From the NCBI RefSeq assembly GCF_001905385.1, contig NZ_LIPF01000008.1, positions 248,001 to 312,000 on the forward strand: DNA of 64,000 bases, written 5' to 3'. A program made the translations under genes and the position numbers. Numbering within the stretch: position 1 is the first letter of the stretch; every line of letters begins with the position of its first letter. This DNA comes from Streptomyces sp. CB02414 (GTDB taxonomy: Bacteria; Actinomycetota; Actinomycetes; Streptomycetales; Streptomycetaceae). This document shows, in pieces, positions 1 through 64,000 of this stretch. The notes below the pieces were generated by a model, which was not told the DNA's origin, did no database searches, and saw nothing but the letters and a program-made list of their open reading frames with translations.

Positions 1-309
1 CGCATCGCCGACCGGATCGCCGTGATGTACGCGGGTCGCATCGTCGAACTCGCCGACGCCGCGGATTTCTTCGGCGCCCCCGGCCCCCGCCACCCCTACA
101 GCCGGGGCCTGCTCGACGCCCTGCCCGACCGCGCCTTCACCCCCATCCCCGGCCTGCCGCCGGAACTCGGCGACCTCCCGGACGGCTGCGCCTTCGCCGC
201 CCGCTGCGACCGCGCGACCGACGCCTGCACCGCCCTGCCGCCCCTGACCGCCACGGTCGCCTGCCACCACCCGCACGCCGCGCTCACGGAGGCCGCCGAC
301 CGTGCTTGA
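1..309 (+). CDS. Peptide/nickel-type ABC transporter ATPase, C-terminal part (5' truncated by window)
   Basis: This is the end of an ATP-binding subunit of a dipeptide/oligopeptide (DppD/OppD-like) importer on the cytoplasmic face of the membrane. Reading frame 1 is open from the first base. It starts inside the stretch after the H-loop (IADRIAVMYAGRIVE), then shows the oligo_HPY-type C-terminal extension: an HPYSRGLLDALP block followed by a cysteine cluster (GCAFAARC ... DAC ... VACHH) that is typical of this transporter subfamily. The N-terminal Walker A and signature motifs lie outside the window. The stop codon overlaps the next ATPase gene by 8 nt, so the two ATPases are translated from one message. 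Substrate cannot be read from these residues; peptides or nickel chelates are both possible. Confidence 0.9.
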   Translation, partial: RIADRIAVMYAGRIVELADAADFFGAPGPRHPYSRGLLDALPDRAFTPIPGLPPELGDLPDGCAFAARCDRATDACTALPPLTATVACHHPHAALTEAADRA

Positions 310-961
310 ACTGAGCGCCATCACCGCCGGATACGCCAGGAACGCGCCCGTGTTCCGGGACGTCTCGCTGTCCGTCGAGCCGGGCGAGGCCGTCGGGCTG
401 CTCGGCCCCAGCGGCTGCGGCAAGTCCACCCTCGCCCGCGTCGCGGCCCTGCTCCACCACCCCGACTCCGGTGCCCTGGTGGTCGACGGCACCCCCGTGC
501 GCCGCTGGCGCCACCGCGCCCCGCGCGCGCAGCGCACCGCCTTCGGTGTCGTCTTCCAGCAGGCGAGGCTCTCCGCCGACCCCCGCCTCGCGCTCACCGA
601 CCTGATCGCCGAGCCGCTGCGCGCCACCGGCCGGCGCGAGGAGGCCGCCGGCCGGGTCGCCGAACTCGCCGCCACCGTGGGGCTCACCGCCGACCTCCTC
701 GGCAGGCGCCCGCACGAGGTCAGCGACGGACAGTTGCAGCGCGCCTGTCTCGCCCGCGCCCTCGTGCTGCGCCCGCGCTGGCTGGTGTGCGACGAGGTGA
801 CGGCGATGCTCGACGCCTCGACCACCGCCGCGCTGGTCCGTGTCGTGGAGGACTACCGCGCCGAGACCGGGGCGGGGCTGCTGACCGTCGGTCACGACCG
901 CGTCCTCCTCGACCGCTGGTGCGACCGCACCGTCGAGTGGGACACCCTGACGCACCCCTGA
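302..961 (+). CDS. Second ABC transporter ATPase (DppF/NikE-like, short form)
   Basis: Partner ATPase of the preceding subunit. 219 residues with Walker A GPSGCGKST (35-43), Q-loop VVFQQ, a signature motif VSDGQLQRA, Walker B WLVCDEVTAMLD and the H-loop TVGHD. It stops right after the ATPase core and lacks the oligo_HPY extension that its neighbour has, making it about 100 residues shorter than typical DppF. The signature reads SDGQ rather than the usual SGGQ. Start is GTG at 302, overlapping the previous stop by 8 nt, which suggests translational coupling. The permease and binding-protein genes would be expected upstream of the window. Substrate is unresolved. Confidence 0.88.
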   Translation: MLELSAITAGYARNAPVFRDVSLSVEPGEAVGLLGPSGCGKSTLARVAALLHHPDSGALVVDGTPVRRWRHRAPRAQRTAFGVVFQQARLSADPRLALTDLIAEPLRATGRREEAAGRVAELAATVGLTADLLGRRPHEVSDGQLQRACLARALVLRPRWLVCDEVTAMLDASTTAALVRVVEDYRAETGAGLLTVGHDRVLLDRWCDRTVEWDTLTHP

Positions 962-1065
962 CCCGCACCCCTGTCCCGCCCCCTGCCCCGCCCTCCCTGG
1001 GCCAGAATCCGAGCCTCCGCTCGACATGCATCGGTCAAGCGCGGTCCACGAGCACAGCAGCCGGG

Positions 1066-1098
1066 GTTCACCCGGCGCCGTTTGCCTGGTTGTCGTCC
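1066..1098 (+). promoter_or_regulatory. Candidate PHO box upstream of phoD
   Basis: An 11-base unit GTTCACCCGGC (1066-1076) matches the Streptomyces PhoP direct-repeat unit well. The next two 11-base units (1077-1087 and 1088-1098) match poorly. The site lies 25-57 bases before the phosphatase start, where PhoP activation would make biological sense. It rests on one good repeat plus context. Confidence 0.4.
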
Positions 1099-1122
1099 GG
1101 CCGTCCGTCCACTGGAGGTTCG

Positions 1123-2718
1123 ATGACCCCGCCGCGCACCAGCTCCCCGAACTCGCTGAAGAGAAGGGGCTTCCTCGGTATCGCGGGTGCCGCCGGCGCC
1201 GGTGCGGTGCTGCTCGGCACCGGTGCCGCGCCCGTCGCTTCCGCCACCCCGGGACGCGTCCCGGGCGACCCGTTCCAGCTCGGCGTCGCATCCGGCGACC
1301 CGCTCCCCGACGGCGTGGTGCTGTGGACCCGCCTCGCCCCCAAGCCCCTCGACGAGGACGGCGGCATGCCCAACCGCCCCGTCGCCGTGCGCTGGGAGAT
1401 CGCCCTCGACGAGCGCTTCCGGAAGGTCGTCCGGCGCGGCGTCGAGCACGCCGTGCCCGCCGAGGCGCACACCGTCCACGCCGACGTACGGGGCCTGCGC
1501 CCGCACCACGAGTACTACTACCGCTTCCGCGCCGGAAACGCGGTGTCGCCCGTCGGCCGCACCCGCACCGCCCCGGCCCCCGGTACCTCGCCCACGGTCG
1601 ACTTCGCCTTCGCCTCCTGCGCCAACTGGGAACAGGGCCACTTCACGGCGTACCGGCACATGGCCGAGGAGCGCCCCGACGTGGTCTTCCACCTCGGCGA
1701 CTACCTCTACGAGTACGCCGCCGGCGTCAACGGCAAGGTGCGCACCCACCACGGCGACGAGATGAACACCCTCGCCGAATACCGCCAGCGCCACGCCCAG
1801 TACAAGACCGACCCCGACCTCAGGCTGCTGCACGCCACCGCGCCCTTCGTCGTCACCTGGGACGACCACGAGACCGACAACAACTACGCCGACCTGAGCC
1901 CCGAGAACAACGACGCCGGCCAGGGCAACGACACCACCGCGCACTTCGCCGCCCGCCGCCGGGCCGCTTACCAGGCCTACTGGGAGCACATGCCGCTGCG
2001 CCGCTTCCGCAAGCCGGTGGACACGGCGCTGCCGCTGTACCGGCGCCTGGAGTACGGGTCCACCGCGACCTTCAGCGTGCTGGACACCCGCCAGTACCGC
2101 ACCAATCAGCCCTACGGCGACAAGTGGCAGGTCTCCGGGCCGGACCAGTGGGACCCGAAGGCCACCATCCTCGGCGACGAGCAGCACGCCTGGCTGGAGC
2201 GGAGCCTCGCCCGGTCCCGCTCCACCTGGAACGTGGTCCCGCAGCAGATCTACTTCGCGAACTGGGACGCCGTCGCCGGCCCGGACGACGGCGGCTACAA
2301 CGACGGCTGGGACGGCTACCGCGCCTCCCGCGACCGGGTCCTCGGCTACGTCGAGGAGCGCCGCGTCGACAACTTCGTGGTCCTCACCGGCGACGTGCAC
2401 AACAACTGGACCAACGACCTGCGCCGCGACTTCGAGCGCCCCGAGACCCGGCTGCTGGGCAGCGAGTTCGTCACCACGTCGATCACCTCGGGCGGCGACG
2501 GCTCGGCCACCCACGACCCCGGCCAGGTGTACTGGGACGAGAACCCGCACACCAAGTACTACAGCAGCCGCCGGGGCTACGTCCGCTGCTCCGTCTCCAA
2601 GCGGCAGTACACGGCCGACTACCGCGTGGTCGACTACGTCACCCGGCCCGGCGCCCCGGTCCGCACCGACAAGTCGTTCGTGATCGAGGCGGGCGTGCCC
2701 GGCGTCCAGGAGGCCTGA
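1123..2718 (+). CDS. phoD: Secreted alkaline phosphatase/phosphodiesterase, PhoD family
   Basis: Secreted PhoD-type phosphodiesterase/phosphomonoesterase that releases phosphate from organic esters outside the cell. Start ATG 1123 has GGAGG five bases upstream. The open frame runs further 5' but the signal peptide fixes this start. Residues 1-41 form a Tat signal: SLKRRGFLG with the twin arginine at 14-15, a hydrophobic stretch and a VASA cleavage site. The mature part shows the family metal-site motifs: SCANWEQGHF, HLGDYLYEY, VTWDDHETDNNY and LTGDVHNNW near the C terminus. Total 531 residues, normal for PhoD. Tat export fits a protein that folds with its metals before secretion. A phosphate-control box may lie upstream. 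It is probably a single-gene unit; the next gene is 184 bases away. Confidence 0.95.
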   Translation: MTPPRTSSPNSLKRRGFLGIAGAAGAGAVLLGTGAAPVASATPGRVPGDPFQLGVASGDPLPDGVVLWTRLAPKPLDEDGGMPNRPVAVRWEIALDERFRKVVRRGVEHAVPAEAHTVHADVRGLRPHHEYYYRFRAGNAVSPVGRTRTAPAPGTSPTVDFAFASCANWEQGHFTAYRHMAEERPDVVFHLGDYLYEYAAGVNGKVRTHHGDEMNTLAEYRQRHAQYKTDPDLRLLHATAPFVVTWDDHETDNNYADLSPENNDAGQGNDTTAHFAARRRAAYQAYWEHMPLRRFRKPVDTALPLYRRLEYGSTATFSVLDTRQYRTNQPYGDKWQVSGPDQWDPKATILGDEQHAWLERSLARSRSTWNVVPQQIYFANWDAVAGPDDGGYNDGWDGYRASRDRVLGYVEERRVDNFVVLTGDVHNNWTNDLRRDFERPETRLLGSEFVTTSITSGGDGSATHDPGQVYWDENPHTKYYSSRRGYVRCSVSKRQYTADYRVVDYVTRPGAPVRTDKSFVIEAGVPGVQEA

Positions 2719-2760
2719 GCGCCGACCTCCATCAGGAACCAACAAAGTCCGACGGGGTAA

Positions 2761-2789
2761 TTGATTCGGTTGTGTTCGGGTTCTAGGGT
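2761..2789 (+). promoter_or_regulatory. Candidate sigma-70-type promoter for beta-galactosidase
   Basis: TTGATT (2761-2766) and TAGGGT (2784-2789) are separated by 17 bases. They lie in an AT-richer patch between the phosphatase stop and the beta-galactosidase start. This is the best -35/-10 pair seen in the 184-base gap. Sequence match only. Confidence 0.3.
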
Positions 2790-2797
2790 GTGCCTGA

Positions 2798-6820
<4,023 letters not shown>

Positions 6821-6858
6821 CGGTTCCCTGGGCCCGGGGCCCGGGTAACCGGGCCCTC

Positions 6859-7737
6859 ATGGGTGACGTACTGGTCGGAGCGTGTTCCTGGACGGACCGG
6901 CAGCTGGTCGCGAGTGGCTGGTACCCGCGCGGACGGCGGGACGCCGAGGGGCGGTTGCGGCACTACGCCTCGCGGCTGCCCGTCGTCGAGGTGGACGCCG
7001 GGTACTACGCGCTGCCGAGCCGGCGCAACAGCGAGCTGTGGCTGGAGCGCACGCCCGACGGCTTCCGCTTCGACGTCAAGGCCTTCTCACTGCTGACCGG
7101 CCACCCCACCCGCCCGGAGGCACTGCCCGCCGACCTGCGCGGGGCCGGCGCCGGGCGGCTGAGGTGCGGGCAGGCGGGTGACGGTCTGCTGGACGAGGTG
7201 TGGGGACGTTTCGCCGAGGCGGTCGAGCCGCTGCGGAAGGACGGGCGGCTCGGCACCGTGCTGTTCCAGTTCCCGCCGTGGTTCTCGCCGGGTTCCCCGG
7301 CCGAGGCGGCGCTCGAAGCGTGCGCACGGCGTACGGAGGGCTGGCCGATCGCCGTGGAGTTCCGGCACCCCGGGTGGTGGGAGGCGGAACGGGCGGACAC
7401 CACCCACGCCCTGCTGTCCGCGCTGGGCGCCTCGGCCGTCGGCACCGACATGGCCCGGGGACTGCCGTCGTCGCTGCCGCCCGTGGTGCCGGTCACCCGG
7501 CGGTCCCTCGCCGTGGTGCGCTTCCACGGGCGCAGCACGGCGTGGGGGAGGGGAAGCAAGGAGGACCGCTTCCGGTACGACTACTCGGCCGCCGAACTGG
7601 GCGCCTGGACGCCCCGCCTGCGCCGTGCCGCCGCACAGACCGACGAGCTGCACGTGCTCTTCAACAACTGCTGCGCCGACGCCGCCGTGCGCGCCGCCGA
7701 AACCATGCGGGAGCTGCTCACTCCGCCGCGTCGCTGA
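6859..7737 (+). CDS. DUF72 family TIM-barrel protein
   Basis: Recognised as a DUF72 (YecE-like) protein: early GACSWTD motif, FDVKAFSLLTGHPT, VLFQFPPWF, VEFRHPGWW and a C-terminal FNNCCADAAV block. 292 residues, normal for the family. The biochemical function is not established, and no catalytic assignment is made. ATG 6859 was chosen because family similarity begins there; the upstream open frame lies inside the beta-galactosidase gene. The 3' end overlaps the convergent arsR-type gene by 20 bases, so no room exists for a terminator between them. Confidence 0.88.
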   Translation: MGDVLVGACSWTDRQLVASGWYPRGRRDAEGRLRHYASRLPVVEVDAGYYALPSRRNSELWLERTPDGFRFDVKAFSLLTGHPTRPEALPADLRGAGAGRLRCGQAGDGLLDEVWGRFAEAVEPLRKDGRLGTVLFQFPPWFSPGSPAEAALEACARRTEGWPIAVEFRHPGWWEAERADTTHALLSALGASAVGTDMARGLPSSLPPVVPVTRRSLAVVRFHGRSTAWGRGSKEDRFRYDYSAAELGAWTPRLRRAAAQTDELHVLFNNCCADAAVRAAETMRELLTPPRR

Positions 7738-8080
7738 TCCCCAGCCGCAGGTGCTCCACGTGGTACACGGCCTGGTCGAGCAGCCCGGCGACATGGTCGT
7801 CGTGCAGCGCGTACACCACCGAACGGCCGCGCCGCTCACCCACCACCAGGCCGAGGTTGCGCAGCAGCCGCAGCTGGTGCGAGCAGGCCGACTGCTCCAT
7901 CCCGACCTCGGCCGCCAACTCGGTGGCGGGCAGCGGGCCTTCGCGCAGGCGGGCCAGGATCAGCAGCCGGGAGGGGGTGGACAGGGCCTGGAGTGTGGTG
8001 GCGACCTTGGCGACGTTGTCCGCGTCCAGGCGCACGCGTGCGGCGGCGTCCTGCGCGGTGGTGGCGGCTCCGTGACCCAT
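7718..8080 (-). CDS. ArsR/SmtB-family metal-sensing repressor
   Basis: 120-residue winged-helix repressor: LSTPSRLLILARL in the first helices, recognition region ELAAEVGMEQSACSHQLRLLRNLGLV, then the wing GERRGRSVVYALHDDHV. The end (YHVEHLRLG) carries His/Glu residues in the alpha-5 region where metal ligands sit in NmtR/SmtB-type sensors. It is divergently transcribed from the metal ATPase 56 bases away, the standard layout for a metal-released repressor that controls its exporter and itself. A matching operator is visible in the gap. The exact metal (Co, Ni, Zn or Fe) is inferred from the exporter type, not from this protein. Confidence 0.92.
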   Translation of the reverse strand: MGHGAATTAQDAAARVRLDADNVAKVATTLQALSTPSRLLILARLREGPLPATELAAEVGMEQSACSHQLRLLRNLGLVVGERRGRSVVYALHDDHVAGLLDQAVYHVEHLRLGISDAAE

Positions 8081-8110
8081 GCGCTCATCCTACTCACCCC
8101 ACATGAACGC

Positions 8111-8126
8111 ATGAATGAGTCTTCAT
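8111..8126. promoter_or_regulatory. SmtB/ArsR-type operator (TGAA-N6-TTCA)
   Basis: ATGAA-TGAGTC-TTCAT is a perfect 5-bp inverted repeat with a 6-base spacer and contains the SmtB-family core TGAA-N6-TTCA. A further ATGAA half-site lies at 8103-8107. The operator sits between the divergent regulator and ATPase starts, within 11 bases of the ATPase ATG, so repressor binding would block both promoters. Confidence 0.75.
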
Positions 8127-8136
8127 CTGTTCCTGT

Positions 8137-10071
8137 ATGGTGTGCCGCGTGTCCACCACGCTCGCCCCCGCACCCGTCCCCGCGCCCGTCAGCCGGGCGC
8201 CCCGCCGCCGCACCCGCATCCTCGCCCTGCCCGAGGCCCGCTGGGCGCTCGTCTCGCTCGTCGCGTTCCTGCTCGCCCTGCCCCTCGACCTCGGCGGCGC
8301 CTCCGCCTGGACGTACGGCCCGCTGTACGTCGTCGCCTACGCCGCCGGCGGCTGGGAGCCCGCCCTGGAGGGCCTGCGGGCGCTGCGCGAGAAGACCCTG
8401 GACGTCGACCTGCTGATGATCGTCGCGGCGCTCGGCGCGGCCTCCATCGGACAGGTCCTCGACGGCGCCCTGCTGATCGTCATCTTCGCCACCTCCGGCG
8501 CCCTGGAGGCCCTGGCCACCGCCCGCACCGCCGACTCCGTGCGCGGCCTGCTCGACCTCGCGCCCACCACCGCGACCCGGGTGACCGGCGACCGCGAGGA
8601 GACCGTCCCCACCGCCGGCCTCGCCGTCGGCGACGTCCTCCTGGTCCGGCCGGGGGAGCGGATCGGCGCCGACGGCACGGTCCTCGGCGGCGAGGGCGAG
8701 GTCGACCAGGCCAACATCACCGGCGAGTCCGTCCCCGTCCTCAAGCGCCCCGGCGACGACGTCTTCGCCGGCACCCTCAACGGCACCGGTTCCCTGCGCG
8801 TCCGCGTCGACCGGGACCCCGCCGACTCGGTCATCGCCCGCATCGTCACCCTCGTCGAGGAGGCGTCCCGCACCAAGGCGCCGACCCAGCTGTTCATCGA
8901 GAAGATCGAGCAGCGCTACGCGGTCGGCATCGTGGTCGCCACCCTCGCGGTCTTCGGCATCCCGCTCGCCTTCGGCGCCGACCTCACGGACGCCCTGCTG
9001 CGCGCCATGACCTTCATGATCGTCGCGTCCCCCTGCGCGGTGGTCCTCGCGACCATGCCGCCCCTGCTCTCCGCCATCGCCAACGCGGGCCGGCACGGTG
9101 TCCTGGTGAAGTCGGCGGTCGCCATGGAGCGCCTCGGCGAGACCGACGCCGCCGCCCTCGACAAGACCGGCACCCTCACCGAGGGCACCCCCGAGGTCAC
9201 CGCCGTACGCCCGCAGCCCGGCACCGGCCTGGACGAGGACGCCCTGCTCGCCCTCGCCGCGGCGGCCGAGCACCCCAGCGAGCACCCGCTGGCCCGCGCG
9301 ATCGTGGCCGCCGCCCGCGCCCGCGACCTGCGCATCGCCCCCGCCGAGGACTTCACGGCGACTCCGGGCCGAGGCGTCACCGCCGTCGTCGACGGCCACG
9401 AGGTGCACGTCGGCCGCGCCGAGACCCCCGAGGGTGCCGAGACGACCGTCCGGGTCACCCGCGACGGCACCCCCGTCGGGACCCTGGCCCTCACCGACCG
9501 CCTGCGTGCCGACGCCCCCGGGGCCACCGCCGCGCTCACCGCCCTCACCGGCACCCCTCCCACCCTCCTCACCGGCGACAACGCGCCCGCCGCCGCCCGC
9601 GTCGCCGACGCGACCGGCATCACCGACGTCCGCGCCGGCCTGCTGCCCGAGGACAAGGTCGAGGCCGTACGGGACCTGGAACGGACCGGCCGCAAGGTGC
9701 TCTTCGTCGGTGACGGCGTCAACGACGCGCCCGCCCTCGCCGCCGCGCACGCCGGCGTCGCCATGGGCCGGGCCGGCTCCGACCTCGCCCTGGAGACGGC
9801 GGACGCGGTCGTGGTGCGGGACGAGCTGGCGGCCGTACCCGCCGTCGTCGACCTCTCCCGGCGCGCGCGCAGACTGGTGGTACAGAACCTGGTCATCGCC
9901 GGTACGTTCATCACCGTTCTCGTCCTGTGGGACCTGATCGGACACCTCCCGCTGCCGCTCGGCGTCGCGGGCCACGAGGGATCGACCGTGCTGGTCGGCC
10001 TGAACGGGCTGCGGCTGCTGCGCGAGTCGGCCTGGCGGCCGAGGCGATCCGCAGGAGCCCAGGAAGCGTGA
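8137..10071 (+). CDS. P1B-4-type heavy-metal exporting P-type ATPase (CoaT/CtpD-like)
   Basis: Membrane pump that exports divalent metal at the cost of ATP. Key motifs are TGES in the actuator domain, phosphorylation Asp342 in DKTGTLT, HP motif SEHPLA, hinge VGDGVNDAPAL, and an SPC motif (298-300) in the ion-path helix instead of CPC. The last helix carries HEGST (His613). SPC plus HEG(G/S)T is the mark of the P1B-4 group, linked to Co, Fe, Ni and sometimes Zn export. There is no N-terminal CxxC metal-binding domain. Start taken as ATG 8137; GTG 8149 (MSTTLAP) is a good alternative and the first may place the mRNA almost leaderless. 644 residues. Regulated by the divergent ArsR protein. Confidence 0.92.
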   Translation: MVCRVSTTLAPAPVPAPVSRAPRRRTRILALPEARWALVSLVAFLLALPLDLGGASAWTYGPLYVVAYAAGGWEPALEGLRALREKTLDVDLLMIVAALGAASIGQVLDGALLIVIFATSGALEALATARTADSVRGLLDLAPTTATRVTGDREETVPTAGLAVGDVLLVRPGERIGADGTVLGGEGEVDQANITGESVPVLKRPGDDVFAGTLNGTGSLRVRVDRDPADSVIARIVTLVEEASRTKAPTQLFIEKIEQRYAVGIVVATLAVFGIPLAFGADLTDALLRAMTFMIVASPCAVVLATMPPLLSAIANAGRHGVLVKSAVAMERLGETDAAALDKTGTLTEGTPEVTAVRPQPGTGLDEDALLALAAAAEHPSEHPLARAIVAAARARDLRIAPAEDFTATPGRGVTAVVDGHEVHVGRAETPEGAETTVRVTRDGTPVGTLALTDRLRADAPGATAALTALTGTPPTLLTGDNAPAAARVADATGITDVRAGLLPEDKVEAVRDLERTGRKVLFVGDGVNDAPALAAAHAGVAMGRAGSDLALETADAVVVRDELAAVPAVVDLSRRARRLVVQNLVIAGTFITVLVLWDLIGHLPLPLGVAGHEGSTVLVGLNGLRLLRESAWRPRRSAGAQEA

Positions 10072-10126
10072 CGTTCATGTCGGATTCCCGCCAGCCCTCA
10101 CCCGGCCGGCGGGCCATCCTGGACGC

Positions 10127-11611
10127 ATGCAGACGGGAATGCACACCGACACCGAGCGCTGCGTGCGCGCCGTGCAGTCGAAGGACGCGCGGTTCGACGG
10201 CTGGTTCTTCACCGCCGTACTGACGACCCGCATCTACTGCCGGCCCAGCTGCCCGGTGGTGCCGCCCAAGCCCGCGAACATGACCTTCTACCGAAGCGCG
10301 GCGGCCTGCCAGCAGGCCGGGTTCCGGGCGTGCAAGCGCTGCCGCCCGGACACCAGCCCCGGCTCCCCGGAGTGGAACGAGCGCGCCGACCTCACCGCCC
10401 GCGCCATGCGCCTGATCGCCGACGGTGTCGTGGACCGCGAGGGCGTGCCCGGCCTCGCCGCCCGCCTCGGCTACAGCACCCGCCAGGTCGAACGCCAGCT
10501 CCTGGCCGAACTGGGCGCGGGCCCGCTCGCCCTCGCCCGCGCTCAGCGCGCCCAGACCGCCCGGCTGCTCGTCGAGACCACCGCGCTGCCGATGGCGGAC
10601 ATCGCCTTCGCGGCGGGCTTCTCCTCCATCCGCACCTTCAACGACACGGTCCGCGAGGTCTACGCCCTCTCCCCGAGCGAACTGCGCACCCGCGCCCCGA
10701 AGAACCGAGCGGCGGACCACGCGCCCGGCACGCTGACCCTCCGCCTCCCGTTCCGCACCCCCCTCAACCCCGACAACCTCTTCGGCCACCTCGCCGCCAC
10801 CGCCGTACCCGGCGTGGAGGAGTGGCGGGACGGCGCGTACCGGCGCACTCTGCGCCTCCCGTACGGTCACGGCATCGTGGCCCTCACTCCGACCCCCGAC
10901 CACATCGCCTGCCGCCTCACCCTCAGCGACCCGCGCGACCTGACCGTCGCCGTCAGCCGCTGCCGCCGCCTGCTCGACCTCGACGCCGACCCGACGGCCA
11001 TCGACGGCCGGCTGCGCGCCGACCCGCTTCTCGCGCCGCTCGTCGACAAGGCCCCCGGACGGCGCGTGCCGCGCACGGTCGACGAGGCGGAGTTCGCCGT
11101 ACGGGCCGTGCTCGGCCAGCAGGTCTCCACCGCCGCCGCCCGCACCCACGCCGCCCGCCTGGTCACCGCGCACGGCGACCCGGTCGACGACCCCGAGGGC
11201 GGCCTGAGCCACCTCTTCCCGTCCCCGACGGCGCTGGCCTCGGTGGACCCCGGGACCCTGGCCATGCCGCGCACCCGTCGCACGACCCTCACCACCCTCG
11301 TCTCCCATCTGGCCGACGGCTCGCTCAGCCTGGGCGTCGAGACCGACTGGACCGAGACCCGCGCCCGGCTCCTCGCCCTGCCCGGCTTCGGCCCCTGGAC
11401 CGCCGACGTCATCGCCATGCGCGCCCTCGGCGACCCCGACGCCTTCCTCTCCACCGACCTCGGCATCCGCCGCGCCGCCGGCGAACTCGGCCTGCCCTCC
11501 ACCCCGGCGGCGCTCACCGCCCGCGCGGCCGCCTGGCGGCCCTGGCGGGCGTACGCCGTCCAGTACCTGTGGGCGACCGACGACCACCCGATCAACTTCC
11601 TGCCCGTGTAA
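10127..11611 (+). CDS. AdaA-AlkA fusion: methylphosphotriester sensor plus 3-methyladenine DNA glycosylase II
   Basis: Adaptive response protein that senses and repairs alkylated DNA. Residues 1-80 form the Ada zinc domain with Cys38, Cys42, Cys69 and Cys72 (YCRPSC ... CKRC); Cys38 is the expected methyl acceptor. Residues ~85-185 form an AraC-type DNA-binding domain (ARLGYSTRQVERQL, MADIAFAAGFSSIRTFN). Residues ~195-494 are an AlkA glycosylase with FAVRAVLGQQVS, helix-hairpin-helix LPGFGPWTAD and the catalytic Asp in FLSTDLG. Such AdaA-AlkA fusions are known in actinobacteria. The ogt gene follows 29 bases later, so sensor, base-excision and direct-reversal activities are made together. The protein probably activates its own operon after Cys38 methylation. 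Confidence 0.95.
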   Translation: MQTGMHTDTERCVRAVQSKDARFDGWFFTAVLTTRIYCRPSCPVVPPKPANMTFYRSAAACQQAGFRACKRCRPDTSPGSPEWNERADLTARAMRLIADGVVDREGVPGLAARLGYSTRQVERQLLAELGAGPLALARAQRAQTARLLVETTALPMADIAFAAGFSSIRTFNDTVREVYALSPSELRTRAPKNRAADHAPGTLTLRLPFRTPLNPDNLFGHLAATAVPGVEEWRDGAYRRTLRLPYGHGIVALTPTPDHIACRLTLSDPRDLTVAVSRCRRLLDLDADPTAIDGRLRADPLLAPLVDKAPGRRVPRTVDEAEFAVRAVLGQQVSTAAARTHAARLVTAHGDPVDDPEGGLSHLFPSPTALASVDPGTLAMPRTRRTTLTTLVSHLADGSLSLGVETDWTETRARLLALPGFGPWTADVIAMRALGDPDAFLSTDLGIRRAAGELGLPSTPAALTARAAAWRPWRAYAVQYLWATDDHPINFLPV

Positions 11612-11640
11612 GCCGCCGCGAGCCCGTACGAGGAACCCAC

Positions 11641-12123
11641 GTGAAACAGCACACCGTGATCGACAGCCCCTACGGAGCCCTCACCCTCGTCGCCGAGGAC
11701 GGCGCCCTGTGCGGCCTCTACATGACCGACCAGCGCCACCGCCCACCGGAGGAGACCTTCGGCACGGCCGACGACGGCCCGTTCGCGCGGGTGGAGGAGC
11801 AACTGACGGCGTACTTCGCCGGCGAACTGAAGGACTTCACCCTCGACCTGCGCCTGAACGGCACCCCGTTCCAGCGCACGGTCTGGGACCAGCTCCGGAA
11901 GATCCCCTACGGCGAGACCCGCACCTACGGCGAACTCGCCGACGCCCTCGGCAACCCGGCCGCCTCCCGCGCGGTGGGCCTCGCCAACGGCCGCAACCCG
12001 ATCGGCATCATCGTCCCCTGCCACCGCGTCATCGGCGCGAGCGGCAGCCTGACCGGCTACGGCGGCGGCCTGGAACGCAAGCGGCGGCTGCTGGACTTCG
12101 AACGGGGGACGGCGCTGTTCTAG
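11641..12123 (+). CDS. ogt: Methylated-DNA--protein-cysteine S-methyltransferase
   Basis: Removes O6-alkyl groups from guanine by irreversible transfer to its own cysteine. 160 residues. The active site is Cys127 in IIVPCHRVIG, preceded by TPFQRTVWDQLRKIPYGET with the helix-turn-helix Tyr/Arg region, and followed by LTGYGGGLERKRRLL. GTG start at 11641 with GAGGA six bases upstream. It is immediately downstream of adaA-alkA in the same direction and is very probably cotranscribed. Confidence 0.95.
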   Translation: MKQHTVIDSPYGALTLVAEDGALCGLYMTDQRHRPPEETFGTADDGPFARVEEQLTAYFAGELKDFTLDLRLNGTPFQRTVWDQLRKIPYGETRTYGELADALGNPAASRAVGLANGRNPIGIIVPCHRVIGASGSLTGYGGGLERKRRLLDFERGTALF

Positions 12124-12153
12124 CCACCGGGCGCCCCGAGGGCTCCGTCCGGC

Positions 12154-12597
12154 TCAGTGGGCGGGGCGGGGCCGGACGGCGATCTCCCGCAGCGGGTCCC
12201 CGCCGTCGACGAACAGCCGGCCGCCCGGCGCCAGCGCGGCGGCGACCCGCTCCAGGACCCGCCGTCCGGCCTCCGGGTGACGGCCGTCGAGCGCCCCGAC
12301 GCGGACGGCGAACACCAGGTCGAACGGCCCCTCACCGGGCTCCCGCACGAAGTCCTCCGCCGCGACGCACCGCACGCTCATCCGGCCCGAGGCGATCTCG
12401 CGGGCCGACCCGGCCTCCGCCTGCGCGACCGCCCGCGCCGAACGGTCGACGGCCACGACGTGCCCCGACACCAGCCGCGCGGCGACGGCCCGCGCGGCGG
12501 CCCCCGGCCCGCACCCGATCTCCAGCACCCGCGCCGCGGGCGTCAGCGGCAGCGCGTCCACGATCGCCGCGAGACGGGGCGAGAGCTCGGACGGCAC
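12154..12597 (-). CDS. Small class I SAM-dependent methyltransferase
   Basis: 147 residues with the SAM-binding glycine motif VLEIGCGPGAAARAVAARL near the N terminus, the acidic residue VAVDRSARAV after strand 2, and a later GPFDLVFAVRVGALDG segment. It is shorter than most class I methyltransferases, with little room for a substrate cap, so the substrate cannot be predicted. GTG start at 12597 has GAGGTG upstream. It follows the VOC gene by 11 bases and probably ends a three-gene unit cobB-VOC-methyltransferase. Confidence 0.85.
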   Translation of the reverse strand: MPSELSPRLAAIVDALPLTPAARVLEIGCGPGAAARAVAARLVSGHVVAVDRSARAVAQAEAGSAREIASGRMSVRCVAAEDFVREPGEGPFDLVFAVRVGALDGRHPEAGRRVLERVAAALAPGGRLFVDGGDPLREIAVRPRPAH

Positions 12598-12608
12598 GGC
12601 CGGTCACC

Positions 12609-12953
12609 TCATCCGCTCGGAGTGCCGACACGGAGGCGGTTGCCGTCCGGGTCGCGCAACTCGACCTCGCGCGCCCAGGGCACCTCCCCGACCCGCACGC
12701 CGAACTCGGCGGCGACCGCGTCGACGTCGGTCACCCGCAGGTACACCAGCGTGTCCGGCCGGGCGTCCCCGGCATGCTCCGACAGGAACAGCCGCACCCG
12801 CCCGCGTGCCACCTCCACGAAGGCCGGCAGACCCGGCTCGAAGCGGTGCTCCCACTGCGCGGCGAAGCCCAGCCGCGCGTACCAGCGCACGGCCGCGGCG
12901 GCGTCGGCCACGCGCAGGACCGGGATCGCCTCCTCGTCCACGTGATCAGGCAC
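12609..12953 (-). CDS. VOC/glyoxalase-bleomycin-resistance family protein
   Basis: 114 residues with the beta-alpha-beta-beta-beta pattern of the VOC fold: IPVLRVADAAAAVRWYARLGF, then RVRLFLSEHAGD, LVYLRVTDVDAV and ELRDPDGNRLRVGTP. Similar proteins bind bleomycin-like drugs or act as metal-dependent lyases. Here there is no sign of a specific substrate. GTG start overlaps the sirtuin stop codon by 8 bases, which implies coupled translation. Confidence 0.85.
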   Translation of the reverse strand: MPDHVDEEAIPVLRVADAAAAVRWYARLGFAAQWEHRFEPGLPAFVEVARGRVRLFLSEHAGDARPDTLVYLRVTDVDAVAAEFGVRVGEVPWAREVELRDPDGNRLRVGTPSG

Positions 12954-13713
12954 CCGTCGCGTCCCGTTCTTCCGTCCCGTCGTTCCCCGCGACCAGCCCG
13001 CGCAGCAGCGCGGGCAGGGCGGTGCCGATGGGCTCCCGGACCACCTCGTCCGCCAGATCGTCGTACGGCGTCGGCTCGGCGTTGACGACGATCAGCCGCG
13101 CACCGTGGTCGGCGGCCACACCGGCCAGCCCGGCGGCGGGCTGGACCTGGAGGCTGGTGCCGACGGCGACGAACACCTGGCAGGCCTTGGTGACGGCGAC
13201 CGCCTCGCCGAGCACCACCGGGTCGAGACGCTCGCCGAACATCACGGTCGCCGGCTTCAGGATGCCGCCGCACTCCAGGCACGGCGGATCGTCCTCGCCC
13301 GCGTCGAGGCGGGCCAGCGCGTCCGCCATCGGCCCCCGCACGTGGCAAACGGTGCACACGCAGCTGAGCGCGGTGCCGTGCAGTTCCAGCACCTTGCGGG
13401 CGGGGAGACCGGCGAGCTGGTGCAGCCCGTCCACGTTCTGCGTGATCACCCGCACCGGCACCCCGGAGCGCTCCAGTTCGGCCACCGCGCGGTGCGCGGC
13501 GTTCGGCTCGGCCCGCAGCGCCCCGGTCTCCCGCCGCATCCGCCAGGAGCGGCGCCGGATCTCCGGATCGCCCATGTAGTACTCGTACGTGACGAGCTTC
13601 TCGGCCTCCGGGTCGCTGCGCCACAGCCCCTTGGGCCCGCGGTAGTCGGGGATGCCGGAGTCGGTCGAGACGCCGGCACCGCTGAGGATGGCGACGAGGG
13701 GCTTGCCGGTCAT
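12946..13713 (-). CDS. cobB: Sir2-family NAD-dependent protein deacylase (sirtuin)
   Basis: Removes acyl groups from protein lysines with NAD as co-substrate. The NAD motif is GAGVSTDSGIPDYRG at the N terminus, followed by ITQNVDGLH, the catalytic His in LELHG, a four-cysteine zinc site (CVCTVC and CLECGG), FGERLD, and VGTSLQVQPAAGL. 255 residues, a normal bacterial sirtuin. First gene of a minus-strand run with the VOC and methyltransferase genes. Streptomyces usually carry more than one sirtuin, so the numbering of this paralogue is not assigned. Confidence 0.93.
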   Translation of the reverse strand: MTGKPLVAILSGAGVSTDSGIPDYRGPKGLWRSDPEAEKLVTYEYYMGDPEIRRRSWRMRRETGALRAEPNAAHRAVAELERSGVPVRVITQNVDGLHQLAGLPARKVLELHGTALSCVCTVCHVRGPMADALARLDAGEDDPPCLECGGILKPATVMFGERLDPVVLGEAVAVTKACQVFVAVGTSLQVQPAAGLAGVAADHGARLIVVNAEPTPYDDLADEVVREPIGTALPALLRGLVAGNDGTEERDATGA

Positions 13714-13777
13714 GCGGTCGAGGGTAGGGCGCCAGGGTGCGGCGGGCGAGCGGATTGTTCCGGCACGGTAGGCGCCG

Positions 13778-14272
13778 TCACCCGTCGACCCGGCGGCCGT
13801 TCTCCAGCTCGGCGGTGCCCGCCCCCTCCGCCAGTACGTCCAGTGCGGCGAGGACCCGGCCGTGCAGGGAACCGAGCAGGTGGTCGCCCAGCTCCTCGCG
13901 CGGCACCAGCCGCCAGGAGAGCAGCTCCTCCTCCTGCAACCGGATCGCCTTGAGGTCGTCGTCGGTCAGCACGCCGCCGTCGTACAGGTACGCCACGATC
14001 GGCGGCCGGTCCGCCCCGTGCGACCAGTCCACCACGAGCAGCCGTCCGAGCCGGACGTCCAGCCCGATCTCCTCAGCGGTCTCGCGCCGCGCGCCCTGCC
14101 GCGGCGTCTCCCCGTCCTCCGACTCGATGGTCCCGCCGGGCAGCGTCCAGCCCTCGCGGTAGTTCGGCTCGACGAGCAGTACGCGACCCTCGGCGTCCCG
14201 GAGGACAGCGGCGGCACCGGCGAGGACGCGGGGGAGGCCGGCGATGTAGGCGGCGTAGTCAGGAGTGCTCAT
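13778..14272 (-). CDS. Nudix hydrolase
   Basis: Hydrolyses nucleoside-diphosphate-linked compounds. The Nudix box is clear: GGTIESEDGETP followed by ARRETAEEIGL, with the REXXEE metal-binding residues intact. 164 residues from ATG 14272 (MSTPDYAAY). An ATG at 14314 in the same frame would add 14 residues, and neither has a strong ribosome site at good spacing. The substrate is not predictable. It is separated from cobB by 64 bases and could have its own promoter. Confidence 0.88.
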   Translation of the reverse strand: MSTPDYAAYIAGLPRVLAGAAAVLRDAEGRVLLVEPNYREGWTLPGGTIESEDGETPRQGARRETAEEIGLDVRLGRLLVVDWSHGADRPPIVAYLYDGGVLTDDDLKAIRLQEEELLSWRLVPREELGDHLLGSLHGRVLAALDVLAEGAGTAELENGRRVDG

Positions 14273-14399
14273 CGGTGAAGGGTAACGAGCCGTTCCATGT
14301 GGTGGGCGGGGCATGACGGCACGGGTGTCCTCCGGTTAAGGTCGCAGCGGCGCGACTGCCTTGACGTGCGCAAGGCTCGGAGAGCAAGGGGAGATCAAG

Positions 14400-15557
14400 G
14401 TGGCTGACGCTGCAGTGGACGGGGCCCGCCGGGTGCTCGTCGCCGCGGACAAGTTCAAGGGTTCGCTGACGGCCGTCGAGGTCGCCGAGCGGGTGACGGC
14501 CGGTCTGCGCCGGGTCGTGCCGGACCTCGCCGTGGAGGCGCTGCCCGTCGCCGACGGCGGTGACGGCACGGTGGCCGCGGCGGTCGCGGCCGGGTTCGAG
14601 CGCCGCCAGGTGCGGGTCGCCGGGCCCCTCGGTGACGAGGTGACGGCGGCGTACGCGCTGCGCGAGGGCACCGCGGTGGTGGAGATGGCCGAGGCCAGTG
14701 GCCTCCATCGGCTTCCGGAGGGTGTCCTCGCGCCGCTGACGTCGTCCACGTACGGCTCCGGCGAGCTGCTGCGCGCCGCGCTGGACGCGGGGGCGCGGAC
14801 GATCGTGTTCGGGGTCGGCGGCAGCGCCACCACCGACGGCGGCGCCGGGATGCTGGCCGCGCTGGGCGCGCGGTTCCTGGACGGGAACGGGGAGCCGGTC
14901 GCGCCGGGCGGCGGCGGCCTCGCCGACGTGGCCTCGGCCGACCTGTCGGGCCTGGACGCGAGGCTGTCCGGCGTCGAGCTGGTGCTCGCGAGCGACGTCG
15001 ACAATCCGCTGACCGGGCCGAAGGGCGCGCCCGCCGTGTACGGCCCGCAGAAGGGTGCCTCGCCGCAGGACGTGGAGGCCCTCGACGCGGCCCTCGCGCA
15101 CTTCGCGAAGGTGCTGGAGGGCACGGAGACCGTGGGTGCGCGCGCCGCCGAGTACGCCGCCTCTCCGGGGGCCGGTGCGGCGGGCGGCATCGGGTTCGGC
15201 GCGATGCTGCTGGGGGCGCGGTTCCGGCCCGGCATCGAGGTGATGCTGGACGTGCTGGGCTTCGCGCCCGCGCTGGAGCGGGCGGACCTCGTGATCACGG
15301 GGGAGGGCTCGCTGGACGAACAGACGCTGCACGGCAAGGCACCCGCGGGCGTCGCCGCGGCGGCGCGGGCGGCGGGCAAGGACGTCGTCGCGGTGTGCGG
15401 GCGGCTGGCGCTGGCACCGGAGGTGCTGGGGCGGGCCGGGATCCGGCGGGCGTATCCGCTGACGGATGTGGAGCCGGACGTGGCCAAGTGCATCGCGGAG
15501 GCGGGGCCGATCCTGGAGCGGGTGGCGGAACGGATCGCGCGGGACTTCCTGGCCTAG
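14400..15557 (+). CDS. Glycerate kinase (glycerate 2-kinase, GarK/GlxK type)
   Basis: Phosphorylates glycerate to phosphoglycerate, carrying glyoxylate-derived carbon into lower glycolysis. Family features are AADKFKGSLTAVEVAERV at the N terminus, the phosphate loop VADGGDGTV, GVGGSATTDGGAGMLAALG, and ITGEGSLDEQTLHGKAP. 385 residues, normal length. Start GTG 14400 has GGGGAG at 14388-14393, six bases away. The frame stays open upstream but without a start supported by a ribosome site. A gene for glyoxylate-derived metabolism near an ethylmalonyl-CoA operon (which yields glyoxylate) is suggestive, though they are not in one unit. Confidence 0.92.
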   Translation: MADAAVDGARRVLVAADKFKGSLTAVEVAERVTAGLRRVVPDLAVEALPVADGGDGTVAAAVAAGFERRQVRVAGPLGDEVTAAYALREGTAVVEMAEASGLHRLPEGVLAPLTSSTYGSGELLRAALDAGARTIVFGVGGSATTDGGAGMLAALGARFLDGNGEPVAPGGGGLADVASADLSGLDARLSGVELVLASDVDNPLTGPKGAPAVYGPQKGASPQDVEALDAALAHFAKVLEGTETVGARAAEYAASPGAGAAGGIGFGAMLLGARFRPGIEVMLDVLGFAPALERADLVITGEGSLDEQTLHGKAPAGVAAAARAAGKDVVAVCGRLALAPEVLGRAGIRRAYPLTDVEPDVAKCIAEAGPILERVAERIARDFLA

Positions 15558-15593
15558 GGGAGTTTCGCCCCCGCCGCCCCTTCCCGTTCCCGA

Positions 15594-15620
15594 CCCTGGG
15601 GGCTTCGCCCCCAGACCCCC
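15594..15620. repeat. 27-bp Streptomyces intergenic repeat, left arm
   Basis: Contains the hairpin CTGGGGGC-TTC-GCCCCCAG (15596-15614) followed by ACCCCC. Its exact reverse complement is at 15719-15745. The element, and the CTCAATCGCCGGACGGGCTG motif at 15645-15664 beside it, look like the dispersed palindromic units common between Streptomyces genes. Located after the glycerate kinase stop. Confidence 0.8.
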
Positions 15621-15718
15621 TTTCGGCCCTGAACGGGCCTCGTCCTCAATCGCCGGACGGGCTGAGGGGTGCGGCACCCTTCCAGCCCACCGAGTCGGGT
15701 GGTGGTGGGCATAGGCCC

Positions 15719-15745
15719 GGGGGTCTGGGGGCGAAGCCCCCAGGG
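15719..15745. repeat. 27-bp Streptomyces intergenic repeat, right arm (inverted copy)
   Basis: Perfect reverse complement of 15594-15620, itself containing the hairpin CTGGGGGC-GAA-GCCCCCAG (15725-15743). The two copies could also pair with each other as a 27-bp stem around 98 bases. They separate the convergent glycerate kinase and pssA genes. Confidence 0.8.
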
Positions 15746-15780
15746 ACGCCGACACCGACGCCGGGGACGCACAAACGAAA

Positions 15781-15811
15781 GGGCCCCGAACCCAACCCAG
15801 GTTCGGGGCCC
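15781..15811 (-). terminator. Rho-independent terminator of the psd-pssA operon
   Basis: A 12-bp perfect stem GGGCCCCGAACC / GGTTCGGGGCCC with a 7-base loop. Read on the minus strand, it follows the pssA stop by 16 bases and is followed by TTTCGTTT. It may also stop readthrough from the other side, but the U-run lies only on the minus-strand side. Confidence 0.8.
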
Positions 15812-15826
15812 ACCGAAAACGCACCG

Positions 15827-16681
15827 TCACGGAAGCTGCGCGGCCCGCGCCTCCCGCCGATTGTCACGGAAATTGTTCACCCGGCGAGCCGTGGCGAACA
15901 GCGGGATCACCGCCCCCATCACCAGCTGCAGCGCGCACCCCGTCTGCAGCAGCAGCTGCCCGCTCGGCGCGTCGAACGCCCACGCCGCCAGCAGCCCCAT
16001 CGACAGGACGATCCACGACAGCATCGCCACCGCGAGACGCCCCCGAGGCTTCGGGTACTCGACCCGGCTCACCATCAGCCACGCGGTACCGATGATCGCC
16101 AGCAGCGTCGCCACAAAGGGCAGCTCCAGCAGCACGATCGACACCACCGTCAGCGCCCCGAAGGGCGACGGCATGCCCTGGAAGGTGCCGTCCTTGACGG
16201 TGACGCAGGAGAACCGGGCAAGCCGCAGCACCACCGCCAGCAGCACCACGATCGCCCCCACCGCCGCCACCCGCTGGTAGGCGTCGTCGGCGACCATGCC
16301 GTAGACGAGGACGAAGTACGCCGGCGCCAGCCCGAAGCTGATCAGGTCGGACAGGTTGTCCAGCTCCGCGCCCATGGGGGAGGAGCGCAGCTTGCGGGCC
16401 ACCAGGCCGTCGAACAGGTCGAAGATCGCCGCGCACAGCATCAGGATGACCGCCGTGGCCGCGCTGTGGCGGGCCATGCCGGACTCTTCGCTGCCCATGA
16501 GGTGCGGGATGAGGATGCCGGTGGTGGTGAAGTACACCGCCATGAAGCCGCACGTGGCGTTGCCGAGGGTGAGGGTGTCCGCTATCGACAGGCGGAGCGA
16601 GAGCGGCATCTCCTCCTCTTCGTCCACCTCGTCGGCCTCGGGCACCCACCCGGCCTGGGTCTGCGGATCAATCACGGTCAA
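15827..16681 (-). CDS. pssA: CDP-diacylglycerol--serine O-phosphatidyltransferase
   Basis: Makes phosphatidylserine from CDP-diacylglycerol and serine in the membrane. The CDP-alcohol phosphotransferase signature is DGLVARKLRSSPMGAELDNLSD, with the DG..AR...G...D...D residues in place. The remainder is hydrophobic with about eight predicted membrane segments. The acidic N terminus (EADEVDEEEE) is cytoplasmic. Start is TTG 16681 (MTVIDPQTQ) or GTG 16675, the latter overlapping the psd stop (GTGATTGA). Either way translation is coupled to psd. 284 or 282 residues. Confidence 0.93.
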   Translation of the reverse strand: MTVIDPQTQAGWVPEADEVDEEEEMPLSLRLSIADTLTLGNATCGFMAVYFTTTGILIPHLMGSEESGMARHSAATAVILMLCAAIFDLFDGLVARKLRSSPMGAELDNLSDLISFGLAPAYFVLVYGMVADDAYQRVAAVGAIVVLLAVVLRLARFSCVTVKDGTFQGMPSPFGALTVVSIVLLELPFVATLLAIIGTAWLMVSRVEYPKPRGRLAVAMLSWIVLSMGLLAAWAFDAPSGQLLLQTGCALQLVMGAVIPLFATARRVNNFRDNRREARAAQLP

Positions 16682-17324
16682 TTCGAGTCACCCCAGCCAC
16701 CGTCTTCTGGCCCACCTCGACATCCACCTCGACGCCCTCCGGCAGGTACAGGTCGACGCGCGAGCCGAAGCGGATCAGGCCGACCCGCTCGCCCTGCTCG
16801 ACCTTGGTGCCCTGCGGCACGTAGGGGACGATGCGGCGGGCCACCGCGCCCGCGATCTGGATCATCTCGATGTCGCCCAGCTCGGTGTCGAAGTGCCACA
16901 CGACCCGCTCGTTGTTCTCGCTCTCCTTGTTGAAGGCGGGAACGAAGCCACCGGGAACGTGCTCGACCGACGTCACCGTGCCCGACAGCGGGGCGCGGTT
17001 CACGTGGACGTTGAGCGGGCTCATGAAGATGGCGACGCGGGTGCGGCCGTCCTTCCACGGCATGATGCTCTGCACCACTCCGTCGGCGGGCGAGACGACC
17101 CGGCCCCGGGTGATCTCGCGCTCGGGGTCGCGGAAGAACCACAGCATCCCCGCCGCGAGCGCGGTGGCGGGGACGGCGACGGCCTTGGCCACGCCCGAGC
17201 GGCGGGCACGGACCAGGCTGACGGCTGCGGTGGCGACGGTCGGCAGAAGCCACGGCGATGCTCCGCGCGCGAGGCGTACGCCGGCCAGGCTGTCGCGAGA
17301 TGCAGAGGTTTGGCTGTGGGGCAT
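16668..17324 (-). CDS. psd: Phosphatidylserine decarboxylase proenzyme (short type)
   Basis: Converts phosphatidylserine to phosphatidylethanolamine. 218 residues, the short single-membrane-anchor form. Motifs include WFFRDPERE, SPADGVVQ, IFMSPLNVHVNRAP and the self-cleavage site in LIRFGSRVDLYLP, where the Ser after Gly becomes the pyruvoyl group. ATG 17324 has GAAGG six bases upstream; the longer frame to 17471 has an N terminus unlike the family. It precedes pssA and overlaps it, so both steps of phosphatidylethanolamine synthesis are made together. Confidence 0.93.
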   Translation of the reverse strand: MPHSQTSASRDSLAGVRLARGASPWLLPTVATAAVSLVRARRSGVAKAVAVPATALAAGMLWFFRDPEREITRGRVVSPADGVVQSIMPWKDGRTRVAIFMSPLNVHVNRAPLSGTVTSVEHVPGGFVPAFNKESENNERVVWHFDTELGDIEMIQIAGAVARRIVPYVPQGTKVEQGERVGLIRFGSRVDLYLPEGVEVDVEVGQKTVAGVTRIDRD

Positions 17325-17494
17325 GGATGACCTTCGTAGCGGATGATGCCGCGCACTGACGGGGGACGGCGGCTTTCCGGCGATCGTAGCGGCTCTCCGC
17401 CGCAACTGGGTAAGCCAGGAAGCCGAGTCGGCGGCCGAACACTGCCTACGGGGTGTGACCTTGTTCTCCAAGAAAACACCCCGTATCCGGACAT

Positions 17495-18700
17495 CTAACC
17501 CTGGAATCGATACTCTTCGAGCAGTCGGCGGCCGATGATCATTTTCTGGATCTCGGCGGTGCCTTCACCGATCAGGAGCATCGGGGCCTCGCGGTAGAGG
17601 CGCTCGATCTCGTACTCCTTGGAGAAGCCGTACCCGCCGTGGATCCGGAAGGCGTCCTCCACGACCTCCTTGCAATACTCGGATGCGAGGTACTTGGCCA
17701 TCCCCGCTTCCAGGTCGTTTCGTTCGCCCGAGTCCTTTTTGCGTGCAGCGTTCACCATCATCGCATGCGCCGCCTCGACCTTGGTAGCCATCTCCGCGAG
17801 CTTGAACTGAATGGCCTGGTGCTGGGCGATCTGCTTGCCGAAAGTGTGACGCTGCTGGGCGTACTGGACACCCAGCTCGAAGGCACGCTGAGCGACGCCG
17901 CAGCCACGGGCCGCCACATTGACGCGGCCCACCTCGACGCCGTCCATCATTTGGTAAAAACCTCGGCCGGTGACCCCGCCGAGCACCCGGTCGGCCGGAA
18001 CGCGCAGGCCGTCCATGACGAGCTCGGTGGTGTCGACGCCCTTGTAGCCCATCTTGTCGATCTTGCCGGGGATGGTGAGGCCGGGGCGGACCTCGCCGAA
18101 CCCGGGCTCCTTCTCCACCAGGAAGGTCGTCATCGACTTGTGCGGGGCCGTGCCCTCGGGGTGACCCTCGTCACTCTTCACGAGTACGGCGACCAGGGAC
18201 GACGTACCGCCGTTCGTCAGCCACATCTTCTGGCCGTTCAGGACGTACTCGTCGCCGTCCCTCACCGCCTTCGAGGAGATCGCCGACACGTCCGAGCCGA
18301 GCGCCGGCTCGGACATCGAGAAGGCGCCCCGGATGTCGCCCGCGGCCATGCGGGGCAGGAAGTGGTCCTTCTGCTCCCGCGTGCCGTGCTGCTTGAGCAT
18401 GTACGCCACGATGAAGTGCGTGTTGATGATGCCGGAGACCGACATCCAGCCGCGGGCGATCTCCTCCACGCACAGGGCGTACGTCAGGAGAGACTCGCCC
18501 AGGCCCCCGTACTCCTCGGGAATCATCAGGCCGAACAGGCCGAGTTCCTTGAGCCCGTCCACGATGTCCTGCGGGTACTCGTCCCGGTGCTCCAGCTCGG
18601 TCGCGACCGGGATGATCTCCTTGTCCACGAAGTCGCGGACGGTGGAGAGGATCTCCCGCTGGACGTCCGTGAGGCCGTGGGTCTGGGCGAGGCGGCTCAT
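17495..18700 (-). CDS. Acyl-CoA dehydrogenase, probable methylsuccinyl-CoA dehydrogenase
   Basis: FAD-dependent dehydrogenase of 401 residues. Motifs are FSMSEPALGSDVSAI (flavin site), MWLTNGG, QRHTFGKQIAQHQAIQFKLA, IHGGYGFSKEYEIERLYR, and the catalytic base near Glu379 in GEGTAEIQ. In the ethylmalonyl-CoA pathway an enzyme of this family oxidises (2S)-methylsuccinyl-CoA to mesaconyl-CoA. The assignment comes from its place as last gene of the ccr operon. It is shorter than the ~550-residue Rhodobacter enzyme. The ATG directly abuts the MaoC stop codon with no gap. A general short-branched-chain acyl-CoA dehydrogenase is the alternative. Confidence 0.85.
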   Translation of the reverse strand: MSRLAQTHGLTDVQREILSTVRDFVDKEIIPVATELEHRDEYPQDIVDGLKELGLFGLMIPEEYGGLGESLLTYALCVEEIARGWMSVSGIINTHFIVAYMLKQHGTREQKDHFLPRMAAGDIRGAFSMSEPALGSDVSAISSKAVRDGDEYVLNGQKMWLTNGGTSSLVAVLVKSDEGHPEGTAPHKSMTTFLVEKEPGFGEVRPGLTIPGKIDKMGYKGVDTTELVMDGLRVPADRVLGGVTGRGFYQMMDGVEVGRVNVAARGCGVAQRAFELGVQYAQQRHTFGKQIAQHQAIQFKLAEMATKVEAAHAMMVNAARKKDSGERNDLEAGMAKYLASEYCKEVVEDAFRIHGGYGFSKEYEIERLYREAPMLLIGEGTAEIQKMIIGRRLLEEYRFQG

Positions 18701-19213
18701 CTACTTCCCCTGTTCCTTCAGCTCGGGGCGGCCCGGCTGCTCGCCGCCGCGCTCCTTGATGTACGTCTCGGTGGGCACCATCACCTTGCGGCGGAAGACG
18801 CAGACCAGCGTGCCGTCCTGCTTGTAGCCCTTGGTCTCGACGTGGACGATGCCGCGGTCGTTCTTCGACTTCGACGGCCACTTGTCGAGCACCGTCGTCT
18901 GGCCGTAGATGGTGTCGCCGTGGAAGGTCGGCGCCACGTGCTTGAGCGACTCGATCTCCAGGTTGGCGATCGCCTTGCCGGAGATGTCGGGGACCGACAT
19001 GCCGAGCAGGAGCGAGTAGACGTAGTTGCCGACCACCACGTTCTTGCCGAAGTCCGTCGTCTTCTCGGCGTAGTTCGTGTCCATGTGGAGCGGGTGGTGG
19101 TTCATGGTGAGGAGACAGAAGAGGTGGTCGTCGTACTCCGTGACCGTCTTGCCCGGCCAGTGCTTGTACGTCGCACCGACCTCGAACTCCTCGTAGGTGC
19201 GTCCGAACTGCAT
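18701..19213 (-). CDS. MaoC-like hot-dog dehydratase, probable mesaconyl-CoA hydratase
   Basis: 170-residue single hot-dog protein with the region MNHHPLHMDTNYAEKTTDFG, equivalent to the hydratase-2 motif (GD-x-NP-x-H) but with Asn and His where the usual Asp and Asn stand. By position between the lyase and the dehydrogenase, it would hydrate mesaconyl-C1-CoA to beta-methylmalyl-CoA. The characterised Rhodobacter enzyme is about twice as long, with two hot-dog units. Start ATG 19213 follows the lyase stop by 5 bases, with GGAGGG upstream. Function is inferred from the operon. Confidence 0.82.
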   Translation of the reverse strand: MQFGRTYEEFEVGATYKHWPGKTVTEYDDHLFCLLTMNHHPLHMDTNYAEKTTDFGKNVVVGNYVYSLLLGMSVPDISGKAIANLEIESLKHVAPTFHGDTIYGQTTVLDKWPSKSKNDRGIVHVETKGYKQDGTLVCVFRRKVMVPTETYIKERGGEQPGRPELKEQGK

Positions 19214-19218
19214 CGCCC

Positions 19219-20181
19219 TCAGCCCTCCGGGATCTCGAACTTCGACGTGCGCCGCATGCCCGCCGCACGGCCCTTGCCCGCGATGACCAGGGCCATCTTT
19301 CGGCTGGCCTCGTCGATCATCTCGTCGCCGAGCATCGCGGAGCCCTTCTTGCCGCCCGCCTCGGACGTGCAGTACTCGTAGGCGTCCAGGATCAGCTCGG
19401 CGTGGTCGTAGTCCTCCTGCGAGGGCGAGAAGACCTCGTTGGCGGCGTCGACCTGGCCCGGGTGCAGCACCCACTTGCCGTCGAAGCCGAGCGCGGCGGC
19501 CCGGCCGGCGACCTCGCGGAAGCCGTCCACGTTGCGGATCTGGAGGTAGGGGCCGTCGATCGCCTGGAGGTCGTTGGCGCGGGCGGCCATCAGGATCTTC
19601 ATCAGGATGTAGTGGTAGGCGTCCGCCGGGTAGCCGGGCGGCTGCTCGCCCACGACCAGGGACTTCATGTTGATGGACGCCATGAAGTCGGCCGGGCCGA
19701 AGATGATGGTCTCGATGCGCGGGCTCGCCTGCGCGATCTCGTTGACGTTGTTCAGGCCCTGCGCGTTCTCGATCTGCGCCTCGATGCCGATCCGGCCGAC
19801 CTCGAAGCCCATCGTCTTCTCGATCTGGGTGAGCAGGAGGTCGAGGGCGACGATCTGCTGGGCGTCCTGGACCTTCGGCAGCATGATGCAGTCCAGGTTC
19901 GGGCCGGCGCCCTCGACGACCGTGACGACGTCGCGGTACGTCCACTCGGTCGTCCAGTCGTTGACGCGCACGACGCGGGTCTTGCCGGTCCAGTCGCCCT
20001 CGTTGAGGAACTTGACGATGGTGTGCCGTGCCTCGGGCTTGGCGAGCGGCGCGCAGGCGTCCTCCAGGTCCAGGAAGACCTGGTCGGCCGGGAGGCCCTG
20101 GGCCTTCTCCAGGAAGCGCGGGTTGCTTCCCGGGACCGCCAGGCAGGAGCGGCGGGGGCGAAGGCGGTCGACTGTCGTCAT
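19219..20181 (-). CDS. HpcH/HpaI (CitE-like) lyase, probable beta-methylmalyl-CoA/malyl-CoA lyase
   Basis: TIM-barrel lyase of 320 residues that splits beta-methylmalyl-CoA into propionyl-CoA and glyoxylate in the ethylmalonyl-CoA pathway. Features: RSCLAVPGSNPRFLEKA, metal-site Asp/Glu in FLDLEDACAP, MLPKVQDAQQ, the second Glu in GIEAQIENAQGL, and FGPADFMASI. The barrel end is KWVLHPGQVDAANEVF. ATG overlaps the mutase stop by 4 bases (ATGA). The position within a ccr operon makes the pathway role likely. A citrate-lyase beta-like role would need alpha and gamma subunits, which are absent here. Confidence 0.87.
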   Translation of the reverse strand: MTTVDRLRPRRSCLAVPGSNPRFLEKAQGLPADQVFLDLEDACAPLAKPEARHTIVKFLNEGDWTGKTRVVRVNDWTTEWTYRDVVTVVEGAGPNLDCIMLPKVQDAQQIVALDLLLTQIEKTMGFEVGRIGIEAQIENAQGLNNVNEIAQASPRIETIIFGPADFMASINMKSLVVGEQPPGYPADAYHYILMKILMAARANDLQAIDGPYLQIRNVDGFREVAGRAAALGFDGKWVLHPGQVDAANEVFSPSQEDYDHAELILDAYEYCTSEAGGKKGSAMLGDEMIDEASRKMALVIAGKGRAAGMRRTSKFEIPEG

Positions 20182-22205
20182 GCGGGGACCTCCAGGGGGT
20201 CGAGCTTGTTCGCGTTCCGGATCTCGTCGACGATCCGGCCGATGATGCCGGTGATGTCGAAATCCTTCGGGGTGAAGACCGCGGCCACTCCCGCGGCCCG
20301 CAGTTCTTCGGCGTCACCGTTCGGGATGATGCCACCGGCGATCACCGGGATGTCTGTGGCACCGGCCACACGGAGCCTTTCCAGCACGTCCGGGACGAGC
20401 TGGGCGTGCGAGCCGGAGAGGATGGACAGGCCCACCGCGTGCACGTCCTCGGCGAGGGCGGCGTCCACGATCTGCTCCGGGGTGAGCCGGATGCCCTGGT
20501 AGACCACCTCGAACCCGGCGTCGCGGGCCCGCACGGCGATCTGCTCGGCGCCGTTGGAGTGGCCGTCCAGGCCGGGCTTGCCCACCAGGAAGCGCAGCTT
20601 GCCGACGCCCAGGTCCTTCGCCGTCAGCTCCACCTTGCGGCGCACCTCGGACAGGGCCGAGCCCTCCTCGGCGGCGACCGCGACCGGCGCCGAGGACACC
20701 CCGGTCGGCGCGCGGAACTCGCCGAACACCTCGCGCAGCGCCCCGGCCCACTCGCCGGTCGTGACGCCGGCGCGGGCGCACTCCAGGGTGGCCTCCATGA
20801 GGTTGTCGGTGCCCTTGGCTGCCTCCTTCAGCTTCTCCAGCGCCTTGCACGGGCGCGGGTGGTTGAAGGGCGGCTGGTAGCGGGTGTCCCGCCAGTGCTG
20901 GAGCGAGGCGACGACACGGGCCTCCACGGCCGGGTCGACCGTCTGGATGGCGGTGTCCAGGTCGGCGGTCAGCGGGTTGGGCTCGGTGCCCTCGAAGGCG
21001 TTGACACCGATGATCTTCTCGTCGCCGGACTCGATCCGGGCCCGGCGCTCGGCGTGCGAGGCGACCAGCTGCGACTTGAGGTAGCCGGACTCGACGGCCG
21101 CCATCGCGCCGCCCATCTCCTGGATGCGCTCGATCTCCGCGAACGCCTCCTCCACCAGCTCGTCGACCTTCGCCTCGACCACCTTCGAGCCCTCGAAGAG
21201 GTCGCCGTACTCCAGCAGGTCGCTCTCGTACGCCAGTACCTGCTGGATGCGCAGCGACCACTGCTGGTCCCAGGGGCGGGGCAGGCCCAGCGCCTCGTTC
21301 CAGGCCGGCAGCTGCACGGCACGCGCGCGTGCGTCCTTGGAGAGGGTGACCGCCAGCATCTCCAGCACGATCCGCTGGACGTTGTTCTCCGGCTGGGCCT
21401 CGGTCAGGCCGAGGGAGTTGACCTGGACGCCGTAGCGGAAACGGCGGCGCTTGGGGTTCTCGATGCCGTACCGCTCGCGCGTGACGCGGTCCCAGATCCG
21501 GCCGAAGGCCCGCATCTTGCACATCTCCTCGACGAAGCGGACGCCCGCGTTCACGAAGAAGGAGATGCGGCCGACCACGTCGCCCATGCGTTCCTGCGGC
21601 ACCTGGCCGCCGTCGCGCACGGCGTCGAGCACGGCGATCGCGGTGGACATCGCGTACGCGATCTCCTGCACCGGCGTGGCGCCCGCCTCCTGCAGGTGGT
21701 AGCTGCAGATGTTGATCGGGTTCCACTTCGGGATGTGGGAGACCGTGTACGCGATCATGTCGGTCGTCAGGCGGAGCGAGGGCCCCGGCGGGAAGACGTG
21801 CGTCCCGCGGGACAGGTACTCCTTGACGATGTCGTTCTGGGTCGTGCCCTGGAGCTTGGTGATGTCCGCACCCTGCTCCTCGGCGACGACCTGGTAGAGC
21901 GCCAGCAGCCACATGGCCGTGGCGTTGATGGTCATCGAGGTGTTCATCTGCTCCAGGGGGATGTCCTGGAACAGCCGGCGCATGTCACCGAGGTGCGCGA
22001 CCGGCACGCCGACCCGGCCCACCTCGCCGCGGGCGAGGACGTGGTCGGAGTCGTAGCCGGTCTGGGTCGGCAGGTCGAAGGCGACCGACAGGCCCGTCTG
22101 CCCCTTGGCGAGGTTGCGCCGGTACAGCTCGTTGGACGCCTCGGCCGTGGAGTGACCGGCGTAGGTGCGCATGAGCCACGGCCGGTCCTTCTGACGCTCA
22201 GTCAT
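20178..22205 (-). CDS. meaA: Ethylmalonyl-CoA mutase (MeaA-like, B12-dependent)
   Basis: Coenzyme-B12 mutase of 675 residues converting ethylmalonyl-CoA to methylsuccinyl-CoA. The TIM-barrel half shows SVAFDLPTQTGYDSD, NTSMTINATAMWLLALY, GTTQNDIVKEYLSRGT and NICSYHLQEAGATPVQE. The C-terminal B12 domain has the base-off motif GLDGHSNGAEQI with its DxHxxG and later SILSGSH and GGIIPNGD. The fused single-chain form and its place directly after ccr distinguish it from the two-subunit methylmalonyl-CoA mutase. MeaA proteins in Streptomyces were first named after the Methylobacterium gene. Confidence 0.93.
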   Translation of the reverse strand: MTERQKDRPWLMRTYAGHSTAEASNELYRRNLAKGQTGLSVAFDLPTQTGYDSDHVLARGEVGRVGVPVAHLGDMRRLFQDIPLEQMNTSMTINATAMWLLALYQVVAEEQGADITKLQGTTQNDIVKEYLSRGTHVFPPGPSLRLTTDMIAYTVSHIPKWNPINICSYHLQEAGATPVQEIAYAMSTAIAVLDAVRDGGQVPQERMGDVVGRISFFVNAGVRFVEEMCKMRAFGRIWDRVTRERYGIENPKRRRFRYGVQVNSLGLTEAQPENNVQRIVLEMLAVTLSKDARARAVQLPAWNEALGLPRPWDQQWSLRIQQVLAYESDLLEYGDLFEGSKVVEAKVDELVEEAFAEIERIQEMGGAMAAVESGYLKSQLVASHAERRARIESGDEKIIGVNAFEGTEPNPLTADLDTAIQTVDPAVEARVVASLQHWRDTRYQPPFNHPRPCKALEKLKEAAKGTDNLMEATLECARAGVTTGEWAGALREVFGEFRAPTGVSSAPVAVAAEEGSALSEVRRKVELTAKDLGVGKLRFLVGKPGLDGHSNGAEQIAVRARDAGFEVVYQGIRLTPEQIVDAALAEDVHAVGLSILSGSHAQLVPDVLERLRVAGATDIPVIAGGIIPNGDAEELRAAGVAAVFTPKDFDITGIIGRIVDEIRNANKLDPLEVPA

Positions 22206-22223
22206 GTGTGGCCTCCGTCGCCC

Positions 22224-23567
22224 TCAGATGTTCCGGAAGCGGTTGATGGCGTCGAGGTGCTGGGCGCGCTTCTCCTGGTCGCGCACGCCCAGGCCCTCCT
22301 CGGGTGCCAGGCACAGCACGCCGACCTTGCCCTGGTGGGCGTTGCGGTGGACGTCGTGGGCGGCCTGGCCGGTGTCCTCCAGGGAGTACACCTTGGAGAG
22401 GGTGGGGTGGATCTTGCCCTTGGCGATGAGGCGGTTGGCCTCCCAGGCCTCGCGGTAGTTGGCGAAGTGGGAGCCGATGATGCGCTTCAGGGACATCCAC
22501 AGGTAGCGGTTGTCGTACTCGTGCATGTAGCCCGAGGTGGAGGCGCAGGTGGTGATGGTGCCGCCCTTGCGGGTGACGAAGACGGAGGCGCCGAAGGTCT
22601 CGCGGCCGGGGTGCTCGAAGACGATGTCGATGTCCTCGCCGCCGGTGAGTTCGCGGATGCGCTTGCCGAAGCGCTTCCACTCCTTCGGGTCCTGGGTCTG
22701 CTCGTCCTTCCAGAACCGGTAGCCCTCGGCGCTGCGGTCGATGATCGCCTCGGCGCCCATCGACCGGCAGATGTCCGCCTTCTGCTCGCTGGAGACGACG
22801 CAGATCGGGTTGGCACCGCCGGCCAGCGCGAACTGGGTGGCGTAGGAGCCGAGTCCGCCGCTGGCGCCCCAGATGAGGACGTTGTCGCCCTGCTTCATGC
22901 CGGCGCCGTTGCGGGAGACGAGCTGGCGGTAGGCGGTGGAGTTGACCAGGCCCGGGGCGGCGGCCTCCTCCCAGCTGAGGTGGTCCGGCTTCGGCATCAG
23001 CTGGTTGGACTTGACGAGGGCGATCTCGGCGAGGCCGCCGAAGTTGGTCTCGAAGCCCCAGATGCGCTGCTCGGGGTCGAGCATCGTGTCGTTGTGGCCG
23101 TCGGACGACTCCAGCTCGACGGACAGACAGTGCGCGACGACCTCGTCACCGGGCTGCCAGGCGTTGACGCCCGGGCCGGTGCGCAGGACGACGCCCGCGA
23201 GGTCGGAGCCGATGATGTGGTACGGCAGGTCGTGGCGCTTGGCGAGGTCGTTGGTGCGGCCGTAGCGCTCCAGGAACCCGAACGTCGACAGCGGCTCGAA
23301 GATCGAGGTCCACACGGAGTTGTAGTTGACCGAGGAGGCCATGACGGCCACCAGGGCCTCGCCCGGGCCCAGCTCGGGCACCGGCACCTCGTCGAGGTGG
23401 ATCGACTTGCGCGGGTCCTTGTCGCGGGTCTCCAGGCCCGCGAACATCTCCGTCTCGTCCTTGTGCACGGTGATCGCGCGGTACGACTCGGGGATCGGCA
23501 GGGCGGCGATGTCGGCCGGCGTGGATTCGGGCGACTGGATCGCGTCCAGGATGTCCTTCACGGTCAC
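22224..23567 (-). CDS. ccr: Crotonyl-CoA carboxylase/reductase
   Basis: Key enzyme of the ethylmalonyl-CoA pathway: reductive carboxylation of crotonyl-CoA with NADPH and CO2. It also supplies ethylmalonyl- and butyryl-CoA extender units for polyketides. 447 residues and very close, from memory, to the S. collinus Ccr sequence, beginning MTVKDILDAIQS. The MDR fold is evident: YHIIGSDLAGVVLRTGPGVN, FGGLAEIALVKSNQLMPKP, AAAPGLVNSTAYRQLVS, and NADP site WGASGGLGSYATQFA. GTG start 23567 has GGAGG at 23575-23579 seven bases away. The frame extends upstream but without family similarity. First gene of a five-gene operon. Confidence 0.97.
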   Translation of the reverse strand: MTVKDILDAIQSPESTPADIAALPIPESYRAITVHKDETEMFAGLETRDKDPRKSIHLDEVPVPELGPGEALVAVMASSVNYNSVWTSIFEPLSTFGFLERYGRTNDLAKRHDLPYHIIGSDLAGVVLRTGPGVNAWQPGDEVVAHCLSVELESSDGHNDTMLDPEQRIWGFETNFGGLAEIALVKSNQLMPKPDHLSWEEAAAPGLVNSTAYRQLVSRNGAGMKQGDNVLIWGASGGLGSYATQFALAGGANPICVVSSEQKADICRSMGAEAIIDRSAEGYRFWKDEQTQDPKEWKRFGKRIRELTGGEDIDIVFEHPGRETFGASVFVTRKGGTITTCASTSGYMHEYDNRYLWMSLKRIIGSHFANYREAWEANRLIAKGKIHPTLSKVYSLEDTGQAAHDVHRNAHQGKVGVLCLAPEEGLGVRDQEKRAQHLDAINRFRNI

Positions 23568-23708
23568 GGTGTTGCCTCCGGCGAAGAGCGCCCTGAGGGA
23601 GGGGCGCTGAGGGTCACGTCGGTGCTGCTGGGAGTTGGTGTGAAAGTGCCTGTGACGCAGGCGTTCGGGCGCGCAGGGGATGAGTGCGGGGACAGCCCGG
23701 ACACCTTC

Positions 23709-23737
23709 AACGTATGACACCGCGTGTCACCCCGCAA
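23709..23737 (-). promoter_or_regulatory. ccr operon promoter with palindromic operator in the spacer
   Basis: On the minus strand, TTGCGG (23732-23737), 17 bases, TACGTT (23709-23714). The spacer contains the perfect inverted repeat TGACAC-GCG-GTGTCA (23715-23729), the size and place expected for a TetR-type repressor operator. The promoter lies about 140 bases before the ccr start. The TetR gene upstream is the obvious candidate binder. Confidence 0.55.
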
Positions 23738-23750
23738 GGCACTGAGTGCC
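23738..23750. promoter_or_regulatory. Second palindrome next to the ccr -35 box
   Basis: GGCACT-G-AGTGCC is a perfect 6-bp inverted repeat with a one-base centre, abutting the -35 element on its upstream side. It differs in sequence from the spacer palindrome, so it may bind a different regulator. Confidence 0.45.
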
Positions 23751-23849
23751 AGAAGTTCCACTCAGATGAAATCTTTACGCTACAGATGAGCGATGATCGA
23801 TCGAATGGGGGCCGGTGAGGGGAGGGAAAGGGGCGTTGACATGCAAAAA

Positions 23850-23870
23850 CGGCCACCCGGTGGGTGGCCG
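23850..23870 (-). terminator. Rho-independent terminator of tetR
   Basis: CGGCCACCC / GGGTGGCCG forms a 9-bp stem with a 3-base loop. On the minus strand it is followed by TTTTTGCAT. It lies 24 bases past the regulator stop and upstream of the ccr promoter, so tetR and the ccr operon are separate transcripts. Confidence 0.85.
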
Positions 23871-23894
23871 TCGTCACAGAGGCGAAGGGGAGGC

Positions 23895-24710
23895 TCAGCG
23901 CTCCTTGAGGGCCTGCTCGATGGTGCGCATGACCTCGTGCAGCGGTGCGTCGGTGCGCGCGACCGTCACCAGCACCTCGCCCCGCACGGAGGCCGAGGAG
24001 GCGGCCGGCCGTGCGCCGGCGGCCGTGGAGCGCCCGGCGCCGATGCCGGTGCCGAACGTCCGGCGCACGATCGCGAAGGCGTGGTCCAGCTGCGCCTCCA
24101 CGTCCCCCTGCCCGCCCGCCCTGAGCCAGCGCCGCAGCACGTGGTTGTGCGCGGTGACCACGGCCGAGGCGGCGACCTCGGCCAGCAGCGGGTCGTCGTT
24201 GGCGTCGTCGTCGTGCGCGTGCTCGTCGAAGTGGCCGAGGAGATAGCGGGTGAACAGACGCTCGTAGCGGGCCACCGAGGCGATTTCGGCCTCGCGCAGG
24301 GTGGGCACCTCGCGGGTCAGCTTGTAGCGGGCGACCGAGATCTCCGGCCGGGCCGCGTACATCTTCATGACTTCCTTGATGCCGCGGCACACCGTGTCGA
24401 GCGGGTGCTCGTGCGCGGGCGCGGCGTTGAGCACGGCCTCCGCGCGGACCAGGGTGTCGTCGTGGTCCGGGAAGATCGCCTCTTCCTTGGAGCGGAAGTG
24501 CCGGAAGAAGGTACGGCGCGCGACCCCTGCCCGGGCCGCGATCTCGTCGACGGTGGTCGCCTCGTACCCCTTGGTCGCGAACAGCTCCATCGCCGCCGCC
24601 GCCAGTTCCCGGCGCATTTTGAGCCGCTGGGCGGCGGCTCGGCTGCCGGCCGCGCTCTCCGGCGCGTCGGGCGTGGCTGGTGTACGTGAGGACTTGGCGG
24701 GCTGGGACAT
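23895..24710 (-). CDS. TetR-family transcriptional regulator
   Basis: 271 residues from ATG 24710 (MSQPAKSSRT). After a Ser/Ala/Pro-rich lead, a TetR DNA-binding domain is clear: RRELAAAAMELFATKGYEAT, TVDEIAARAGVARRTFFRHF and RSKEEAIFPDHDDTL. The C-terminal ligand domain is alpha-helical without an assignable ligand. An ATG at 24728 would add six residues; the frame further upstream is proline/glycine junk that overlaps the next gene and is not used. It sits between the ccr operon and the hydroxyacyl-CoA dehydrogenase, so acyl-CoA responsive control of this cluster is a reasonable inference. Confidence 0.9.
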   Translation of the reverse strand: MSQPAKSSRTPATPDAPESAAGSRAAAQRLKMRRELAAAAMELFATKGYEATTVDEIAARAGVARRTFFRHFRSKEEAIFPDHDDTLVRAEAVLNAAPAHEHPLDTVCRGIKEVMKMYAARPEISVARYKLTREVPTLREAEIASVARYERLFTRYLLGHFDEHAHDDDANDDPLLAEVAASAVVTAHNHVLRRWLRAGGQGDVEAQLDHAFAIVRRTFGTGIGAGRSTAAGARPAASSASVRGEVLVTVARTDAPLHEVMRTIEQALKER

Positions 24711-24759
24711 GCCATGAACGTACTGCATGCGCCCGCAATCATGCGCGTGACCGGGGATT

Positions 24760-24782
24760 CCCCCGCCCGCGGAGGGCGGGGG
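24760..24782. terminator. GC-rich hairpin after the hydroxyacyl-CoA dehydrogenase gene
   Basis: CCCCCGCCC / GGGCGGGGG, 9-bp stem, loop GCGGA, within a GC-rich repeat patch (24756-24850, repeated GGGGAGACCCGGCCGG-like units). No U-run follows on either strand, so it would be a weak or factor-assisted terminator for the gene ending at 24895. Confidence 0.4.
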
Positions 24783-24894
24783 AGACCCGGCCGGGGGCGG
24801 CGGGGGAGACCCTGCCCGGCCGGGCGTGGGGAACCCGGCCGGGTCGAGCAGCCCGCCCCAGTCTTCCTCGGTACGGAACCAGTCGCCCACTCCC

Positions 24895-26700
24895 TCAGCG
24901 GCGGGCATACTCGCGGAAGCCGCGGCCCGTCTTGCGGCCGAGGCAGCCCGCGGCCACCAGGTGCTCGAGCAGCGGCGCCGGGGCCAGGCCCGGGTCGCGG
25001 AACTCGCGGTGCAGCACCTTCTCGATGGCGAGCGAGACGTCCAGCCCGACCACGTCCAGCAGCTCGAAGGGGCCCATCGGGTAGCCGCCGCCCAGCTTCA
25101 TCGCCGCGTCGATGTCGTCGAGCGTCGCGTAGTGCTCCTGGACCATCTTCACCGCGTTGTTGAGGTACGGGAACAGCAGCGCGTTCACGATGAACCCGGC
25201 CCGGTCGCCGCAGTCCACGGCGTGCTTGCGGATCTTCGCGCAGACCTCCCGGACGGTGGCGTGCACGTCGTCCGCCGTCAGCACCGTGCGGACCACCTCG
25301 ACCAGCTTCATGGCCGGCGCCGGGTTGAAGAAGTGCATTCCGATGACGTCCTGCGGGCGCGAGGTGGCGCGGGCGCAGGCGACGACGGGCAGCGAGGAGG
25401 TGGTGGTGGCCAGCACCGCGCCGGGCTTGCAGACCTTGTCCAGGGTCGCGAACAGCTGCCGCTTGACCTCCAGGTCCTCGGCGACCGCCTCCACCGCCAG
25501 GTCCACGTCGGCGAAGTCGTCGTAGGTGCCCGTCGGCGTGATCAGCTCCAGCGTCCGCGCGGCGGCCTCGGCGGTCAGCCGGCCCTTGTCCACGCTGCGG
25601 GCCAGGGACTTCCCGATGCGGGCCTTGGCCGTCTGCGCCTTCTCCACGCTGCGGGCGGCGAGGACCACCGCGTAGCCGGCCTTGGCGAACACCTCGGCGA
25701 TGCCGGACGCCATGGTGCCCGAACCGGCGACGCCCACGGCGCGGACGGGACGCCCGGGGACCTCCGTGCCCCCCGTGCCCGGGGTCAGGGCGTCCGGCAC
25801 CACGACCGCGCTGCCGGGCGCCTCGTACGTGTAGAAGCCGCGCCCGGCCTTGCGTCCCGTCAGGCCCGCCTCGCTGAGCTGCCGCAGGATCGGCGCCGGC
25901 GCGTGCAGACGGTCGTGGGAGGCGGCGTACATGGCCTCCAGGACGGTACGGGCGGTGTCCACGCCGATCAGGTCCAGCAGGGCCAGCGGGCCCATCGGCA
26001 GCCCGCAGCCGAGCCGCATCGCCGCGTCGATGTCCTCGCGCGAGGCGTAGTTCGCCTCGTACATCGCCGCCGCCTGGTTCAGGTACCCGAACAGCAGCCC
26101 GTCGGCGACGAACCCGGGCCGGTCACCGACCGCGACGGGCTCCTTGCCGAGGTCCAGGGCGAGATGGGTGACCGCGGTGACGGCGCCCGGCGCGGTCAGC
26201 ACCGAGGAGACGACCTCCACCAGCTTCATCGCCGGCGCCGGGTTGAAGAAGTGCAGGCCCAGAACCCGCTCCGGGCGGGCCGAGTCGGCGGCCAGCCGGG
26301 TCACGGACAGCGCGTTGGTGCCGGTCGCCAGGATCGTCTCGGGGCGCACGATCCCGTCCAGCTCCCGGAAGATCTGCTGCTTGATCTCGTACGACTCCGG
26401 GGCCACCTCGATCACCAGGTCGGCGTCGGCCGCCGCCGCCAGGTCGGTCGAGGTGCGGACGCGGGCCAGGGCGTCGGCGCGTTCCTGTGCCGTGAGGCGT
26501 CCGCGCTCGACGGCACGGGCGGTGGAGGCTTCCAGCGCGGCGAGGGCCGTAGCGGCCTGCGCCTCACCGACGTCGATACCGACGACGTCGCGGCCGGCCC
26601 TGGCGAGCACTTCGGCGATGCCGGTGCCCATCGTGCCGAGGCCGACGACGGCTATGGTCCGCAGCGGGGACAGAGGGGTGTCGGACAGGGGAGTGGCCAT
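24895..26700 (-). CDS. Tandem 3-hydroxyacyl-CoA dehydrogenase (two fused HADH modules)
   Basis: NAD-dependent oxidation/reduction at the 3-hydroxyacyl-CoA level. 601 residues contain two full HADH modules. Module 1 (~14-300) has the Rossmann motif GLGTMGTG and HFFNPAPAMKLVEVV. Module 2 (~320-601) has GSGTMASG and the same HFFNP block. Module 2 keeps the catalytic TSS and Asn (GFIVNALL). Module 1 has TNA and Asp (GFVADGLL) at those places, so it may be weak or non-catalytic. Next to the ccr operon it could supply (S)-3-hydroxybutyryl-CoA from acetoacetyl-CoA. PaaH-like phenylacetate or fatty-acid roles are alternatives. Start ATG 26700. Confidence 0.92.
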   Translation of the reverse strand: MATPLSDTPLSPLRTIAVVGLGTMGTGIAEVLARAGRDVVGIDVGEAQAATALAALEASTARAVERGRLTAQERADALARVRTSTDLAAAADADLVIEVAPESYEIKQQIFRELDGIVRPETILATGTNALSVTRLAADSARPERVLGLHFFNPAPAMKLVEVVSSVLTAPGAVTAVTHLALDLGKEPVAVGDRPGFVADGLLFGYLNQAAAMYEANYASREDIDAAMRLGCGLPMGPLALLDLIGVDTARTVLEAMYAASHDRLHAPAPILRQLSEAGLTGRKAGRGFYTYEAPGSAVVVPDALTPGTGGTEVPGRPVRAVGVAGSGTMASGIAEVFAKAGYAVVLAARSVEKAQTAKARIGKSLARSVDKGRLTAEAAARTLELITPTGTYDDFADVDLAVEAVAEDLEVKRQLFATLDKVCKPGAVLATTTSSLPVVACARATSRPQDVIGMHFFNPAPAMKLVEVVRTVLTADDVHATVREVCAKIRKHAVDCGDRAGFIVNALLFPYLNNAVKMVQEHYATLDDIDAAMKLGGGYPMGPFELLDVVGLDVSLAIEKVLHREFRDPGLAPAPLLEHLVAAGCLGRKTGRGFREYARR

Positions 26701-27088
26701 CGCGGGACTCCAGGAATGAGGGTGACGACGGGAACACGCCCGGGTGCGCCGAGGGGCGCACCGGGTGCGTGTGGGAGGAAGTGCGGGTGTTGCCGGGCCG
26801 ACTCGCGCACACGCCCGGTGCCGACGCGGGGGGCGTGCACACGCCCGCCCGGCGGCGGTTGCCGACCGGCCCTGTCCCGAGGCCGAGTCGCACTGCGGTA
26901 CCCGAGGATCAGGTACCGAACCGACTGCTCTGCCACCTCACGCCGGCCGCGTCACCAGACCGTCGTGAGGAGTTGTGCGAGTGGGTGACTCGCTCGTCTG
27001 AGATTAACTCGCGGGTAACGAGCGCGCCAGCCCCCGGTGTTCGTGATGTACGTCCCAAGGGTGCTGTGACGCCCCTAACCTCGGTGTC
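26701..27088. other. Divergent intergenic region rich in inverted repeats (388 bases)
   Basis: Separates the HADH gene from the HEAT-repeat gene. Visible: GGTGCGCC-GAGG-GGCGCACC (26743-26762), GCGAGT-GGGTG-ACTCGC (26977-26993) and CGCTCGT-N20-ACGAGCG (26991-27024). The latter part (26970-27030) is AT-richer and probably contains the plus-strand promoter. No gene, RNA or repeat family recognised. Confidence 0.5.
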
Positions 27089-27682
27089 ATGGACGAAGAG
27101 TTGCGAGCGCTCACTGAGCGTTTACGGGCCGAGTCGGCGGCATCGGGTGTGCCGGGCGCCCCGGCGGCGTACGCACGTCTGGTGGCGACCGGGGACCGGG
27201 ACGAGCTGGCGGCGGTGCTCACCGAGCCGGGGCAGCCGCTGTGGGCGCGGGAACTGGCGGCGTTCCGGCTGGGCATGGCGGGGGACCGGCGGGCCTTCGA
27301 GTCCCTCGTGCTGCTCCTCAACCACCGCGACCCGCCGCGCTGCGCCTCGGCCGCCCACGCCCTCGCCCGTCTCGGCGACCCCCGCACCGCCCGCGCCGCC
27401 GCCGCCCTCGCCACCAACGAACTCCGGGTCGCCTACGCCCTGCACCCGGTACGGCTGCTGGTCGAGCTGCGGGCCCCCGAGTCGGTGCCCGCCCTGATCA
27501 CCACGCTGCAACGGCGGCTGCGCCCGCACGACCCGTACCGGCGCGTGGCCCTCGCCTGCGTCGAAGGGCTCGGCGCGCTCGGCGACGACCGGGCCGCACC
27601 CGTCCTGAACGACGCCCTGGCCCACCCCGCACTGGCCCAGGCGGCGGTGCGGGCGCTGGCGCGGATCCCGGGGCAGCGGTGA
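27089..27682 (+). CDS. HEAT-repeat protein
   Basis: 197 residues made almost wholly of paired helices in HEAT-like units: LWARELAAFRLGMAGDRRAFESLVLLL, CASAAHALARLGDPRTARAAAAL, and VALACVEGLGALGDDRAAPVLNDAL (the parts around these). This fold usually serves as a protein-binding scaffold; no catalytic site is seen. ATG 27089. It ends four bases before the convergent acetyltransferase gene, with no terminator between. Specific partner unknown. Confidence 0.82.
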   Translation: MDEELRALTERLRAESAASGVPGAPAAYARLVATGDRDELAAVLTEPGQPLWARELAAFRLGMAGDRRAFESLVLLLNHRDPPRCASAAHALARLGDPRTARAAAALATNELRVAYALHPVRLLVELRAPESVPALITTLQRRLRPHDPYRRVALACVEGLGALGDDRAAPVLNDALAHPALAQAAVRALARIPGQR

Positions 27683-27686
27683 GCCG

Positions 27687-28220
27687 TCAGCCGGGCAGGG
27701 CCCTGGCGTACCGCACCTCGGGCACCACCGCCCCGGCGACCTCGAAGGGCTCCTCGGCGCCGTCCGCGCGGAAACCCGCCCGCTCGTAGAAGCGCCGGGC
27801 GCGGGCGTTGCCCTCGACCACCCACAGGAGCATGCGCCCGTGTCCGGCCTCCGCGCACCGGCGCACCGACTCCCGCAGCAGGGCCCGCCCGACGCCGGTG
27901 CCGAAGCGTGCGGCGTCCACGTACAGCGCGTACAACTCCGCGTCCTCGGTACGCAGTTCCCCGTCCCGGTACGGACCGTGGCAGGCCCAGCCGACGACCT
28001 CGCCGCCCTCCTCCTCGGCGACCAGGTTCACCATGTCGCCCGGGGTCCGGGCGAAGAGCGCGCGGCGCCGCCCGGCGTCCTCGGCGGCGTCGAGCCCGTC
28101 GAGGTACGACTGCGGCATGAGGCCGCGGTAGGCGGTGCGCCAGCCCCGGACGCGGATGTCGGACACGCGGTCGCAGTCCGCGAGCGTCATCTCCCGTACC
28201 AGGAGCCCGTTCCCGCTCAC
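27687..28220 (-). CDS. GNAT-family N-acetyltransferase
   Basis: 177 residues. The acetyl-CoA fold shows VREMTLADCDRVSDIRVRGW at the N terminus, YALYVDAARFGTGVGRALL (the R/Q-x-x-G-x-G/A loop), then LWVVEGNARARRFYERAGF and a final VRYARAL strand. Substrate unknown. GTG start 28220 overlaps the RidA stop by 4 bases (GTGA), which fixes this start over the longer open frame. Confidence 0.88.
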   Translation of the reverse strand: MSGNGLLVREMTLADCDRVSDIRVRGWRTAYRGLMPQSYLDGLDAAEDAGRRRALFARTPGDMVNLVAEEEGGEVVGWACHGPYRDGELRTEDAELYALYVDAARFGTGVGRALLRESVRRCAEAGHGRMLLWVVEGNARARRFYERAGFRADGAEEPFEVAGAVVPEVRYARALPG

Positions 28221-28615
28221 GAGGACACGACCGCGAACGCCTCGATCTCCATCAGGAACTCCGGCCGGACCAGCGCCGCGACCTGTACCGCGGAGGCGGC
28301 GGGCAGGCGGTCGTCGGGTATGTGCTCGGCGCGCGCCGCGCGGATCGCGGACATGTGCGCCATGTCCGTGACGAAGAAGGTCAGCTTCACCACGTCGTCG
28401 AAGGTCGCTCCGGCCGCCGCCAGGCACCGGCGCAGGTTCTCGAAGACCTGGCGGGCCTGGGCCGCGGCGTCGCCGGCACCGACCGGCTCGCCGTCCTCGT
28501 CCAGGGCGAGCTGACCTGAGACGGCCACGAACCGTCCGGTGCCGAGGACGACATGGGTGTACTGGGCGGCGGGCGCGACGCCTTCGGGGGCGGAGATCCT
28601 GGTCAGCTCACTCAT
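28217..28615 (-). CDS. RidA/YjgF-family protein (enamine/imine deaminase family)
   Basis: 132 residues of the RidA fold: VSGQLALDEDGEPVGAGD, ARQVFENLRRCLAAAG, VVKLTFFVTDMAHMSAI, and RLPAASAVQVAALVRPEFLMEIEAFAV. The Arg that binds the substrate carboxylate in active RidA corresponds to the VRPEFLMEIEA segment. Members deaminate reactive enamines, but many paralogues have other roles, so the activity is uncertain. ATG 28615 (MSELTR) chosen over 28633. Confidence 0.87.
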   Translation of the reverse strand: MSELTRISAPEGVAPAAQYTHVVLGTGRFVAVSGQLALDEDGEPVGAGDAAAQARQVFENLRRCLAAAGATFDDVVKLTFFVTDMAHMSAIRAARAEHIPDDRLPAASAVQVAALVRPEFLMEIEAFAVVSS

Positions 28616-28654
28616 GCCCCCATGGTGGACCATGGCACTGACAACGCCCCGGCA

Positions 28655-30247
28655 TTAATTCCGGAAGCCGAGCAGCCCGTGCAGCGTCGACCCGCGCGAC
28701 GACGTCGACGCCGCCTTGGACTCCAGTGGCTTCGGGGCGGGCAGCGCCGCGCAGACCGCGTCCGCCTCGCCGGTGCCCGCACCGTCCGGCACGGTGCCGT
28801 CGGTCAGGTAGGCGGCCAGGTGCCGGTCCAGGCAGGCGTTCCCGCTCAGCGTGATGCCGTGGTTCCCACCGCCCTCCTCGACCACCAGGCGCGAACCGCG
28901 CAGCAGACGGTGCACGGTGACGCCGCCCTCGTACGGGGTTGCCGCGTCGTCCGTCGCCTGGAACAACAGGGCCGGCGGCAGCGCGTCGTTGGCGACGTCC
29001 ACCGGCTCTCGCGACTCCGTCGGCCAGAAAGCGCACGGTGCGTTGTACCAGGCGTTGTTCCACGCCATGAAGGGAGCCTTCTCGTACACGTCCCAGTTCT
29101 CGTCGCGCCACTCGTCCCAGTCGCGCGGCCAGGGCGCGTCGCGGCACAGCACCGACGCGTAGACGCTGTAGCCGTTCTCCCCGGACGCGTCCACGGCACC
29201 GAAGTTCTCGTACGCCTCGACCAGCGGCCCGGTGTCCGCGTCGTTCGCGTACGCGGCGAACGCCTCCGCCAGATAGGGCCAGTAGCCGTTGTAGTAACCG
29301 CCCGGGATGAAGGTGTCCTCCAGCTCGGAGGCGCCCACCTTCCCGCCCGCGGGCTCCTTGGACAGCGCCGTCCGCATGGCGTACCAGGCGTCCTCCACCC
29401 GCTCCGGGCCGGTGCCCAGCCCGTACGCCGCGTCGTGCCTGGCGATCCAGGCGAGGAAGGCGCGGTGGCGGTCGTTGAAGACGAGGTCCTGGTTGAGGTT
29501 GGCGTCGTGCCAGACGTCGGTCGGGTCGACGACGGAGTCCAGGACCAGGCGCCGTACCCGCTCCGGGTACAGCTTGGCGTAGACGGCGCCCAGGTAGGTG
29601 CCGTACGAGTAGCCGAAGTAGTTCACCTTCTCGGCGCCGAGCGCCGCGCGGACGGCGTCCACGTCCCGCGCGGCGCTCACCGTGTCGATGTACGGCAGCA
29701 TGTCTCCGTACTTCTCGCCGCACGCCTGGGCGAAGGACTTGGCGCGCGCGAGATTGGCCTTCTCGACGCCCGGAGCGGCCGGCAGCGAGTCGGGGCGCAC
29801 CGGGTCGAAGTGGCCGGGCCGGCAGTTCAGCGCGGGCTCGCTCCTGCCCACGCCGCGCGGGTCGAAGCCGATGACGTCGTACTGGGCGGCGACCTCCCCG
29901 GGCAGCGAGGACGCCACGAACCCGGCGAGCGTCAGTCCGCTGCCGCCGGGCCCGCCGGGGTTGACCAGCAAGGGGCCCTGGTACTCGTCGGCGGTGTGCG
30001 GGACGCGGGACAGCGCCAGTGTGATCCGCTTCCCCTCCGGACGGGCGTGGTCCAGCGGCACCGTGAGGGACGCGCACTGGAGCGTCGGGTAGTCGGCCGT
30101 GCCGCACTCGCTCCAGTCGAGGGCCGGGGCGACCGGAGCGGCCCCGGAGCGCGGTGCGCTCGCCTCGGCGGGAACGGCCGCGACCGTGGCGGCGGCGATC
30201 ACGGCGGCGCCGCACAGCGCGGCTGCGCGTTGTCTCATGGCGTTCAT
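28655..30247 (-). CDS. Secreted tripeptidyl-aminopeptidase-like alpha/beta hydrolase
   Basis: 530 residues with a Sec-type signal (AALCGAAVIAAATVAAVPAEASA). The S33/TAP pattern is LLVNPGGPGGSG (oxyanion region), IGFDPRGVGRSEP, nucleophile Ser214 in GYSYGTYLG, Asp in LFQATDDAATPYEG and His in GGNHGI. The C-terminal TAP-like domain with paired cysteines is present. Streptomyces secrete several such exopeptidases that trim tripeptides from protein substrates. Two palindromes lie just upstream. Start ATG 30247 (MNAMRQR); the internal ATG at 30238 is possible. Confidence 0.92.
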   Translation of the reverse strand: MNAMRQRAAALCGAAVIAAATVAAVPAEASAPRSGAAPVAPALDWSECGTADYPTLQCASLTVPLDHARPEGKRITLALSRVPHTADEYQGPLLVNPGGPGGSGLTLAGFVASSLPGEVAAQYDVIGFDPRGVGRSEPALNCRPGHFDPVRPDSLPAAPGVEKANLARAKSFAQACGEKYGDMLPYIDTVSAARDVDAVRAALGAEKVNYFGYSYGTYLGAVYAKLYPERVRRLVLDSVVDPTDVWHDANLNQDLVFNDRHRAFLAWIARHDAAYGLGTGPERVEDAWYAMRTALSKEPAGGKVGASELEDTFIPGGYYNGYWPYLAEAFAAYANDADTGPLVEAYENFGAVDASGENGYSVYASVLCRDAPWPRDWDEWRDENWDVYEKAPFMAWNNAWYNAPCAFWPTESREPVDVANDALPPALLFQATDDAATPYEGGVTVHRLLRGSRLVVEEGGGNHGITLSGNACLDRHLAAYLTDGTVPDGAGTGEADAVCAALPAPKPLESKAASTSSRGSTLHGLLGFRN

Positions 30248-30268
30248 CGTCCCGGGGAGCGCCGCCGG

Positions 30269-30287
30269 ATGAACGCGTTCTGTTCAT
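30269..30287. promoter_or_regulatory. Inverted repeat ATGAAC-N7-GTTCAT upstream of the peptidase
   Basis: Perfect 6-bp inverted repeat with a 7-base spacer, containing the 10-bp palindrome GAACGCGTTC (30271-30280). It lies 22 bases before the peptidase ATG. A second palindrome, CCCAATTGGG, is at 30294-30303. Together they look like an operator region. Confidence 0.4.
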
Positions 30288-30317
30288 ACTTGACCCAATT
30301 GGGCCGGTGAGTGCGCC

Positions 30318-31352
30318 TCAGATGAGCGAAAGTTGCACCGGTTCACTCGGAGCGGATTCCGCCCGCGGCTCCGCGATCCGCCGCGGTGTCCCCGCGTGCG
30401 TGGGACCGATGCCGTACTCCCGCGCCAGACCGTGCACCTGGCGGGTGATCCGGCGCTGGTACCACTTCGGGGCGTACGCGCCCTCCGCGTACAGCCGTTC
30501 GTAGCGGCGCACCAGGTGCGGATGGTGCCGCCCGAGCCAGGCCATGAACCACTCCCGGGCGCCGGGCCGCAGGTGCAGTACCAGGGGCGTCACCGAGGTG
30601 GCGCCGGCGGCGGCGATCGCCCGCACGGTCGCGCGCAGTTGGGCCGGTTCGTCGCTCAGGAAGGGGATGACCGGCGCCATCAGCACGCCGCAGCCGATTC
30701 CGCGCTCGCCGAGGGCCCGTACGACCTCCAGGCGGCGCTCCGGCGCGGGCGTGCCCGGCTCGACGGTGCGCCACAGCTCGGGATCGGTGAAGCCGACCGA
30801 GACCGAGATCCCCACGTCCGTCACACGTGCCGCCCGCGTCAGCAGGTCCAGGTCGCGCAGGATCAGCGTGCCCTTGGTCAGGATCGAGAAGGGGTTCGCA
30901 CGCTCGGTGAGCGCCTCGATGATGCCCGGCATCAGCCGGTAGCGGCCCTCCGCGCGCTGGTAGCAGTCGACGTTGGTGCCCATCGCGACGTGCTCGCCCT
31001 GCCAGCGCCGCGAGGCCAGCTGGCGGCGCAGCAGCTCCGGCGCGTTCACCTTGACGACGATCTGGGAGTCGAAGCCGAGGCCGGTGTCGAGGTCCAGGTA
31101 GCTGTGCGTCTTGCGGGCGAAACAGTAAACGCACGCGTGCGAACAGCCTCGGTACGGATTGACCGTCCACTCGAACGGCATGCGCGAGGCGCCCGGCACC
31201 CGGTTGAGGATCGAACGGGCCCGCACCTCGTGGAAGGTGATGCCGCGGAACTCGGGCGTGTCGAACGTGCGGGTGGTGACCGCGTCCGCGCCGAAGAGCG
31301 CGGGGTCGGCGGCCCGGGCGTGGTCGGAGTCCGTGAGGTTCTCCCAGCGCAT
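30318..31352 (-). CDS. Radical SAM protein, Rv2578c/SplB-like
   Basis: 344-residue radical SAM protein. The cluster motif is C70-S-H-A-C74-V-Y-C77 (CxxxCxxC), preceded by FEWTVNPYRGCSH. Further family blocks are MGTNVDCYQRAEGRYRLMPG, ILTKGTLILRDLDLL, VSVGFTDPELWRTVEPG and VLMAPVIPFLSDEP. It matches the mycobacterial Rv2578c group, sometimes called SplB after spore photoproduct lyase and reported as damage-induced. ATG 31352 has GAGGAGG five to eleven bases upstream. A LexA-like GAAC-N4-GTTC site lies 36 bases before the start. The substrate is unproven. Confidence 0.9.
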   Translation of the reverse strand: MRWENLTDSDHARAADPALFGADAVTTRTFDTPEFRGITFHEVRARSILNRVPGASRMPFEWTVNPYRGCSHACVYCFARKTHSYLDLDTGLGFDSQIVVKVNAPELLRRQLASRRWQGEHVAMGTNVDCYQRAEGRYRLMPGIIEALTERANPFSILTKGTLILRDLDLLTRAARVTDVGISVSVGFTDPELWRTVEPGTPAPERRLEVVRALGERGIGCGVLMAPVIPFLSDEPAQLRATVRAIAAAGATSVTPLVLHLRPGAREWFMAWLGRHHPHLVRRYERLYAEGAYAPKWYQRRITRQVHGLAREYGIGPTHAGTPRRIAEPRAESAPSEPVQLSLI

Positions 31353-31387
31353 GGCGCCTCCTCGGTAGTGCTGCAAACGCCACAATA

Positions 31388-31399
31388 GAACACTTGTTC
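31388..31399. promoter_or_regulatory. SOS (LexA) box candidate
   Basis: GAAC-ACTT-GTTC matches the actinobacterial LexA core GAAC-N4-GTTC with a perfect inverted repeat. On the minus strand it is followed at once by TATTGT, a plausible -10 element, so LexA would block the radical SAM gene promoter. It lies 36 bases before that start codon and 138 bases before the divergent SRPBCC gene. Confidence 0.65.
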
Positions 31400-31536
31400 C
31401 CTTGATCGTGCGGACCAGTCGCCCGGCGGTCTCTGGGCCAGTCGCACGGGGCCGCTTCACGCCCCCCGATTTGGTGGCCGGGCGGCGGGGTGGTTGGCTT
31501 GCCCCGACCCCGAGAACCAGGCCCTGGAGGGACCCG

Positions 31537-31980
31537 ATGGCGCAGGTCGAGGCGGAGACGGAGCGGATCGTCGCGGCGGACGCGGAGACGGTGTTCGACA
31601 CCCTCGCCGACTACAGCGGCACCCGCGCGAAGCTGCTGCCCGAGCACTTCAGCGAGTACGAGGTCCGCGAGGGCGGCGACGGCGAGGGCACCCTCGTGCA
31701 CTGGAAGCTCCAGGCGACCAGCAAGCGCGTCCGCGACTGCCTGCTGGAGGTCACCGAGCCGTCCGACGGCGAGCTGGTGGAGAAGGACCGCAACTCCTCC
31801 ATGGTCACCACCTGGCGGGTCACGCCGGCGGGCGAGGGCAAGTCCCGGGTGGTCGTGCACACCGCCTGGCAGGGTGCCGGCGGCGTCGGCGGCTTCTTCG
31901 AGAAGACCTTCGCCCCCAAGGGTCTGGCCCGCATCTACGACGCCATGCTCGCCAAGCTCGCGGCCGAGGTCGAGAAGTAG
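31537..31980 (+). CDS. SRPBCC (START-like) family protein
   Basis: 147 residues with the helix-grip pattern: ETERIVAADAETVFDTLADY, EGTLVHWKLQATSKRVRDCLLEV, STTW-type strand (SSMVTTWRVTPAG), VHTAWQGAGGVGGFFEKTF and a long C-terminal helix GLARIYDAMLAKLAAEVEK (parts quoted). Such proteins bind lipids or other hydrophobic ligands or help cyclise polyketides; no neighbours point to a specific ligand. ATG 31537 with GGAGG at 31526-31530. Confidence 0.85.
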   Translation: MAQVEAETERIVAADAETVFDTLADYSGTRAKLLPEHFSEYEVREGGDGEGTLVHWKLQATSKRVRDCLLEVTEPSDGELVEKDRNSSMVTTWRVTPAGEGKSRVVVHTAWQGAGGVGGFFEKTFAPKGLARIYDAMLAKLAAEVEK

Positions 31981-32089
31981 CGGAAGCAGCCAAGAGGCAG
32001 GCGCGGGGCGGTCGTTGGCCGTCTCACCGGTTCGAGTGATCTCCGCCCGAAACCACCGTACTTCCGTAACTCGTCGCACTTGTTCGCAG

Positions 32090-32108
32090 TTGCCGCATCA
32101 GGCGGCAA
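32090..32108. promoter_or_regulatory. Inverted repeat before the MFS gene
   Basis: TTGCCGC-ATCAG-GCGGCAA, a perfect 7-bp inverted repeat 31 bases before the transporter start. Efflux genes are often controlled by repressors at such sites, but no regulator gene is adjacent. It could also be a weak mRNA hairpin. Confidence 0.4.
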
Positions 32109-32139
32109 TTGTGAGCAGGTGTGACGAGGGGAGCGGAAC

Positions 32140-34548
32140 ATGGGCGGGATCACTCTGGTGCAGGACGAACCGGTCACCGCACCACCCACGCCTCCCGAGC
32201 CCCCCGCACCCGGGCCCGAGCCGGGAGCCGGGCTGAGCCCGCGCCGGGTGCGGCTGGTCTTCGTCGGACTGATGCTGGCGCTGCTGCTCGCCGCGCTCGA
32301 GCAGATGATCGTCGCCACCGCGCTGCCGAAGATCGTCGGTGAGCTGCACGGCCTGGACAAGATGTCCTGGGCGATCACCGCGTACCTGCTCACCTCCACC
32401 GTCGGCCTGCCGATCTACGGCAAGCTCGGCGACCTCTTCGGCCGCAAGGGCGTCTTCCAGTTCGCCATCCTGGTGTTCATCGTCGGCTCGGCACTCGCCG
32501 GCCGCGCCCAGACCATGGATCAGTTGATCGCCTTCCGCGCAGTGCAGGGCGTCGGCGCGGGCGGCCTGATGATCGGCGTACAGGCGATCATCGCGGACAT
32601 CGTGCCGCCCCGCGAGCGCGGCCGGTTCATGGGCCTGATCGGCGCCGCCTTCGGACTCGCCTCGGTCGCCGGCCCCCTGCTGGGCGGCTACTTCACCGAC
32701 CACCTCTCCTGGCGCTGGTGCTTCTACATCAACGTCCCCTTCGGCCTGGTCACCATGGCCGTCGTGGCCGTGGTCCTGAAGCTGCCCAAACCGACGGCCA
32801 AACCCCGCCTCGACATCCTCGGCGCCCTGCTGCTCGCCGCCGCCTCCACCTGCCTGGTGCTGCTGACCAGCTGGGGCGGCACCGAGTACGCGTGGGGTTC
32901 CGGCGTCATCCTCGGCCTCGCCGCGGGAGCGGTCGCCGCCACCGTCCTCTTCCTGATCGCCGAACACTTCGCGCCCGAACCCCTGATCCCGCTGCGGCTG
33001 TTCCGTGACTCCGTCTTCAACGTCACCGGCCTGGTGGGCCTCGTCATCGGCATCGCCCTCTTCGGCGCCGCCAGCTACCTGCCGACCTTCCTCCAGATGG
33101 TCGACGGCGCCACCGCCACCGAGTCCGGCCTGCTGATGCTGCCGATGATGGGCGGCATCGTCGGCACCTCGATCATCTCCGGACAGCTCATCAGCCGCAC
33201 CGGGCACTACCGGTCCCACCCGATCATCGGCAGCGCCCTGTCCGTGGTCGGCATGTGGCTGCTGTCCCGGCTCGACGCCGACACGCCCCGACTGCACTAC
33301 AGCATCTGGATGGCCGTCCTCGGCGCCGGCATCGGCATGGTGATGCCCGTCCTGGTCCTCGCCGTGCAGAACTCCGTGCGCCCCTCCGACCTCGGCACCG
33401 CCACCAGCGCCAACAACTACTTCCGGCAGATCGGCGGCAGTGTCGGCGCCGCCGTCTTCGGCACCCTCTTCGCCGACCGCCTCACCGACGCCCTGGCCGA
33501 CCGCGTCCCCGCCGAGGCGGGCGCCGGGCTGCCCGACGCGGAGGCCATCACCCCCCAGCTCGTCCACTCCCTGCCCCCGGCGCTGCGCGACGCCTACATC
33601 GGGGCCTACGCCGACGCCATGCCGCGGATCTTCCTCTACCTGGTGCCGGTCCTCGCCCTCGGCCTGCTCATCGCCTTCTTCCTCAAGGAGAAACCCCTGG
33701 TGTCCCACAACGCCCCCGTCACCGACCCGGAAACCGCGCAGCCCGTCCCGTCCGTCGCGCCCGTCCCGCAGGCCAGGTCGCCGTACGCCGCGGGCGTCCC
33801 GGTCTGCGGCACCGTGCAGCACCCCGACGGCACCGTCGTGCCCCGCGCGGCGCTCACCCTCATCGACGTCGGCGGCCGGCAGATCGGCCGGGGCGCCAGC
33901 GGCGACGACGGACGGTACGCGCTGGCCACGCCCGGCTCGGGGTCGTACGTCCTGATCGCGGCGGCCGGCGGCCACCAGCCGCAGGCGGTCTCCGTGACCG
34001 TCGGCGAACGCCCGGTGGAGCTGGACGTCGTGCTCGGCGGCGCCGGCCGCCTCGCCGGCAGCGTGCTCACCGCCGACGGCAGCCCCGTGCGCGACGCGAT
34101 CGTCACGCTGACCAACGTCCACGGCGAGGTCGTCTCCACCACCCGCAGCGGCCGGGAGGGCGGCTACGTCATCACCGAGCTGGTGGCCGGCGAGTACACC
34201 CTCGCCGCCAGCGCCCCCGCCTTCCGCCCCGCCGCACTGCCGGTCAGCGTCCAGGCGGCCCGGGAGACCCGCCAGGACGTCGAACTGGCCGGCGGGGCCG
34301 TACTGCGCGGCACCGTGCGCGCCGGTGGCGGACGCGTCGTCGAGGACGCGCGCGTGACGCTGCTGGACGCGGCGGGCAACGTCGTGGACACCCTGACCAC
34401 CGGCCAGGACGGCACCTTCCGGTTCGTCGACCTCTCGTCCGGCGAGTACACCGTCATCGCCGCCGGCTACCCGCCCGTGGCCACCGTCCTCCAGGTGGCC
34501 GGCGGCGGCCGTACGGAACGCGACCTCCAGCTCGGACACGAGGACTGA
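32140..34548 (+). CDS. DHA2-type MFS drug exporter with C-terminal carboxypeptidase-regulatory-like repeats
   Basis: Proton-driven multidrug exporter of the EmrB/QacA group fused to a repeat tail. Residues ~38-520 hold about 14 membrane segments with [20 protein letters not shown] (motif D1), [12 protein letters not shown] (motif A) and [16 protein letters not shown] (motif C). After a Pro-rich linker, residues ~549-802 form three beta-sandwich units of the CarboxypepD_reg type, each starting with a G-x-V-x-x-x-DG/GG pattern and carrying [27 protein letters not shown] and [19 protein letters not shown]. Such units normally lie outside or in adhesins, so their presence on an exporter is unusual. 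802 residues against ~500 for plain DHA2 proteins. ATG 32140. Confidence 0.9.
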
Positions 34549-34575
34549 CACCGGCGCGCGGGCGCGCGCCGGTGT
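34548..34575 (+). terminator. Hairpin terminator after the MFS gene
   Basis: ACACCGGCGCGC / GCGCGCCGGTGT, 12-bp perfect stem with a 4-base loop, starting at the last base of the MFS stop codon. No U-run follows, as is common for Streptomyces hairpin terminators. Confidence 0.65.
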
Positions 34576-34686
34576 GTTCGCGCGCCACCGATTCCCCCGT
34601 TGCCGCACATGGTCACCCGCCACCGCCGTACGGTGGTGACGGCGGCACAGATCTCGTGGAGCCGTGGGGAGAGAGGGCCTGACGCC

Positions 34687-37185
34687 ATGAGCCATGGCAC
34701 CGAGCGGGACACACCCCCCGGCCGCGGCGCCGGACCCGGCGCCGTACGGGCCGACCCCGTGGCGGGCCGTGTCCCGCTGGCCGTGGTCGTGGTGGACCGC
34801 GACGGGCTGGTCTCCCACTGGAGCCGGGGCGCACGGCGGCTGTTCGCCCTGCGCAAGGAACAGGCGATCGGACGGCCCGCCCCCGACCTGCTCCCCGTCT
34901 CCGGCGTGCTGCCCGGGACCGAGGACGCCGGTGACGCCTACGACTCCTGGGCGGCGTACGACGGTCTCGGACCGGGACTGGAGTCCTCCCTCGACGGACG
35001 GCTGTCCTACCCGGCGGCGGGCCGCGCCCGCCTGACCGTGCCGGACGACGACCGGGTCGACGTGCTCTGGTGGGCCTACCCCCTGGTCGGCCCCGGCCCC
35101 GAGCGCCTGCTCGTACTGGCGGCCGACGCGGACGCGCTGCGCCGGGACCACGTCACCGGCGAGCCCGGCGAGGACCCGTACGGGACCGCCGCCGCGGCGG
35201 CCGTCGAGCGGATCGCCCCCGGCTTCGCCCTGCACACCGACTTCCCCGGAGCCGACGAACTCGCCCGCCGCCTCCCCGAGATCATGCCCAGCATGAGCGT
35301 CGGCGAGAGCGCCCGCATCGTCGCCCAGGTCCTGGAACTCGGCTACCCCGTCCTGGAGTTCAGCCGGCACGACCGGGTGCCCGTCACCCCCGACTGGGGC
35401 GTGCCCCGGCGAGCCGGGCGCAGGGCGCGCCGGGAGCGGGCGGCACGGGCCCTCGCGGCCGGTGAACCGGTCCCGGAGGACGTGCGCGAGGAGGCCGAGG
35501 ACCTCGAGTACGCCGCCGTCCGCGAACGCCTGGAGTTCCTCAACGAGGTCAGCGGGCGGATCGGCACCTCCCTGGACCTCTCGCGGACCATCGTGGAGGT
35601 GAGCCGGGCCGTCGTCCCCCGCTTCACCGACGTCGCCGGCACCTACCTGCGCGAACAGATCGTCGCCGGTGAGGGCTTCGACGACGGCGTGCCGGACACC
35701 ACCACGATGTGGCACCGGGTCGCCCTGGAACACACCGACGAACCCGGCCGCTGGGACGACGTCGTACCGGTCGGCGAGGCCATGCCCTTTCCGGCGCACA
35801 CCCCCTTCTTCCAGTGCATGACCAGCGGTGAACCCGTCCTGGTGCCGCGCATCACCGAGGAGATGGGCCACGCCATCGCCTCGCAGTTCGAGAAGCGGGA
35901 CATCAGACCGCTCATCACCGGCCGCTCCATGCTCCTGGTGCCGCTGAAGGCGCGCAACGTCGTCCTCGGCTTCATGATCCTGCTGCGCCACCCGGAGCGG
36001 CCCGTCTTCAACGACATGGACCGCGTCACCGGCGCCGAACTCGCCGCCCGCGCGGGGCTCGTGCTGGACAACGCGCGCATGTACACGTACCAGGAGAACG
36101 TCGCGGAGACGCTCCAGGACAGCATGCTGCCGCACATCCCCGCGCGCATGGCCGGCTGTGACATCGCCACCCGCTACCTGCCGGGCACGCTGCTCGGCCG
36201 CGTCGGCGGCGACTGGTTCGACGCGGTGAAACTGCCCGGCGCCCGCACCGCCCTCGTCGTCGGCGACGTCATGGGACACGGACTGAACTCCGCCGCCATG
36301 ATGGGACAGCTGCGGACCGCCGTGCAGACCATGGCCGGGCTCGACCTGCCTCCCGCCCAGCTCCTGCGCAACCTCGACGACCTCGCCCAGCGGCTCGGCG
36401 ACACCTACCTGGCGACCTGCCTGTACGTCGTCCACGACCCCGTCGCCGGTGAACTGCACCTCGCCAACGCGGGCCACATCCCGCCCGTCCTGGTCCGCGC
36501 GGCCGACGGCGGCAGCGAGCTGATCGAGCTGCCCACGGGGGCGCCCATCGGCGTGGGCGGGGTGCCCTTCGAGGCGGTGCGGGTGCCGGTGGCGCCCGGC
36601 GACCGGCTGGTGATGTGCACCGACGGCCTGGTCGAGGTGCGCGGCGAGGACATCGGCACCGGCCTGGCGGCCCTGTGCGAGTCCGCCGCCCACCCGGCCG
36701 CCTCCATGGACGACGCCTGCGACACCATCATCCGCGCGCTGGGCACCCGCGGCGGCCGCAAGGACGACGTGGCCCTGCTGATGGCCAGGCTCGGCGGCAT
36801 CGACACCGACGCCGTCGCCGAGTGGCGCCTCGCCCGCGACCCCGCCGAGGTGAGCCGGGCCCGCGCGGCCGTCCGCGAGCAGCTCCACGACTGGGGCCTG
36901 GCCGAACTGGCCGACGCCGCCGGGCTGATGGCCGGCGAACTCGTCACCAACGCCGTGCGGCACGCCCACGCCCGGCCCGTGGAACTGCGCCTGGTGCGCG
37001 CCGACACGCTGCTGTGCGAGGTGGACGACGACGACCACGACCTGCCCGCCCTGCGCAGCGCCGGCCCCACCGACGAGGCCGGCCGAGGCCTGCGCGTGGT
37101 CAGCACCCTCGCCCGCGAATGGGGCGCGAGCCGGACGAAGACCGGCAAGACCGTCTGGTTCGAACTGACGCTGCCGCGTCGCTGA
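34687..37185 (+). CDS. SpoIIE-type PP2C phosphatase with PAS, GAF and histidine-kinase-like ATPase domains
   Basis: 832-residue signalling protein. A PAS-like sensor (~20-130; VVVDRDGLVSHWSRGARRLF) is followed by a middle region and a GAF domain (~281-460; FLNEVSGRIGTSLDLSRTI). Next is the PP2C/SpoIIE phosphatase (~473-700; LQDSMLPHIPARMAG, VGGDWFDAV, GDVMGHGLNSAAMM, CTDGLVE, GGRKDDVALL). The end is a RsbW-like ATPase (~711-832; MAGELVTNAVRHA, AGRGLRVVSTLA). This layout belongs to the large Streptomyces family thought to control anti-anti-sigma factors or antisigma partners in stress and development. No transmembrane segment is seen, so it is cytoplasmic. ATG 34687. The input signal and partner are unknown. 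Confidence 0.92.
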   Translation: MSHGTERDTPPGRGAGPGAVRADPVAGRVPLAVVVVDRDGLVSHWSRGARRLFALRKEQAIGRPAPDLLPVSGVLPGTEDAGDAYDSWAAYDGLGPGLESSLDGRLSYPAAGRARLTVPDDDRVDVLWWAYPLVGPGPERLLVLAADADALRRDHVTGEPGEDPYGTAAAAAVERIAPGFALHTDFPGADELARRLPEIMPSMSVGESARIVAQVLELGYPVLEFSRHDRVPVTPDWGVPRRAGRRARRERAARALAAGEPVPEDVREEAEDLEYAAVRERLEFLNEVSGRIGTSLDLSRTIVEVSRAVVPRFTDVAGTYLREQIVAGEGFDDGVPDTTTMWHRVALEHTDEPGRWDDVVPVGEAMPFPAHTPFFQCMTSGEPVLVPRITEEMGHAIASQFEKRDIRPLITGRSMLLVPLKARNVVLGFMILLRHPERPVFNDMDRVTGAELAARAGLVLDNARMYTYQENVAETLQDSMLPHIPARMAGCDIATRYLPGTLLGRVGGDWFDAVKLPGARTALVVGDVMGHGLNSAAMMGQLRTAVQTMAGLDLPPAQLLRNLDDLAQRLGDTYLATCLYVVHDPVAGELHLANAGHIPPVLVRAADGGSELIELPTGAPIGVGGVPFEAVRVPVAPGDRLVMCTDGLVEVRGEDIGTGLAALCESAAHPAASMDDACDTIIRALGTRGGRKDDVALLMARLGGIDTDAVAEWRLARDPAEVSRARAAVREQLHDWGLAELADAAGLMAGELVTNAVRHAHARPVELRLVRADTLLCEVDDDDHDLPALRSAGPTDEAGRGLRVVSTLAREWGASRTKTGKTVWFELTLPRR

Positions 37186-37350
37186 ACCGTCCCGGACCGC
37201 CGGGCCGTCGCGCGTCGACGGGGGCGCGCGGCGTTCGCACGTCCGGTGAAGGAATGCGCCGGGCGCTTGTGGCCGTGCGCCGGGCGCGGTACACCGTACG
37301 AGCCCGTCACCGCCGACGGGCCGTACGTCGTCGCACCTGGGGAGACGCGC

Positions 37351-38076
37351 ATGAGCGTGACGAGTCGGTACCGGAACGCCTGGGAGAGCTTCTGGAGCGA
37401 GGCGCCCGAAGGACAGGGGGCGGTGTTCTGGGACGCGGAGCCGATGCTGACCGCCGGCCGTCACCTGGCCCACTTCGAGCCGCACCTCGTCGACCCCGGC
37501 CTGCCCATGATCGACCTCGGCTGCGGCAACGGCACCCAGACCCGCTACCTCGCCGAGCGGTTCGGGCACGTCGTCGGCGCCGATCTGTCCGCCGCCGCCC
37601 TCGACCACGCCCGCCGCGCCGACCCCGCCGGCCAGGCGGCCTACCGGCAACTGGACGCCGCTGACAAGGCGGAGGCCGAGACCCTGCACGCCGAGCTGGG
37701 CGACGCCAACGTCTATGTGCGGGGCGTCCTGCACCAGTGCGAGCCGGACGACCGGCAGCCACTGGCCGACGCCCTCTCCGCTCTCGTCGGCGAGCGCGGC
37801 CGGGCCTTCCTGGTGGAGCCCTGCCAGGCCGCCAAGACCGTCCTCATGGGGCTGGCCCAGGGGCCCGGCGGTCCACCGGCCAAACTCGCGCCCGTCCTCC
37901 GCCACGGACTGACTCCCGGCGCCGCCCCCGACGACGCGGTACCGGAGCACCTCCGCGCCGCCGGCCTCACCGTCCTGGCGAGCGGTGAACTCCCGCTGGT
38001 CAGCACCGAGTACACGGCGGACGGCACGCGGATCGAACTGCCGTCGGCGTGGGTGGTGGCGGGAAGGGGGCGATGA
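37351..38076 (+). CDS. Class I SAM-dependent methyltransferase
   Basis: 241 residues with MIDLGCGNGTQTRYLAERFG as the SAM glycine loop, VVGADLSAAALDHARRAD for strand 2, and ANVYVRGVLHQCEPDDRQ in the active-site region, followed by AFLVEPCQAAKTVLMG. The methyl acceptor is unknown. ATG 37351 has GGGGAG at 37339-37344. It stands alone between the phosphatase and the peptidase cluster. Confidence 0.85.
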   Translation: MSVTSRYRNAWESFWSEAPEGQGAVFWDAEPMLTAGRHLAHFEPHLVDPGLPMIDLGCGNGTQTRYLAERFGHVVGADLSAAALDHARRADPAGQAAYRQLDAADKAEAETLHAELGDANVYVRGVLHQCEPDDRQPLADALSALVGERGRAFLVEPCQAAKTVLMGLAQGPGGPPAKLAPVLRHGLTPGAAPDDAVPEHLRAAGLTVLASGELPLVSTEYTADGTRIELPSAWVVAGRGR

Positions 38077-38122
38077 GGGCGGCCGAGCGCCCCGACCAGC
38101 CATTGGTCTGGGCCGGTGAGAG

Positions 38123-38131
38123 TTATCCACA
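38123..38131 (+). promoter_or_regulatory. Isolated perfect DnaA box
   Basis: TTATCCACA, the consensus DnaA box, 42 bases before the M55 peptidase start. Only one box is visible and no AT-rich unwinding element or dnaA/dnaN genes are near, so it is not an origin. It might be a DnaA-titration or regulatory site, or chance. Confidence 0.4.
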
Positions 38132-38173
38132 GGCCTGGCTGGCGGGCGGCGCGACCGCGTAACGTGGCGCAGC

Positions 38174-39007
38174 ATGAAGATCCTCATCAGCGCCGACATG
38201 GAAGGCGCCACCGGTGTCACCTGGCCGGCCGACGTGCTGCCGGGGACTCCGCAGTGGGAGCGGTGCCGCTCGATGTTCACCTCGGACGTGAACGCGGCCG
38301 TCCAGGGCTTCCTCGACGGCGGGGCCGACGAGGTGCTGGTCAACGAGGCGCACTGGACGATGCGCAATCTGCTCCTGGAGCAGCTCGACGAGCGGACGCA
38401 GATGCTCACCGGCCGGCACAAGGCGCTGTCCATGGTGGAGGGCGTCCAGCACGGGGACGTGGACGGCATCGCGTTCATCGGGTACCACGCGGGCGCCGGT
38501 ATGGAGGGCGTCCTCGCGCACACCTTCCTCGCCAACCAGATCACCGGTGTCTGGCTGAACGACGTACGGGCCAGTGAGGGTCTGCTCAACGCGCACGTCG
38601 TCGCCGAGTACGGGGTGCCGGTCGTGCTGGTCACCGGGGACGACGTGGCCTGCGAGGACGCACTCGGGTACGCGCCCGGGGCACTGAAGGTCGCGGTCAA
38701 GGACCATGTGTCGCGGTACGCGGCCGTGTGCCGTACGCCGGCCAGGACCGCCGCCGACATCCGGGCGGCGGCCAAGGAGGCGGCCGCGCTCGCGGTGCGG
38801 CACGAACCGGTCAGCGGCGGGCCCTTCACCGTCGCCGTGGAGTTCGACGCCGAGCACCTGGCGGCGGCCTCGACCGTCGTGCCGGGTGTGGCCCGCATCG
38901 GCGAGCGCAAGGTGGCGTACACCCACGAGACCATGTTCGAGGCGATCCGTACCTTCAAGGCGGTCACCACGATCGCCTCGGCCGCCGTGGAGGAGCAGTA
39001 TGGCTGA
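38174..39007 (+). CDS. M55-family D-aminopeptidase (DppA-like)
   Basis: Zinc aminopeptidase acting on D-amino-acid peptides. 277 residues starting MKILISADMEGATGV, where Asp8 and Glu10 of the SADMEG motif are metal ligands. Further family blocks are ADEVLVNEAHWTMRNLL, GIAFIGYHAGAGMEGVLAHTF and NAHVVAEYGVPVVLVTGDD. In Bacillus, DppA cuts D-Ala peptides and is linked to peptide uptake. The stop overlaps the next peptidase start by 8 bases, the first of a coupled run of peptidase genes. Confidence 0.92.
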   Translation: MKILISADMEGATGVTWPADVLPGTPQWERCRSMFTSDVNAAVQGFLDGGADEVLVNEAHWTMRNLLLEQLDERTQMLTGRHKALSMVEGVQHGDVDGIAFIGYHAGAGMEGVLAHTFLANQITGVWLNDVRASEGLLNAHVVAEYGVPVVLVTGDDVACEDALGYAPGALKVAVKDHVSRYAAVCRTPARTAADIRAAAKEAAALAVRHEPVSGGPFTVAVEFDAEHLAAASTVVPGVARIGERKVAYTHETMFEAIRTFKAVTTIASAAVEEQYG

Positions 39008-40325
39008 GCAGCAGTCCGGGCAGACGGGCGCACAGGCGCTGGACGAGGTCGTGCGGTTCACGTCCGACCTCATCCGGATCGACACGACGAACCGGGGCGG
39101 CGGCGACTGCCGGGAGCGCCCGGCCGCCGAGTACGCCGCCGCGCGGCTCGCCGAGGCAGGGATCGAGCCGACGCTGCTGGAGCGGACCGAGGGCCGGACC
39201 AACGTCGTCGCCCGCGTCGAGGGCACCGACCCGTCGGCCGGCGCGCTCCTCGTGCACGGGCACCTGGACGTGGTGCCCGCCGAGGCCGCCGACTGGAGCG
39301 TCGACCCGTTCTCCGGGGAGATCCGCGACGGGGTCGTCTGGGGTCGCGGCGCCGTCGACATGAAGAACATGGACGCGATGATCCTGGCCGCCGTCCGCGA
39401 CTGGGCCCGGCAGGGAGTACGGCCCCGGCGGGACATCGTGATCGCGTTCACCGCGGACGAGGAGGCCAGCGCCGAGGACGGCTCCGGCTTCCTCGCCGAC
39501 CGGCACGCCGCCCTGTTCGAGGGCTGCACCGAGGGCGTCAGCGAGTCCGGGGCGTTCACCTTCCACGACGGCGCCGGACGGCAGTTCTACCCCATCGCCG
39601 CCGGTGAGCGCGGCACGGGCTGGGTCAAGCTCACCGCGCGCGGGCGGGCCGGCCACGGGTCCAAGGTGAACGCGGAGAACGCGGTCACCCGCCTCGCCGC
39701 GGCGGTCACCCGCATCGGCGACCACGAGTGGCCGCTGCGCCTGACCCCGACCGTGCGCGCCGCGCTGGGCGAACTCGCCGCCGTCTACGGCATCGACACC
39801 GACCTGAACGACGTGGACGCGCTGCTCGACAAGCTGGGCCCCGCCGCCAAGCTGGTCGAGGCCACCGTCCGCAACAGCAGCAACCCGACCATGCTGGACG
39901 CCGGCTACAAGGTCAACGTCATCCCCGGGGAGGCCGTCGCCTACGTGGACGGGCGGTTCCTGCACGGCTGCGAGGACGAGTTCCGCGCCACCCTCGACCG
40001 GCTCACCGGCCCGGACGTCACCTGGGAGTTCGCCCACCGCGAGGTCGCCCTCCAGGCGCCGGTGGACTCGCCGACGTACGCCAGGATGCGCGCCGCCGTC
40101 GAGGAGTTCGCCCCGGAGGGGCACGTGGTGCCGTACTGCATGTCCGGCGGCACGGACGCCAAGCAGTTCTCCCGGCTGGGGATCACCGGCTACGGGTTCG
40201 CGCCGTTGAAGCTGCCCGAGGGCTTCGACTACCAGGCCCTCTTCCACGGAGTGGACGAACGCGTCCCCGTCGAGGCGCTGCACTTCGGCGTGCGTGTCCT
40301 CGACCGCTTCCTGCGCACGGCCTAG
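39000..40325 (+). CDS. M20-family metallopeptidase (dipeptidase/deacylase type)
   Basis: 441 residues with the M20 metal site LVHGHLDVVPAEAADW, WGRGAVDMKNMDAM, and the general base pair in TADEEASAEDGSG. Dimerisation lid domain begins near TARGRAGHGSKVNAENAV, and the final ligand is in MSGGTDAKQFSRLG. M20 peptidases split di- or tripeptides or acyl amino acids. ATG 39000 overlaps the M55 stop by 8 bases, so the two are translated together. Confidence 0.92.
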   Translation: MAEQQSGQTGAQALDEVVRFTSDLIRIDTTNRGGGDCRERPAAEYAAARLAEAGIEPTLLERTEGRTNVVARVEGTDPSAGALLVHGHLDVVPAEAADWSVDPFSGEIRDGVVWGRGAVDMKNMDAMILAAVRDWARQGVRPRRDIVIAFTADEEASAEDGSGFLADRHAALFEGCTEGVSESGAFTFHDGAGRQFYPIAAGERGTGWVKLTARGRAGHGSKVNAENAVTRLAAAVTRIGDHEWPLRLTPTVRAALGELAAVYGIDTDLNDVDALLDKLGPAAKLVEATVRNSSNPTMLDAGYKVNVIPGEAVAYVDGRFLHGCEDEFRATLDRLTGPDVTWEFAHREVALQAPVDSPTYARMRAAVEEFAPEGHVVPYCMSGGTDAKQFSRLGITGYGFAPLKLPEGFDYQALFHGVDERVPVEALHFGVRVLDRFLRTA

Positions 40326-40367
40326 GCGACGGCCGGGGACCGCACCGAGAAGGAGCTGGAGGAAAGA

Positions 40368-42335
40368 GTGGGGGAGTCAGTGCAGACCCTGCCGTACGGG
40401 TCGTGGCCGTCGCCGGTCGACGCGGCCCTCGCCGCCGCGCACGACGGGCGGCCCGACGACGTGGCCTTCGTCGGCGACGAGGTGTGGTGGACCGCGCCCC
40501 GGCCCGCCGAGGGCGGCCGGCGCACGCTCGTGCGGCGGCACCCCGATGGCACGGAGGAGCCGGTGCTGCCCGCGCCGTGGAACGTGCGCAGCCGCGTCCT
40601 CGAGTACGGCGGCCGGCCCTGGGCGGCGCAGCTGACCGACGCGGGGCCGCTGGCCGTCTTCGTGCACTTCGCCGACCAGCGCCTGTACTCCTACGAGCCG
40701 GGCGTCGGCGAGCCGCGTCCGCTGACGCCCGTCTCCCCGGTGGGCGGCGGGCTGCGCTGGGCCGAGCCGGAGCTGCGACCCGAGCGCGGCGAGGTGTGGT
40801 GCGTCCTGGAGGAGTTCACCGGTGACGGGCCCACCGACGTGCGCCGGGTCTCCGTCGCGGTGCCGCTGGACGGCTCGGCCGCCGGGGACCGGACCGCGGT
40901 GCGCGAACTCACCGGTGAACGCCACCGGTTCGTCACCGGGCCCCGTCCCTCGCCCGACGGGCGGCGCGCGGCCTGGCTCGCCTGGGACCACCCCCGTATG
41001 CCCTGGGACGGCACCGAGCTGATCGTCGCGGACGTCGGCGCCGACGGCACCTTCCGGGACGCCCGGACCGTCGCGGGCGGGCCCGAGGAGTCGGTCGCCC
41101 AGGTCGACTGGGCGCCCGACGGCGCCCTGCTGTACGCCTCCGACCGCACCGGCTGGTGGAACCTCTACCGCGACGGACAGCCGCTGTGCGCCCGCGAGGA
41201 GGAGTTCGGCGGACCGCTGTGGAAGCTCGGGCAGCGCTGGTTCGCGCCGCTGGACAGCGGCCTGATCGCCGTCGTGCACGGCCGCGGCGCCACCGCCCTC
41301 GGCATACTCGACCCCGAGACCGGCGAGGTCGTCGACGCGGCCGGTCCCTGGACCGAGTTCACCACGAGCCTCGCCGTCCAGGGCGAGCGCGTCGTCGCCG
41401 TCGGCGCGAGCCCGCGCAGCGCCTACGAGGTGGTCGAGCTGGACGCCCGCACCGGCCGGACCCGGGTGATCGGCGCCCCGCACGAGGACGCCGTCGACCC
41501 GGCGTACTACCCCGAGCCGCACAGCCGCACCTTCACCGGCCCCGACGGCCGCGAGATCCACGCCCACGTCCATCCGCCGCACAACCCCGGCTTCCGCGCA
41601 CCGGACGGTGAACTGCCGCCGTACGTGATCTGGGCCCACGGCGGCCCCACCGGCCGCTCGCCCCTCGTCCTCGACCTGGGGATCGCCTACTTCACCTCCC
41701 GCGGCATCGGCGTCGCCGAGGTCAACTACGGCGGCTCCACCGGGTACGGCCGGGAGTACCGCAACCGGCTGCGGGAGCAGTGGGGCGTCGTCGACGTCGA
41801 GGACTGTGCCGCCGTCGCCCTCGCCCTCGCCGACGAGGGCGCCGCCGACCGCGAGCGGCTCGCCGTGCGCGGCGGCAGCGCCGGCGGCTGGACCTCCGCC
41901 GCCTCCCTCGCCACCACCGACGTCTACGCCTGCGGCACCGTCATCTACCCGGTCCTCGACCTGACCGGCTGGGCCACGGGAGGGACCCACGACTTCGAGT
42001 CGCAGTACCTGGAGAGCCTGATCGGGCCGCACGCCGAGGTGCCCGGCCGGTACGCGGAGCGGTCGCCGGTCGCACACGCGGACCAGGTCACCGCGCCTTT
42101 CCTGTTGCTCCAGGGGCTGGACGACGTGATCTGTCCCCCCGTGCAGTGCGAGCGGTTCCTCGACCGCATGGCGGGCCGGGGGGTGCCGCACGCGTACCTC
42201 GCCTTCGAGGGCGAGGGACACGGATTCCGGCGGGCTCGGACCATGGTGCGCGCCCTGGAGGCGGAACTCTCCCTCTACGCCCAGGTCTTCGGCCTGAACC
42301 GGCCGGACATCCCCACCCTGGAGCTGACCAGGTGA
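40368..42335 (+). CDS. S9-family prolyl oligopeptidase-like serine peptidase
   Basis: 655 residues. The N-terminal two thirds form a WD/beta-propeller-like region (repeats such as VSVAVPLDGS, VAQVDWAPDGALLYASDRTG). The C-terminal alpha/beta hydrolase has nucleophile Ser504 in RGGSAGGW, Asp in LLQGLDDVICP and His in GEGHGFRR. YVIWAHGGPTGRS contributes the oxyanion hole. S9 enzymes of this build cleave acylaminoacyl or proline-containing peptides. GTG 40368 has GGAGGAAA upstream. No signal peptide, so intracellular. Its stop overlaps the next gene start (GTGA). Confidence 0.92.
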   Translation: MGESVQTLPYGSWPSPVDAALAAAHDGRPDDVAFVGDEVWWTAPRPAEGGRRTLVRRHPDGTEEPVLPAPWNVRSRVLEYGGRPWAAQLTDAGPLAVFVHFADQRLYSYEPGVGEPRPLTPVSPVGGGLRWAEPELRPERGEVWCVLEEFTGDGPTDVRRVSVAVPLDGSAAGDRTAVRELTGERHRFVTGPRPSPDGRRAAWLAWDHPRMPWDGTELIVADVGADGTFRDARTVAGGPEESVAQVDWAPDGALLYASDRTGWWNLYRDGQPLCAREEEFGGPLWKLGQRWFAPLDSGLIAVVHGRGATALGILDPETGEVVDAAGPWTEFTTSLAVQGERVVAVGASPRSAYEVVELDARTGRTRVIGAPHEDAVDPAYYPEPHSRTFTGPDGREIHAHVHPPHNPGFRAPDGELPPYVIWAHGGPTGRSPLVLDLGIAYFTSRGIGVAEVNYGGSTGYGREYRNRLREQWGVVDVEDCAAVALALADEGAADRERLAVRGGSAGGWTSAASLATTDVYACGTVIYPVLDLTGWATGGTHDFESQYLESLIGPHAEVPGRYAERSPVAHADQVTAPFLLLQGLDDVICPPVQCERFLDRMAGRGVPHAYLAFEGEGHGFRRARTMVRALEAELSLYAQVFGLNRPDIPTLELTR

Positions 42336-43255
42336 AGCCCCTGAACCGGCCGGCCCGGCTCGCCCCCGGCGCCCGGATCGCGGTCGTCGCGCCCAGCGGG
42401 CCCGTACCGGAGGAGCGGCTGCAGGCGGGACTGGACATGCTGCGCGGCTGGGACCTGGACCCGGTCGTGGCCCCGCACGTCCTGGACCGGCACCCGTCCT
42501 TCGACTACCTCGCGGGCACCGACGCTGACCGCGCCGCCGACCTCCAGGCCGCCTGGTGCGACCCGTCCGTCGACGCCGTGCTGTGCGCCCGCGGCGGGTA
42601 CGGCGCCCAGCGCATGGCCGACCTGCTCGACTGGGAGGCGATGCGGGCGGCCGGGCCGAAGGTGTTCGTCGGCTTCAGCGACATCACCGCGCTGCACGAG
42701 GCCTTCGCCACCCGCCTCGGTCTGGTCACCCTGCACGGGCCGATGGCCGCCGGGATCGACTTCCTCAAGAACGCGCGGGCACAGAAGCACCTGAAGGACA
42801 CCCTGTTCGTCCCGGACACGGTCCGCGTCATCGCCTCCGACGGCACGCCCATGGTCCCCGGCCGGGCGCGGGGCGTCACCCTCGGCGGCTGCCTCGCCCT
42901 GCTCGCCGCCGAGATCGGCACCCCGCACGCCCGCACCTCCGCGCATGGCGGGCTGCTGTGCCTGGAGGACGTGGGGGAGGAGACGTACCGGCTCGACCGC
43001 TACCTCACCCAGCTGCTGCGGGCCGGCCTGCTCGACGGGGTCGCCGGGGTGCTGCTCGGCTCCTGGCACGAGTGCGAGCCCCGCGAGAAGCTGCGGCCGA
43101 TGCTGGCCGACCGGCTCGGCGGCCTCGGCGTGCCGGTCGTCGAGGACTTCGGCTTCGGACACCGCGAGGGCGCGCTGACCGTCCCGTTCGGCGTCGCGGC
43201 GGAACTCGACGCGGACGCGGGCACCCTGACGCTGGACGAACCGGCCCTGCGCTGA
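42332..43255 (+). CDS. S66-family LD-carboxypeptidase (LdcA-like)
   Basis: Removes the terminal D-Ala from muropeptide tetrapeptides during cell-wall recycling. 307 residues. Family marks: GARIAVVAPSGPVPEERL, ARGGYGAQRMADLLDW, nucleophile Ser116 in VGFSDITALHEAF, and the catalytic Glu/His in LLCLEDVGEETYRLDR and FGFGHREGALTVPFG. GTG overlaps the S9 stop by 4 bases. As the last of four peptidase genes, it suggests that the cluster handles peptides from peptidoglycan turnover. Confidence 0.92.
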   Translation: MKPLNRPARLAPGARIAVVAPSGPVPEERLQAGLDMLRGWDLDPVVAPHVLDRHPSFDYLAGTDADRAADLQAAWCDPSVDAVLCARGGYGAQRMADLLDWEAMRAAGPKVFVGFSDITALHEAFATRLGLVTLHGPMAAGIDFLKNARAQKHLKDTLFVPDTVRVIASDGTPMVPGRARGVTLGGCLALLAAEIGTPHARTSAHGGLLCLEDVGEETYRLDRYLTQLLRAGLLDGVAGVLLGSWHECEPREKLRPMLADRLGGLGVPVVEDFGFGHREGALTVPFGVAAELDADAGTLTLDEPALR

Positions 43256-43291
43256 GCCGCGCCCCGCACCCACCCGTCGTAGGCTGGCGGA

Positions 43292-43870
43292 ATGCCGCAC
43301 AACGCATCCCGCCACCTCGCCGAGGGCCCGCGCGTGGGCATACGGCACTTCACCTACGAGGATGGTGCCGAGTTCACCGCCCGAGCCCGGGAGAGCAAGG
43401 ACCTGCACCATCCGTGGCTCTTCCCGCCGGACAGCGTCCAGGCGTACGAGGCCTACGCGGCCCGGCTGATCGAGGACCCCACCAAGGCCGGGTTCCTGAT
43501 CTGCGAGAAGGACGCGGACAAGGGTTCGGGAACGGCGGACGGCGGCGCCATCGCCGGGTTCGTCAACATCAACAACATCGTGCACGGCGGCTTCCTCAGC
43601 GGCGCGCTCGGCTACGGCGCGTTCGCCCACGCGGCCGGGCGGGGGCTGATGCGCGAGGGGCTGGACCTCGTCGTCCGGTACGCCTTCGGGCCGATGCGGC
43701 TGCACCGGCTGGAGATCAACGTGCAGCCGGGCAACGCCGCCTCCATCGCGCTGGCCCGCGCCTGCGGCTTCCACCTGGAGGGCTTCTCGCCCCGCATGCT
43801 CCACATCGACGGCGCCTGGCGGGACCACCAGCGCTGGGCCATCACCGCCGAGAGCCTGACTTCCGGTTGA
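43292..43870 (+). CDS. GNAT-family N-acetyltransferase, RimJ-like
   Basis: 192 residues resembling ribosomal-protein/N-terminal acetyltransferases: VGIRHFTYEDGAEFTARARESKDLH, GGFLSGALGYGAFAHAAGRGLMREGL and LHRLEINVQPGNAASIALARACGF, followed by LEGFSPRMLHIDGAWRDH (parts). The acetyl-CoA loop is the AHAAGRGLM region. The substrate is unknown. ATG 43292, 36 bases after ldcA. Confidence 0.87.
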   Translation: MPHNASRHLAEGPRVGIRHFTYEDGAEFTARARESKDLHHPWLFPPDSVQAYEAYAARLIEDPTKAGFLICEKDADKGSGTADGGAIAGFVNINNIVHGGFLSGALGYGAFAHAAGRGLMREGLDLVVRYAFGPMRLHRLEINVQPGNAASIALARACGFHLEGFSPRMLHIDGAWRDHQRWAITAESLTSG

Positions 43871-43936
43871 CCACCCCCGCCGAATGTCCGTGGGCGCCCT
43901 GTTCAGCGGGCCCGGGACCGGCTTCCATGGGGAAGC

Positions 43937-45934
43937 GTGACGACGATCCGCCGTGAGGTACTGACGCTGCCCGCCGCCCCGCTCGGCCCGGACAACCCCC
44001 TGCCGCCGCTGCGCCCCCTGGACGAAGCCCACCGCATCGACGAACGAGACCGGGCCGGCCTGCCCCGCGACATGGCCCGCCAGGTCGGTTACGCACCACT
44101 GCGCAGCCTGCTGCCCGCGCCGGTCCGGGACGGTTACGGGCGGGTGCGCGAGCCCCGCGAGTTCGACGCCCTCGTCCTCGAGAACGACCGGCTGCGGGCC
44201 ACCGTCCTGCCCGCCCTGGGCGGCCGCGTCACCTCCCTCTTCCACAAACCGACCGACCGCGAACTGCTCTACGTGAACCCGGTCCTCCAGCCCGCCAACT
44301 TCGCCCTCAACGGCGCCTGGTTCTCCGGCGGCATCGAGTGGAACATCGGCGCCACCGGGCACACCACCCTCTCCTGCTCGCCCGTGCACGCCGCGCGCGT
44401 GCCCGCCCCCGACGGCGGACCGATGCTGCGCCTGTGGGAGTGGGAGCGGCTGCGCGACCTGCCCTTCCAGGTCGACCTGTGGCTTCCCGAGGGCTCGGAC
44501 TTCCTCCACGTCGGCGTCCGCGTCCGCAACCCGCACGAGCGCCCGCTCCCCACGTACTGGTGGTCCAACATCGCCGTGCCCGAGGACCGCCGCGTCCTCG
44601 CCCCCGCCGACGAGGCCTGGCTCTTCGGCTACGAGAGGCGGCTGCGCCGCGTGCCCGTCCCGTGCCACGACGGCGCCGACCGCACCTACCCGCGCAACAG
44701 CCGCTACCCCGCCGACTGGTTCTACGAGGTGCCGGACGGGCGGCGCCGCTGGATCGCCGCGCTCGACGAGCACGGGCACGGGCTGGTGCAGACGTCGACC
44801 GACGTGCTGCGCGGCCGGAAGCTGTTCGTGTGGGGCACGGGGCCGGGCGGGCGGCGCTGGCAGGAGTGGCTCACCGAGCCCGGCACCGGCGGCTACTGCG
44901 AGATCCAGGCCGGACTCGCCCGCACCCAGCTGGAACACGTCAAGCTGGAGGCGGAGAGCGAGGTGTCCTGGCTGGAGGCGTACGGGCCGCTCGACGCGGA
45001 CCCGCGGGGGGAGTGGCACACCGTGCTGCACCGGGCCGAGGACCGGCTGGAGGCGGTCCTGCCGCGCACCGGCGTGGACGCGGCCTACGAGGCCTGGCGG
45101 CCGTACGCCGACGCCGAGCCCGGCGAGCGCCTGGCCACCGGATCGGGGTGGGGCGCACTCGAAGTGCTCCGTGCGGGCTGGAAACTGGCCGGCACGCCCT
45201 TCGAGGAGGCCACCCTCGGCGAGGAGCAGCGGCCCTGGCTGCACCTCCTGCACGCCGGGGCGCTGCCGGAGCCCGACCACCACGCACCGCCCGGGGGCAC
45301 ACTGGTCGCCCGGCCCTGGCGGGACATGCTGGAGACCACGGCGGCCACACCGACCGCCGAGTACCACCTCGGAGTCGCGCAGTGGCACGGCGACGACCGG
45401 GCGCAGGCGGTGCGCAGCTGGGAGCGCGGCCTGAAGGAGGCCACCGCCCGCTGGCCGCTGCTGCGCTGCCTCGCCGTCGCCGACCGGGAGGACGGCCACC
45501 ACGAGCGGGCCGCCGACCGGTACGCGGAGGCCTTCGACGACCTGTGCGCACGGGTACGGGACGGGTCGCCCGCCTCCCGGCCCGAGCCGGACGCGGCGGA
45601 CCCCGGGAAGGCGGACCCCTGGACGGCGGTCACGGCCGCGCTCGGCGGCGAGGCGATCGGAGCGCTGCTCGCGGTCGGGCGCACGGCGGACGCCCGGTCC
45701 GTGTGGGAGTGGCTGGAGCCCGCCGTCCGCGCCCGCGGCCGGTTCCGGCTCACCGAGGCGGCGCTGCTGGCCGCCGAGGGCCGGAACGCCGAGGCACGGG
45801 CCGTCTTCGATGAGGGCTTCGAGGTCGCCGACCTGCGGGAGGGCGACGAGGTCGTCGGCCGGCTGTGGTCCCGGCTCACCGACGAACCGCTCCCCGCCCG
45901 GCACGACTTCAGGATGCGGCCGGACGGGGAGTGA
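43937..45934 (+). CDS. DUF5107 protein with C-terminal TPR region
   Basis: 665 residues. The first ~380 show a beta-supersandwich of the galactose-mutarotase type found in DUF5107 proteins: ATVLPALGGRVTSLFHK, ANFALNGAWFSGGIEWNIG, WWSNIAVPED and EWLTEPGTGGYCEIQAGLART (parts). The second half is helical with TPR-like pairs (TAEYHLGVAQWHGDDRAQAV, RCLAVADREDGHHERAADRY, LLAAEGRNAEARAVFDEG). The fold suggests carbohydrate binding or processing, but no activity is established. GTG 43937. It stands alone on the plus strand, possibly with its own promoter in the 66-base gap. Confidence 0.82.
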   Translation: MTTIRREVLTLPAAPLGPDNPLPPLRPLDEAHRIDERDRAGLPRDMARQVGYAPLRSLLPAPVRDGYGRVREPREFDALVLENDRLRATVLPALGGRVTSLFHKPTDRELLYVNPVLQPANFALNGAWFSGGIEWNIGATGHTTLSCSPVHAARVPAPDGGPMLRLWEWERLRDLPFQVDLWLPEGSDFLHVGVRVRNPHERPLPTYWWSNIAVPEDRRVLAPADEAWLFGYERRLRRVPVPCHDGADRTYPRNSRYPADWFYEVPDGRRRWIAALDEHGHGLVQTSTDVLRGRKLFVWGTGPGGRRWQEWLTEPGTGGYCEIQAGLARTQLEHVKLEAESEVSWLEAYGPLDADPRGEWHTVLHRAEDRLEAVLPRTGVDAAYEAWRPYADAEPGERLATGSGWGALEVLRAGWKLAGTPFEEATLGEEQRPWLHLLHAGALPEPDHHAPPGGTLVARPWRDMLETTAATPTAEYHLGVAQWHGDDRAQAVRSWERGLKEATARWPLLRCLAVADREDGHHERAADRYAEAFDDLCARVRDGSPASRPEPDAADPGKADPWTAVTAALGGEAIGALLAVGRTADARSVWEWLEPAVRARGRFRLTEAALLAAEGRNAEARAVFDEGFEVADLREGDEVVGRLWSRLTDEPLPARHDFRMRPDGE

Positions 45935-45952
45935 GCCCCGCCCGGCCCGGGA

Positions 45953-46300
45953 CTACGCGCGCCGGTCCGCGTACTCGTAGATCGTCCCGTCCGGGTGCCG
46001 GGCGATCAGGTTGCGGCCGGCGGGCGTCGCAACCGGTCCCGCGATGATGTCCGCGCCCAGCGAGCTGAGGACCCGGTGGGTCTCCTCGACGTCGGTCACG
46101 GCGACCGTCGCGGTCACCTTGCGCAACACCTCGAGCTGGGACTCGGGCCCGCTCATCAGCAGGAAGCAGCCGACGGCGGCGACTTGGACGCCGCCGCGTT
46201 CGAAGCGGTGCGCCTGGCCGCCGGCCAGGCCTTCGTAGAAGGGGATCGCCTTCTCCAGGTCGTCGACGTAGATGCGCAGTGTGGCTCCCAGAATGTCCAT
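45953..46300 (-). CDS. VOC-family protein
   Basis: 115 residues: GATLRIYVDDLEKAIPFYEGL, AVGCFLLMSGPESQLE, VAVTDVEETHRVLSSLGADI and NLIARHPDGTIYEYADRRA. The usual VOC metal or ligand positions cannot be assigned. ATG 46300 (MDILGATLRIY) gives the best fold; the frame continues upstream without similarity. Convergent with the DUF5107 gene, 18 bases apart. Confidence 0.83.
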   Translation of the reverse strand: MDILGATLRIYVDDLEKAIPFYEGLAGGQAHRFERGGVQVAAVGCFLLMSGPESQLEVLRKVTATVAVTDVEETHRVLSSLGADIIAGPVATPAGRNLIARHPDGTIYEYADRRA

Positions 46301-46382
46301 GCGGACGAGCCTAGTTGGGAGGTGCGCGGCCCCGGGCCACCGTCCCGCCCATGGACATCGTGGCCGCGGGTACCCGCAACAC

Positions 46383-46898
46383 ATGGACCGCATGGATCAT
46401 TTGGAACACCTGGACAAGCATCTGGTCGACGAACTGGCGCAGGTGGCACGCGAGACCGTGCGCGACGAGCTGCGGCAACAGACACGCAAGCAGCGCCGCA
46501 AGGCCACGCTGTACGCCGCGTCCGGTGCCGCCGCCCTGTACGCGGGCGCGGCCCTCGCGCTCACCGTGGGCCTGGCCCTCGCCGTCGGCCTGCCGGACTG
46601 GGCCGCCGCGCTGATCACGGCCGCCCTCCTGGGCGTCGCCGCCTACCTGCTGCGCGGCGCGGCCCGGCCGGGGGCCGCCCACGGAGCGGGCCACGGCCAG
46701 ACCCTCAGTGGTGGCGCGCCGGCCGCTCCGCCGAACGGGCTCGGCGTGCCGTACCCGCCGATGCCGCCGGTCGCACCCGGCGGTGCCGGCGGCGCGACCG
46801 GAGCTCCGGGGGCGGGCACGCCCGCGCCGGGCGCCACCGGGCCGGTGGCGCCGCGCCAGGACGACATCGACCCCGAGGCCCCGCACCGCCGCGGCTGA
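46383..46898 (+). CDS. Holin-X/phage-holin-superfamily-like membrane protein
   Basis: 171 residues. An amphipathic lead HLDKHLVDELAQVARETVRDEL is followed by a basic stretch QTRKQRRK and two membrane helices (YAASGAAALYAGAALALTVG and WAAALITAALLGVAAYLL), then a long Gly/Pro/Ala tail. This layout fits the Phage_holin_3_6 (actinobacterial Holin-X) group of small membrane proteins, which is chromosomal and not evidence of a prophage. ATG 46383 or 46392; neither has a strong ribosome site. Confidence 0.7.
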   Translation: MDRMDHLEHLDKHLVDELAQVARETVRDELRQQTRKQRRKATLYAASGAAALYAGAALALTVGLALAVGLPDWAAALITAALLGVAAYLLRGAARPGAAHGAGHGQTLSGGAPAAPPNGLGVPYPPMPPVAPGGAGGATGAPGAGTPAPGATGPVAPRQDDIDPEAPHRRG

Positions 46899-46919
46899 CC
46901 GGTCGCGGAACCTGACAGG

Positions 46920-46954
46920 AAGGCGCCCCCCGGGCCCGGTCCGGGAGGCGCCTT
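46920..46954. terminator. Bidirectional terminator between convergent genes
   Basis: AAGGCGCC pairs with GGCGCCTT, extended by CCCGG / CCGGG with one mismatch, loop of about 7 bases. The A/T ends provide short U-runs in both directions. It lies between the Holin-X-like gene and the LLM oxidoreductase gene. Confidence 0.8.
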
Positions 46955-46964
46955 GCTGCGCGGA

Positions 46965-47927
46965 TCAGGCGCTCCGCTGCAACTGCGGCAGCACCTTGGT
47001 GCGGTAGAAGTCGAAGAAGCCGCGCAGGTCGGGACCGATCTGGTTGACGTAGACCCGGTCGAAACCGGCGTCGGCGAACTGCCTGAGCTCCGCGACGTGC
47101 TCGTCCGCGTCGTCGCCGCAGACCCGGCTGTCCCGGACCATGTCCTCGGTGACCAGGGTCTGCGCCTGCTCGAAGTGCTTCGGTGACGGCAGCACCTGGC
47201 CCAGCTCGCCCGGCAGCAACTCGTTGGCCCACAGCCGGTGCACGGTCCGTACCGCCTCGTCCCGGTCGGTGTCGTAGCAGACCTTGGTGCCCCCGCTGAC
47301 CAGTTTCCCGCCGCCCCCGCCCTTGCGGTACTGCTCCACCATCGACGTGTCCGGCATCATCGTGATGTAGCCGTCGCCCACCCGCGAGGCGAGTTTGGTC
47401 GCCGCCGGTCCGAAGCCGGAGATGTCGATCGGGACGGGCTCGTCCGGAACGGTGTAGAGGCGGGCGTTCTCCACCGTGTAGTGCGTGCCGTGGTGGTTGA
47501 CCTCCTCGCCGGTGAACAGCCGGCGCATGATGAGGATGGCCTCCTCCAGCATCTCCAGGCGCACGTGCGCGGCCGGCCAGGCGTCCCCGAGGATGTGCTC
47601 GTTGAGCGCCTCCCCGGTGCCGACGCCGAGCCGGAAACGGCCGTCCGTCATCACCGCGCTGGTCGCCGCGGCCTGCGCCACCACCGCCGGGTGGATGCGC
47701 ACGGTCGGGCAGGTCACCGCCGTCTCGACGGGCAGGGACACCGCGTCGGACAGAGCGCCGATCACCGACCACACGAACGGGCTCTGCCCCTGCTCGCCGT
47801 TCCACGGGTGGTAGTGGTCCGAGATCCACAGTGCCTGGAACCCGGCCTGCTCGGCCATCCGCGCCTGCTCGATCAGCTCCGCGGGACCGTACTGCTCGCA
47901 CGAGAGGAAATAGCCGTACTCGGGCAT
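46965..47927 (-). CDS. LLM-class F420-dependent oxidoreductase
   Basis: 320-residue luciferase-like TIM barrel of the TIGR03557/FGD-like group: MPEYGYFLSCEQYGPAELIE, ALWISDHYHPWNGEQGQSPF, ETAVTCPTVRIHPAVVAQAA, GVGTGEALNEHILGDAWP and GFGPAATKLASRVGDGYI (parts quoted). Such enzymes use the deazaflavin F420, which Streptomyces make, to reduce or oxidise varied substrates. The His/Trp pattern near the N terminus resembles glucose-6-phosphate dehydrogenase (FGD), but the substrate is unproven. ATG 47927 has GGAGG nine bases upstream. Confidence 0.9.
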   Translation of the reverse strand: MPEYGYFLSCEQYGPAELIEQARMAEQAGFQALWISDHYHPWNGEQGQSPFVWSVIGALSDAVSLPVETAVTCPTVRIHPAVVAQAAATSAVMTDGRFRLGVGTGEALNEHILGDAWPAAHVRLEMLEEAILIMRRLFTGEEVNHHGTHYTVENARLYTVPDEPVPIDISGFGPAATKLASRVGDGYITMMPDTSMVEQYRKGGGGGKLVSGGTKVCYDTDRDEAVRTVHRLWANELLPGELGQVLPSPKHFEQAQTLVTEDMVRDSRVCGDDADEHVAELRQFADAGFDRVYVNQIGPDLRGFFDFYRTKVLPQLQRSA

Positions 47928-48086
47928 GTGGGGTTGCCTCCGGAACATGGGGCGGGTGGGTCCCGGGCCGAGTACCCGGGCGGACGGGGGGAAACCGGGG
48001 GCGGCGGCCGCCCGCCGGACGTTTGGGCACCCTGGTCAAGGGGACGCGGAAGGCTCCCGAGGTACGCGACAGCCCGGAGGCGAACC

Positions 48087-50234
48087 GTGAGCCGACCCCG
48101 CATCGTGATCGTCGGTGCCGGCTTCGCCGGGTACCGGACGGCCCGCACCCTGTCCCGGCTCACCCGGCACCAGGCCGACATCACCCTGCTCAACCCGACC
48201 GACTACTTCCTCTACCTGCCCCTGCTGCCACAGGTCGCCGCCGGAATCCTGGAACCGCGCCGGGTCAGCGTCTCCCTGTCCGGCACTCTGCCGCGCGTCC
48301 GGCTGGTGCTCGGCGAGGCCGACGACATCGACCTCGACGCGCGCACCGTGCACTACACCGACCCGGAGGGCGGTGGGGGCACCCTGTCCTACGACCGGCT
48401 GGTGCTCGCCGCGGGCAGCGTCAACAAGCTGCTGCCCATCCCCGGCGTGGCCGAGCACGCCCACGGCTTCCGCGGGCTGCCGGAGGCGCTGTATCTGCGC
48501 GACCACGTGACCCGGCAGGTGGAACTGGCGGCCGCGGCCGGCAACCGCGAGGAGTGCGCCGCCCGGTGCACCTTCGTCGTGGTCGGTGCGGGATACACCG
48601 GTACGGAGGTCGCCGCGCACGGCCAGATGTACACCGACGCCCAGGTGCGCAAGCATCCGATGCGCACCGGCATGCGGCCGCGCTGGATGCTGCTGGACGT
48701 GGCGGAACGGGTGCTGCCCGAGATGGACGAACGGCTCTCCCGCACCGCCGAGCGGGTGCTGCGGCAGCGGGGCGTCGACGTGCGGATGGGGACCTCCGTG
48801 AAGGAGGCCACGCACGACGGGGTTCTGCTGACCGACGGGACGACCGTGGACACCCGCACGCTGGTGTGGTGCGTGGGCGTGCGGCCCGACCCGCTGGTGG
48901 AGTCGCTGGGGCTGCCCATGGAACGCGGCCGGCTCCTCGTCGACCCGCACCTCCAGGTGCCGGGGCGGCCCGAGTTGTTCGCGTGCGGTGACGTGGCGGC
49001 CGTGCCGGACCTGAACCAGCCCGGCCAGTACACGCCGATGACCGCGCAGCACGCCTGGCGGCACGGCAAGGTCTGCGCCCAGAACGTCGCCGCGTCGCTC
49101 GGTATCGGCGGCGAGCGGCGGGCCTACCGCCACCGTGACATGGGGTTCGTGGTGGACCTGGGCGGCGCGAAGGCCGCCGCCAACCCGCTGGGGGTGCCGA
49201 TGTCCGGCCCGGCGGCGGGCGCGGTCACGCGGGGCTACCACCTCGCGGCGATGCCGGGCAACCGGGTGCGGGTGGCCGCGGACTGGCTGCTCGACGCGGT
49301 GCTGCCCCGGCAGGCGGTCCAGCTGGGCCTCGTGCGCTCCTGGTCCGTGCCCCTGGAGTCGGCGTCGCCGGAGGTGGCGCGGGTACCGGGGCGGCCGGAC
49401 GGCGAACCCGCCGGGACCCGGGCGGGCGAAGACCCGACCGTGCGGCGGTCCGAAACCGGCGCCGCGAAGGACGGGCCGGGTGGCGAGCCTGCGAAGGGGC
49501 AGCCGGGCGGTGAGCCTGCCAGGGCGCAGCCGGGTGGCGAGCCCGCGAAGAATCAGCCGGGTGGGGAACCTGCGAAGAACCAGCCGGGCGGTGAGCCGGC
49601 GAAGGCGCAGCCCGGTGGTGAGGCCGCAAAGGACCGGCCGGGTGGGAAGTCCGCGCAGGGACAGCCCGGTGGTGAGTCGGCCAAGGCGCAGCCGGGTGGT
49701 GAGCCTGCGAAGAATCAGCCGGGTGGTGAGCCTGCGAAGGGGCAGCCGGGCGGTGAGCCTGCGAAGGCGCAGCCCGGTGGTGAGTCGGCCAAGGCGCAGC
49801 CGGGTGGTGAGCCTGCGAAGAATCAGCCGGGTGGTGAGCCTGCCAAGAACCAGCCCGGTGGTGAGCCTGCGAAGAATCAGACCGGTGGGGAGACCGCGCC
49901 CAGGGCCCGCCCCGGTGGGGAGCCCGGGGAGCCCGCCGGGTCCCGTCCGGCCGCCCGCGCGCCCGGCGAGCCGCGGAAGGCGTCCAAGCCGTCCACCGCC
50001 CCCAAGCCCTCCGCCGTGGCCGAGCAGGCCGAGCGGGCCAAGCGGGCCAAGTCCTCCAGGGCTCCCGGCGCCACCCGGTCGCGGTCCCCCGGCACTCCCG
50101 CGCCGAGCCGTTCCGCTCGCCCGCCCGCCGACCCCGGACCCGAACCCCCGGCGAACCAGCCGCCCCCCGGACCCGACATCGCCCCCGGCCCCGTCAAGCG
50201 AACCGACGGCCGCGCCGCGGAAGGAGACTCATGA
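48087..50234 (+). CDS. NDH-2-type NAD(P)H dehydrogenase with long repeat tail
   Basis: Membrane-associated flavoprotein that passes electrons from NADH to quinone without proton pumping. Residues 1-~430 form the enzyme: FAD site VIVGAGFAGYRTARTL, NADH site FVVVGAGYTGTEVAAHG, and ELFACGDVAAVPD with the second FAD contact. Residues ~434-715 are low complexity: 15 consecutive nonapeptides of the type PGGEPAKNQ (464-598), then Pro/Lys/Arg/Ser-rich sequence. Typical NDH-2 proteins have about 400-460 residues, so the tail is extra. GTG 48087 has GGAGG six bases upstream. The stop overlaps transketolase by ATGA. Confidence 0.9.
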   Translation: MSRPRIVIVGAGFAGYRTARTLSRLTRHQADITLLNPTDYFLYLPLLPQVAAGILEPRRVSVSLSGTLPRVRLVLGEADDIDLDARTVHYTDPEGGGGTLSYDRLVLAAGSVNKLLPIPGVAEHAHGFRGLPEALYLRDHVTRQVELAAAAGNREECAARCTFVVVGAGYTGTEVAAHGQMYTDAQVRKHPMRTGMRPRWMLLDVAERVLPEMDERLSRTAERVLRQRGVDVRMGTSVKEATHDGVLLTDGTTVDTRTLVWCVGVRPDPLVESLGLPMERGRLLVDPHLQVPGRPELFACGDVAAVPDLNQPGQYTPMTAQHAWRHGKVCAQNVAASLGIGGERRAYRHRDMGFVVDLGGAKAAANPLGVPMSGPAAGAVTRGYHLAAMPGNRVRVAADWLLDAVLPRQAVQLGLVRSWSVPLESASPEVARVPGRPDGEPAGTRAGEDPTVRRSETGAAKDGPGGEPAKGQPGGEPARAQPGGEPAKNQPGGEPAKNQPGGEPAKAQPGGEAAKDRPGGKSAQGQPGGESAKAQPGGEPAKNQPGGEPAKGQPGGEPAKAQPGGESAKAQPGGEPAKNQPGGEPAKNQPGGEPAKNQTGGETAPRARPGGEPGEPAGSRPAARAPGEPRKASKPSTAPKPSAVAEQAERAKRAKSSRAPGATRSRSPGTPAPSRSARPPADPGPEPPANQPPPGPDIAPGPVKRTDGRAAEGDS
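49476..49880 (+). repeat. 15 x 27-bp in-frame tandem repeat in the NDH-2 gene
   Basis: Fifteen 27-base units encode PGGE(P/S/A)A(K/R/Q)xx, with xx most often NQ, AQ or GQ. Units 9-15 are nearly identical, units 6 and 7 the most diverged. Unit 16 (TGGETAPRA) begins decay. Length changes in multiples of nine residues would keep the frame. A short unit without spacers rules out CRISPR. Confidence 0.95.
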
Positions 50235-52078
50235 ACACCGGAGAACTCGTCGACCTCGGACAGCAGCTGCGCGTCGACAGCGTACGGACGTCCGCCGCCG
50301 CGGGCTCCGGGCACCCGACGTCCTCGATGTCCGCCGCGGACCTGATGGCCGTACTGCTCGCCAACCACCTCCGCTACGACTTCGAGCGCCCCGCCCACCC
50401 CGGCAACGACCGCTTCGTCCTCTCCAAGGGCCACGCCTCGCCCCTCCTCTACTCCGCCTACAAGGCGGCCGGCGCCATCGACGACGAGGAGCTGCTCACC
50501 TTCCGCAAGCTGGGCAGCCGCCTGGAGGGGCACCCCACCCCGCAGCGGCTGCCGTGGGTCGAGACGGCCACCGGGTCGCTCGGCCAGGGACTGCCCGTCG
50601 GCGTGGGGATCGCGCTGGCCGGCAAGCGGCTGGACCGCAGCGACTACCGCGTGTGGGTGCTGTGCGGCGACAGCGAGATGGCCGAGGGGTCGGTGTGGGA
50701 GGCCGCGGAGCACGCCGGGTACGAGCAGCTCGACAACCTCACCGTGATCGTCGACGTCAACCGGCTCGGCCAGCGCGGCCCGACCCGGCACGGCCATGAC
50801 CTCGACGCGTACGCGCGCCGGTTCAGGGCCTTCGGCTGGCACACCATCGAGATCGACGGCCACGACGTGGACGCCGTCGACCGCGCCTACGGCGAGGCCC
50901 TGTCCACCAAGGGCCAGCCCACGGCCGTCATCGCCCGCACCCTCAAGGGCAAGGGCGTCGAGGCCGTCGAGGACCGTGAGGGACAGCACGGCAAGCCGCT
51001 GCCGGAGGCAGAGGAGGCCATCGCGGAGCTGGGCGGCCCGCGCGACCTCACGGTCCGGGTTCAGGAGCCGCCCGCCGCCCGGGCGCTGCACTCGGCCGGC
51101 ACCGGGGAGATCGAACTGCCCCGCTACGACAAGGACGACGAGGTCGCCACCCGTAACGCCTTCGGCGAGGCGCTCGCCGCCCTCGGCACCGCCCGCGGCG
51201 ACGTCGTCGCCCTGGACGGCGAGGTCGGCGACTCCACGCGCGCCGAGTTCTTCGCCAAGGAACACCCCGAGCGGTACTTCGAGTGCTACATCGCCGAGCA
51301 GCAGATGGTCGCCACCGCGGTGGGGATGGCGGCGCGCGGCTGGGTGCCGTTCGCCACCTCGTTCGCCGCCTTCCTGACCCGGGCCTACGACTTCGTGCGC
51401 ATGGCGTCCGTCAGCGGCTCCGGCATCAACCTCGTCGGCTCCCACGCTGGCGTCGCGATCGGCCAGGACGGGCCCAGCCAGATGGGCCTGGAGGACATCG
51501 CGATGATGCGGGCCATCCACGGCTCGACCGTGCTGTACCCCTGCGACGCCAACCAGACCGCCCGGCTCGTCGCCGAGATGGCCGGCCTGGAGGGCATCCG
51601 CTACCTGCGCACCTCGCGCGGCGGCAGCAAGGTGATCTACGGCCCCGACGAGGAGTTCCCCGTCGGCGGCAGCAAGGTCCTGCGTTCCTCCGACCGCGAC
51701 CGGCTCACCGTCGTCGCGGCCGGTGTCACCGTGCACGAGGCGCTCGCCGCGGCCGACGCCCTGGCGCAGGACGGCATCGAGGTCCGGGTGATCGACCTCT
51801 ACTCGGTGAAGCCCGTCGACCGGGCCACCCTGCGCCGGGCCGCCGAGGAGACCGGCTGCCTGCTCACCGTGGAGGACCACCGCCGGGAGGGCGGCATCGG
51901 GGACGCGGTCCTCGACGCGTTCGCCGACGGGCGGCCCGTGCCCCGCCTGGTCCGGCTCGCCGTCGAGATGATGCCGGGCTCCGCGAGCCCGGCCGAGGAG
52001 CTGCACGCCGCGGGGATCGACGCCGAGTCCATCGAGGCGGCCGGACGGATGCTGGTGGAGCAGGCGATCGTCCCGTGA
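50231..52078 (+). CDS. Transketolase
   Basis: TPP-dependent transfer of two-carbon units between sugar phosphates in the pentose phosphate pathway. 615 residues, the shorter (animal/actinobacterial-type) form. Motifs: GSGHPTSSMSAADLMAVLL, FVLSKGHASPLLYSA, ETATGSLGQGLPVGVG, the TPP-binding GDSEMAEGSVWEAAEHAG to VDVN, and YIAEQQMVATAVGMAARG plus FVRMASVSGSGINLVGSHAG in the pyrimidine domain (parts). ATG overlaps the NDH-2 stop by 4 bases and the stop overlaps the LigD-like gene by 4 bases, so three unrelated enzymes are translationally linked. Other transketolase genes probably exist elsewhere in the genome. Confidence 0.93.
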   Translation: MNTGELVDLGQQLRVDSVRTSAAAGSGHPTSSMSAADLMAVLLANHLRYDFERPAHPGNDRFVLSKGHASPLLYSAYKAAGAIDDEELLTFRKLGSRLEGHPTPQRLPWVETATGSLGQGLPVGVGIALAGKRLDRSDYRVWVLCGDSEMAEGSVWEAAEHAGYEQLDNLTVIVDVNRLGQRGPTRHGHDLDAYARRFRAFGWHTIEIDGHDVDAVDRAYGEALSTKGQPTAVIARTLKGKGVEAVEDREGQHGKPLPEAEEAIAELGGPRDLTVRVQEPPAARALHSAGTGEIELPRYDKDDEVATRNAFGEALAALGTARGDVVALDGEVGDSTRAEFFAKEHPERYFECYIAEQQMVATAVGMAARGWVPFATSFAAFLTRAYDFVRMASVSGSGINLVGSHAGVAIGQDGPSQMGLEDIAMMRAIHGSTVLYPCDANQTARLVAEMAGLEGIRYLRTSRGGSKVIYGPDEEFPVGGSKVLRSSDRDRLTVVAAGVTVHEALAAADALAQDGIEVRVIDLYSVKPVDRATLRRAAEETGCLLTVEDHRREGGIGDAVLDAFADGRPVPRLVRLAVEMMPGSASPAEELHAAGIDAESIEAAGRMLVEQAIVP

Positions 52079-53004
52079 GCCGTGACGCCGTACGGACCGT
52101 CCGGGCCGGCCGGCGCACGGTGGAGGTGCACCGGCCGGACAAGGTGCTGTTCCCGAAGGGGGAGAGCGGCACCGACGCGTACACCAAGGCCGACCTCGTC
52201 GACTACTACCACTCCGTCGCCCCCTTCATGCTGCCGCACCTGCGGGGCCGTCCGCTGATGCTGGAGCGGCACCCGGACGGTGTGGACGGCCCCCGCTTCA
52301 TGCAGAAGAACACCCCGGAGCACTACCCGGACTGGATCGGCCGCGTGGAGGTGGGCAAGGAGGGCGGCACCGTCTGCCACACCGTCTGCGACGACACCGC
52401 CACCCTCCTCTACCTCGCCGACCAGGCCGCCCTCACCCTGCACCGCTGGCTGTCCCGGGCCGGGGACGTGGACCGGCCGGACCGTATGGTCTTCGACCTC
52501 GACCCGGCCGGCGACGACTTCCCGGCGGTCCGGGAGGCGGCCGGGCTGCTGGGCGAACTGCTCGACGAGCTGAAGCTGCCCTCGGCACTGATGACCACCG
52601 GATCCCGGGGGCTTCACGTGGTCGTTCCGCTGGCTGGCCGTCAGGACTTCGACGAGGTACGGGACTTTGCCCGGGACGTCGCCGACGTGCTGGCCGCCGA
52701 CCGGCCCGACCGTCTCACCACCGCCGCCCGGAAGAAGGACCGGGGCGACCGGCTCTACCTCGACATCCAGCGCAACGCCTACGCGCAGACCGCGGTCGCC
52801 CCCTTCACCGTGCGGGCCCTGCCCGGCGCCCCCGTCGCCACCCCGATCTCCTGGGACCAGTTGGACGACCCCGCGCTGCACGCCCGCCGCTGGACGATCG
52901 CCGACGCCGCCGACCAGGCACGCACCCGGCCCTGGGCCTCGATCGCCGGCCGCGCCCGGGATCTGGGTCCCGCCCGGCGGCGGCTGGACGCCCTGCGCGG
53001 CTGA
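52075..53004 (+). CDS. LigD-type DNA polymerase/primase (NHEJ polymerase)
   Basis: Stand-alone polymerase domain of the bacterial non-homologous end-joining system, which fills gaps with ribonucleotides before ligation by LigD/Ku partners. 309 residues: VHRPDKVLFPKGESGTDAYT, LVDYYHSVAPFMLPHLRGRP, catalytic acidic pair in VFDLDPAGDDFPAV, TTGSRGLHVVVPL, and DRLYLDIQRNAYAQTAVAPF (parts). No ligase or nuclease domain is fused, as is usual in Streptomyces where these are separate. GTG overlaps the transketolase stop. Ku and ligase genes are not in the window. Confidence 0.93.
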   Translation: MSRDAVRTVRAGRRTVEVHRPDKVLFPKGESGTDAYTKADLVDYYHSVAPFMLPHLRGRPLMLERHPDGVDGPRFMQKNTPEHYPDWIGRVEVGKEGGTVCHTVCDDTATLLYLADQAALTLHRWLSRAGDVDRPDRMVFDLDPAGDDFPAVREAAGLLGELLDELKLPSALMTTGSRGLHVVVPLAGRQDFDEVRDFARDVADVLAADRPDRLTTAARKKDRGDRLYLDIQRNAYAQTAVAPFTVRALPGAPVATPISWDQLDDPALHARRWTIADAADQARTRPWASIAGRARDLGPARRRLDALRG

Positions 53005-53105
53005 GCCCGGTCGCGGGCGGAGCGCGGGGGACGGGGGCGGGCACATGCGTGCGCCGGTACAGGTTTGGCGAACACTCTTGCGGCCACACGGAGGGGGAGG
53101 TGGCC

Positions 53106-53525
53106 ATGTCGAACACGAACAACACGTCCGAATCGCAAGGCTCACAGCGGAGTTCACAGAGCCCACAGAGCTCACGCAAATCACAAAAGCCACAGAAGTC
53201 ACATGACTCACAAGACTCGCAGGAGTCGCATGAGTCACACGAGTCACATGAGTCGCGTCGGCCCCGGCCGATGGAGGTGCTGCGTGAGGCACGCGCCCAA
53301 CTCGCGGAACTCACCGGCATGACCGCGGAGACCGTGTCGTCCTTCGAGCGTACGGAGGAAGGCTGGTCGCTGGAGGTCGAGGTGCTCGAGCTCGAGCGCG
53401 TGCCCGACACGATGAGCCTGATGGGGAGCTATCAGGTGGAGCTCGACTCCGAGGGGCAGCTCACGGGCTACCGCCGCGTCCGGCGTTACGAACGCGGCCG
53501 GGCCGACTCGCGCGGCGGCCGTTAG
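53106..53525 (+). CDS. gvpO: Gas vesicle protein GvpO with Ser/Gln/His-rich N-terminal extension
   Basis: First gene of the gas-vesicle operon. The conserved GvpO domain (~56-139; MEVLREARAQLAELTGMTAE, WSLEVEVLELERVPDTMSLM, YQVELDSEGQLTGYRRV) is an accessory factor for vesicle assembly. Residues 1-55 are low complexity (SQ, SH and ES repeats), coded by visibly AT-richer repetitive DNA. ATG 53106 has GGAGGGGGAGG upstream; the internal Met56 at 53271 is a possible shorter start. In halophilic archaea GvpO is required for vesicle formation; in Streptomyces its role is inferred. Confidence 0.92.
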   Translation: MSNTNNTSESQGSQRSSQSPQSSRKSQKPQKSHDSQDSQESHESHESHESRRPRPMEVLREARAQLAELTGMTAETVSSFERTEEGWSLEVEVLELERVPDTMSLMGSYQVELDSEGQLTGYRRVRRYERGRADSRGGR

Positions 53526-53577
53526 GCCGGACCGCACCCGCACCCACACCCACAGACAAGATGGAGGAACAGCTGGC

Positions 53578-54015
53578 ATGACTGTCGTACCGGCACAACA
53601 GACCGGCGGCGGAGGCGGCAGCAGCGGCCTTTACGACGTGCTTGAGCTTGTTCTGGACAGGGGGCTCGTCATCGACGCATTCGTGCGCGTCTCCCTGGTC
53701 GGCATCGAGATCCTGAAGATCGACGTCCGCGTCGTCGTCGCCAGCGTCGACACGTATCTGCGCTTCGCCGAGGCATGCAACCGGCTCGACCTGGAGGCCG
53801 GGCCCCGCAAGGACCCGGGGCTGCCCGACCTGGTCGGGGAGATGACCGAGTCCGGCGCCCGCGGCAAGTCCAAGGGGGCGCTGTCCGGCGCCGCCGAGAC
53901 CATCTCCGACGCGTTCAAGCAGGCCCGTGACGAGGGCGGCTCCGAACGCGAGACGGCGTCCCGTCCGCGCGCCCGCAAGGCCGCGCCCTCGCGCCGGAAG
54001 GAGGAGCAGGAGTGA
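53578..54015 (+). CDS. gvpA: Gas vesicle structural protein GvpA (C-terminally extended)
   Basis: Main shell protein family. The GvpA core spans ~17-75: SGLYDVLELVLDRGLVIDAF, VRVSLVGIEILKIDVRVVVA, SVDTYLRFAEACNRLDLE (parts), with the helix-strand-strand-helix pattern. The 145-residue length is about twice that of cyanobacterial GvpA; residues ~78-145 form a Lys/Arg/Glu-rich tail. The gvpO-gvpA order fits the Streptomyces cluster gvpOAFGYZJLSK known from memory. ATG 53578, stop overlapping gvpF by GTGA. Confidence 0.93.
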   Translation: MTVVPAQQTGGGGGSSGLYDVLELVLDRGLVIDAFVRVSLVGIEILKIDVRVVVASVDTYLRFAEACNRLDLEAGPRKDPGLPDLVGEMTESGARGKSKGALSGAAETISDAFKQARDEGGSERETASRPRARKAAPSRRKEEQE

Positions 54016-54785
54016 GTACGTACGTCTACGGCATCACCGCCGGCTCGCACGCCTCGCCGCCCGAGGAGCTGACCGGCGTCGGTGACCCGCCGTGCCGGGT
54101 GCGCGTCCTGAAGGCGGGCGAGCTGACGGCCGTGGTCAGCGACGCGCCCGAGGGGCTGCGTCCCAAGCGCCGGGAACTACTCGCCCACCAGAACGTGCTC
54201 AGCGAGGTGGGTGCGGCCGGCTGCGTGCTGCCCATGCGCTTCGGCAGCGTCGCCCCGGACGACGACGCGGTCACCGCCGTGCTCGCCGAGCGCGCGGAGC
54301 ACTACCGGGAACGCCTCGGTGCGTTGGACGGCCGGGTCGAGTACAACATCAAGGCCAACCACGTGGAGGAGGCCGTCCTGCACCACGTGATGGCCGAGAA
54401 CCCGGAGGTCCGCGCCCTCGCCGAGTCCAACCGGCAGCAGGGCGGCGGAAGTTACGAGAACAAGATCCAGCTCGGCGAGATGGTCGCGGCCGCGGTGAAG
54501 GGCAAGGAGGCGCAGGACGCCACGGCGCTGGAGCGCGCCCTGGAGCCCGCCGCCGACGCCGTGAGCACGGGCCCCGAGTCCACCGGCTGGCTGGCCAACG
54601 TGTCGTTCCTGGTGAACCGGGAGTCGGCCGAGGAGTTCCTGGCCGCCGTGGAGCGGGCCCGCGGGGACATGCCGCACCTGGAGGTGCGGGTGAACGGCCC
54701 GCTGCCGCCGTACAGCTTCGTCGAGCCCGGCCCCGCCGAGCCCGCGGGCACCGCGGCCGGCGGAATGGACGTCGGAACGGAGTGA
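54012..54785 (+). CDS. gvpF: Gas vesicle protein GvpF/GvpL family (GvpF)
   Basis: 257-residue assembly protein: STYVYGITAGSHASPPEEL, LTAVVSDAPEGLRPKRREL, HQNVLSEVGAAGCVLPMRFG and VEYNIKANHVEEAVLHHVM, ending with WLANVSFLVNRESAEEFLAA and PPYSFVEPG (parts). GvpF binds GvpA and is thought to keep it from aggregating or to nucleate vesicles. GTG start overlaps gvpA. A second family member, gvpL, is six genes downstream (57120). Confidence 0.92.
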   Translation: MSTYVYGITAGSHASPPEELTGVGDPPCRVRVLKAGELTAVVSDAPEGLRPKRRELLAHQNVLSEVGAAGCVLPMRFGSVAPDDDAVTAVLAERAEHYRERLGALDGRVEYNIKANHVEEAVLHHVMAENPEVRALAESNRQQGGGSYENKIQLGEMVAAAVKGKEAQDATALERALEPAADAVSTGPESTGWLANVSFLVNRESAEEFLAAVERARGDMPHLEVRVNGPLPPYSFVEPGPAEPAGTAAGGMDVGTE

Positions 54786-54789
54786 GGAC

Positions 54790-55053
54790 GTGGGACTGAT
54801 CTCGGAGGTCCTGCTGCTGCCGTTCGCCCCGGTGCGCGGCAGCGCCTGGGCCATCAGACAGGTGCTGAACGAGGCCGAGCGGATCTACTACGACCCCGCC
54901 ACGGTCCGAGCCGAACTGGCCCGCCTGGAAGAGCAGCTGGAGGCCGGTGAGATCACGGAGGAGGAGTTCGACCGACAGGAGGACGGGCTTCTGGACCGGC
55001 TGGAGATCGCTTCGCGCACGAGCGCGGGATTGGGCAACGGGACGGCACCATGA
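54790..55053 (+). CDS. gvpG: Gas vesicle protein GvpG
   Basis: 87 residues of the GvpG family: GLISEVLLLPFAPVRGSAWA at the N terminus, then a helix with ARLEEQLEAGEITEEEFDRQ and EDGLLDRLEIA. A small accessory protein needed for vesicle formation in other organisms. GTG 54790 follows gvpF by 4 bases; the stop overlaps gvpY (ATGA). Confidence 0.92.
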   Translation: MGLISEVLLLPFAPVRGSAWAIRQVLNEAERIYYDPATVRAELARLEEQLEAGEITEEEFDRQEDGLLDRLEIASRTSAGLGNGTAP

Positions 55054-55667
55054 ACCGAGTCGGACTGGGCCTCGCAGTAGGGGCCGGATATCTGCTGGGA
55101 CGCACGAAGAAGCTGAAACTCGCGGTCGCCGTGGGCACCATGGTGGCCGGCAAGAAGCTGAACCTGACTCCGAAGGGCATCGCGGAGCTGGTCAACTCGC
55201 AGCTCCAGAACAACCCCCAGTTCAAGGAGATCGGGGACCAGCTGCGCACCGATATGCAGGGCGTCGGCAAGGCGGCCTCCGGGGCGCTGGTCGAGCGGCA
55301 GATGGACGCGCTCGCCGACCGTCTGCACGGGCGCACGGCACAGGTCCGCGACCAGCTCTCGGGCGTGGCGTCGACGGTACCGGGTGCCGGCTCCGACGAC
55401 TCCTCCCGCGACTCCGAGGCCTCGGAGGACTCGGAGCCGTACGAGGAGGCCGACGAGCATGGGGAGCCCGGGGAGCGGAGCGAGCGAGCCCCGAAGAAGG
55501 CCCCGCCCCAGGCGCGCAAGGCGGCCAAGAAGGCGCCCGCCAAGAAGGCGGCGGCGAAGCGGGCCCAGCCCGCCCGGAAGGCGGCCGGCAAGAAGACCGC
55601 CGGAGCCAGGAGCGCCGCGCGCGGCGCCACCGGGAACCGACAGTCGAAGGGCGGTGGTGAGCGATGA
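55050..55667 (+). CDS. gvpY: GvpY: gas-vesicle-cluster protein with Lys/Ala-rich tail
   Basis: 205 residues. The N-terminal part (VGLGLAVGAGYLLGRTKKLK, VGTMVAGKKLNLTPKGIAEL) contains a glycine-rich hydrophobic segment and a helical region with NNPQFKEIGDQLRTDMQGVG. After an acidic linker (~120-150), residues ~155-205 are histone-H1-like: repeated KKAP, AKKAA and ARKAAGKK. The name follows the Streptomyces cluster order. Function is unknown. The basic tail could interact with the acidic tail of GvpZ coded by the next gene. ATG and TGA overlap both neighbours by 4 bases. Confidence 0.85.
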   Translation: MNRVGLGLAVGAGYLLGRTKKLKLAVAVGTMVAGKKLNLTPKGIAELVNSQLQNNPQFKEIGDQLRTDMQGVGKAASGALVERQMDALADRLHGRTAQVRDQLSGVASTVPGAGSDDSSRDSEASEDSEPYEEADEHGEPGERSERAPKKAPPQARKAAKKAPAKKAAAKRAQPARKAAGKKTAGARSAARGATGNRQSKGGGER

Positions 55668-56800
55668 CCGACACCCTCGGTTCCGCGGCCTCCACGGCGG
55701 GCAAGGCCGCGAAGAAGAACCCGCTCACCGACGTGGCGCAGAGCGAGGCGGCCGACCGCCTCAAGGCGGAGGTGCAGGACTACCTGGCCGCCCAGGTCAC
55801 GCGGCTGCTGACCGGCGTCGGCACCAAACTCGGCGAGACCACCGGCAAGCTGAACGACATCGCCGAGGGCAACAGCCCCGGTTTCGCCAAGCTGGCCCTC
55901 GACGGCGGACGCAAGCTCGCCGAGGGCAAGAGCCCGGTGCGGGCCGCGTTCGAGGTCGGAGCCGGCAAGGTCAAGGACAACGTGGTCGGCGCCTTCAAGA
56001 ACCTCGGGGGCGGCAAGAGCGGGAAGAAGGGCGGCGGCGGTCAGAAGCCGACGGTCATCATCGAGTACGTCGATGTCGGCGTGCCGCTGCGCACGGCCTA
56101 CGACCAGTGGACCCAGTACCAGGACTTCAGCACCTTCGCCAAGGGCGTCAAGAGCGCGAACCGGGCCGACGACACGTCGTCCGACTGGCAGCTGAAGGTC
56201 TTCTGGTCCAACCGCAGCTGGAAGGCGAAGACGACCGAGCAGGTCCCCGACGACCGGATCTCCTGGACGTCGGAGGGCGCCAAGGGCACCACCAAGGGCG
56301 TGGTCAGCTTCCACAAGCTCGCCGACAGCCTCACCCGCGTGGTCCTGGTCATCGAGTACTACCCCAAGGGCCTCTTCGAGAAGACCGGCAACATCTGGCG
56401 CGCCCAGGGACGCCGGGCCCGTCTCGACCTCAAGAACTACGTCCGGCACATCACCCTCAAGGGCGAGGCCGACGACGGCTGGCGCGGCGAGATCCGCGAC
56501 GGCGAGGTCGTCCGCAGCCACGAGGACGCCCTCGCCGAGGAACAGGAAGGACAGGAGGAACAGGAAGGACAGGAGGAACAGGAGGGACAGGAGGGACAGG
56601 AGGAGCACGAGCCCTCCGAGGCGGAGGAAGAGACCGAGCCTGAGGGCGAGTACGAAGACGAGTACGAGGAGGAGCCCGAGGGCGAGTACGAGGAGGAGGA
56701 CAAGGAAGCCGGGGAGGACGAGTACGCGTCCCGTGGCGAGTACGACGAGTACGACGAGTACGAGGAGCCCGAGGACGCCGACCGCGGGAGCCGTCGATGA
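55664..56800 (+). CDS. gvpZ: GvpZ: SRPBCC-domain gas-vesicle-cluster protein with acidic tail
   Basis: 378 residues. A helical lead (1-~120) precedes a polyketide-cyclase/START-like (SRPBCC) domain at ~128-265: VIIEYVDVGVPLRTAYDQWT, FSTFAKGVKSANRADDTSSD, ISWTSEGAKGTTKGVVSFHK and VLVIEYYPKGLFEKTGNIWR (parts). Residues ~290-378 are strongly acidic: repeated EEQEGQ units followed by EYE/EDE/YDEYDEYE sequence. Role in vesicles is unknown; the SRPBCC fold suggests binding of a hydrophobic ligand or of GvpA. Overlaps gvpY and gvpJ by 4 bases each. Confidence 0.87.
   Translation: MTDTLGSAASTAGKAAKKNPLTDVAQSEAADRLKAEVQDYLAAQVTRLLTGVGTKLGETTGKLNDIAEGNSPGFAKLALDGGRKLAEGKSPVRAAFEVGAGKVKDNVVGAFKNLGGGKSGKKGGGGQKPTVIIEYVDVGVPLRTAYDQWTQYQDFSTFAKGVKSANRADDTSSDWQLKVFWSNRSWKAKTTEQVPDDRISWTSEGAKGTTKGVVSFHKLADSLTRVVLVIEYYPKGLFEKTGNIWRAQGRRARLDLKNYVRHITLKGEADDGWRGEIRDGEVVRSHEDALAEEQEGQEEQEGQEEQEGQEGQEEHEPSEAEEETEPEGEYEDEYEEEPEGEYEEEDKEAGEDEYASRGEYDEYDEYEEPEDADRGSRR
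56537..56603 (+). repeat. Short in-frame repeat coding the GvpZ acidic tail
   Basis: Three and a half near-identical 18-base units (GAGGAACAGGAAGGACAG type) encode EEQEGQ repeats, then two shorter GAGGGACAG units. Almost pure purine on the plus strand. Likely prone to length change by slippage. Confidence 0.85.
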
Positions 56801-57123
56801 CCACCCCCAGCCGGTTGCCCGATCCCTACGGCCAGGGACAGAGCGCCAACCTCGCCGACATCCTGGAGCGGGTGCTCGACAAGGGAGTCGTGATCGCGGG
56901 CGACATCAAGATCAACCTGCTCGACATAGAGCTGCTCACCATCAAGCTGCGGCTCGTCGTCGCCTCCGTGGACAAGGCCAAGGAGATGGGCATCGACTGG
57001 TGGGAGAGCGACCCCGCGCTCTCCTCTCGCGCCCGGCACGACGAGCTGACCCGGGAGAACGCCGCGCTGCGCGAACGCCTGCGCGAGCTGGACCCGGGCC
57101 GGGTACCGAGGGAGGCACCGTGA
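56797..57123 (+). CDS. gvpJ: Gas vesicle minor structural protein GvpJ
   Basis: 108-residue GvpA-fold protein: NLADILERVLDKGVVIAGDI, KINLLDIELLTIKLRLVVAS, VDKAKEMGIDWWESDP (parts), then a helical tail DELTRENAALRERLREL. GvpJ usually sits at the cone tips or helps start the shell. ATGA overlap with gvpZ and GTGA overlap with gvpL. Confidence 0.92.
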   Translation: MTTPSRLPDPYGQGQSANLADILERVLDKGVVIAGDIKINLLDIELLTIKLRLVVASVDKAKEMGIDWWESDPALSSRARHDELTRENAALRERLRELDPGRVPREAP

Positions 57124-57899
57124 CCGGACTGCGGTACGTCTACGCCGTCTGCCGCCCCTTCGACGCGGCCCTCCAGTCCCAGCTGACCGGGGTGGCGGGC
57201 GACCCGCCCCGGCTGCTGGCCCACGGCGGGCTGGTCGCCGTCGTGAGCCATGTGCCGGAGGCCGACTTCAGCGAGGAGTCGCTGCGGACCCATTTGGAGG
57301 ATCTGGACTGGCTCGCCGCGACCGCCCGCGCCCACCAGCAGGTCATCGACGCGCTCACCGCCGTCACCACCCCGCTGCCGCTCCGGCTGGCCACCGTCTT
57401 CCGTGACGACAGCGGCGTGCGCGTGATGATGGAGGAGCGGGAAGAGACCTTCCGGCGCACGCTGGGGCGCCTGGAGGGGCGGGTGGAATGGGGCGTCAAG
57501 ATCTTCGTCGAGGCCGGCCCCGACCAGAGCGCCGAGCGGGCCGAGCCCGCCCCGAAGCCCGCCTCGGGCCGGGACTACCTGCGCCAGCGGCGCCGGCAGA
57601 CGCGGGCCAGTGAAGACCTGTGGAGCAGGGCCGAGGAGTTCGCGACCCGCCTGCACGAGTCGCTGTCCGCGCGGGCCGACGACGCACGTCTGCACGCGCC
57701 GCAGAATCCCAGCCTTTCCGGCGCCGCCGGACGGAACGTCCTCAACGCCGCCTATCTGGTGCGGCGTGAGGCGTCCGAGGAATTCGTGGAAATGGTGGAC
57801 CGCACCAAGGATGATGCTCCTGGAATTCGCGTGGAACTCACCGGTCCGTGGGCGGCCTATTCGTTCGCCGGCGAGGAAGGAACGGGGGAGGGGTCATGA
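57120..57899 (+). CDS. gvpL: Gas vesicle protein GvpL (GvpF/L family)
   Basis: 259 residues, second GvpF/L member: LRYVYAVCRPFDAALQSQLT, LVAVVSHVPEADFSEESL, HQQVIDALTAVTTPLPLRLA and VEWGVKIFVEAGPDQSAE, ending with NVLNAAYLVRREASEEFVEM and GPWAAYSFAGEE (parts). It probably coats or chaperones the growing vesicle. GTG 57120 overlaps gvpJ; the stop overlaps gvpS. Confidence 0.92.
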   Translation: MTGLRYVYAVCRPFDAALQSQLTGVAGDPPRLLAHGGLVAVVSHVPEADFSEESLRTHLEDLDWLAATARAHQQVIDALTAVTTPLPLRLATVFRDDSGVRVMMEEREETFRRTLGRLEGRVEWGVKIFVEAGPDQSAERAEPAPKPASGRDYLRQRRRQTRASEDLWSRAEEFATRLHESLSARADDARLHAPQNPSLSGAAGRNVLNAAYLVRREASEEFVEMVDRTKDDAPGIRVELTGPWAAYSFAGEEGTGEGS

Positions 57900-58078
57900 C
57901 GGTCGTCGAACGCCGTGAGATCGCCCTCGTGGACCTGCTCGACCGGCTCCTGGCCGGCGGCGTGGTCATCACCGGCGACGTCACGCTGCGCATCGCGGAC
58001 GTCGACCTGGTCCGCATCGACCTCAACGCGCTGATCAGCTCGGTCAACCGCAATGTCCCGTCGCCGTTCGGAGACTGA
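57896..58078 (+). CDS. gvpS: Gas vesicle GvpA-like small protein GvpS
   Basis: 60 residues covering only the GvpA core: EIALVDLLDRLLAGGVVITG, DVTLRIADVDLVRIDLNALI (parts). The third GvpA-fold gene of the cluster and the only one without a tail. ATG 57896 overlaps gvpL by ATGA and precedes gvpK by 5 bases. Confidence 0.9.
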   Translation: MTVVERREIALVDLLDRLLAGGVVITGDVTLRIADVDLVRIDLNALISSVNRNVPSPFGD

Positions 58079-58083
58079 TCGAC

Positions 58084-58368
58084 GTGACCGAACCCCGCAA
58101 ACGCCTCGAACTGGAGCCCGACACGGTCGAGCGCGACCTGATCAAGCTGGTGCTGACCGTCGTCGAGCTGCTGCGCCAGCTCATGGAGCGCCAGGCGCTG
58201 CGCCGCGTCGACGAGGGTGACCTGAGCGAGGACCAGGAGGAGCGGATCGGGCTCACCCTGATGCTCCTCGACGACCGCATGACCGAGCTGCGCGACCGCT
58301 ACGGACTGCGGCCCGAGGACCTGAACCTGGACCTCGGGCCGCTGGGACCGCTGCTGCCCCGGGAGTGA
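58084..58368 (+). CDS. gvpK: Gas vesicle protein GvpK
   Basis: 94 residues of the GvpK family: LELEPDTVERDLIKLVLTVV, ELLRQLMERQALRRVDEGDL, IGLTLMLLDDRMTELRDRYG (parts) and LNLDLGPLGPLL. Required for vesicle shape or assembly elsewhere. GTG 58084. Last gene of the operon; its stop codon sits in the loop of the terminator hairpin. Confidence 0.92.
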   Translation: MTEPRKRLELEPDTVERDLIKLVLTVVELLRQLMERQALRRVDEGDLSEDQEERIGLTLMLLDDRMTELRDRYGLRPEDLNLDLGPLGPLLPRE

Positions 58369-58385
58369 GCCTCCCGGGGCAGCAG
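58351..58385 (+). terminator. gvp operon terminator overlapping the gvpK stop codon
   Basis: CTGCTGCCCCGGGAG / CTCCCGGGGCAGCAG is a perfect 15-bp stem with loop TGAGC; the TGA is the gvpK stop codon, and the left arm codes the last five residues (LLPRE). No U-run follows on the plus strand. A terminating ribosome would mask the hairpin, so it can form only after release. Confidence 0.85.
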
Positions 58386-58415
58386 CCTCGTCACACGTCG
58401 TTCACTACGCGTCGT

Positions 58416-58586
58416 TCACCACCTGTACCAGCGGCCCCTTCCGCCGCCGGCCGTCGTCCCGCGGGCCAGGAAACCCACCAGCCACAGGACCAGGACTGCC
58501 AAGGCAATCCACCAGAGAATCTTCACGGCGAATCCGGCGCCGAAAAGAATGATTGCGAGAAGCAGTACGAGCAGAAGCGGAACCAT
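58416..58586 (-). CDS. Small hydrophobic membrane protein (56 aa)
   Basis: Short gene: ATG 58586, stop at 58416-58418, with GGAGG at 58596-58600 nine bases upstream. The product begins MVPLLLVLLLAIILFGAGF, has a second hydrophobic part KILWWIALAVLVLWLVGFL, then a Gly/Arg tail ending RGRWYRW. It looks like the small 'hydrophobic protein' genes found in many Streptomyces. Two membrane segments or one hairpin are likely; function is unknown. It faces the gvp operon tail to tail. Confidence 0.8.
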   Translation of the reverse strand: MVPLLLVLLLAIILFGAGFAVKILWWIALAVLVLWLVGFLARGTTAGGGRGRWYRW

Positions 58587-58646
58587 AATGTTGAACCTCC
58601 TGTCGTACTGGTTTCCCGGAATGCGCGGATCAGGCGCAGGCGGGGC

Positions 58647-59462
58647 TTACTTTCGGCACAGAATCTCGCCGTGCAGGACACTGAACCAGCCGTCCGGCCG
58701 CTTTCCCCATTCCCGCCAGGCCGCCGACACGGCGCGCAGCTCCTCCTCCGTCGCGTGGCCACCCTCAGTGGCCCGTTCCGCGTACGCCGACGCCAGGGTG
58801 CGGTCCGCCCACAGGCCGCTCCACCACTCCCGCTCCTCGGGCGTGCTGAAGGTCCAGGTGGCGGAGGTCGCCGTGATGTCCGTGAACCCCGCTTCCAGCG
58901 CCCAGGCCTTCAGCCGCCGTCCGGCGTCCGGCTCGCCGCCGTTGGCGCGGGCCACCCGCTCGTACAGGGCCAGCCAGTCGTCCATGCCCCGGGAGGCGGG
59001 GTACCAGGTCATGGCGCCGTAGTCCGAGTCGCGGACGGCGACGATTCCGCCCGGCCGCGCCACCCTGCGCATCTCCCGCAGGGCCTGCACCGGGTCGCCC
59101 ACGTGCTGGAGCACCTGATGGGCGTGGACCACGCAAAACGTGTCGTCCGGGTAGTCCAGCGCGTGCACGTCCGCGACCGCGAAGTCGGTGTTGGCCAGGC
59201 CGCGTCCGTCAGCCGTGGCCCGGGCCCGCTCCACGATCTCCGGAGCCCGGTCCACGCCGGTGACGTGTCCGTCCGGGACCAGCTCCGCCAGGTCCGCGGT
59301 GATGGTGCCCGGCCCGCAGCCGATGTCCAGGACGCGCATGTGGGGCTTGAGGGAACCGAGCAGGTACGCGGCGGAGTTGGCGGCGGTGCGCCAGGTGTGC
59401 GAGCGGAGCACGGACTCGTGGTGTCCGTGCGTGTATACGGCGGTCTCCTGCGGCTTCGGCAT
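58647..59462 (-). CDS. Class I SAM-dependent methyltransferase (UbiE-like)
   Basis: 271 residues. HTWRTAANSAAYLLGSL leads into the SAM loop VLDIGCGPGTITADLAELV, VTGVDRAPEIVERARA, FAVADVHALDYPDDTFCVVH, HQVLQHVGDPVQALREMRRV and ARPGGIVAVRDSDYG (parts). The long C-terminal region is of the kind that binds medium-size acceptors, but the acceptor is unknown. ATG 59462; stop TAA at 58647. Separate from neighbours. Confidence 0.9.
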   Translation of the reverse strand: MPKPQETAVYTHGHHESVLRSHTWRTAANSAAYLLGSLKPHMRVLDIGCGPGTITADLAELVPDGHVTGVDRAPEIVERARATADGRGLANTDFAVADVHALDYPDDTFCVVHAHQVLQHVGDPVQALREMRRVARPGGIVAVRDSDYGAMTWYPASRGMDDWLALYERVARANGGEPDAGRRLKAWALEAGFTDITATSATWTFSTPEEREWWSGLWADRTLASAYAERATEGGHATEEELRAVSAAWREWGKRPDGWFSVLHGEILCRK

Positions 59463-59558
59463 GACGGCCCCTCTTCCGGCTCTCCCGACAGTGGGCTCAC
59501 CGTACGCCCACCGGCCACATCCTGAGACCTCGATATCATCATGCGGACTGACGGTGCA

Positions 59559-61079
59559 TCAGGTGAAGTCGGGCAGCAGCCCGTCACCGGGCAGCGGGCG
59601 GTACACCGTGAGTGCCTCGGGCAGCTTCTCCAGCGTCAGGTCGCCCTCCGTCTCCGTGAGTTCACCGTCGTACGCCATCAGCGTGCCGGGCGCGACACCG
59701 GACAGCCGCAGCCGGTGCACCTGCACCGCCGCGTGGGCGGGGGAGCGGGTCAGCGGACCCGCGAGCGCCGCGGACAGCAGCCGCAGGGCGGGCCGGCGGC
59801 CACCGTGCACCACCCGCACGTCCAGCTGCCCGTCCGCCAGGTCGAGGCGGCGGCCGGAGGCGAGGCCCCTGCGGTGGTACGTGCCGTTGCCCGCGAACAG
59901 CATCCACAGCGGACGCCGGCGTCCCCGCACCTCCGCCTCCAGCGGGTGCCGGTCGGCGCGCAGCACCCGTACCGCCGCCAGCACCCCCGCGGGCCAGCCG
60001 CCGATCCGGGGCGACCAGCGCTCCCGTTCGTTGACCAGCTCGGGGTACACACCCAGGCTGAAGGTGTTGAGGAAGATCCCGCGCTGCCCGCCGGAGGCGA
60101 ACCGGCCCACGTCCACCCGCACGCCCTCACCGCGCTCCAGCGCCCGGCACAGATCCCGGACGTCCTCCACGCCGAGGTCGTAGGCGAAGTGGTTGAGCGT
60201 GCCGCCAGGCAGCACGGCCAGCGGCAGCCCGTGGCGCAGGGCGATCCCGGCGGCGGCGTTCACGGTGCCGTCGCCGCCGCACACGCCGAGCACCCGGGCG
60301 TGACCCGCGGCCCGCTCCAGCTCCGACCGGATGTCCTTGGGGTCGCACTCCACCACCTCGGCGTCGGGCAGCGCGTCGCACAGCGCCCGCACCCGGTCCG
60401 AGGTGCCCGAGCCGACGTTGGCCACCATGACCAGGCCCTCGCCCTTGGGCAGCGCCGGCACGTCGGCGCGCGGCCGGGCCGGCGGGGTGTGCTGGGCACG
60501 CGTCGGCACCATGCCCCGTACGGCGAACGCGGCCCCCGCCCCGAGCGCCGCACCCGCCAGCACGTCGCTCGGGAAGTGGACGCCGGTGTAGACACGGGAG
60601 AGGGCGACCGCGGCGGCCACCGGAGCCACCGCCGCACCCCACGCCGGGGACTCCAGGGCGACGCCGGTCGCGAACGCGGCGGCCGAGGCGGCGTGCCCCG
60701 ACGGGAAGGACGTGGTGATCGGCTGCCGCTTCAGCTGCCGCACCAGCGGCACCGGGTCGAGGACCGGCCGGGAGCGGCGCACCGACCGCTTGCCGAGCGT
60801 GTTGATGGTCAGCGAGGCCAGGCCCAGCGAGGCCAGTCCCCGGGCGGCGGCGCGACGCGCCCTCGGAGTGCGGGACGCGGCCAGCGCGGCGGCCGCCCCG
60901 AACCACAGCACGCCGTGGTTGGCGCTGCGGCTCAGCCGGGGCAGCAGAGGGTCGGCGCCGGGCCAGGTACGGGCGGCGACGGCCTCGAACACCCGCTGGT
61001 CCAGTCGCAGGAAGCCGTTGCGGACCGGATGCGGGCCGGGCGTCGGGGCGGTGAGGTCTACGTCGGGGCTCATGCCCAC
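59559..61079 (-). CDS. PAP2 phosphatase / diacylglycerol-kinase-like fusion membrane protein
   Basis: 506 residues with two lipid-related domains. Residues ~20-190: membrane PAP2 phosphatase with KRSVRRSRP, SFPSGHA and SRVYTGVHFPSD, the three motifs of the acid phosphatase site. Residues ~210-506: diacylglycerol/sphingosine kinase-like catalytic domain with LGVCGGDGTVNAAAG and VLPGGTLNHFA, then FLNTFSLGVYPELVNERE and LMAYDGELTETEGDL (parts). Such fusions pair removal and addition of lipid phosphate in one protein; the physiological substrate is unknown. ATG 61079; an internal ATG at 61073 is possible. Divergent from the ABC-F gene. Confidence 0.92.
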   Translation of the reverse strand: MGMSPDVDLTAPTPGPHPVRNGFLRLDQRVFEAVAARTWPGADPLLPRLSRSANHGVLWFGAAAALAASRTPRARRAAARGLASLGLASLTINTLGKRSVRRSRPVLDPVPLVRQLKRQPITTSFPSGHAASAAAFATGVALESPAWGAAVAPVAAAVALSRVYTGVHFPSDVLAGAALGAGAAFAVRGMVPTRAQHTPPARPRADVPALPKGEGLVMVANVGSGTSDRVRALCDALPDAEVVECDPKDIRSELERAAGHARVLGVCGGDGTVNAAAGIALRHGLPLAVLPGGTLNHFAYDLGVEDVRDLCRALERGEGVRVDVGRFASGGQRGIFLNTFSLGVYPELVNERERWSPRIGGWPAGVLAAVRVLRADRHPLEAEVRGRRRPLWMLFAGNGTYHRRGLASGRRLDLADGQLDVRVVHGGRRPALRLLSAALAGPLTRSPAHAAVQVHRLRLSGVAPGTLMAYDGELTETEGDLTLEKLPEALTVYRPLPGDGLLPDFT

Positions 61080-61183
61080 CGCATACCCTGCCGACGGCGT
61101 TTCCTGCGGCCGGCGTGGCCCGTGTCACGGCACCGGGAAATGCGTTTGCTCCGAGCGCGGCCGGAGCTGGAGAATCCGGTCGC

Positions 61184-62803
61184 ATGGGACACCTCGAAGC
61201 CGCGCACCTGGAGTACTACCTCCCCGACGGGAGGGCGCTGCTCGGCGATGTCTCCTTCCGGGTGGGGGAGGGGGCGGTCGTGGCCCTCGTCGGTCCCAAC
61301 GGCGCGGGCAAGACCACCCTGCTGCGCCTGCTGTCCGGGGAACTGAAACCGCACGGCGGCACCGTCACCGTCGGCGGTGGCCTCGGGGTGATGCGGCAGT
61401 TCGTGGGCTCCGTCCGCGACGAGACGACCGTGCGCGACCTCCTCGTCTCCGTGGCCCCGCCCCGCATCCGCGAGGCCGCCCGTGCCGTCGACGCCGCCGA
61501 GCACGCGATCATGACCGTCGACGACGAGGCCGCCCAGATGCGCTACGCCCAGGCGCTCGCCGACTGGGCCGAGGCGCAGGGCTACGAGGCCGAGACGCTG
61601 TGGGACATCTGCACCACGGCCGCGCTCGGGGTGCCGTACGAGAAGGCCCAGTGGCGGCAGGTGAGCACCCTGTCCGGCGGTGAGCAGAAACGCCTCGTCC
61701 TGGAGGCGCTGCTGCGCGGCAACGACGAGGTGCTGCTGCTCGACGAGCCGGACAACTACCTCGACGTACCCGGCAAGCGCTGGCTGGAGGAGCGGCTGAG
61801 GGAGACCCGCAAGACGGTGCTCTTCGTCTCCCACGACCGGGAACTCCTCGCCCGTTCCGCCCAGAAGATCGTCTCCGTCGAGCCCGGTCCCGCGGGCGCC
61901 GACGCCTGGGTGCACGGCGGCGGCTTCGCCACCTTCCACGAGGCCAGGCGCGAGCGCTTCGCCCGCTTCGAGGAACTGCGCCGCCGCTGGGACGAGAAGC
62001 ACACGCAGCTGAAGAAGCTCGTCCTGACCCTGCGTCAGGCGGCCGCGGTCAGCCACGAGATGGCCTCCCGCTACGCCGCCGCCCAGACCCGGCTGCGCAA
62101 GTTCGAGGAGGCCGGGCCGCCGCCCGAGCCGCCGCGCGAGCAGGACATCCGGATGCGGCTGAAGGGCGGCCGCACGGGCGTCCGCGCCGTCACCTGCGAG
62201 CAGCTGGAACTGACGGGCCTGATGAAACCCTTCGACCTGGAGGTCTTCTACGGCGAACGGGTCGCCGTCCTCGGTTCCAACGGCTCGGGCAAGTCGCACT
62301 TCCTGCGGCTGCTGGCCGGCGACGACGTGGCCCACACCGGGCAGTGGAAGCTCGGCGCGCGCGTGGTGCCCGGACACTTCGCGCAGACCCACGCCCACCC
62401 GGAGCTGCTGGGCCGCAGCCTCCTGGACATCCTGTGGACCGAACACGCCCAGGACCGGGGCGCCGCCATGTCCAGGCTGCGCCGCTACGAACTGACCCAG
62501 CAGGCCGAGCAGACCTTCGACCGCCTCTCCGGCGGCCAGCAGGCCCGCTTCCAGATCCTCCTGCTGGAACTCCAGGGTGTCACGGCCCTGCTGCTCGACG
62601 AGCCGACCGACAACCTCGACCTGGAGTCGGCCGAAGCCCTCCAGGAAGGCCTGGAGGGCTTCGAGGGCACCGTCCTCGCGGTCACCCACGACCGCTGGTT
62701 CGCCCGCTCCTTCGACCGGTACCTCGTCTTCGGCAGTGACGGACGCGTACGCGAGACGCCGGAGCCGGTCTGGGACGAACGACGGGTGGAGCGGGCCCGC
62801 TGA
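61184..62803 (+). CDS. ABC-F family ATPase (ribosome-associated)
   Basis: 539 residues, two ABC domains in one soluble chain with no membrane part. Domain 1: GPNGAGKTTLLRLLSGEL, LSGGEQKRLVLEALL, LLLDEPDNYLD. Domain 2: GSNGSGKSHFLRLLAG, LSGGQQARFQILLLELQG, LLLDEPTDNLDLESAEAL, VTHDRWFARSFDRYLVF. Linker ~270-345 is Arg/Lys-rich and helical (KHTQLKKLVLTLRQAAAVSH). ABC-F proteins act on the ribosome for translation regulation or antibiotic protection; which applies here is not known. ATG 61184. Confidence 0.93.
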   Translation: MGHLEAAHLEYYLPDGRALLGDVSFRVGEGAVVALVGPNGAGKTTLLRLLSGELKPHGGTVTVGGGLGVMRQFVGSVRDETTVRDLLVSVAPPRIREAARAVDAAEHAIMTVDDEAAQMRYAQALADWAEAQGYEAETLWDICTTAALGVPYEKAQWRQVSTLSGGEQKRLVLEALLRGNDEVLLLDEPDNYLDVPGKRWLEERLRETRKTVLFVSHDRELLARSAQKIVSVEPGPAGADAWVHGGGFATFHEARRERFARFEELRRRWDEKHTQLKKLVLTLRQAAAVSHEMASRYAAAQTRLRKFEEAGPPPEPPREQDIRMRLKGGRTGVRAVTCEQLELTGLMKPFDLEVFYGERVAVLGSNGSGKSHFLRLLAGDDVAHTGQWKLGARVVPGHFAQTHAHPELLGRSLLDILWTEHAQDRGAAMSRLRRYELTQQAEQTFDRLSGGQQARFQILLLELQGVTALLLDEPTDNLDLESAEALQEGLEGFEGTVLAVTHDRWFARSFDRYLVFGSDGRVRETPEPVWDERRVERAR

Positions 62804-63385
62804 CGCCCACGCGAGGGCCGGGGGCAGGGCCGGGAGCCGCGGCATCTGGAGCTGGAGGCCGAAACTCCGGGGCTCCGGAGCCCCGGAAGCCGGCACCCGG
62901 GAGCCCCAGCCCTGGAGCTGGAGGCTGGGTGCCAGGGGGCTCGAGCCGGAGGCCGAAGCCCCGGAGCCGGAGGCCGGAGGCCGGGGGGAGCCGAGAGCTG
63001 GGGCTCTGGAGCCGGGGGCTGGAGCCCTGAGCGCGGGGGCCTGGGCCGGAGGCCGGTGTCCGGGAGTCGAGAGCCGGGGGCTGGAGCCGGGGGCTGGAGC
63101 CCTGAGCGCGGGGGCCTGGGCCGGAGGGCGGGGGTTGGTGTCCGGGAGTCGAGAGCCGGGGGCTGGAGCTGAGGGCTGGAGCCCCGAGCCCTTACCCCCG
63201 AGCCCCGAGCCCCGTGCCCTGAGCCCCGAGCCCCGTGCCCCGAGCCCGGGGACCTGGGCCGGAGGCCGGAGGTCGGTGTCCCGGAGCCGGGAGCCGGGAG
63301 CCCGGAGCTGAGGGGCCGGAGGCTGGTGGCTGGTGGCCGGGAGGCGGAGCCCGGGAGTCGGTGCCCGGGTGCCGGAAGGCCGGGG
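62804..63385. repeat. Degenerate G-rich low-complexity repeat tract (about 580 bases, no gene)
   Basis: The stretch is made of scrambled GGAGCC, GGGGGCTGGAG, GCCGGAGGCC and GAGCCCCGAGCCC units. A 45-bp segment occurs identically at 63008-63052 and 63083-63127, part of a ~75-base tandem duplication. Many runs of three to five G on the plus strand could form quadruplexes. Frames across it are open only because stop codons are rare; products are Pro/Gly/Ser/Arg noise and are not called as genes. Confidence 0.85.
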
Positions 63386-64000
63386 TCACTTCCAGCGCAG
63401 CAGGGCCCCCAGGCCACCCACCGGTGCGTCCTCGGACGCCTTGGACGGCAGCGCCGGCGTCACCGAGATCGCCGGGGCGCCGGTCATCACCGCCGAGCGC
63501 AGCAGCGCGTCGTCCGCGCGGGCCGACCACGAGTTCTGCTCACCGAGCGTCTTCAGCTCGGTGCGGCGCATCGCCAGCTGGTCGGCGTCCTCACCGATCC
63601 ACACCTCGCGGTGGGTGTCGGGGGCGTCCGGGATGACCAGCAGCTCGTCGATGCGGTGCTCCCGCGCCGCCTCGACCAGCGCGGGCACGCCCTCCGCCGC
63701 GCCGGCCCGGCCCTCGCCGTCCGGTGTGCGGGCGGCCAGGAAGCGGCCCAGGTCGTCCCGCGCCCGCGAACGCACGTGATCGTCGCGCAGCCGCTCCACC
63801 TCGTCGTCCAGCAGCCTGCTGCCGGCACCGCGCGAGGCCTCCGCGATCCGCTCCTGCAGCCGCTTCGGCAGCCGCTCGTGCACGGACCGCCGCTCCCGGT
63901 CGTCGCCCACCAGGATCAGCAGGTCCGCGCCCGTCTCCTCCTGGCACACGGCGAGCGCGTCCGCGATCTCCGCCGCGTTGTGCTCCCAGGTGTTCTCCAC
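63386..64000 (-). CDS. baeRF (bacterial archaeo-eukaryotic release factor-like) protein, C-terminal part, cut by window edge
   Basis: About 204 residues of the C-terminal part of a Rv2629-like protein: NAAEIADALAVCQEETGADL, LLILVGDDRERRSVHERLPK, ARDDLGRFLAARTPDGEGRA, AREHRIDELLVIPDAPDTHR and SARADDALLRSAVMTGAPAI (parts), ending GALLRWK. The baeRF/eRF1-like families resemble peptide-release or ribosome-rescue factors and are linked to ribosome hibernation or stress in mycobacteria; activity here is inferred. The N terminus lies beyond base 64000. Confidence 0.78.
   Translation of the reverse strand: MENTWEHNAAEIADALAVCQEETGADLLILVGDDRERRSVHERLPKRLQERIAEASRGAGSRLLDDEVERLRDDHVRSRARDDLGRFLAARTPDGEGRAGAAEGVPALVEAAREHRIDELLVIPDAPDTHREVWIGEDADQLAMRRTELKTLGEQNSWSARADDALLRSAVMTGAPAISVTPALPSKASEDAPVGGLGALLRWK

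Follow-up and report, generated by a model that had tools for sequence, protein, structure and literature searches.

Organization of the gvp operon

The window, the whole 64,000-nucleotide stretch of Streptomyces DNA analysed here, codes for ten gvp genes in the order gvpO-A-F-G-Y-Z-J-L-S-K, all on the + strand and forming a single operon (53106-58368) that extends from the ATG of gvpO at 53106 to the stop codon of gvpK at 58368.

53106..53525, + strand: gvpO, 139 aa; PF05800, 125.5 bits
53578..54015, + strand: gvpA, 145 aa, long-tailed shell protein; PF00741, 46.6 bits
54012..54785, + strand: gvpF, 257 aa; PF06386 (GvpL_GvpF), 234.1 bits
54790..55053, + strand: gvpG, 87 aa; PF05120, 98.3 bits
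55050..55667, + strand: gvpY, 205 aa; named from its position, following S. coelicolor
55664..56800, + strand: gvpZ, 378 aa; named by position; PF03364, 65.5 bits
56797..57123, + strand: gvpJ, 108 aa; PF00741, 62.0 bits; placed by the tree with J, not A
57120..57899, + strand: gvpL, 259 aa; PF06386, 231.2 bits
57896..58078, + strand: gvpS, 60 aa, tail-less; PF00741, 51.1 bits; placed by the tree with S
58084..58368, + strand: gvpK, 94 aa; PF05121, 119.3 bits

Nine of the ten proteins match a Pfam family above its cut-off, the exception being GvpY, for which the Pfam search returned no family over cut-off. The shell protein GvpA (PF00741) and accessory proteins F/L, G, J, and K of a gas vesicle gene cluster are present, and the original prediction of a gas vesicle operon with three GvpA-fold proteins of different build is correct, coordinates included, with PF00741 in A, J, and S (145, 108, and 60 aa). 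Its description of a helical tail on GvpJ, which looks helical past about residue 60 as judged by reading the sequence, and of a GvpS with no tail also holds. The trio is no oddity in itself, as an A/J/M(S) set is standard in studied gvp clusters; the haloarchaeal one comprises GvpA, GvpJ, and GvpM of 76, 114, and 84 aa (both points from excerpts of PMC9501494).

Several of the other proteins have charged or low-complexity ends. The first ∼50 aa of GvpO are Ser/Gln/His-rich and variable, with weak conservation between relatives. GvpY has a hydrophobic, Gly-rich N terminus and a basic, Lys/Ala-rich C-terminal tail, its last 55 aa carrying a net charge of +16 in the window and at least +5 in 77/78 sequences. 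GvpZ joins a Polyketide_cyc/SRPBCC-type domain to an acidic tail, with a net charge over the last 85 aa of −39 in the window and −15 or lower in all 76 sequences.

Distribution among relatives

This is an ordinary gas-vesicle cluster carried by most Streptomyces, and a real, selected operon. PF00741 is found over cut-off in 121 of 151 sampled genus genomes, and a further complete gvp cluster lies on a different contig of this genome. By best tblastn hits, the ten-gene order is kept in 78 of 82 sequences (80 named relatives, the window, and the second cluster), although these relatives were picked by GvpA similarity, which inflates their conservation; evolutionary rates are therefore taken from an even genus sample. 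Sixty stretches were requested, of which two were placeholders and one ended before gvpA, and the rates use the window together with 57 GvpAs from these stretches, picked by listed GvpJ matches. All ten genes are found in 45 of the 57 sampled loci, in stretches of at most 8.5 kb such that a gene unseen there may lie elsewhere. A closer group of 28 orthologues comprises the GvpAs scoring at least 229 bits with the GvpA HMM. A phage link was considered and set aside, with no match among 50,697 phage records.

The GvpA wall core

GvpA matches NF006872, 'gas vesicle structural protein GvpA', over residues 3-144 (216.7 bits, cut-off 151); this NCBIfam model (PRK09368) describes a 143-position GvpA subfamily, and the long form of GvpA is thus already named there, in an entry that mentions neither a tail function nor a lack of GvpN. 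The N-terminal part of the protein aligns with solved gas vesicle walls.

53617..53793, + strand: GvpA wall core, residues 14-72

The alignments are strong (7r1c, E 1.4e-17; 8gbs, E 7.3e-17), with residues 8-66 of the Bacillus megaterium GvpB/GvpA2 wall (7r1c) corresponding to 14-72 here, and the similarity stops at residue 72 (7r1c) or 70 (8gbs). The published B. megaterium salt-bridge residues Arg31, Glu38, and Glu43 correspond in the 7r1c alignment to R37, E44, and D49, each found in 56 of 57 tailed GvpAs (a set selected for diversity out of 107 nonredundant rows) and the last a single conservative change; the seam residues Val35 and Ile37 correspond to V41 (V in 53, I in 4) and I43 (57/57). 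Selection on the core is strong, with dN/dS of 0.027 for residues 17-67 in the 28 orthologues and 0.069 for the core across 58 genus GvpAs. In the core tree, tailed and short GvpAs fall in one supported group (95/91), separate from J and S. Judged from these alignments, the window GvpA has a true shell-type core in which the wall residues are retained. The NCBIfam scores and the core tree rule out a GvpJ-like accessory protein.

The GvpA tail

Beyond the wall homology lies a tail of ∼73 residues (73-145), slightly longer than the 65 to 70 charged residues first described. It is charged yet nearly neutral, as 15 K/R are balanced by 14 D/E. At 145 aa, GvpA is not a short shell protein, compared with 67 to 84 aa in eight reference GvpAs. 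The tail follows a plan conserved across Actinomycetota, namely NRLDL, then an LPDLV motif, then an amphipathic helix and a charged end, although it diverges between cluster types.

53818..53856, + strand: tail motif GLPDLVGEMTESG, residues 81-93
53857..53922, + strand: tail helix ARGKSKGALSGAAETISDAFKQ, residues 94-115
53923..54012, + strand: variable charged end, residues 116-145

Motif-like versions (L.DLV/LPEL) occur in other Actinomycetota GvpAs. In the 28 orthologues dN/dS is 0.40 for the motif, 0.20 for the helix, and 0.48 for the charged end (mean pairwise identity, 0.57), values that are rough because the modules span only 13 to 30 codons. Across the genus the modules are fast-evolving (dN/dS 0.42 to 0.72; 0.68 for the motif and 0.60 for the helix across 58 GvpAs). 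The helix is amphipathic to a degree that 43 of 2,000 shuffles reach. AlphaFold2 predicts, at low confidence, helices at 82-91 within the motif and at 106-118; the monomer model is poor overall (pLDDT 62, pTM 0.25), and its helical core does not resemble the solved walls. Compared with two GvpCs, the tail reaches an hhalign probability of 0.2% in each case; with no similarity detected, a GvpC repeat is rejected.

Tailed GvpAs form one tree group (support 94/76, below the tool's star), all from one phylum. The tail and the missing GvpN described below may therefore share a single ancestor.

GvpN and GvpC searches

No GvpN over cut-off is found among all 90 candidates scored in this genome, and neither the window nor the second cluster has a match to the GvpN HMM. 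None is found in the genus (0/151 genomes at E ≤1e-30, 15 candidates scored per genome), and 2 of 396 Actinomycetota genomes give one (6 candidates scored per genome), the two positives showing that the model works. Among 17 genomes with a match in the phylum sample outside the genus, 10 pair a tailed GvpA with the lack of a GvpN match at E ≤1e-60; one of these (G262) has a second GvpA (L158) with just 23 residues past alpha2. Of the others, G260 has a short GvpA and no GvpN detected, in G325 the GvpA is short and GvpN lies on another contig, and G306 has a GvpN and a GvpA broken at a contig end; G304 is below cut-off, and the fetched stretches of G348, G396, and G413 hold no full GvpA. A zinc-ribbon protein scoring 36 bits as GvpA (L155) was excluded, and no GvpA-class protein is present in the stretches of G457, G083, and G126:C5.

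No GvpN was found with any tailed GvpA examined, the search in Rhodococcus, Nonomuraea, and Kitasatospora records covering the fetched stretch. Six GvpN-bearing plasmid clusters have GvpAs of 67 to 78 aa, and two short-GvpA plasmid stretches (Thiodictyon and Halalkalicoccus) have no GvpN found within about 7 kb. GvpC occurs in many gas vesicle producers, not all; PF01304 (GvpC) is found in 0 of 396 Actinomycetota genomes, with a control that detects the Nostoc GvpC and misses that of Halobacterium.

Ordinary gas vesicles could nonetheless be formed and have so far gone unseen, with another AAA ATPase substituting for GvpN under conditions yet to be found. The conserved wall core fits such vesicles, as do five weak GvpN-like AAA matches in the genome and one review sentence stating that Streptomyces does form gas vesicles (PMC9501494, in excerpt). 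We consider this unlikely, as the best of the five reaches 37.4 bits against a cut-off of 266.8 bits, similar weak matches occur in 12 of 14 control genomes, and gvp disruption is reported to leave buoyancy unaffected (excerpts of PMC5839063). Elsewhere, loss of GvpN leads to tiny vesicles or bicones (PMC9501494, in excerpt, among other sources), and in one B. megaterium test it left no vesicles whatever by electron microscopy, such that assembly may halt before a shell forms at all.

Expression and upstream region

A conserved block lies immediately upstream of gvpO.

53061..53105, + strand: conserved block containing GTTTGGCGAAC, a possible promoter, operator, or ribosome-binding region

GGTTTGGCG or TTTGGCGA is present in 29 of 69 upstream stretches. 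The upstream scan used GNNTN14-16GGGTAY, which we take to be the SigB promoter consensus. It has no match in the conserved block, and neither the window nor the second cluster has one within 900 bp upstream of its gvpA core; the nearest + strand match, at 49362, is far upstream. Matches in 5 of 164 upstream stretches, compared with 5% of random 900-base stretches, are not above background.

The same gene order, O-A-F-G-Y-Z-J-L-S(-K), is described for S. coelicolor SCO6499-6508 (cluster II of PMC5839063, Table 2; PMC2631018), which is probably gvp1 of PMC3123327; the match rests on gene order and on GvpAs that are 97 to 99% identical in named relatives such as S. violaceorubidus, S. tendae, and S. 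coelicoflavus. That cluster is reported to be SigB-regulated and stress-induced, and to rise under salt, cell-wall antibiotics, and pelleted growth (excerpts of PMC6629963, among other sources), and after acid shock its gvpA and gvpF go down while other gvp genes go up (PMC2631018). Published induction in S. coelicolor (excerpts of PMC5839063 and PMC6629963) contradicts transcriptional silence in all conditions, one of the two outcomes named at the outset as refuting the original prediction.

Such stress responses, with their mixed acid-shock pattern, would suit GvpA and its partners acting as soluble or membrane-bound stress proteins that form no particle, but this is very unlikely given the conserved wall-type core. 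That the operon is a decaying, unexpressed relic is hardly credible: low, constant expression of both gvp clusters in the S. coelicolor control strain and the lack of a buoyancy phenotype on disruption (excerpts of PMC5839063) would be compatible with it, but it is contradicted by purifying selection, as read from dN/dS, by the recurrence of all ten genes in most sampled loci, and by the detection of S. coelicolor GvpG on 2-D gels (PMC2631018).

Comparison with known gas vesicles

The B. megaterium and window clusters share F, G, J, K, L, and S, and GvpC is absent from the B. megaterium cluster. Unlike the window cluster, the B. megaterium one includes GvpN; its wall protein, at 88 aa, lacks the 73-residue tail, and R, T, U and A, P, Q appear in its gene list in place of O, Y, and Z. 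Nostoc/Anabaena and haloarchaeal vesicles have the shell GvpA core in common with the window, and Halobacterium pNRC100 has annotated counterparts of GvpO, F, G, J, K, and L, but their GvpAs are 71 to 76 aa and are accompanied by GvpC and GvpN.

In gas vesicle walls helix alpha2 is surface-exposed, with GvpC bound on the outside, and in B. megaterium, where the cluster has no GvpC, extra density on the vesicle surface is suggested to be the GvpA2 C terminus. None of the B. megaterium GvpA2 fusions gave intact vesicles, and a tail on each subunit might thus hinder a classical wall. Expressed in Escherichia coli, the S. coelicolor genes yielded no vesicles in a 15-cluster screen and none confirmed by TEM in a hybrid screen; these failures are weak evidence because most clusters failed in the screens. 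The literature listings searched include no micrograph of a small wall-like GvpA body in Streptomyces, and by text-match counts an S. albus cryo-tomography paper among them does not mention gas vesicles. A non-buoyancy role for Streptomyces gvp products is itself a published idea, proposed by van Keulen in 2005 (cited in excerpts of PMC4982088, PMC5839063, and PMC6629963).

A gas-free GvpA assembly, either water-filled or solid, would take the form of tail-coated ribs, filaments, or aggregates and function in stress, as a scaffold, or in storage. The absence of detected GvpN in this genome and the genus, the B. megaterium GvpN deletion without vesicles, the blocking fusions, the E. coli results, and the charged tails of GvpY and GvpZ are all consistent with it, and the ArgR paper suggests nitrogen storage (excerpts of PMC5839063). 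It is nevertheless a doubtful reading, as both the seam and salt-bridge positions and the accessory proteins GvpF, G, J, K, L, and S are preserved, which would hardly be needed without gas, and the core evolves at a dN/dS of only 0.027.

The proposal that these products form a structure other than a classical buoyancy vesicle survives in part. Three builds alone are no sign of it, and a wholly different structure is opposed by the wall salt-bridge and seam residues and by the grouping with shell GvpAs; in its favor are the GvpN not found, a tail of conserved plan, and, weakly, the lack of vesicles in E. coli. The reading that we prefer, tentatively and as a whole, is that GvpA would polymerize into a ribbed wall of the known gas vesicle type, with GvpF/L/J/S/K/G/O serving as nucleators and chaperones. 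Leaving helix alpha2, the tail would emerge on the outside and provide a built-in coat of amphipathic helix and charged brush. Without GvpN, shells would halt small and bicone-like rather than as long buoyant cylinders, and their production would respond to osmotic and envelope stress of the SigB type. The operon itself, the aligned core with its retained wall residues, low dN/dS, and place in the tree, the conserved tail, and the GvpN not found, all read from sequence, point to this arrangement, as do the bicones left by GvpN loss elsewhere, the exposed alpha2 and extra surface density of known vesicles, and the S. coelicolor stress induction; we infer assembly, outward tails, small size, gas content, and the stress role in this strain. 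Counting against it are the lack of micrographs, the E. coli failures, the B. megaterium GvpN deletion without vesicles, the failed fusions, the tail's dissimilarity to GvpC and fast genus-wide evolution, the low expression and mixed acid-shock response in S. coelicolor, the review sentence on Streptomyces gas vesicles, and the poor AlphaFold2 model. More speculatively, and with low probability, a second class of GvpA organelle may exist in Actinomycetota: its shell protein would supply its own outer strap and growth regulator, the conserved tail taking the place of GvpC and making GvpN dispensable or leaving it absent by design, and the resulting shells would be small, strong, and coated with tails, serving in hyphae during osmotic or envelope stress.

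The role of actinomycete gvp clusters has been a question since at least 2005, and the sequence narrows it to a strongly selected, wall-competent core, a conserved tail helix, and a missing growth ATPase. The missing GvpN predicts a specific small shape, and if the tail reinforces or caps the shell, it would offer a handle for engineered gas vesicles.

Gas vesicle operon content and distribution

The original prediction of a gas vesicle operon with three GvpA-fold proteins (GvpA, GvpJ, and GvpS) holds, with ten closely spaced gvp genes in the order gvpO, gvpA, gvpF, gvpG, gvpY, gvpZ, gvpJ, gvpL, gvpS, and gvpK. Most are identified with Pfam and NCBIfam, and the names gvpY and gvpZ are taken from the published Streptomyces coelicolor gene order; no Pfam family scores over cut-off for gvpY, and the gvpZ product has a polyketide-cyclase/SRPBCC-type domain (Pfam).

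53106-58368, + strand, ten gvp genes (Pfam and NCBIfam)
55050-56800, + strand, gvpY and gvpZ pair

The gene order is kept in 78 of 82 sequences (best tblastn hit), composed of 80 relatives selected by GvpA similarity, the window, and a further full ten-gene set on contig C15 of the same 7.99-Mb, 19-contig assembly (L041, G000:C15:534000-548000). Ranked by GvpA, S. violaceorubidus and S. tendae (both 99%) stand closest among relatives with a species name, and the genus is accordingly taken as Streptomyces. Of 151 genomes of the genus, 121 have the GvpA-fold family PF00741 over its cut-off, as do 35 of 396 Actinomycetota genomes; one genome of the genus (G091) has 12 PF00741 matches. An even sample of the genus gave 57 loci with gvpA and gvpJ, in stretches of 8.5 kb or less; all ten genes are visible in 45, gvpZ in 47, and gvpY in 48, with gvpY and gvpZ in some loci lying ahead of gvpO on the opposite strand. 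Plasmids of Streptomyces, Kitasatospora, and Rhodococcus (records H1-H10) also carry GvpA relatives, part of them annotated as gvpJ, and the match extends past residue 108 and thus includes the C-terminal tail of GvpA; the gvp cluster may transfer between replicons.

GvpY has a basic, histone-like tail (charge +5 or more in 77/78 sequences) and the tail of its neighbor GvpZ is acidic (-15 or lower in 76/76), and the two proteins may bind one another or nucleic acid; a probable GvpY counterpart in Kitasatospora is annotated as 'histone protein'. The gvpO 5' end (53106-53255) codes for Ser/His/Gln/Glu repeats (SHESHESHES) from a near-tandem DNA repeat, and is the least conserved part of GvpO. 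Four loci of small-genome Actinomycetota (L159, L163, L164, and L166) code for fusions of 367-369 aa, in which a GvpA-fold N terminus is followed by ∼300 more amino acids with a zinc-ribbon-like C..C...C..C motif at their end, and L160 and L163 have shorter GvpA-fold versions (117-119 aa) with a similar ending.

A wall-type GvpA core with a C-terminal tail

Window GvpA residues 14-72 align with the Bacillus megaterium wall (7r1c) and residues 14-70 with the Anabaena wall (8gbs). The B. megaterium wall is reported to be braced by Arg31-Glu38 and Arg31-Glu43 bridges, with the seam sealed by Val35 and Ile37 (PMC9994262); these correspond to window R37, E44, D49, V41, and I43 by the offset of the 7r1c alignment. 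Among 57 tailed GvpAs selected for diversity out of 107, R37, E44, and D49 are each conserved in 56, V41 is Val in 53 and Ile in 4, and I43 is Ile in all 57. Core dN/dS is 0.027 (98% mean identity) among 28 orthologues of the window's cluster type and 0.069 (91%) for 58 GvpAs of the genus from all cluster types. A core-only tree of 64 rows places tailed GvpAs in one group (94/76) and short GvpAs in another (97/83), unites the two (95/91), and separates GvpJ and GvpS, although many forks remain open because the alignment has only 55 columns, and long branches toward GvpS are flagged by the tool. The window GvpA has a wall core.

Behind helix alpha2, 58 to 101 residues follow in 57/57 even-sample GvpAs of the genus, and the plan of this tail is conserved. 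A similar arrangement, in which NRLDL or a near variant precedes an L.DLV or LPEL motif, a K[ST]..GA-type helix, and finally a charged end, is present in Rhodococcus, Nonomuraea, and Kitasatospora and, with variation, in ten phylum-sample genomes outside the genus, one of which has an additional GvpA with only 23 residues behind alpha2. For the linker, LPDLV motif, helix, and charged end, dN/dS is 0.25, 0.40, 0.20, and 0.48, respectively, among the 28 orthologues and 0.42, 0.68, 0.60, and 0.72 across all 58 GvpAs, so the tail is constrained inside a given cluster type but diverges from one type to another. The L041 tail is diverged (106 residues) and retains an amphipathic helix; shuffles reach the observed amphipathicity in 43 of 2,000 cases for the window, 19 for L041, and 22 for the compared locus L207, and the signal is weak in L157, L172, and L255 (141, 224, and 236). 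Published work places alpha2 on the outer wall face, where GvpC binds, so the tail should lie outside the shell. NCBIfam already has a 143-position GvpA subfamily, and in the portions of the open-licence literature consulted no described actinobacterial GvpA tail was found.

Pairing of the tail with missing GvpN

No GvpN match over cut-off was found in the same genome (all 90 candidates scored), and GvpN is found in 0 of 151 genomes of the genus at an E value of ≤1e-30 and 2 of 396 Actinomycetota genomes. A GvpN HMM built from six annotated plasmid clusters and run on 183 sequences (the window, L041-L121, and L153-L255, minus two 10-base placeholders) strongly matches only its six source clusters and L161 and L162, which derive from the same two Actinomycetota genomes. 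These genomes are small, at 1.2 and 1.6 Mb. One of them (G325) has a complete GvpA of ∼68 residues with no tail, and in the other GvpA is incomplete at a contig end. GvpA is 67 to 78 aa in 6/6 GvpN-bearing plasmid clusters, Octadecabacter among them. In the sampled material, a tailed GvpA and the lack of a detected GvpN go together cleanly, but the basis for this is one phylum. The absence of gvpN from S. coelicolor is already published, with a remark that its GvpA differs (PMC4982088). GvpN loss in other systems is reported to give bicones or tiny vesicles, and one B. megaterium GvpN-loss test reports no vesicles by electron microscopy.

Upstream region and regulation

A gene with a LigD primase-polymerase domain (52183-53004) ends ∼100 bp ahead of gvpO, and such a gene precedes the gvp set on the same strand in 73 of the 82 sequences. 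Directly 5' of gvpO (53061-53105) is a block with an imperfect palindrome, GTTTGGCGAAC, followed by a GA-rich stretch; the block is conserved and the preceding bases are variable. Its core pattern is present in 29 of 69 upstream stretches, and the block does not fit the SigB consensus. One paper handles SCO6496-6508 as a single SigB-regulated operon, and the promoter may therefore be located at a greater distance 5' of gvpO. The same cluster in S. coelicolor reportedly responds to salt via SigB and to cell-envelope antibiotics, pelleted growth, and argR loss, with mixed changes on acid shock and low basal expression; buoyancy is reported as unaffected by gvp disruption.

A predicted shell

The proposal that the products form something other than a classical vesicle is supported in part: the undetected GvpN and the conserved-plan tail speak for it, but the wall-type core is kept, and the idea is not new. 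For a competent wall core acting in the absence of GvpN, small ribbed shells would be the simplest outcome to expect. Two E. coli screens, as reported, took in S. coelicolor genes: the first gave vesicles from 5 of 15 clusters, the S. coelicolor cluster not among them, with most failures ascribed by its authors to heterologous expression, and the second reports vesicles by TEM for two of 30 hybrid combinations, both without S. coelicolor genes. We therefore favor, with moderate confidence, small GvpA shells that are coated by the tails and produced under stress; the main rival is a gas-free GvpA assembly. The cluster belongs to an already published kind. What this analysis adds is a description of how the GvpA tail is built, of the selection on it, and of its association with missing GvpN, and these additions make a long-standing puzzle open to specific tests.
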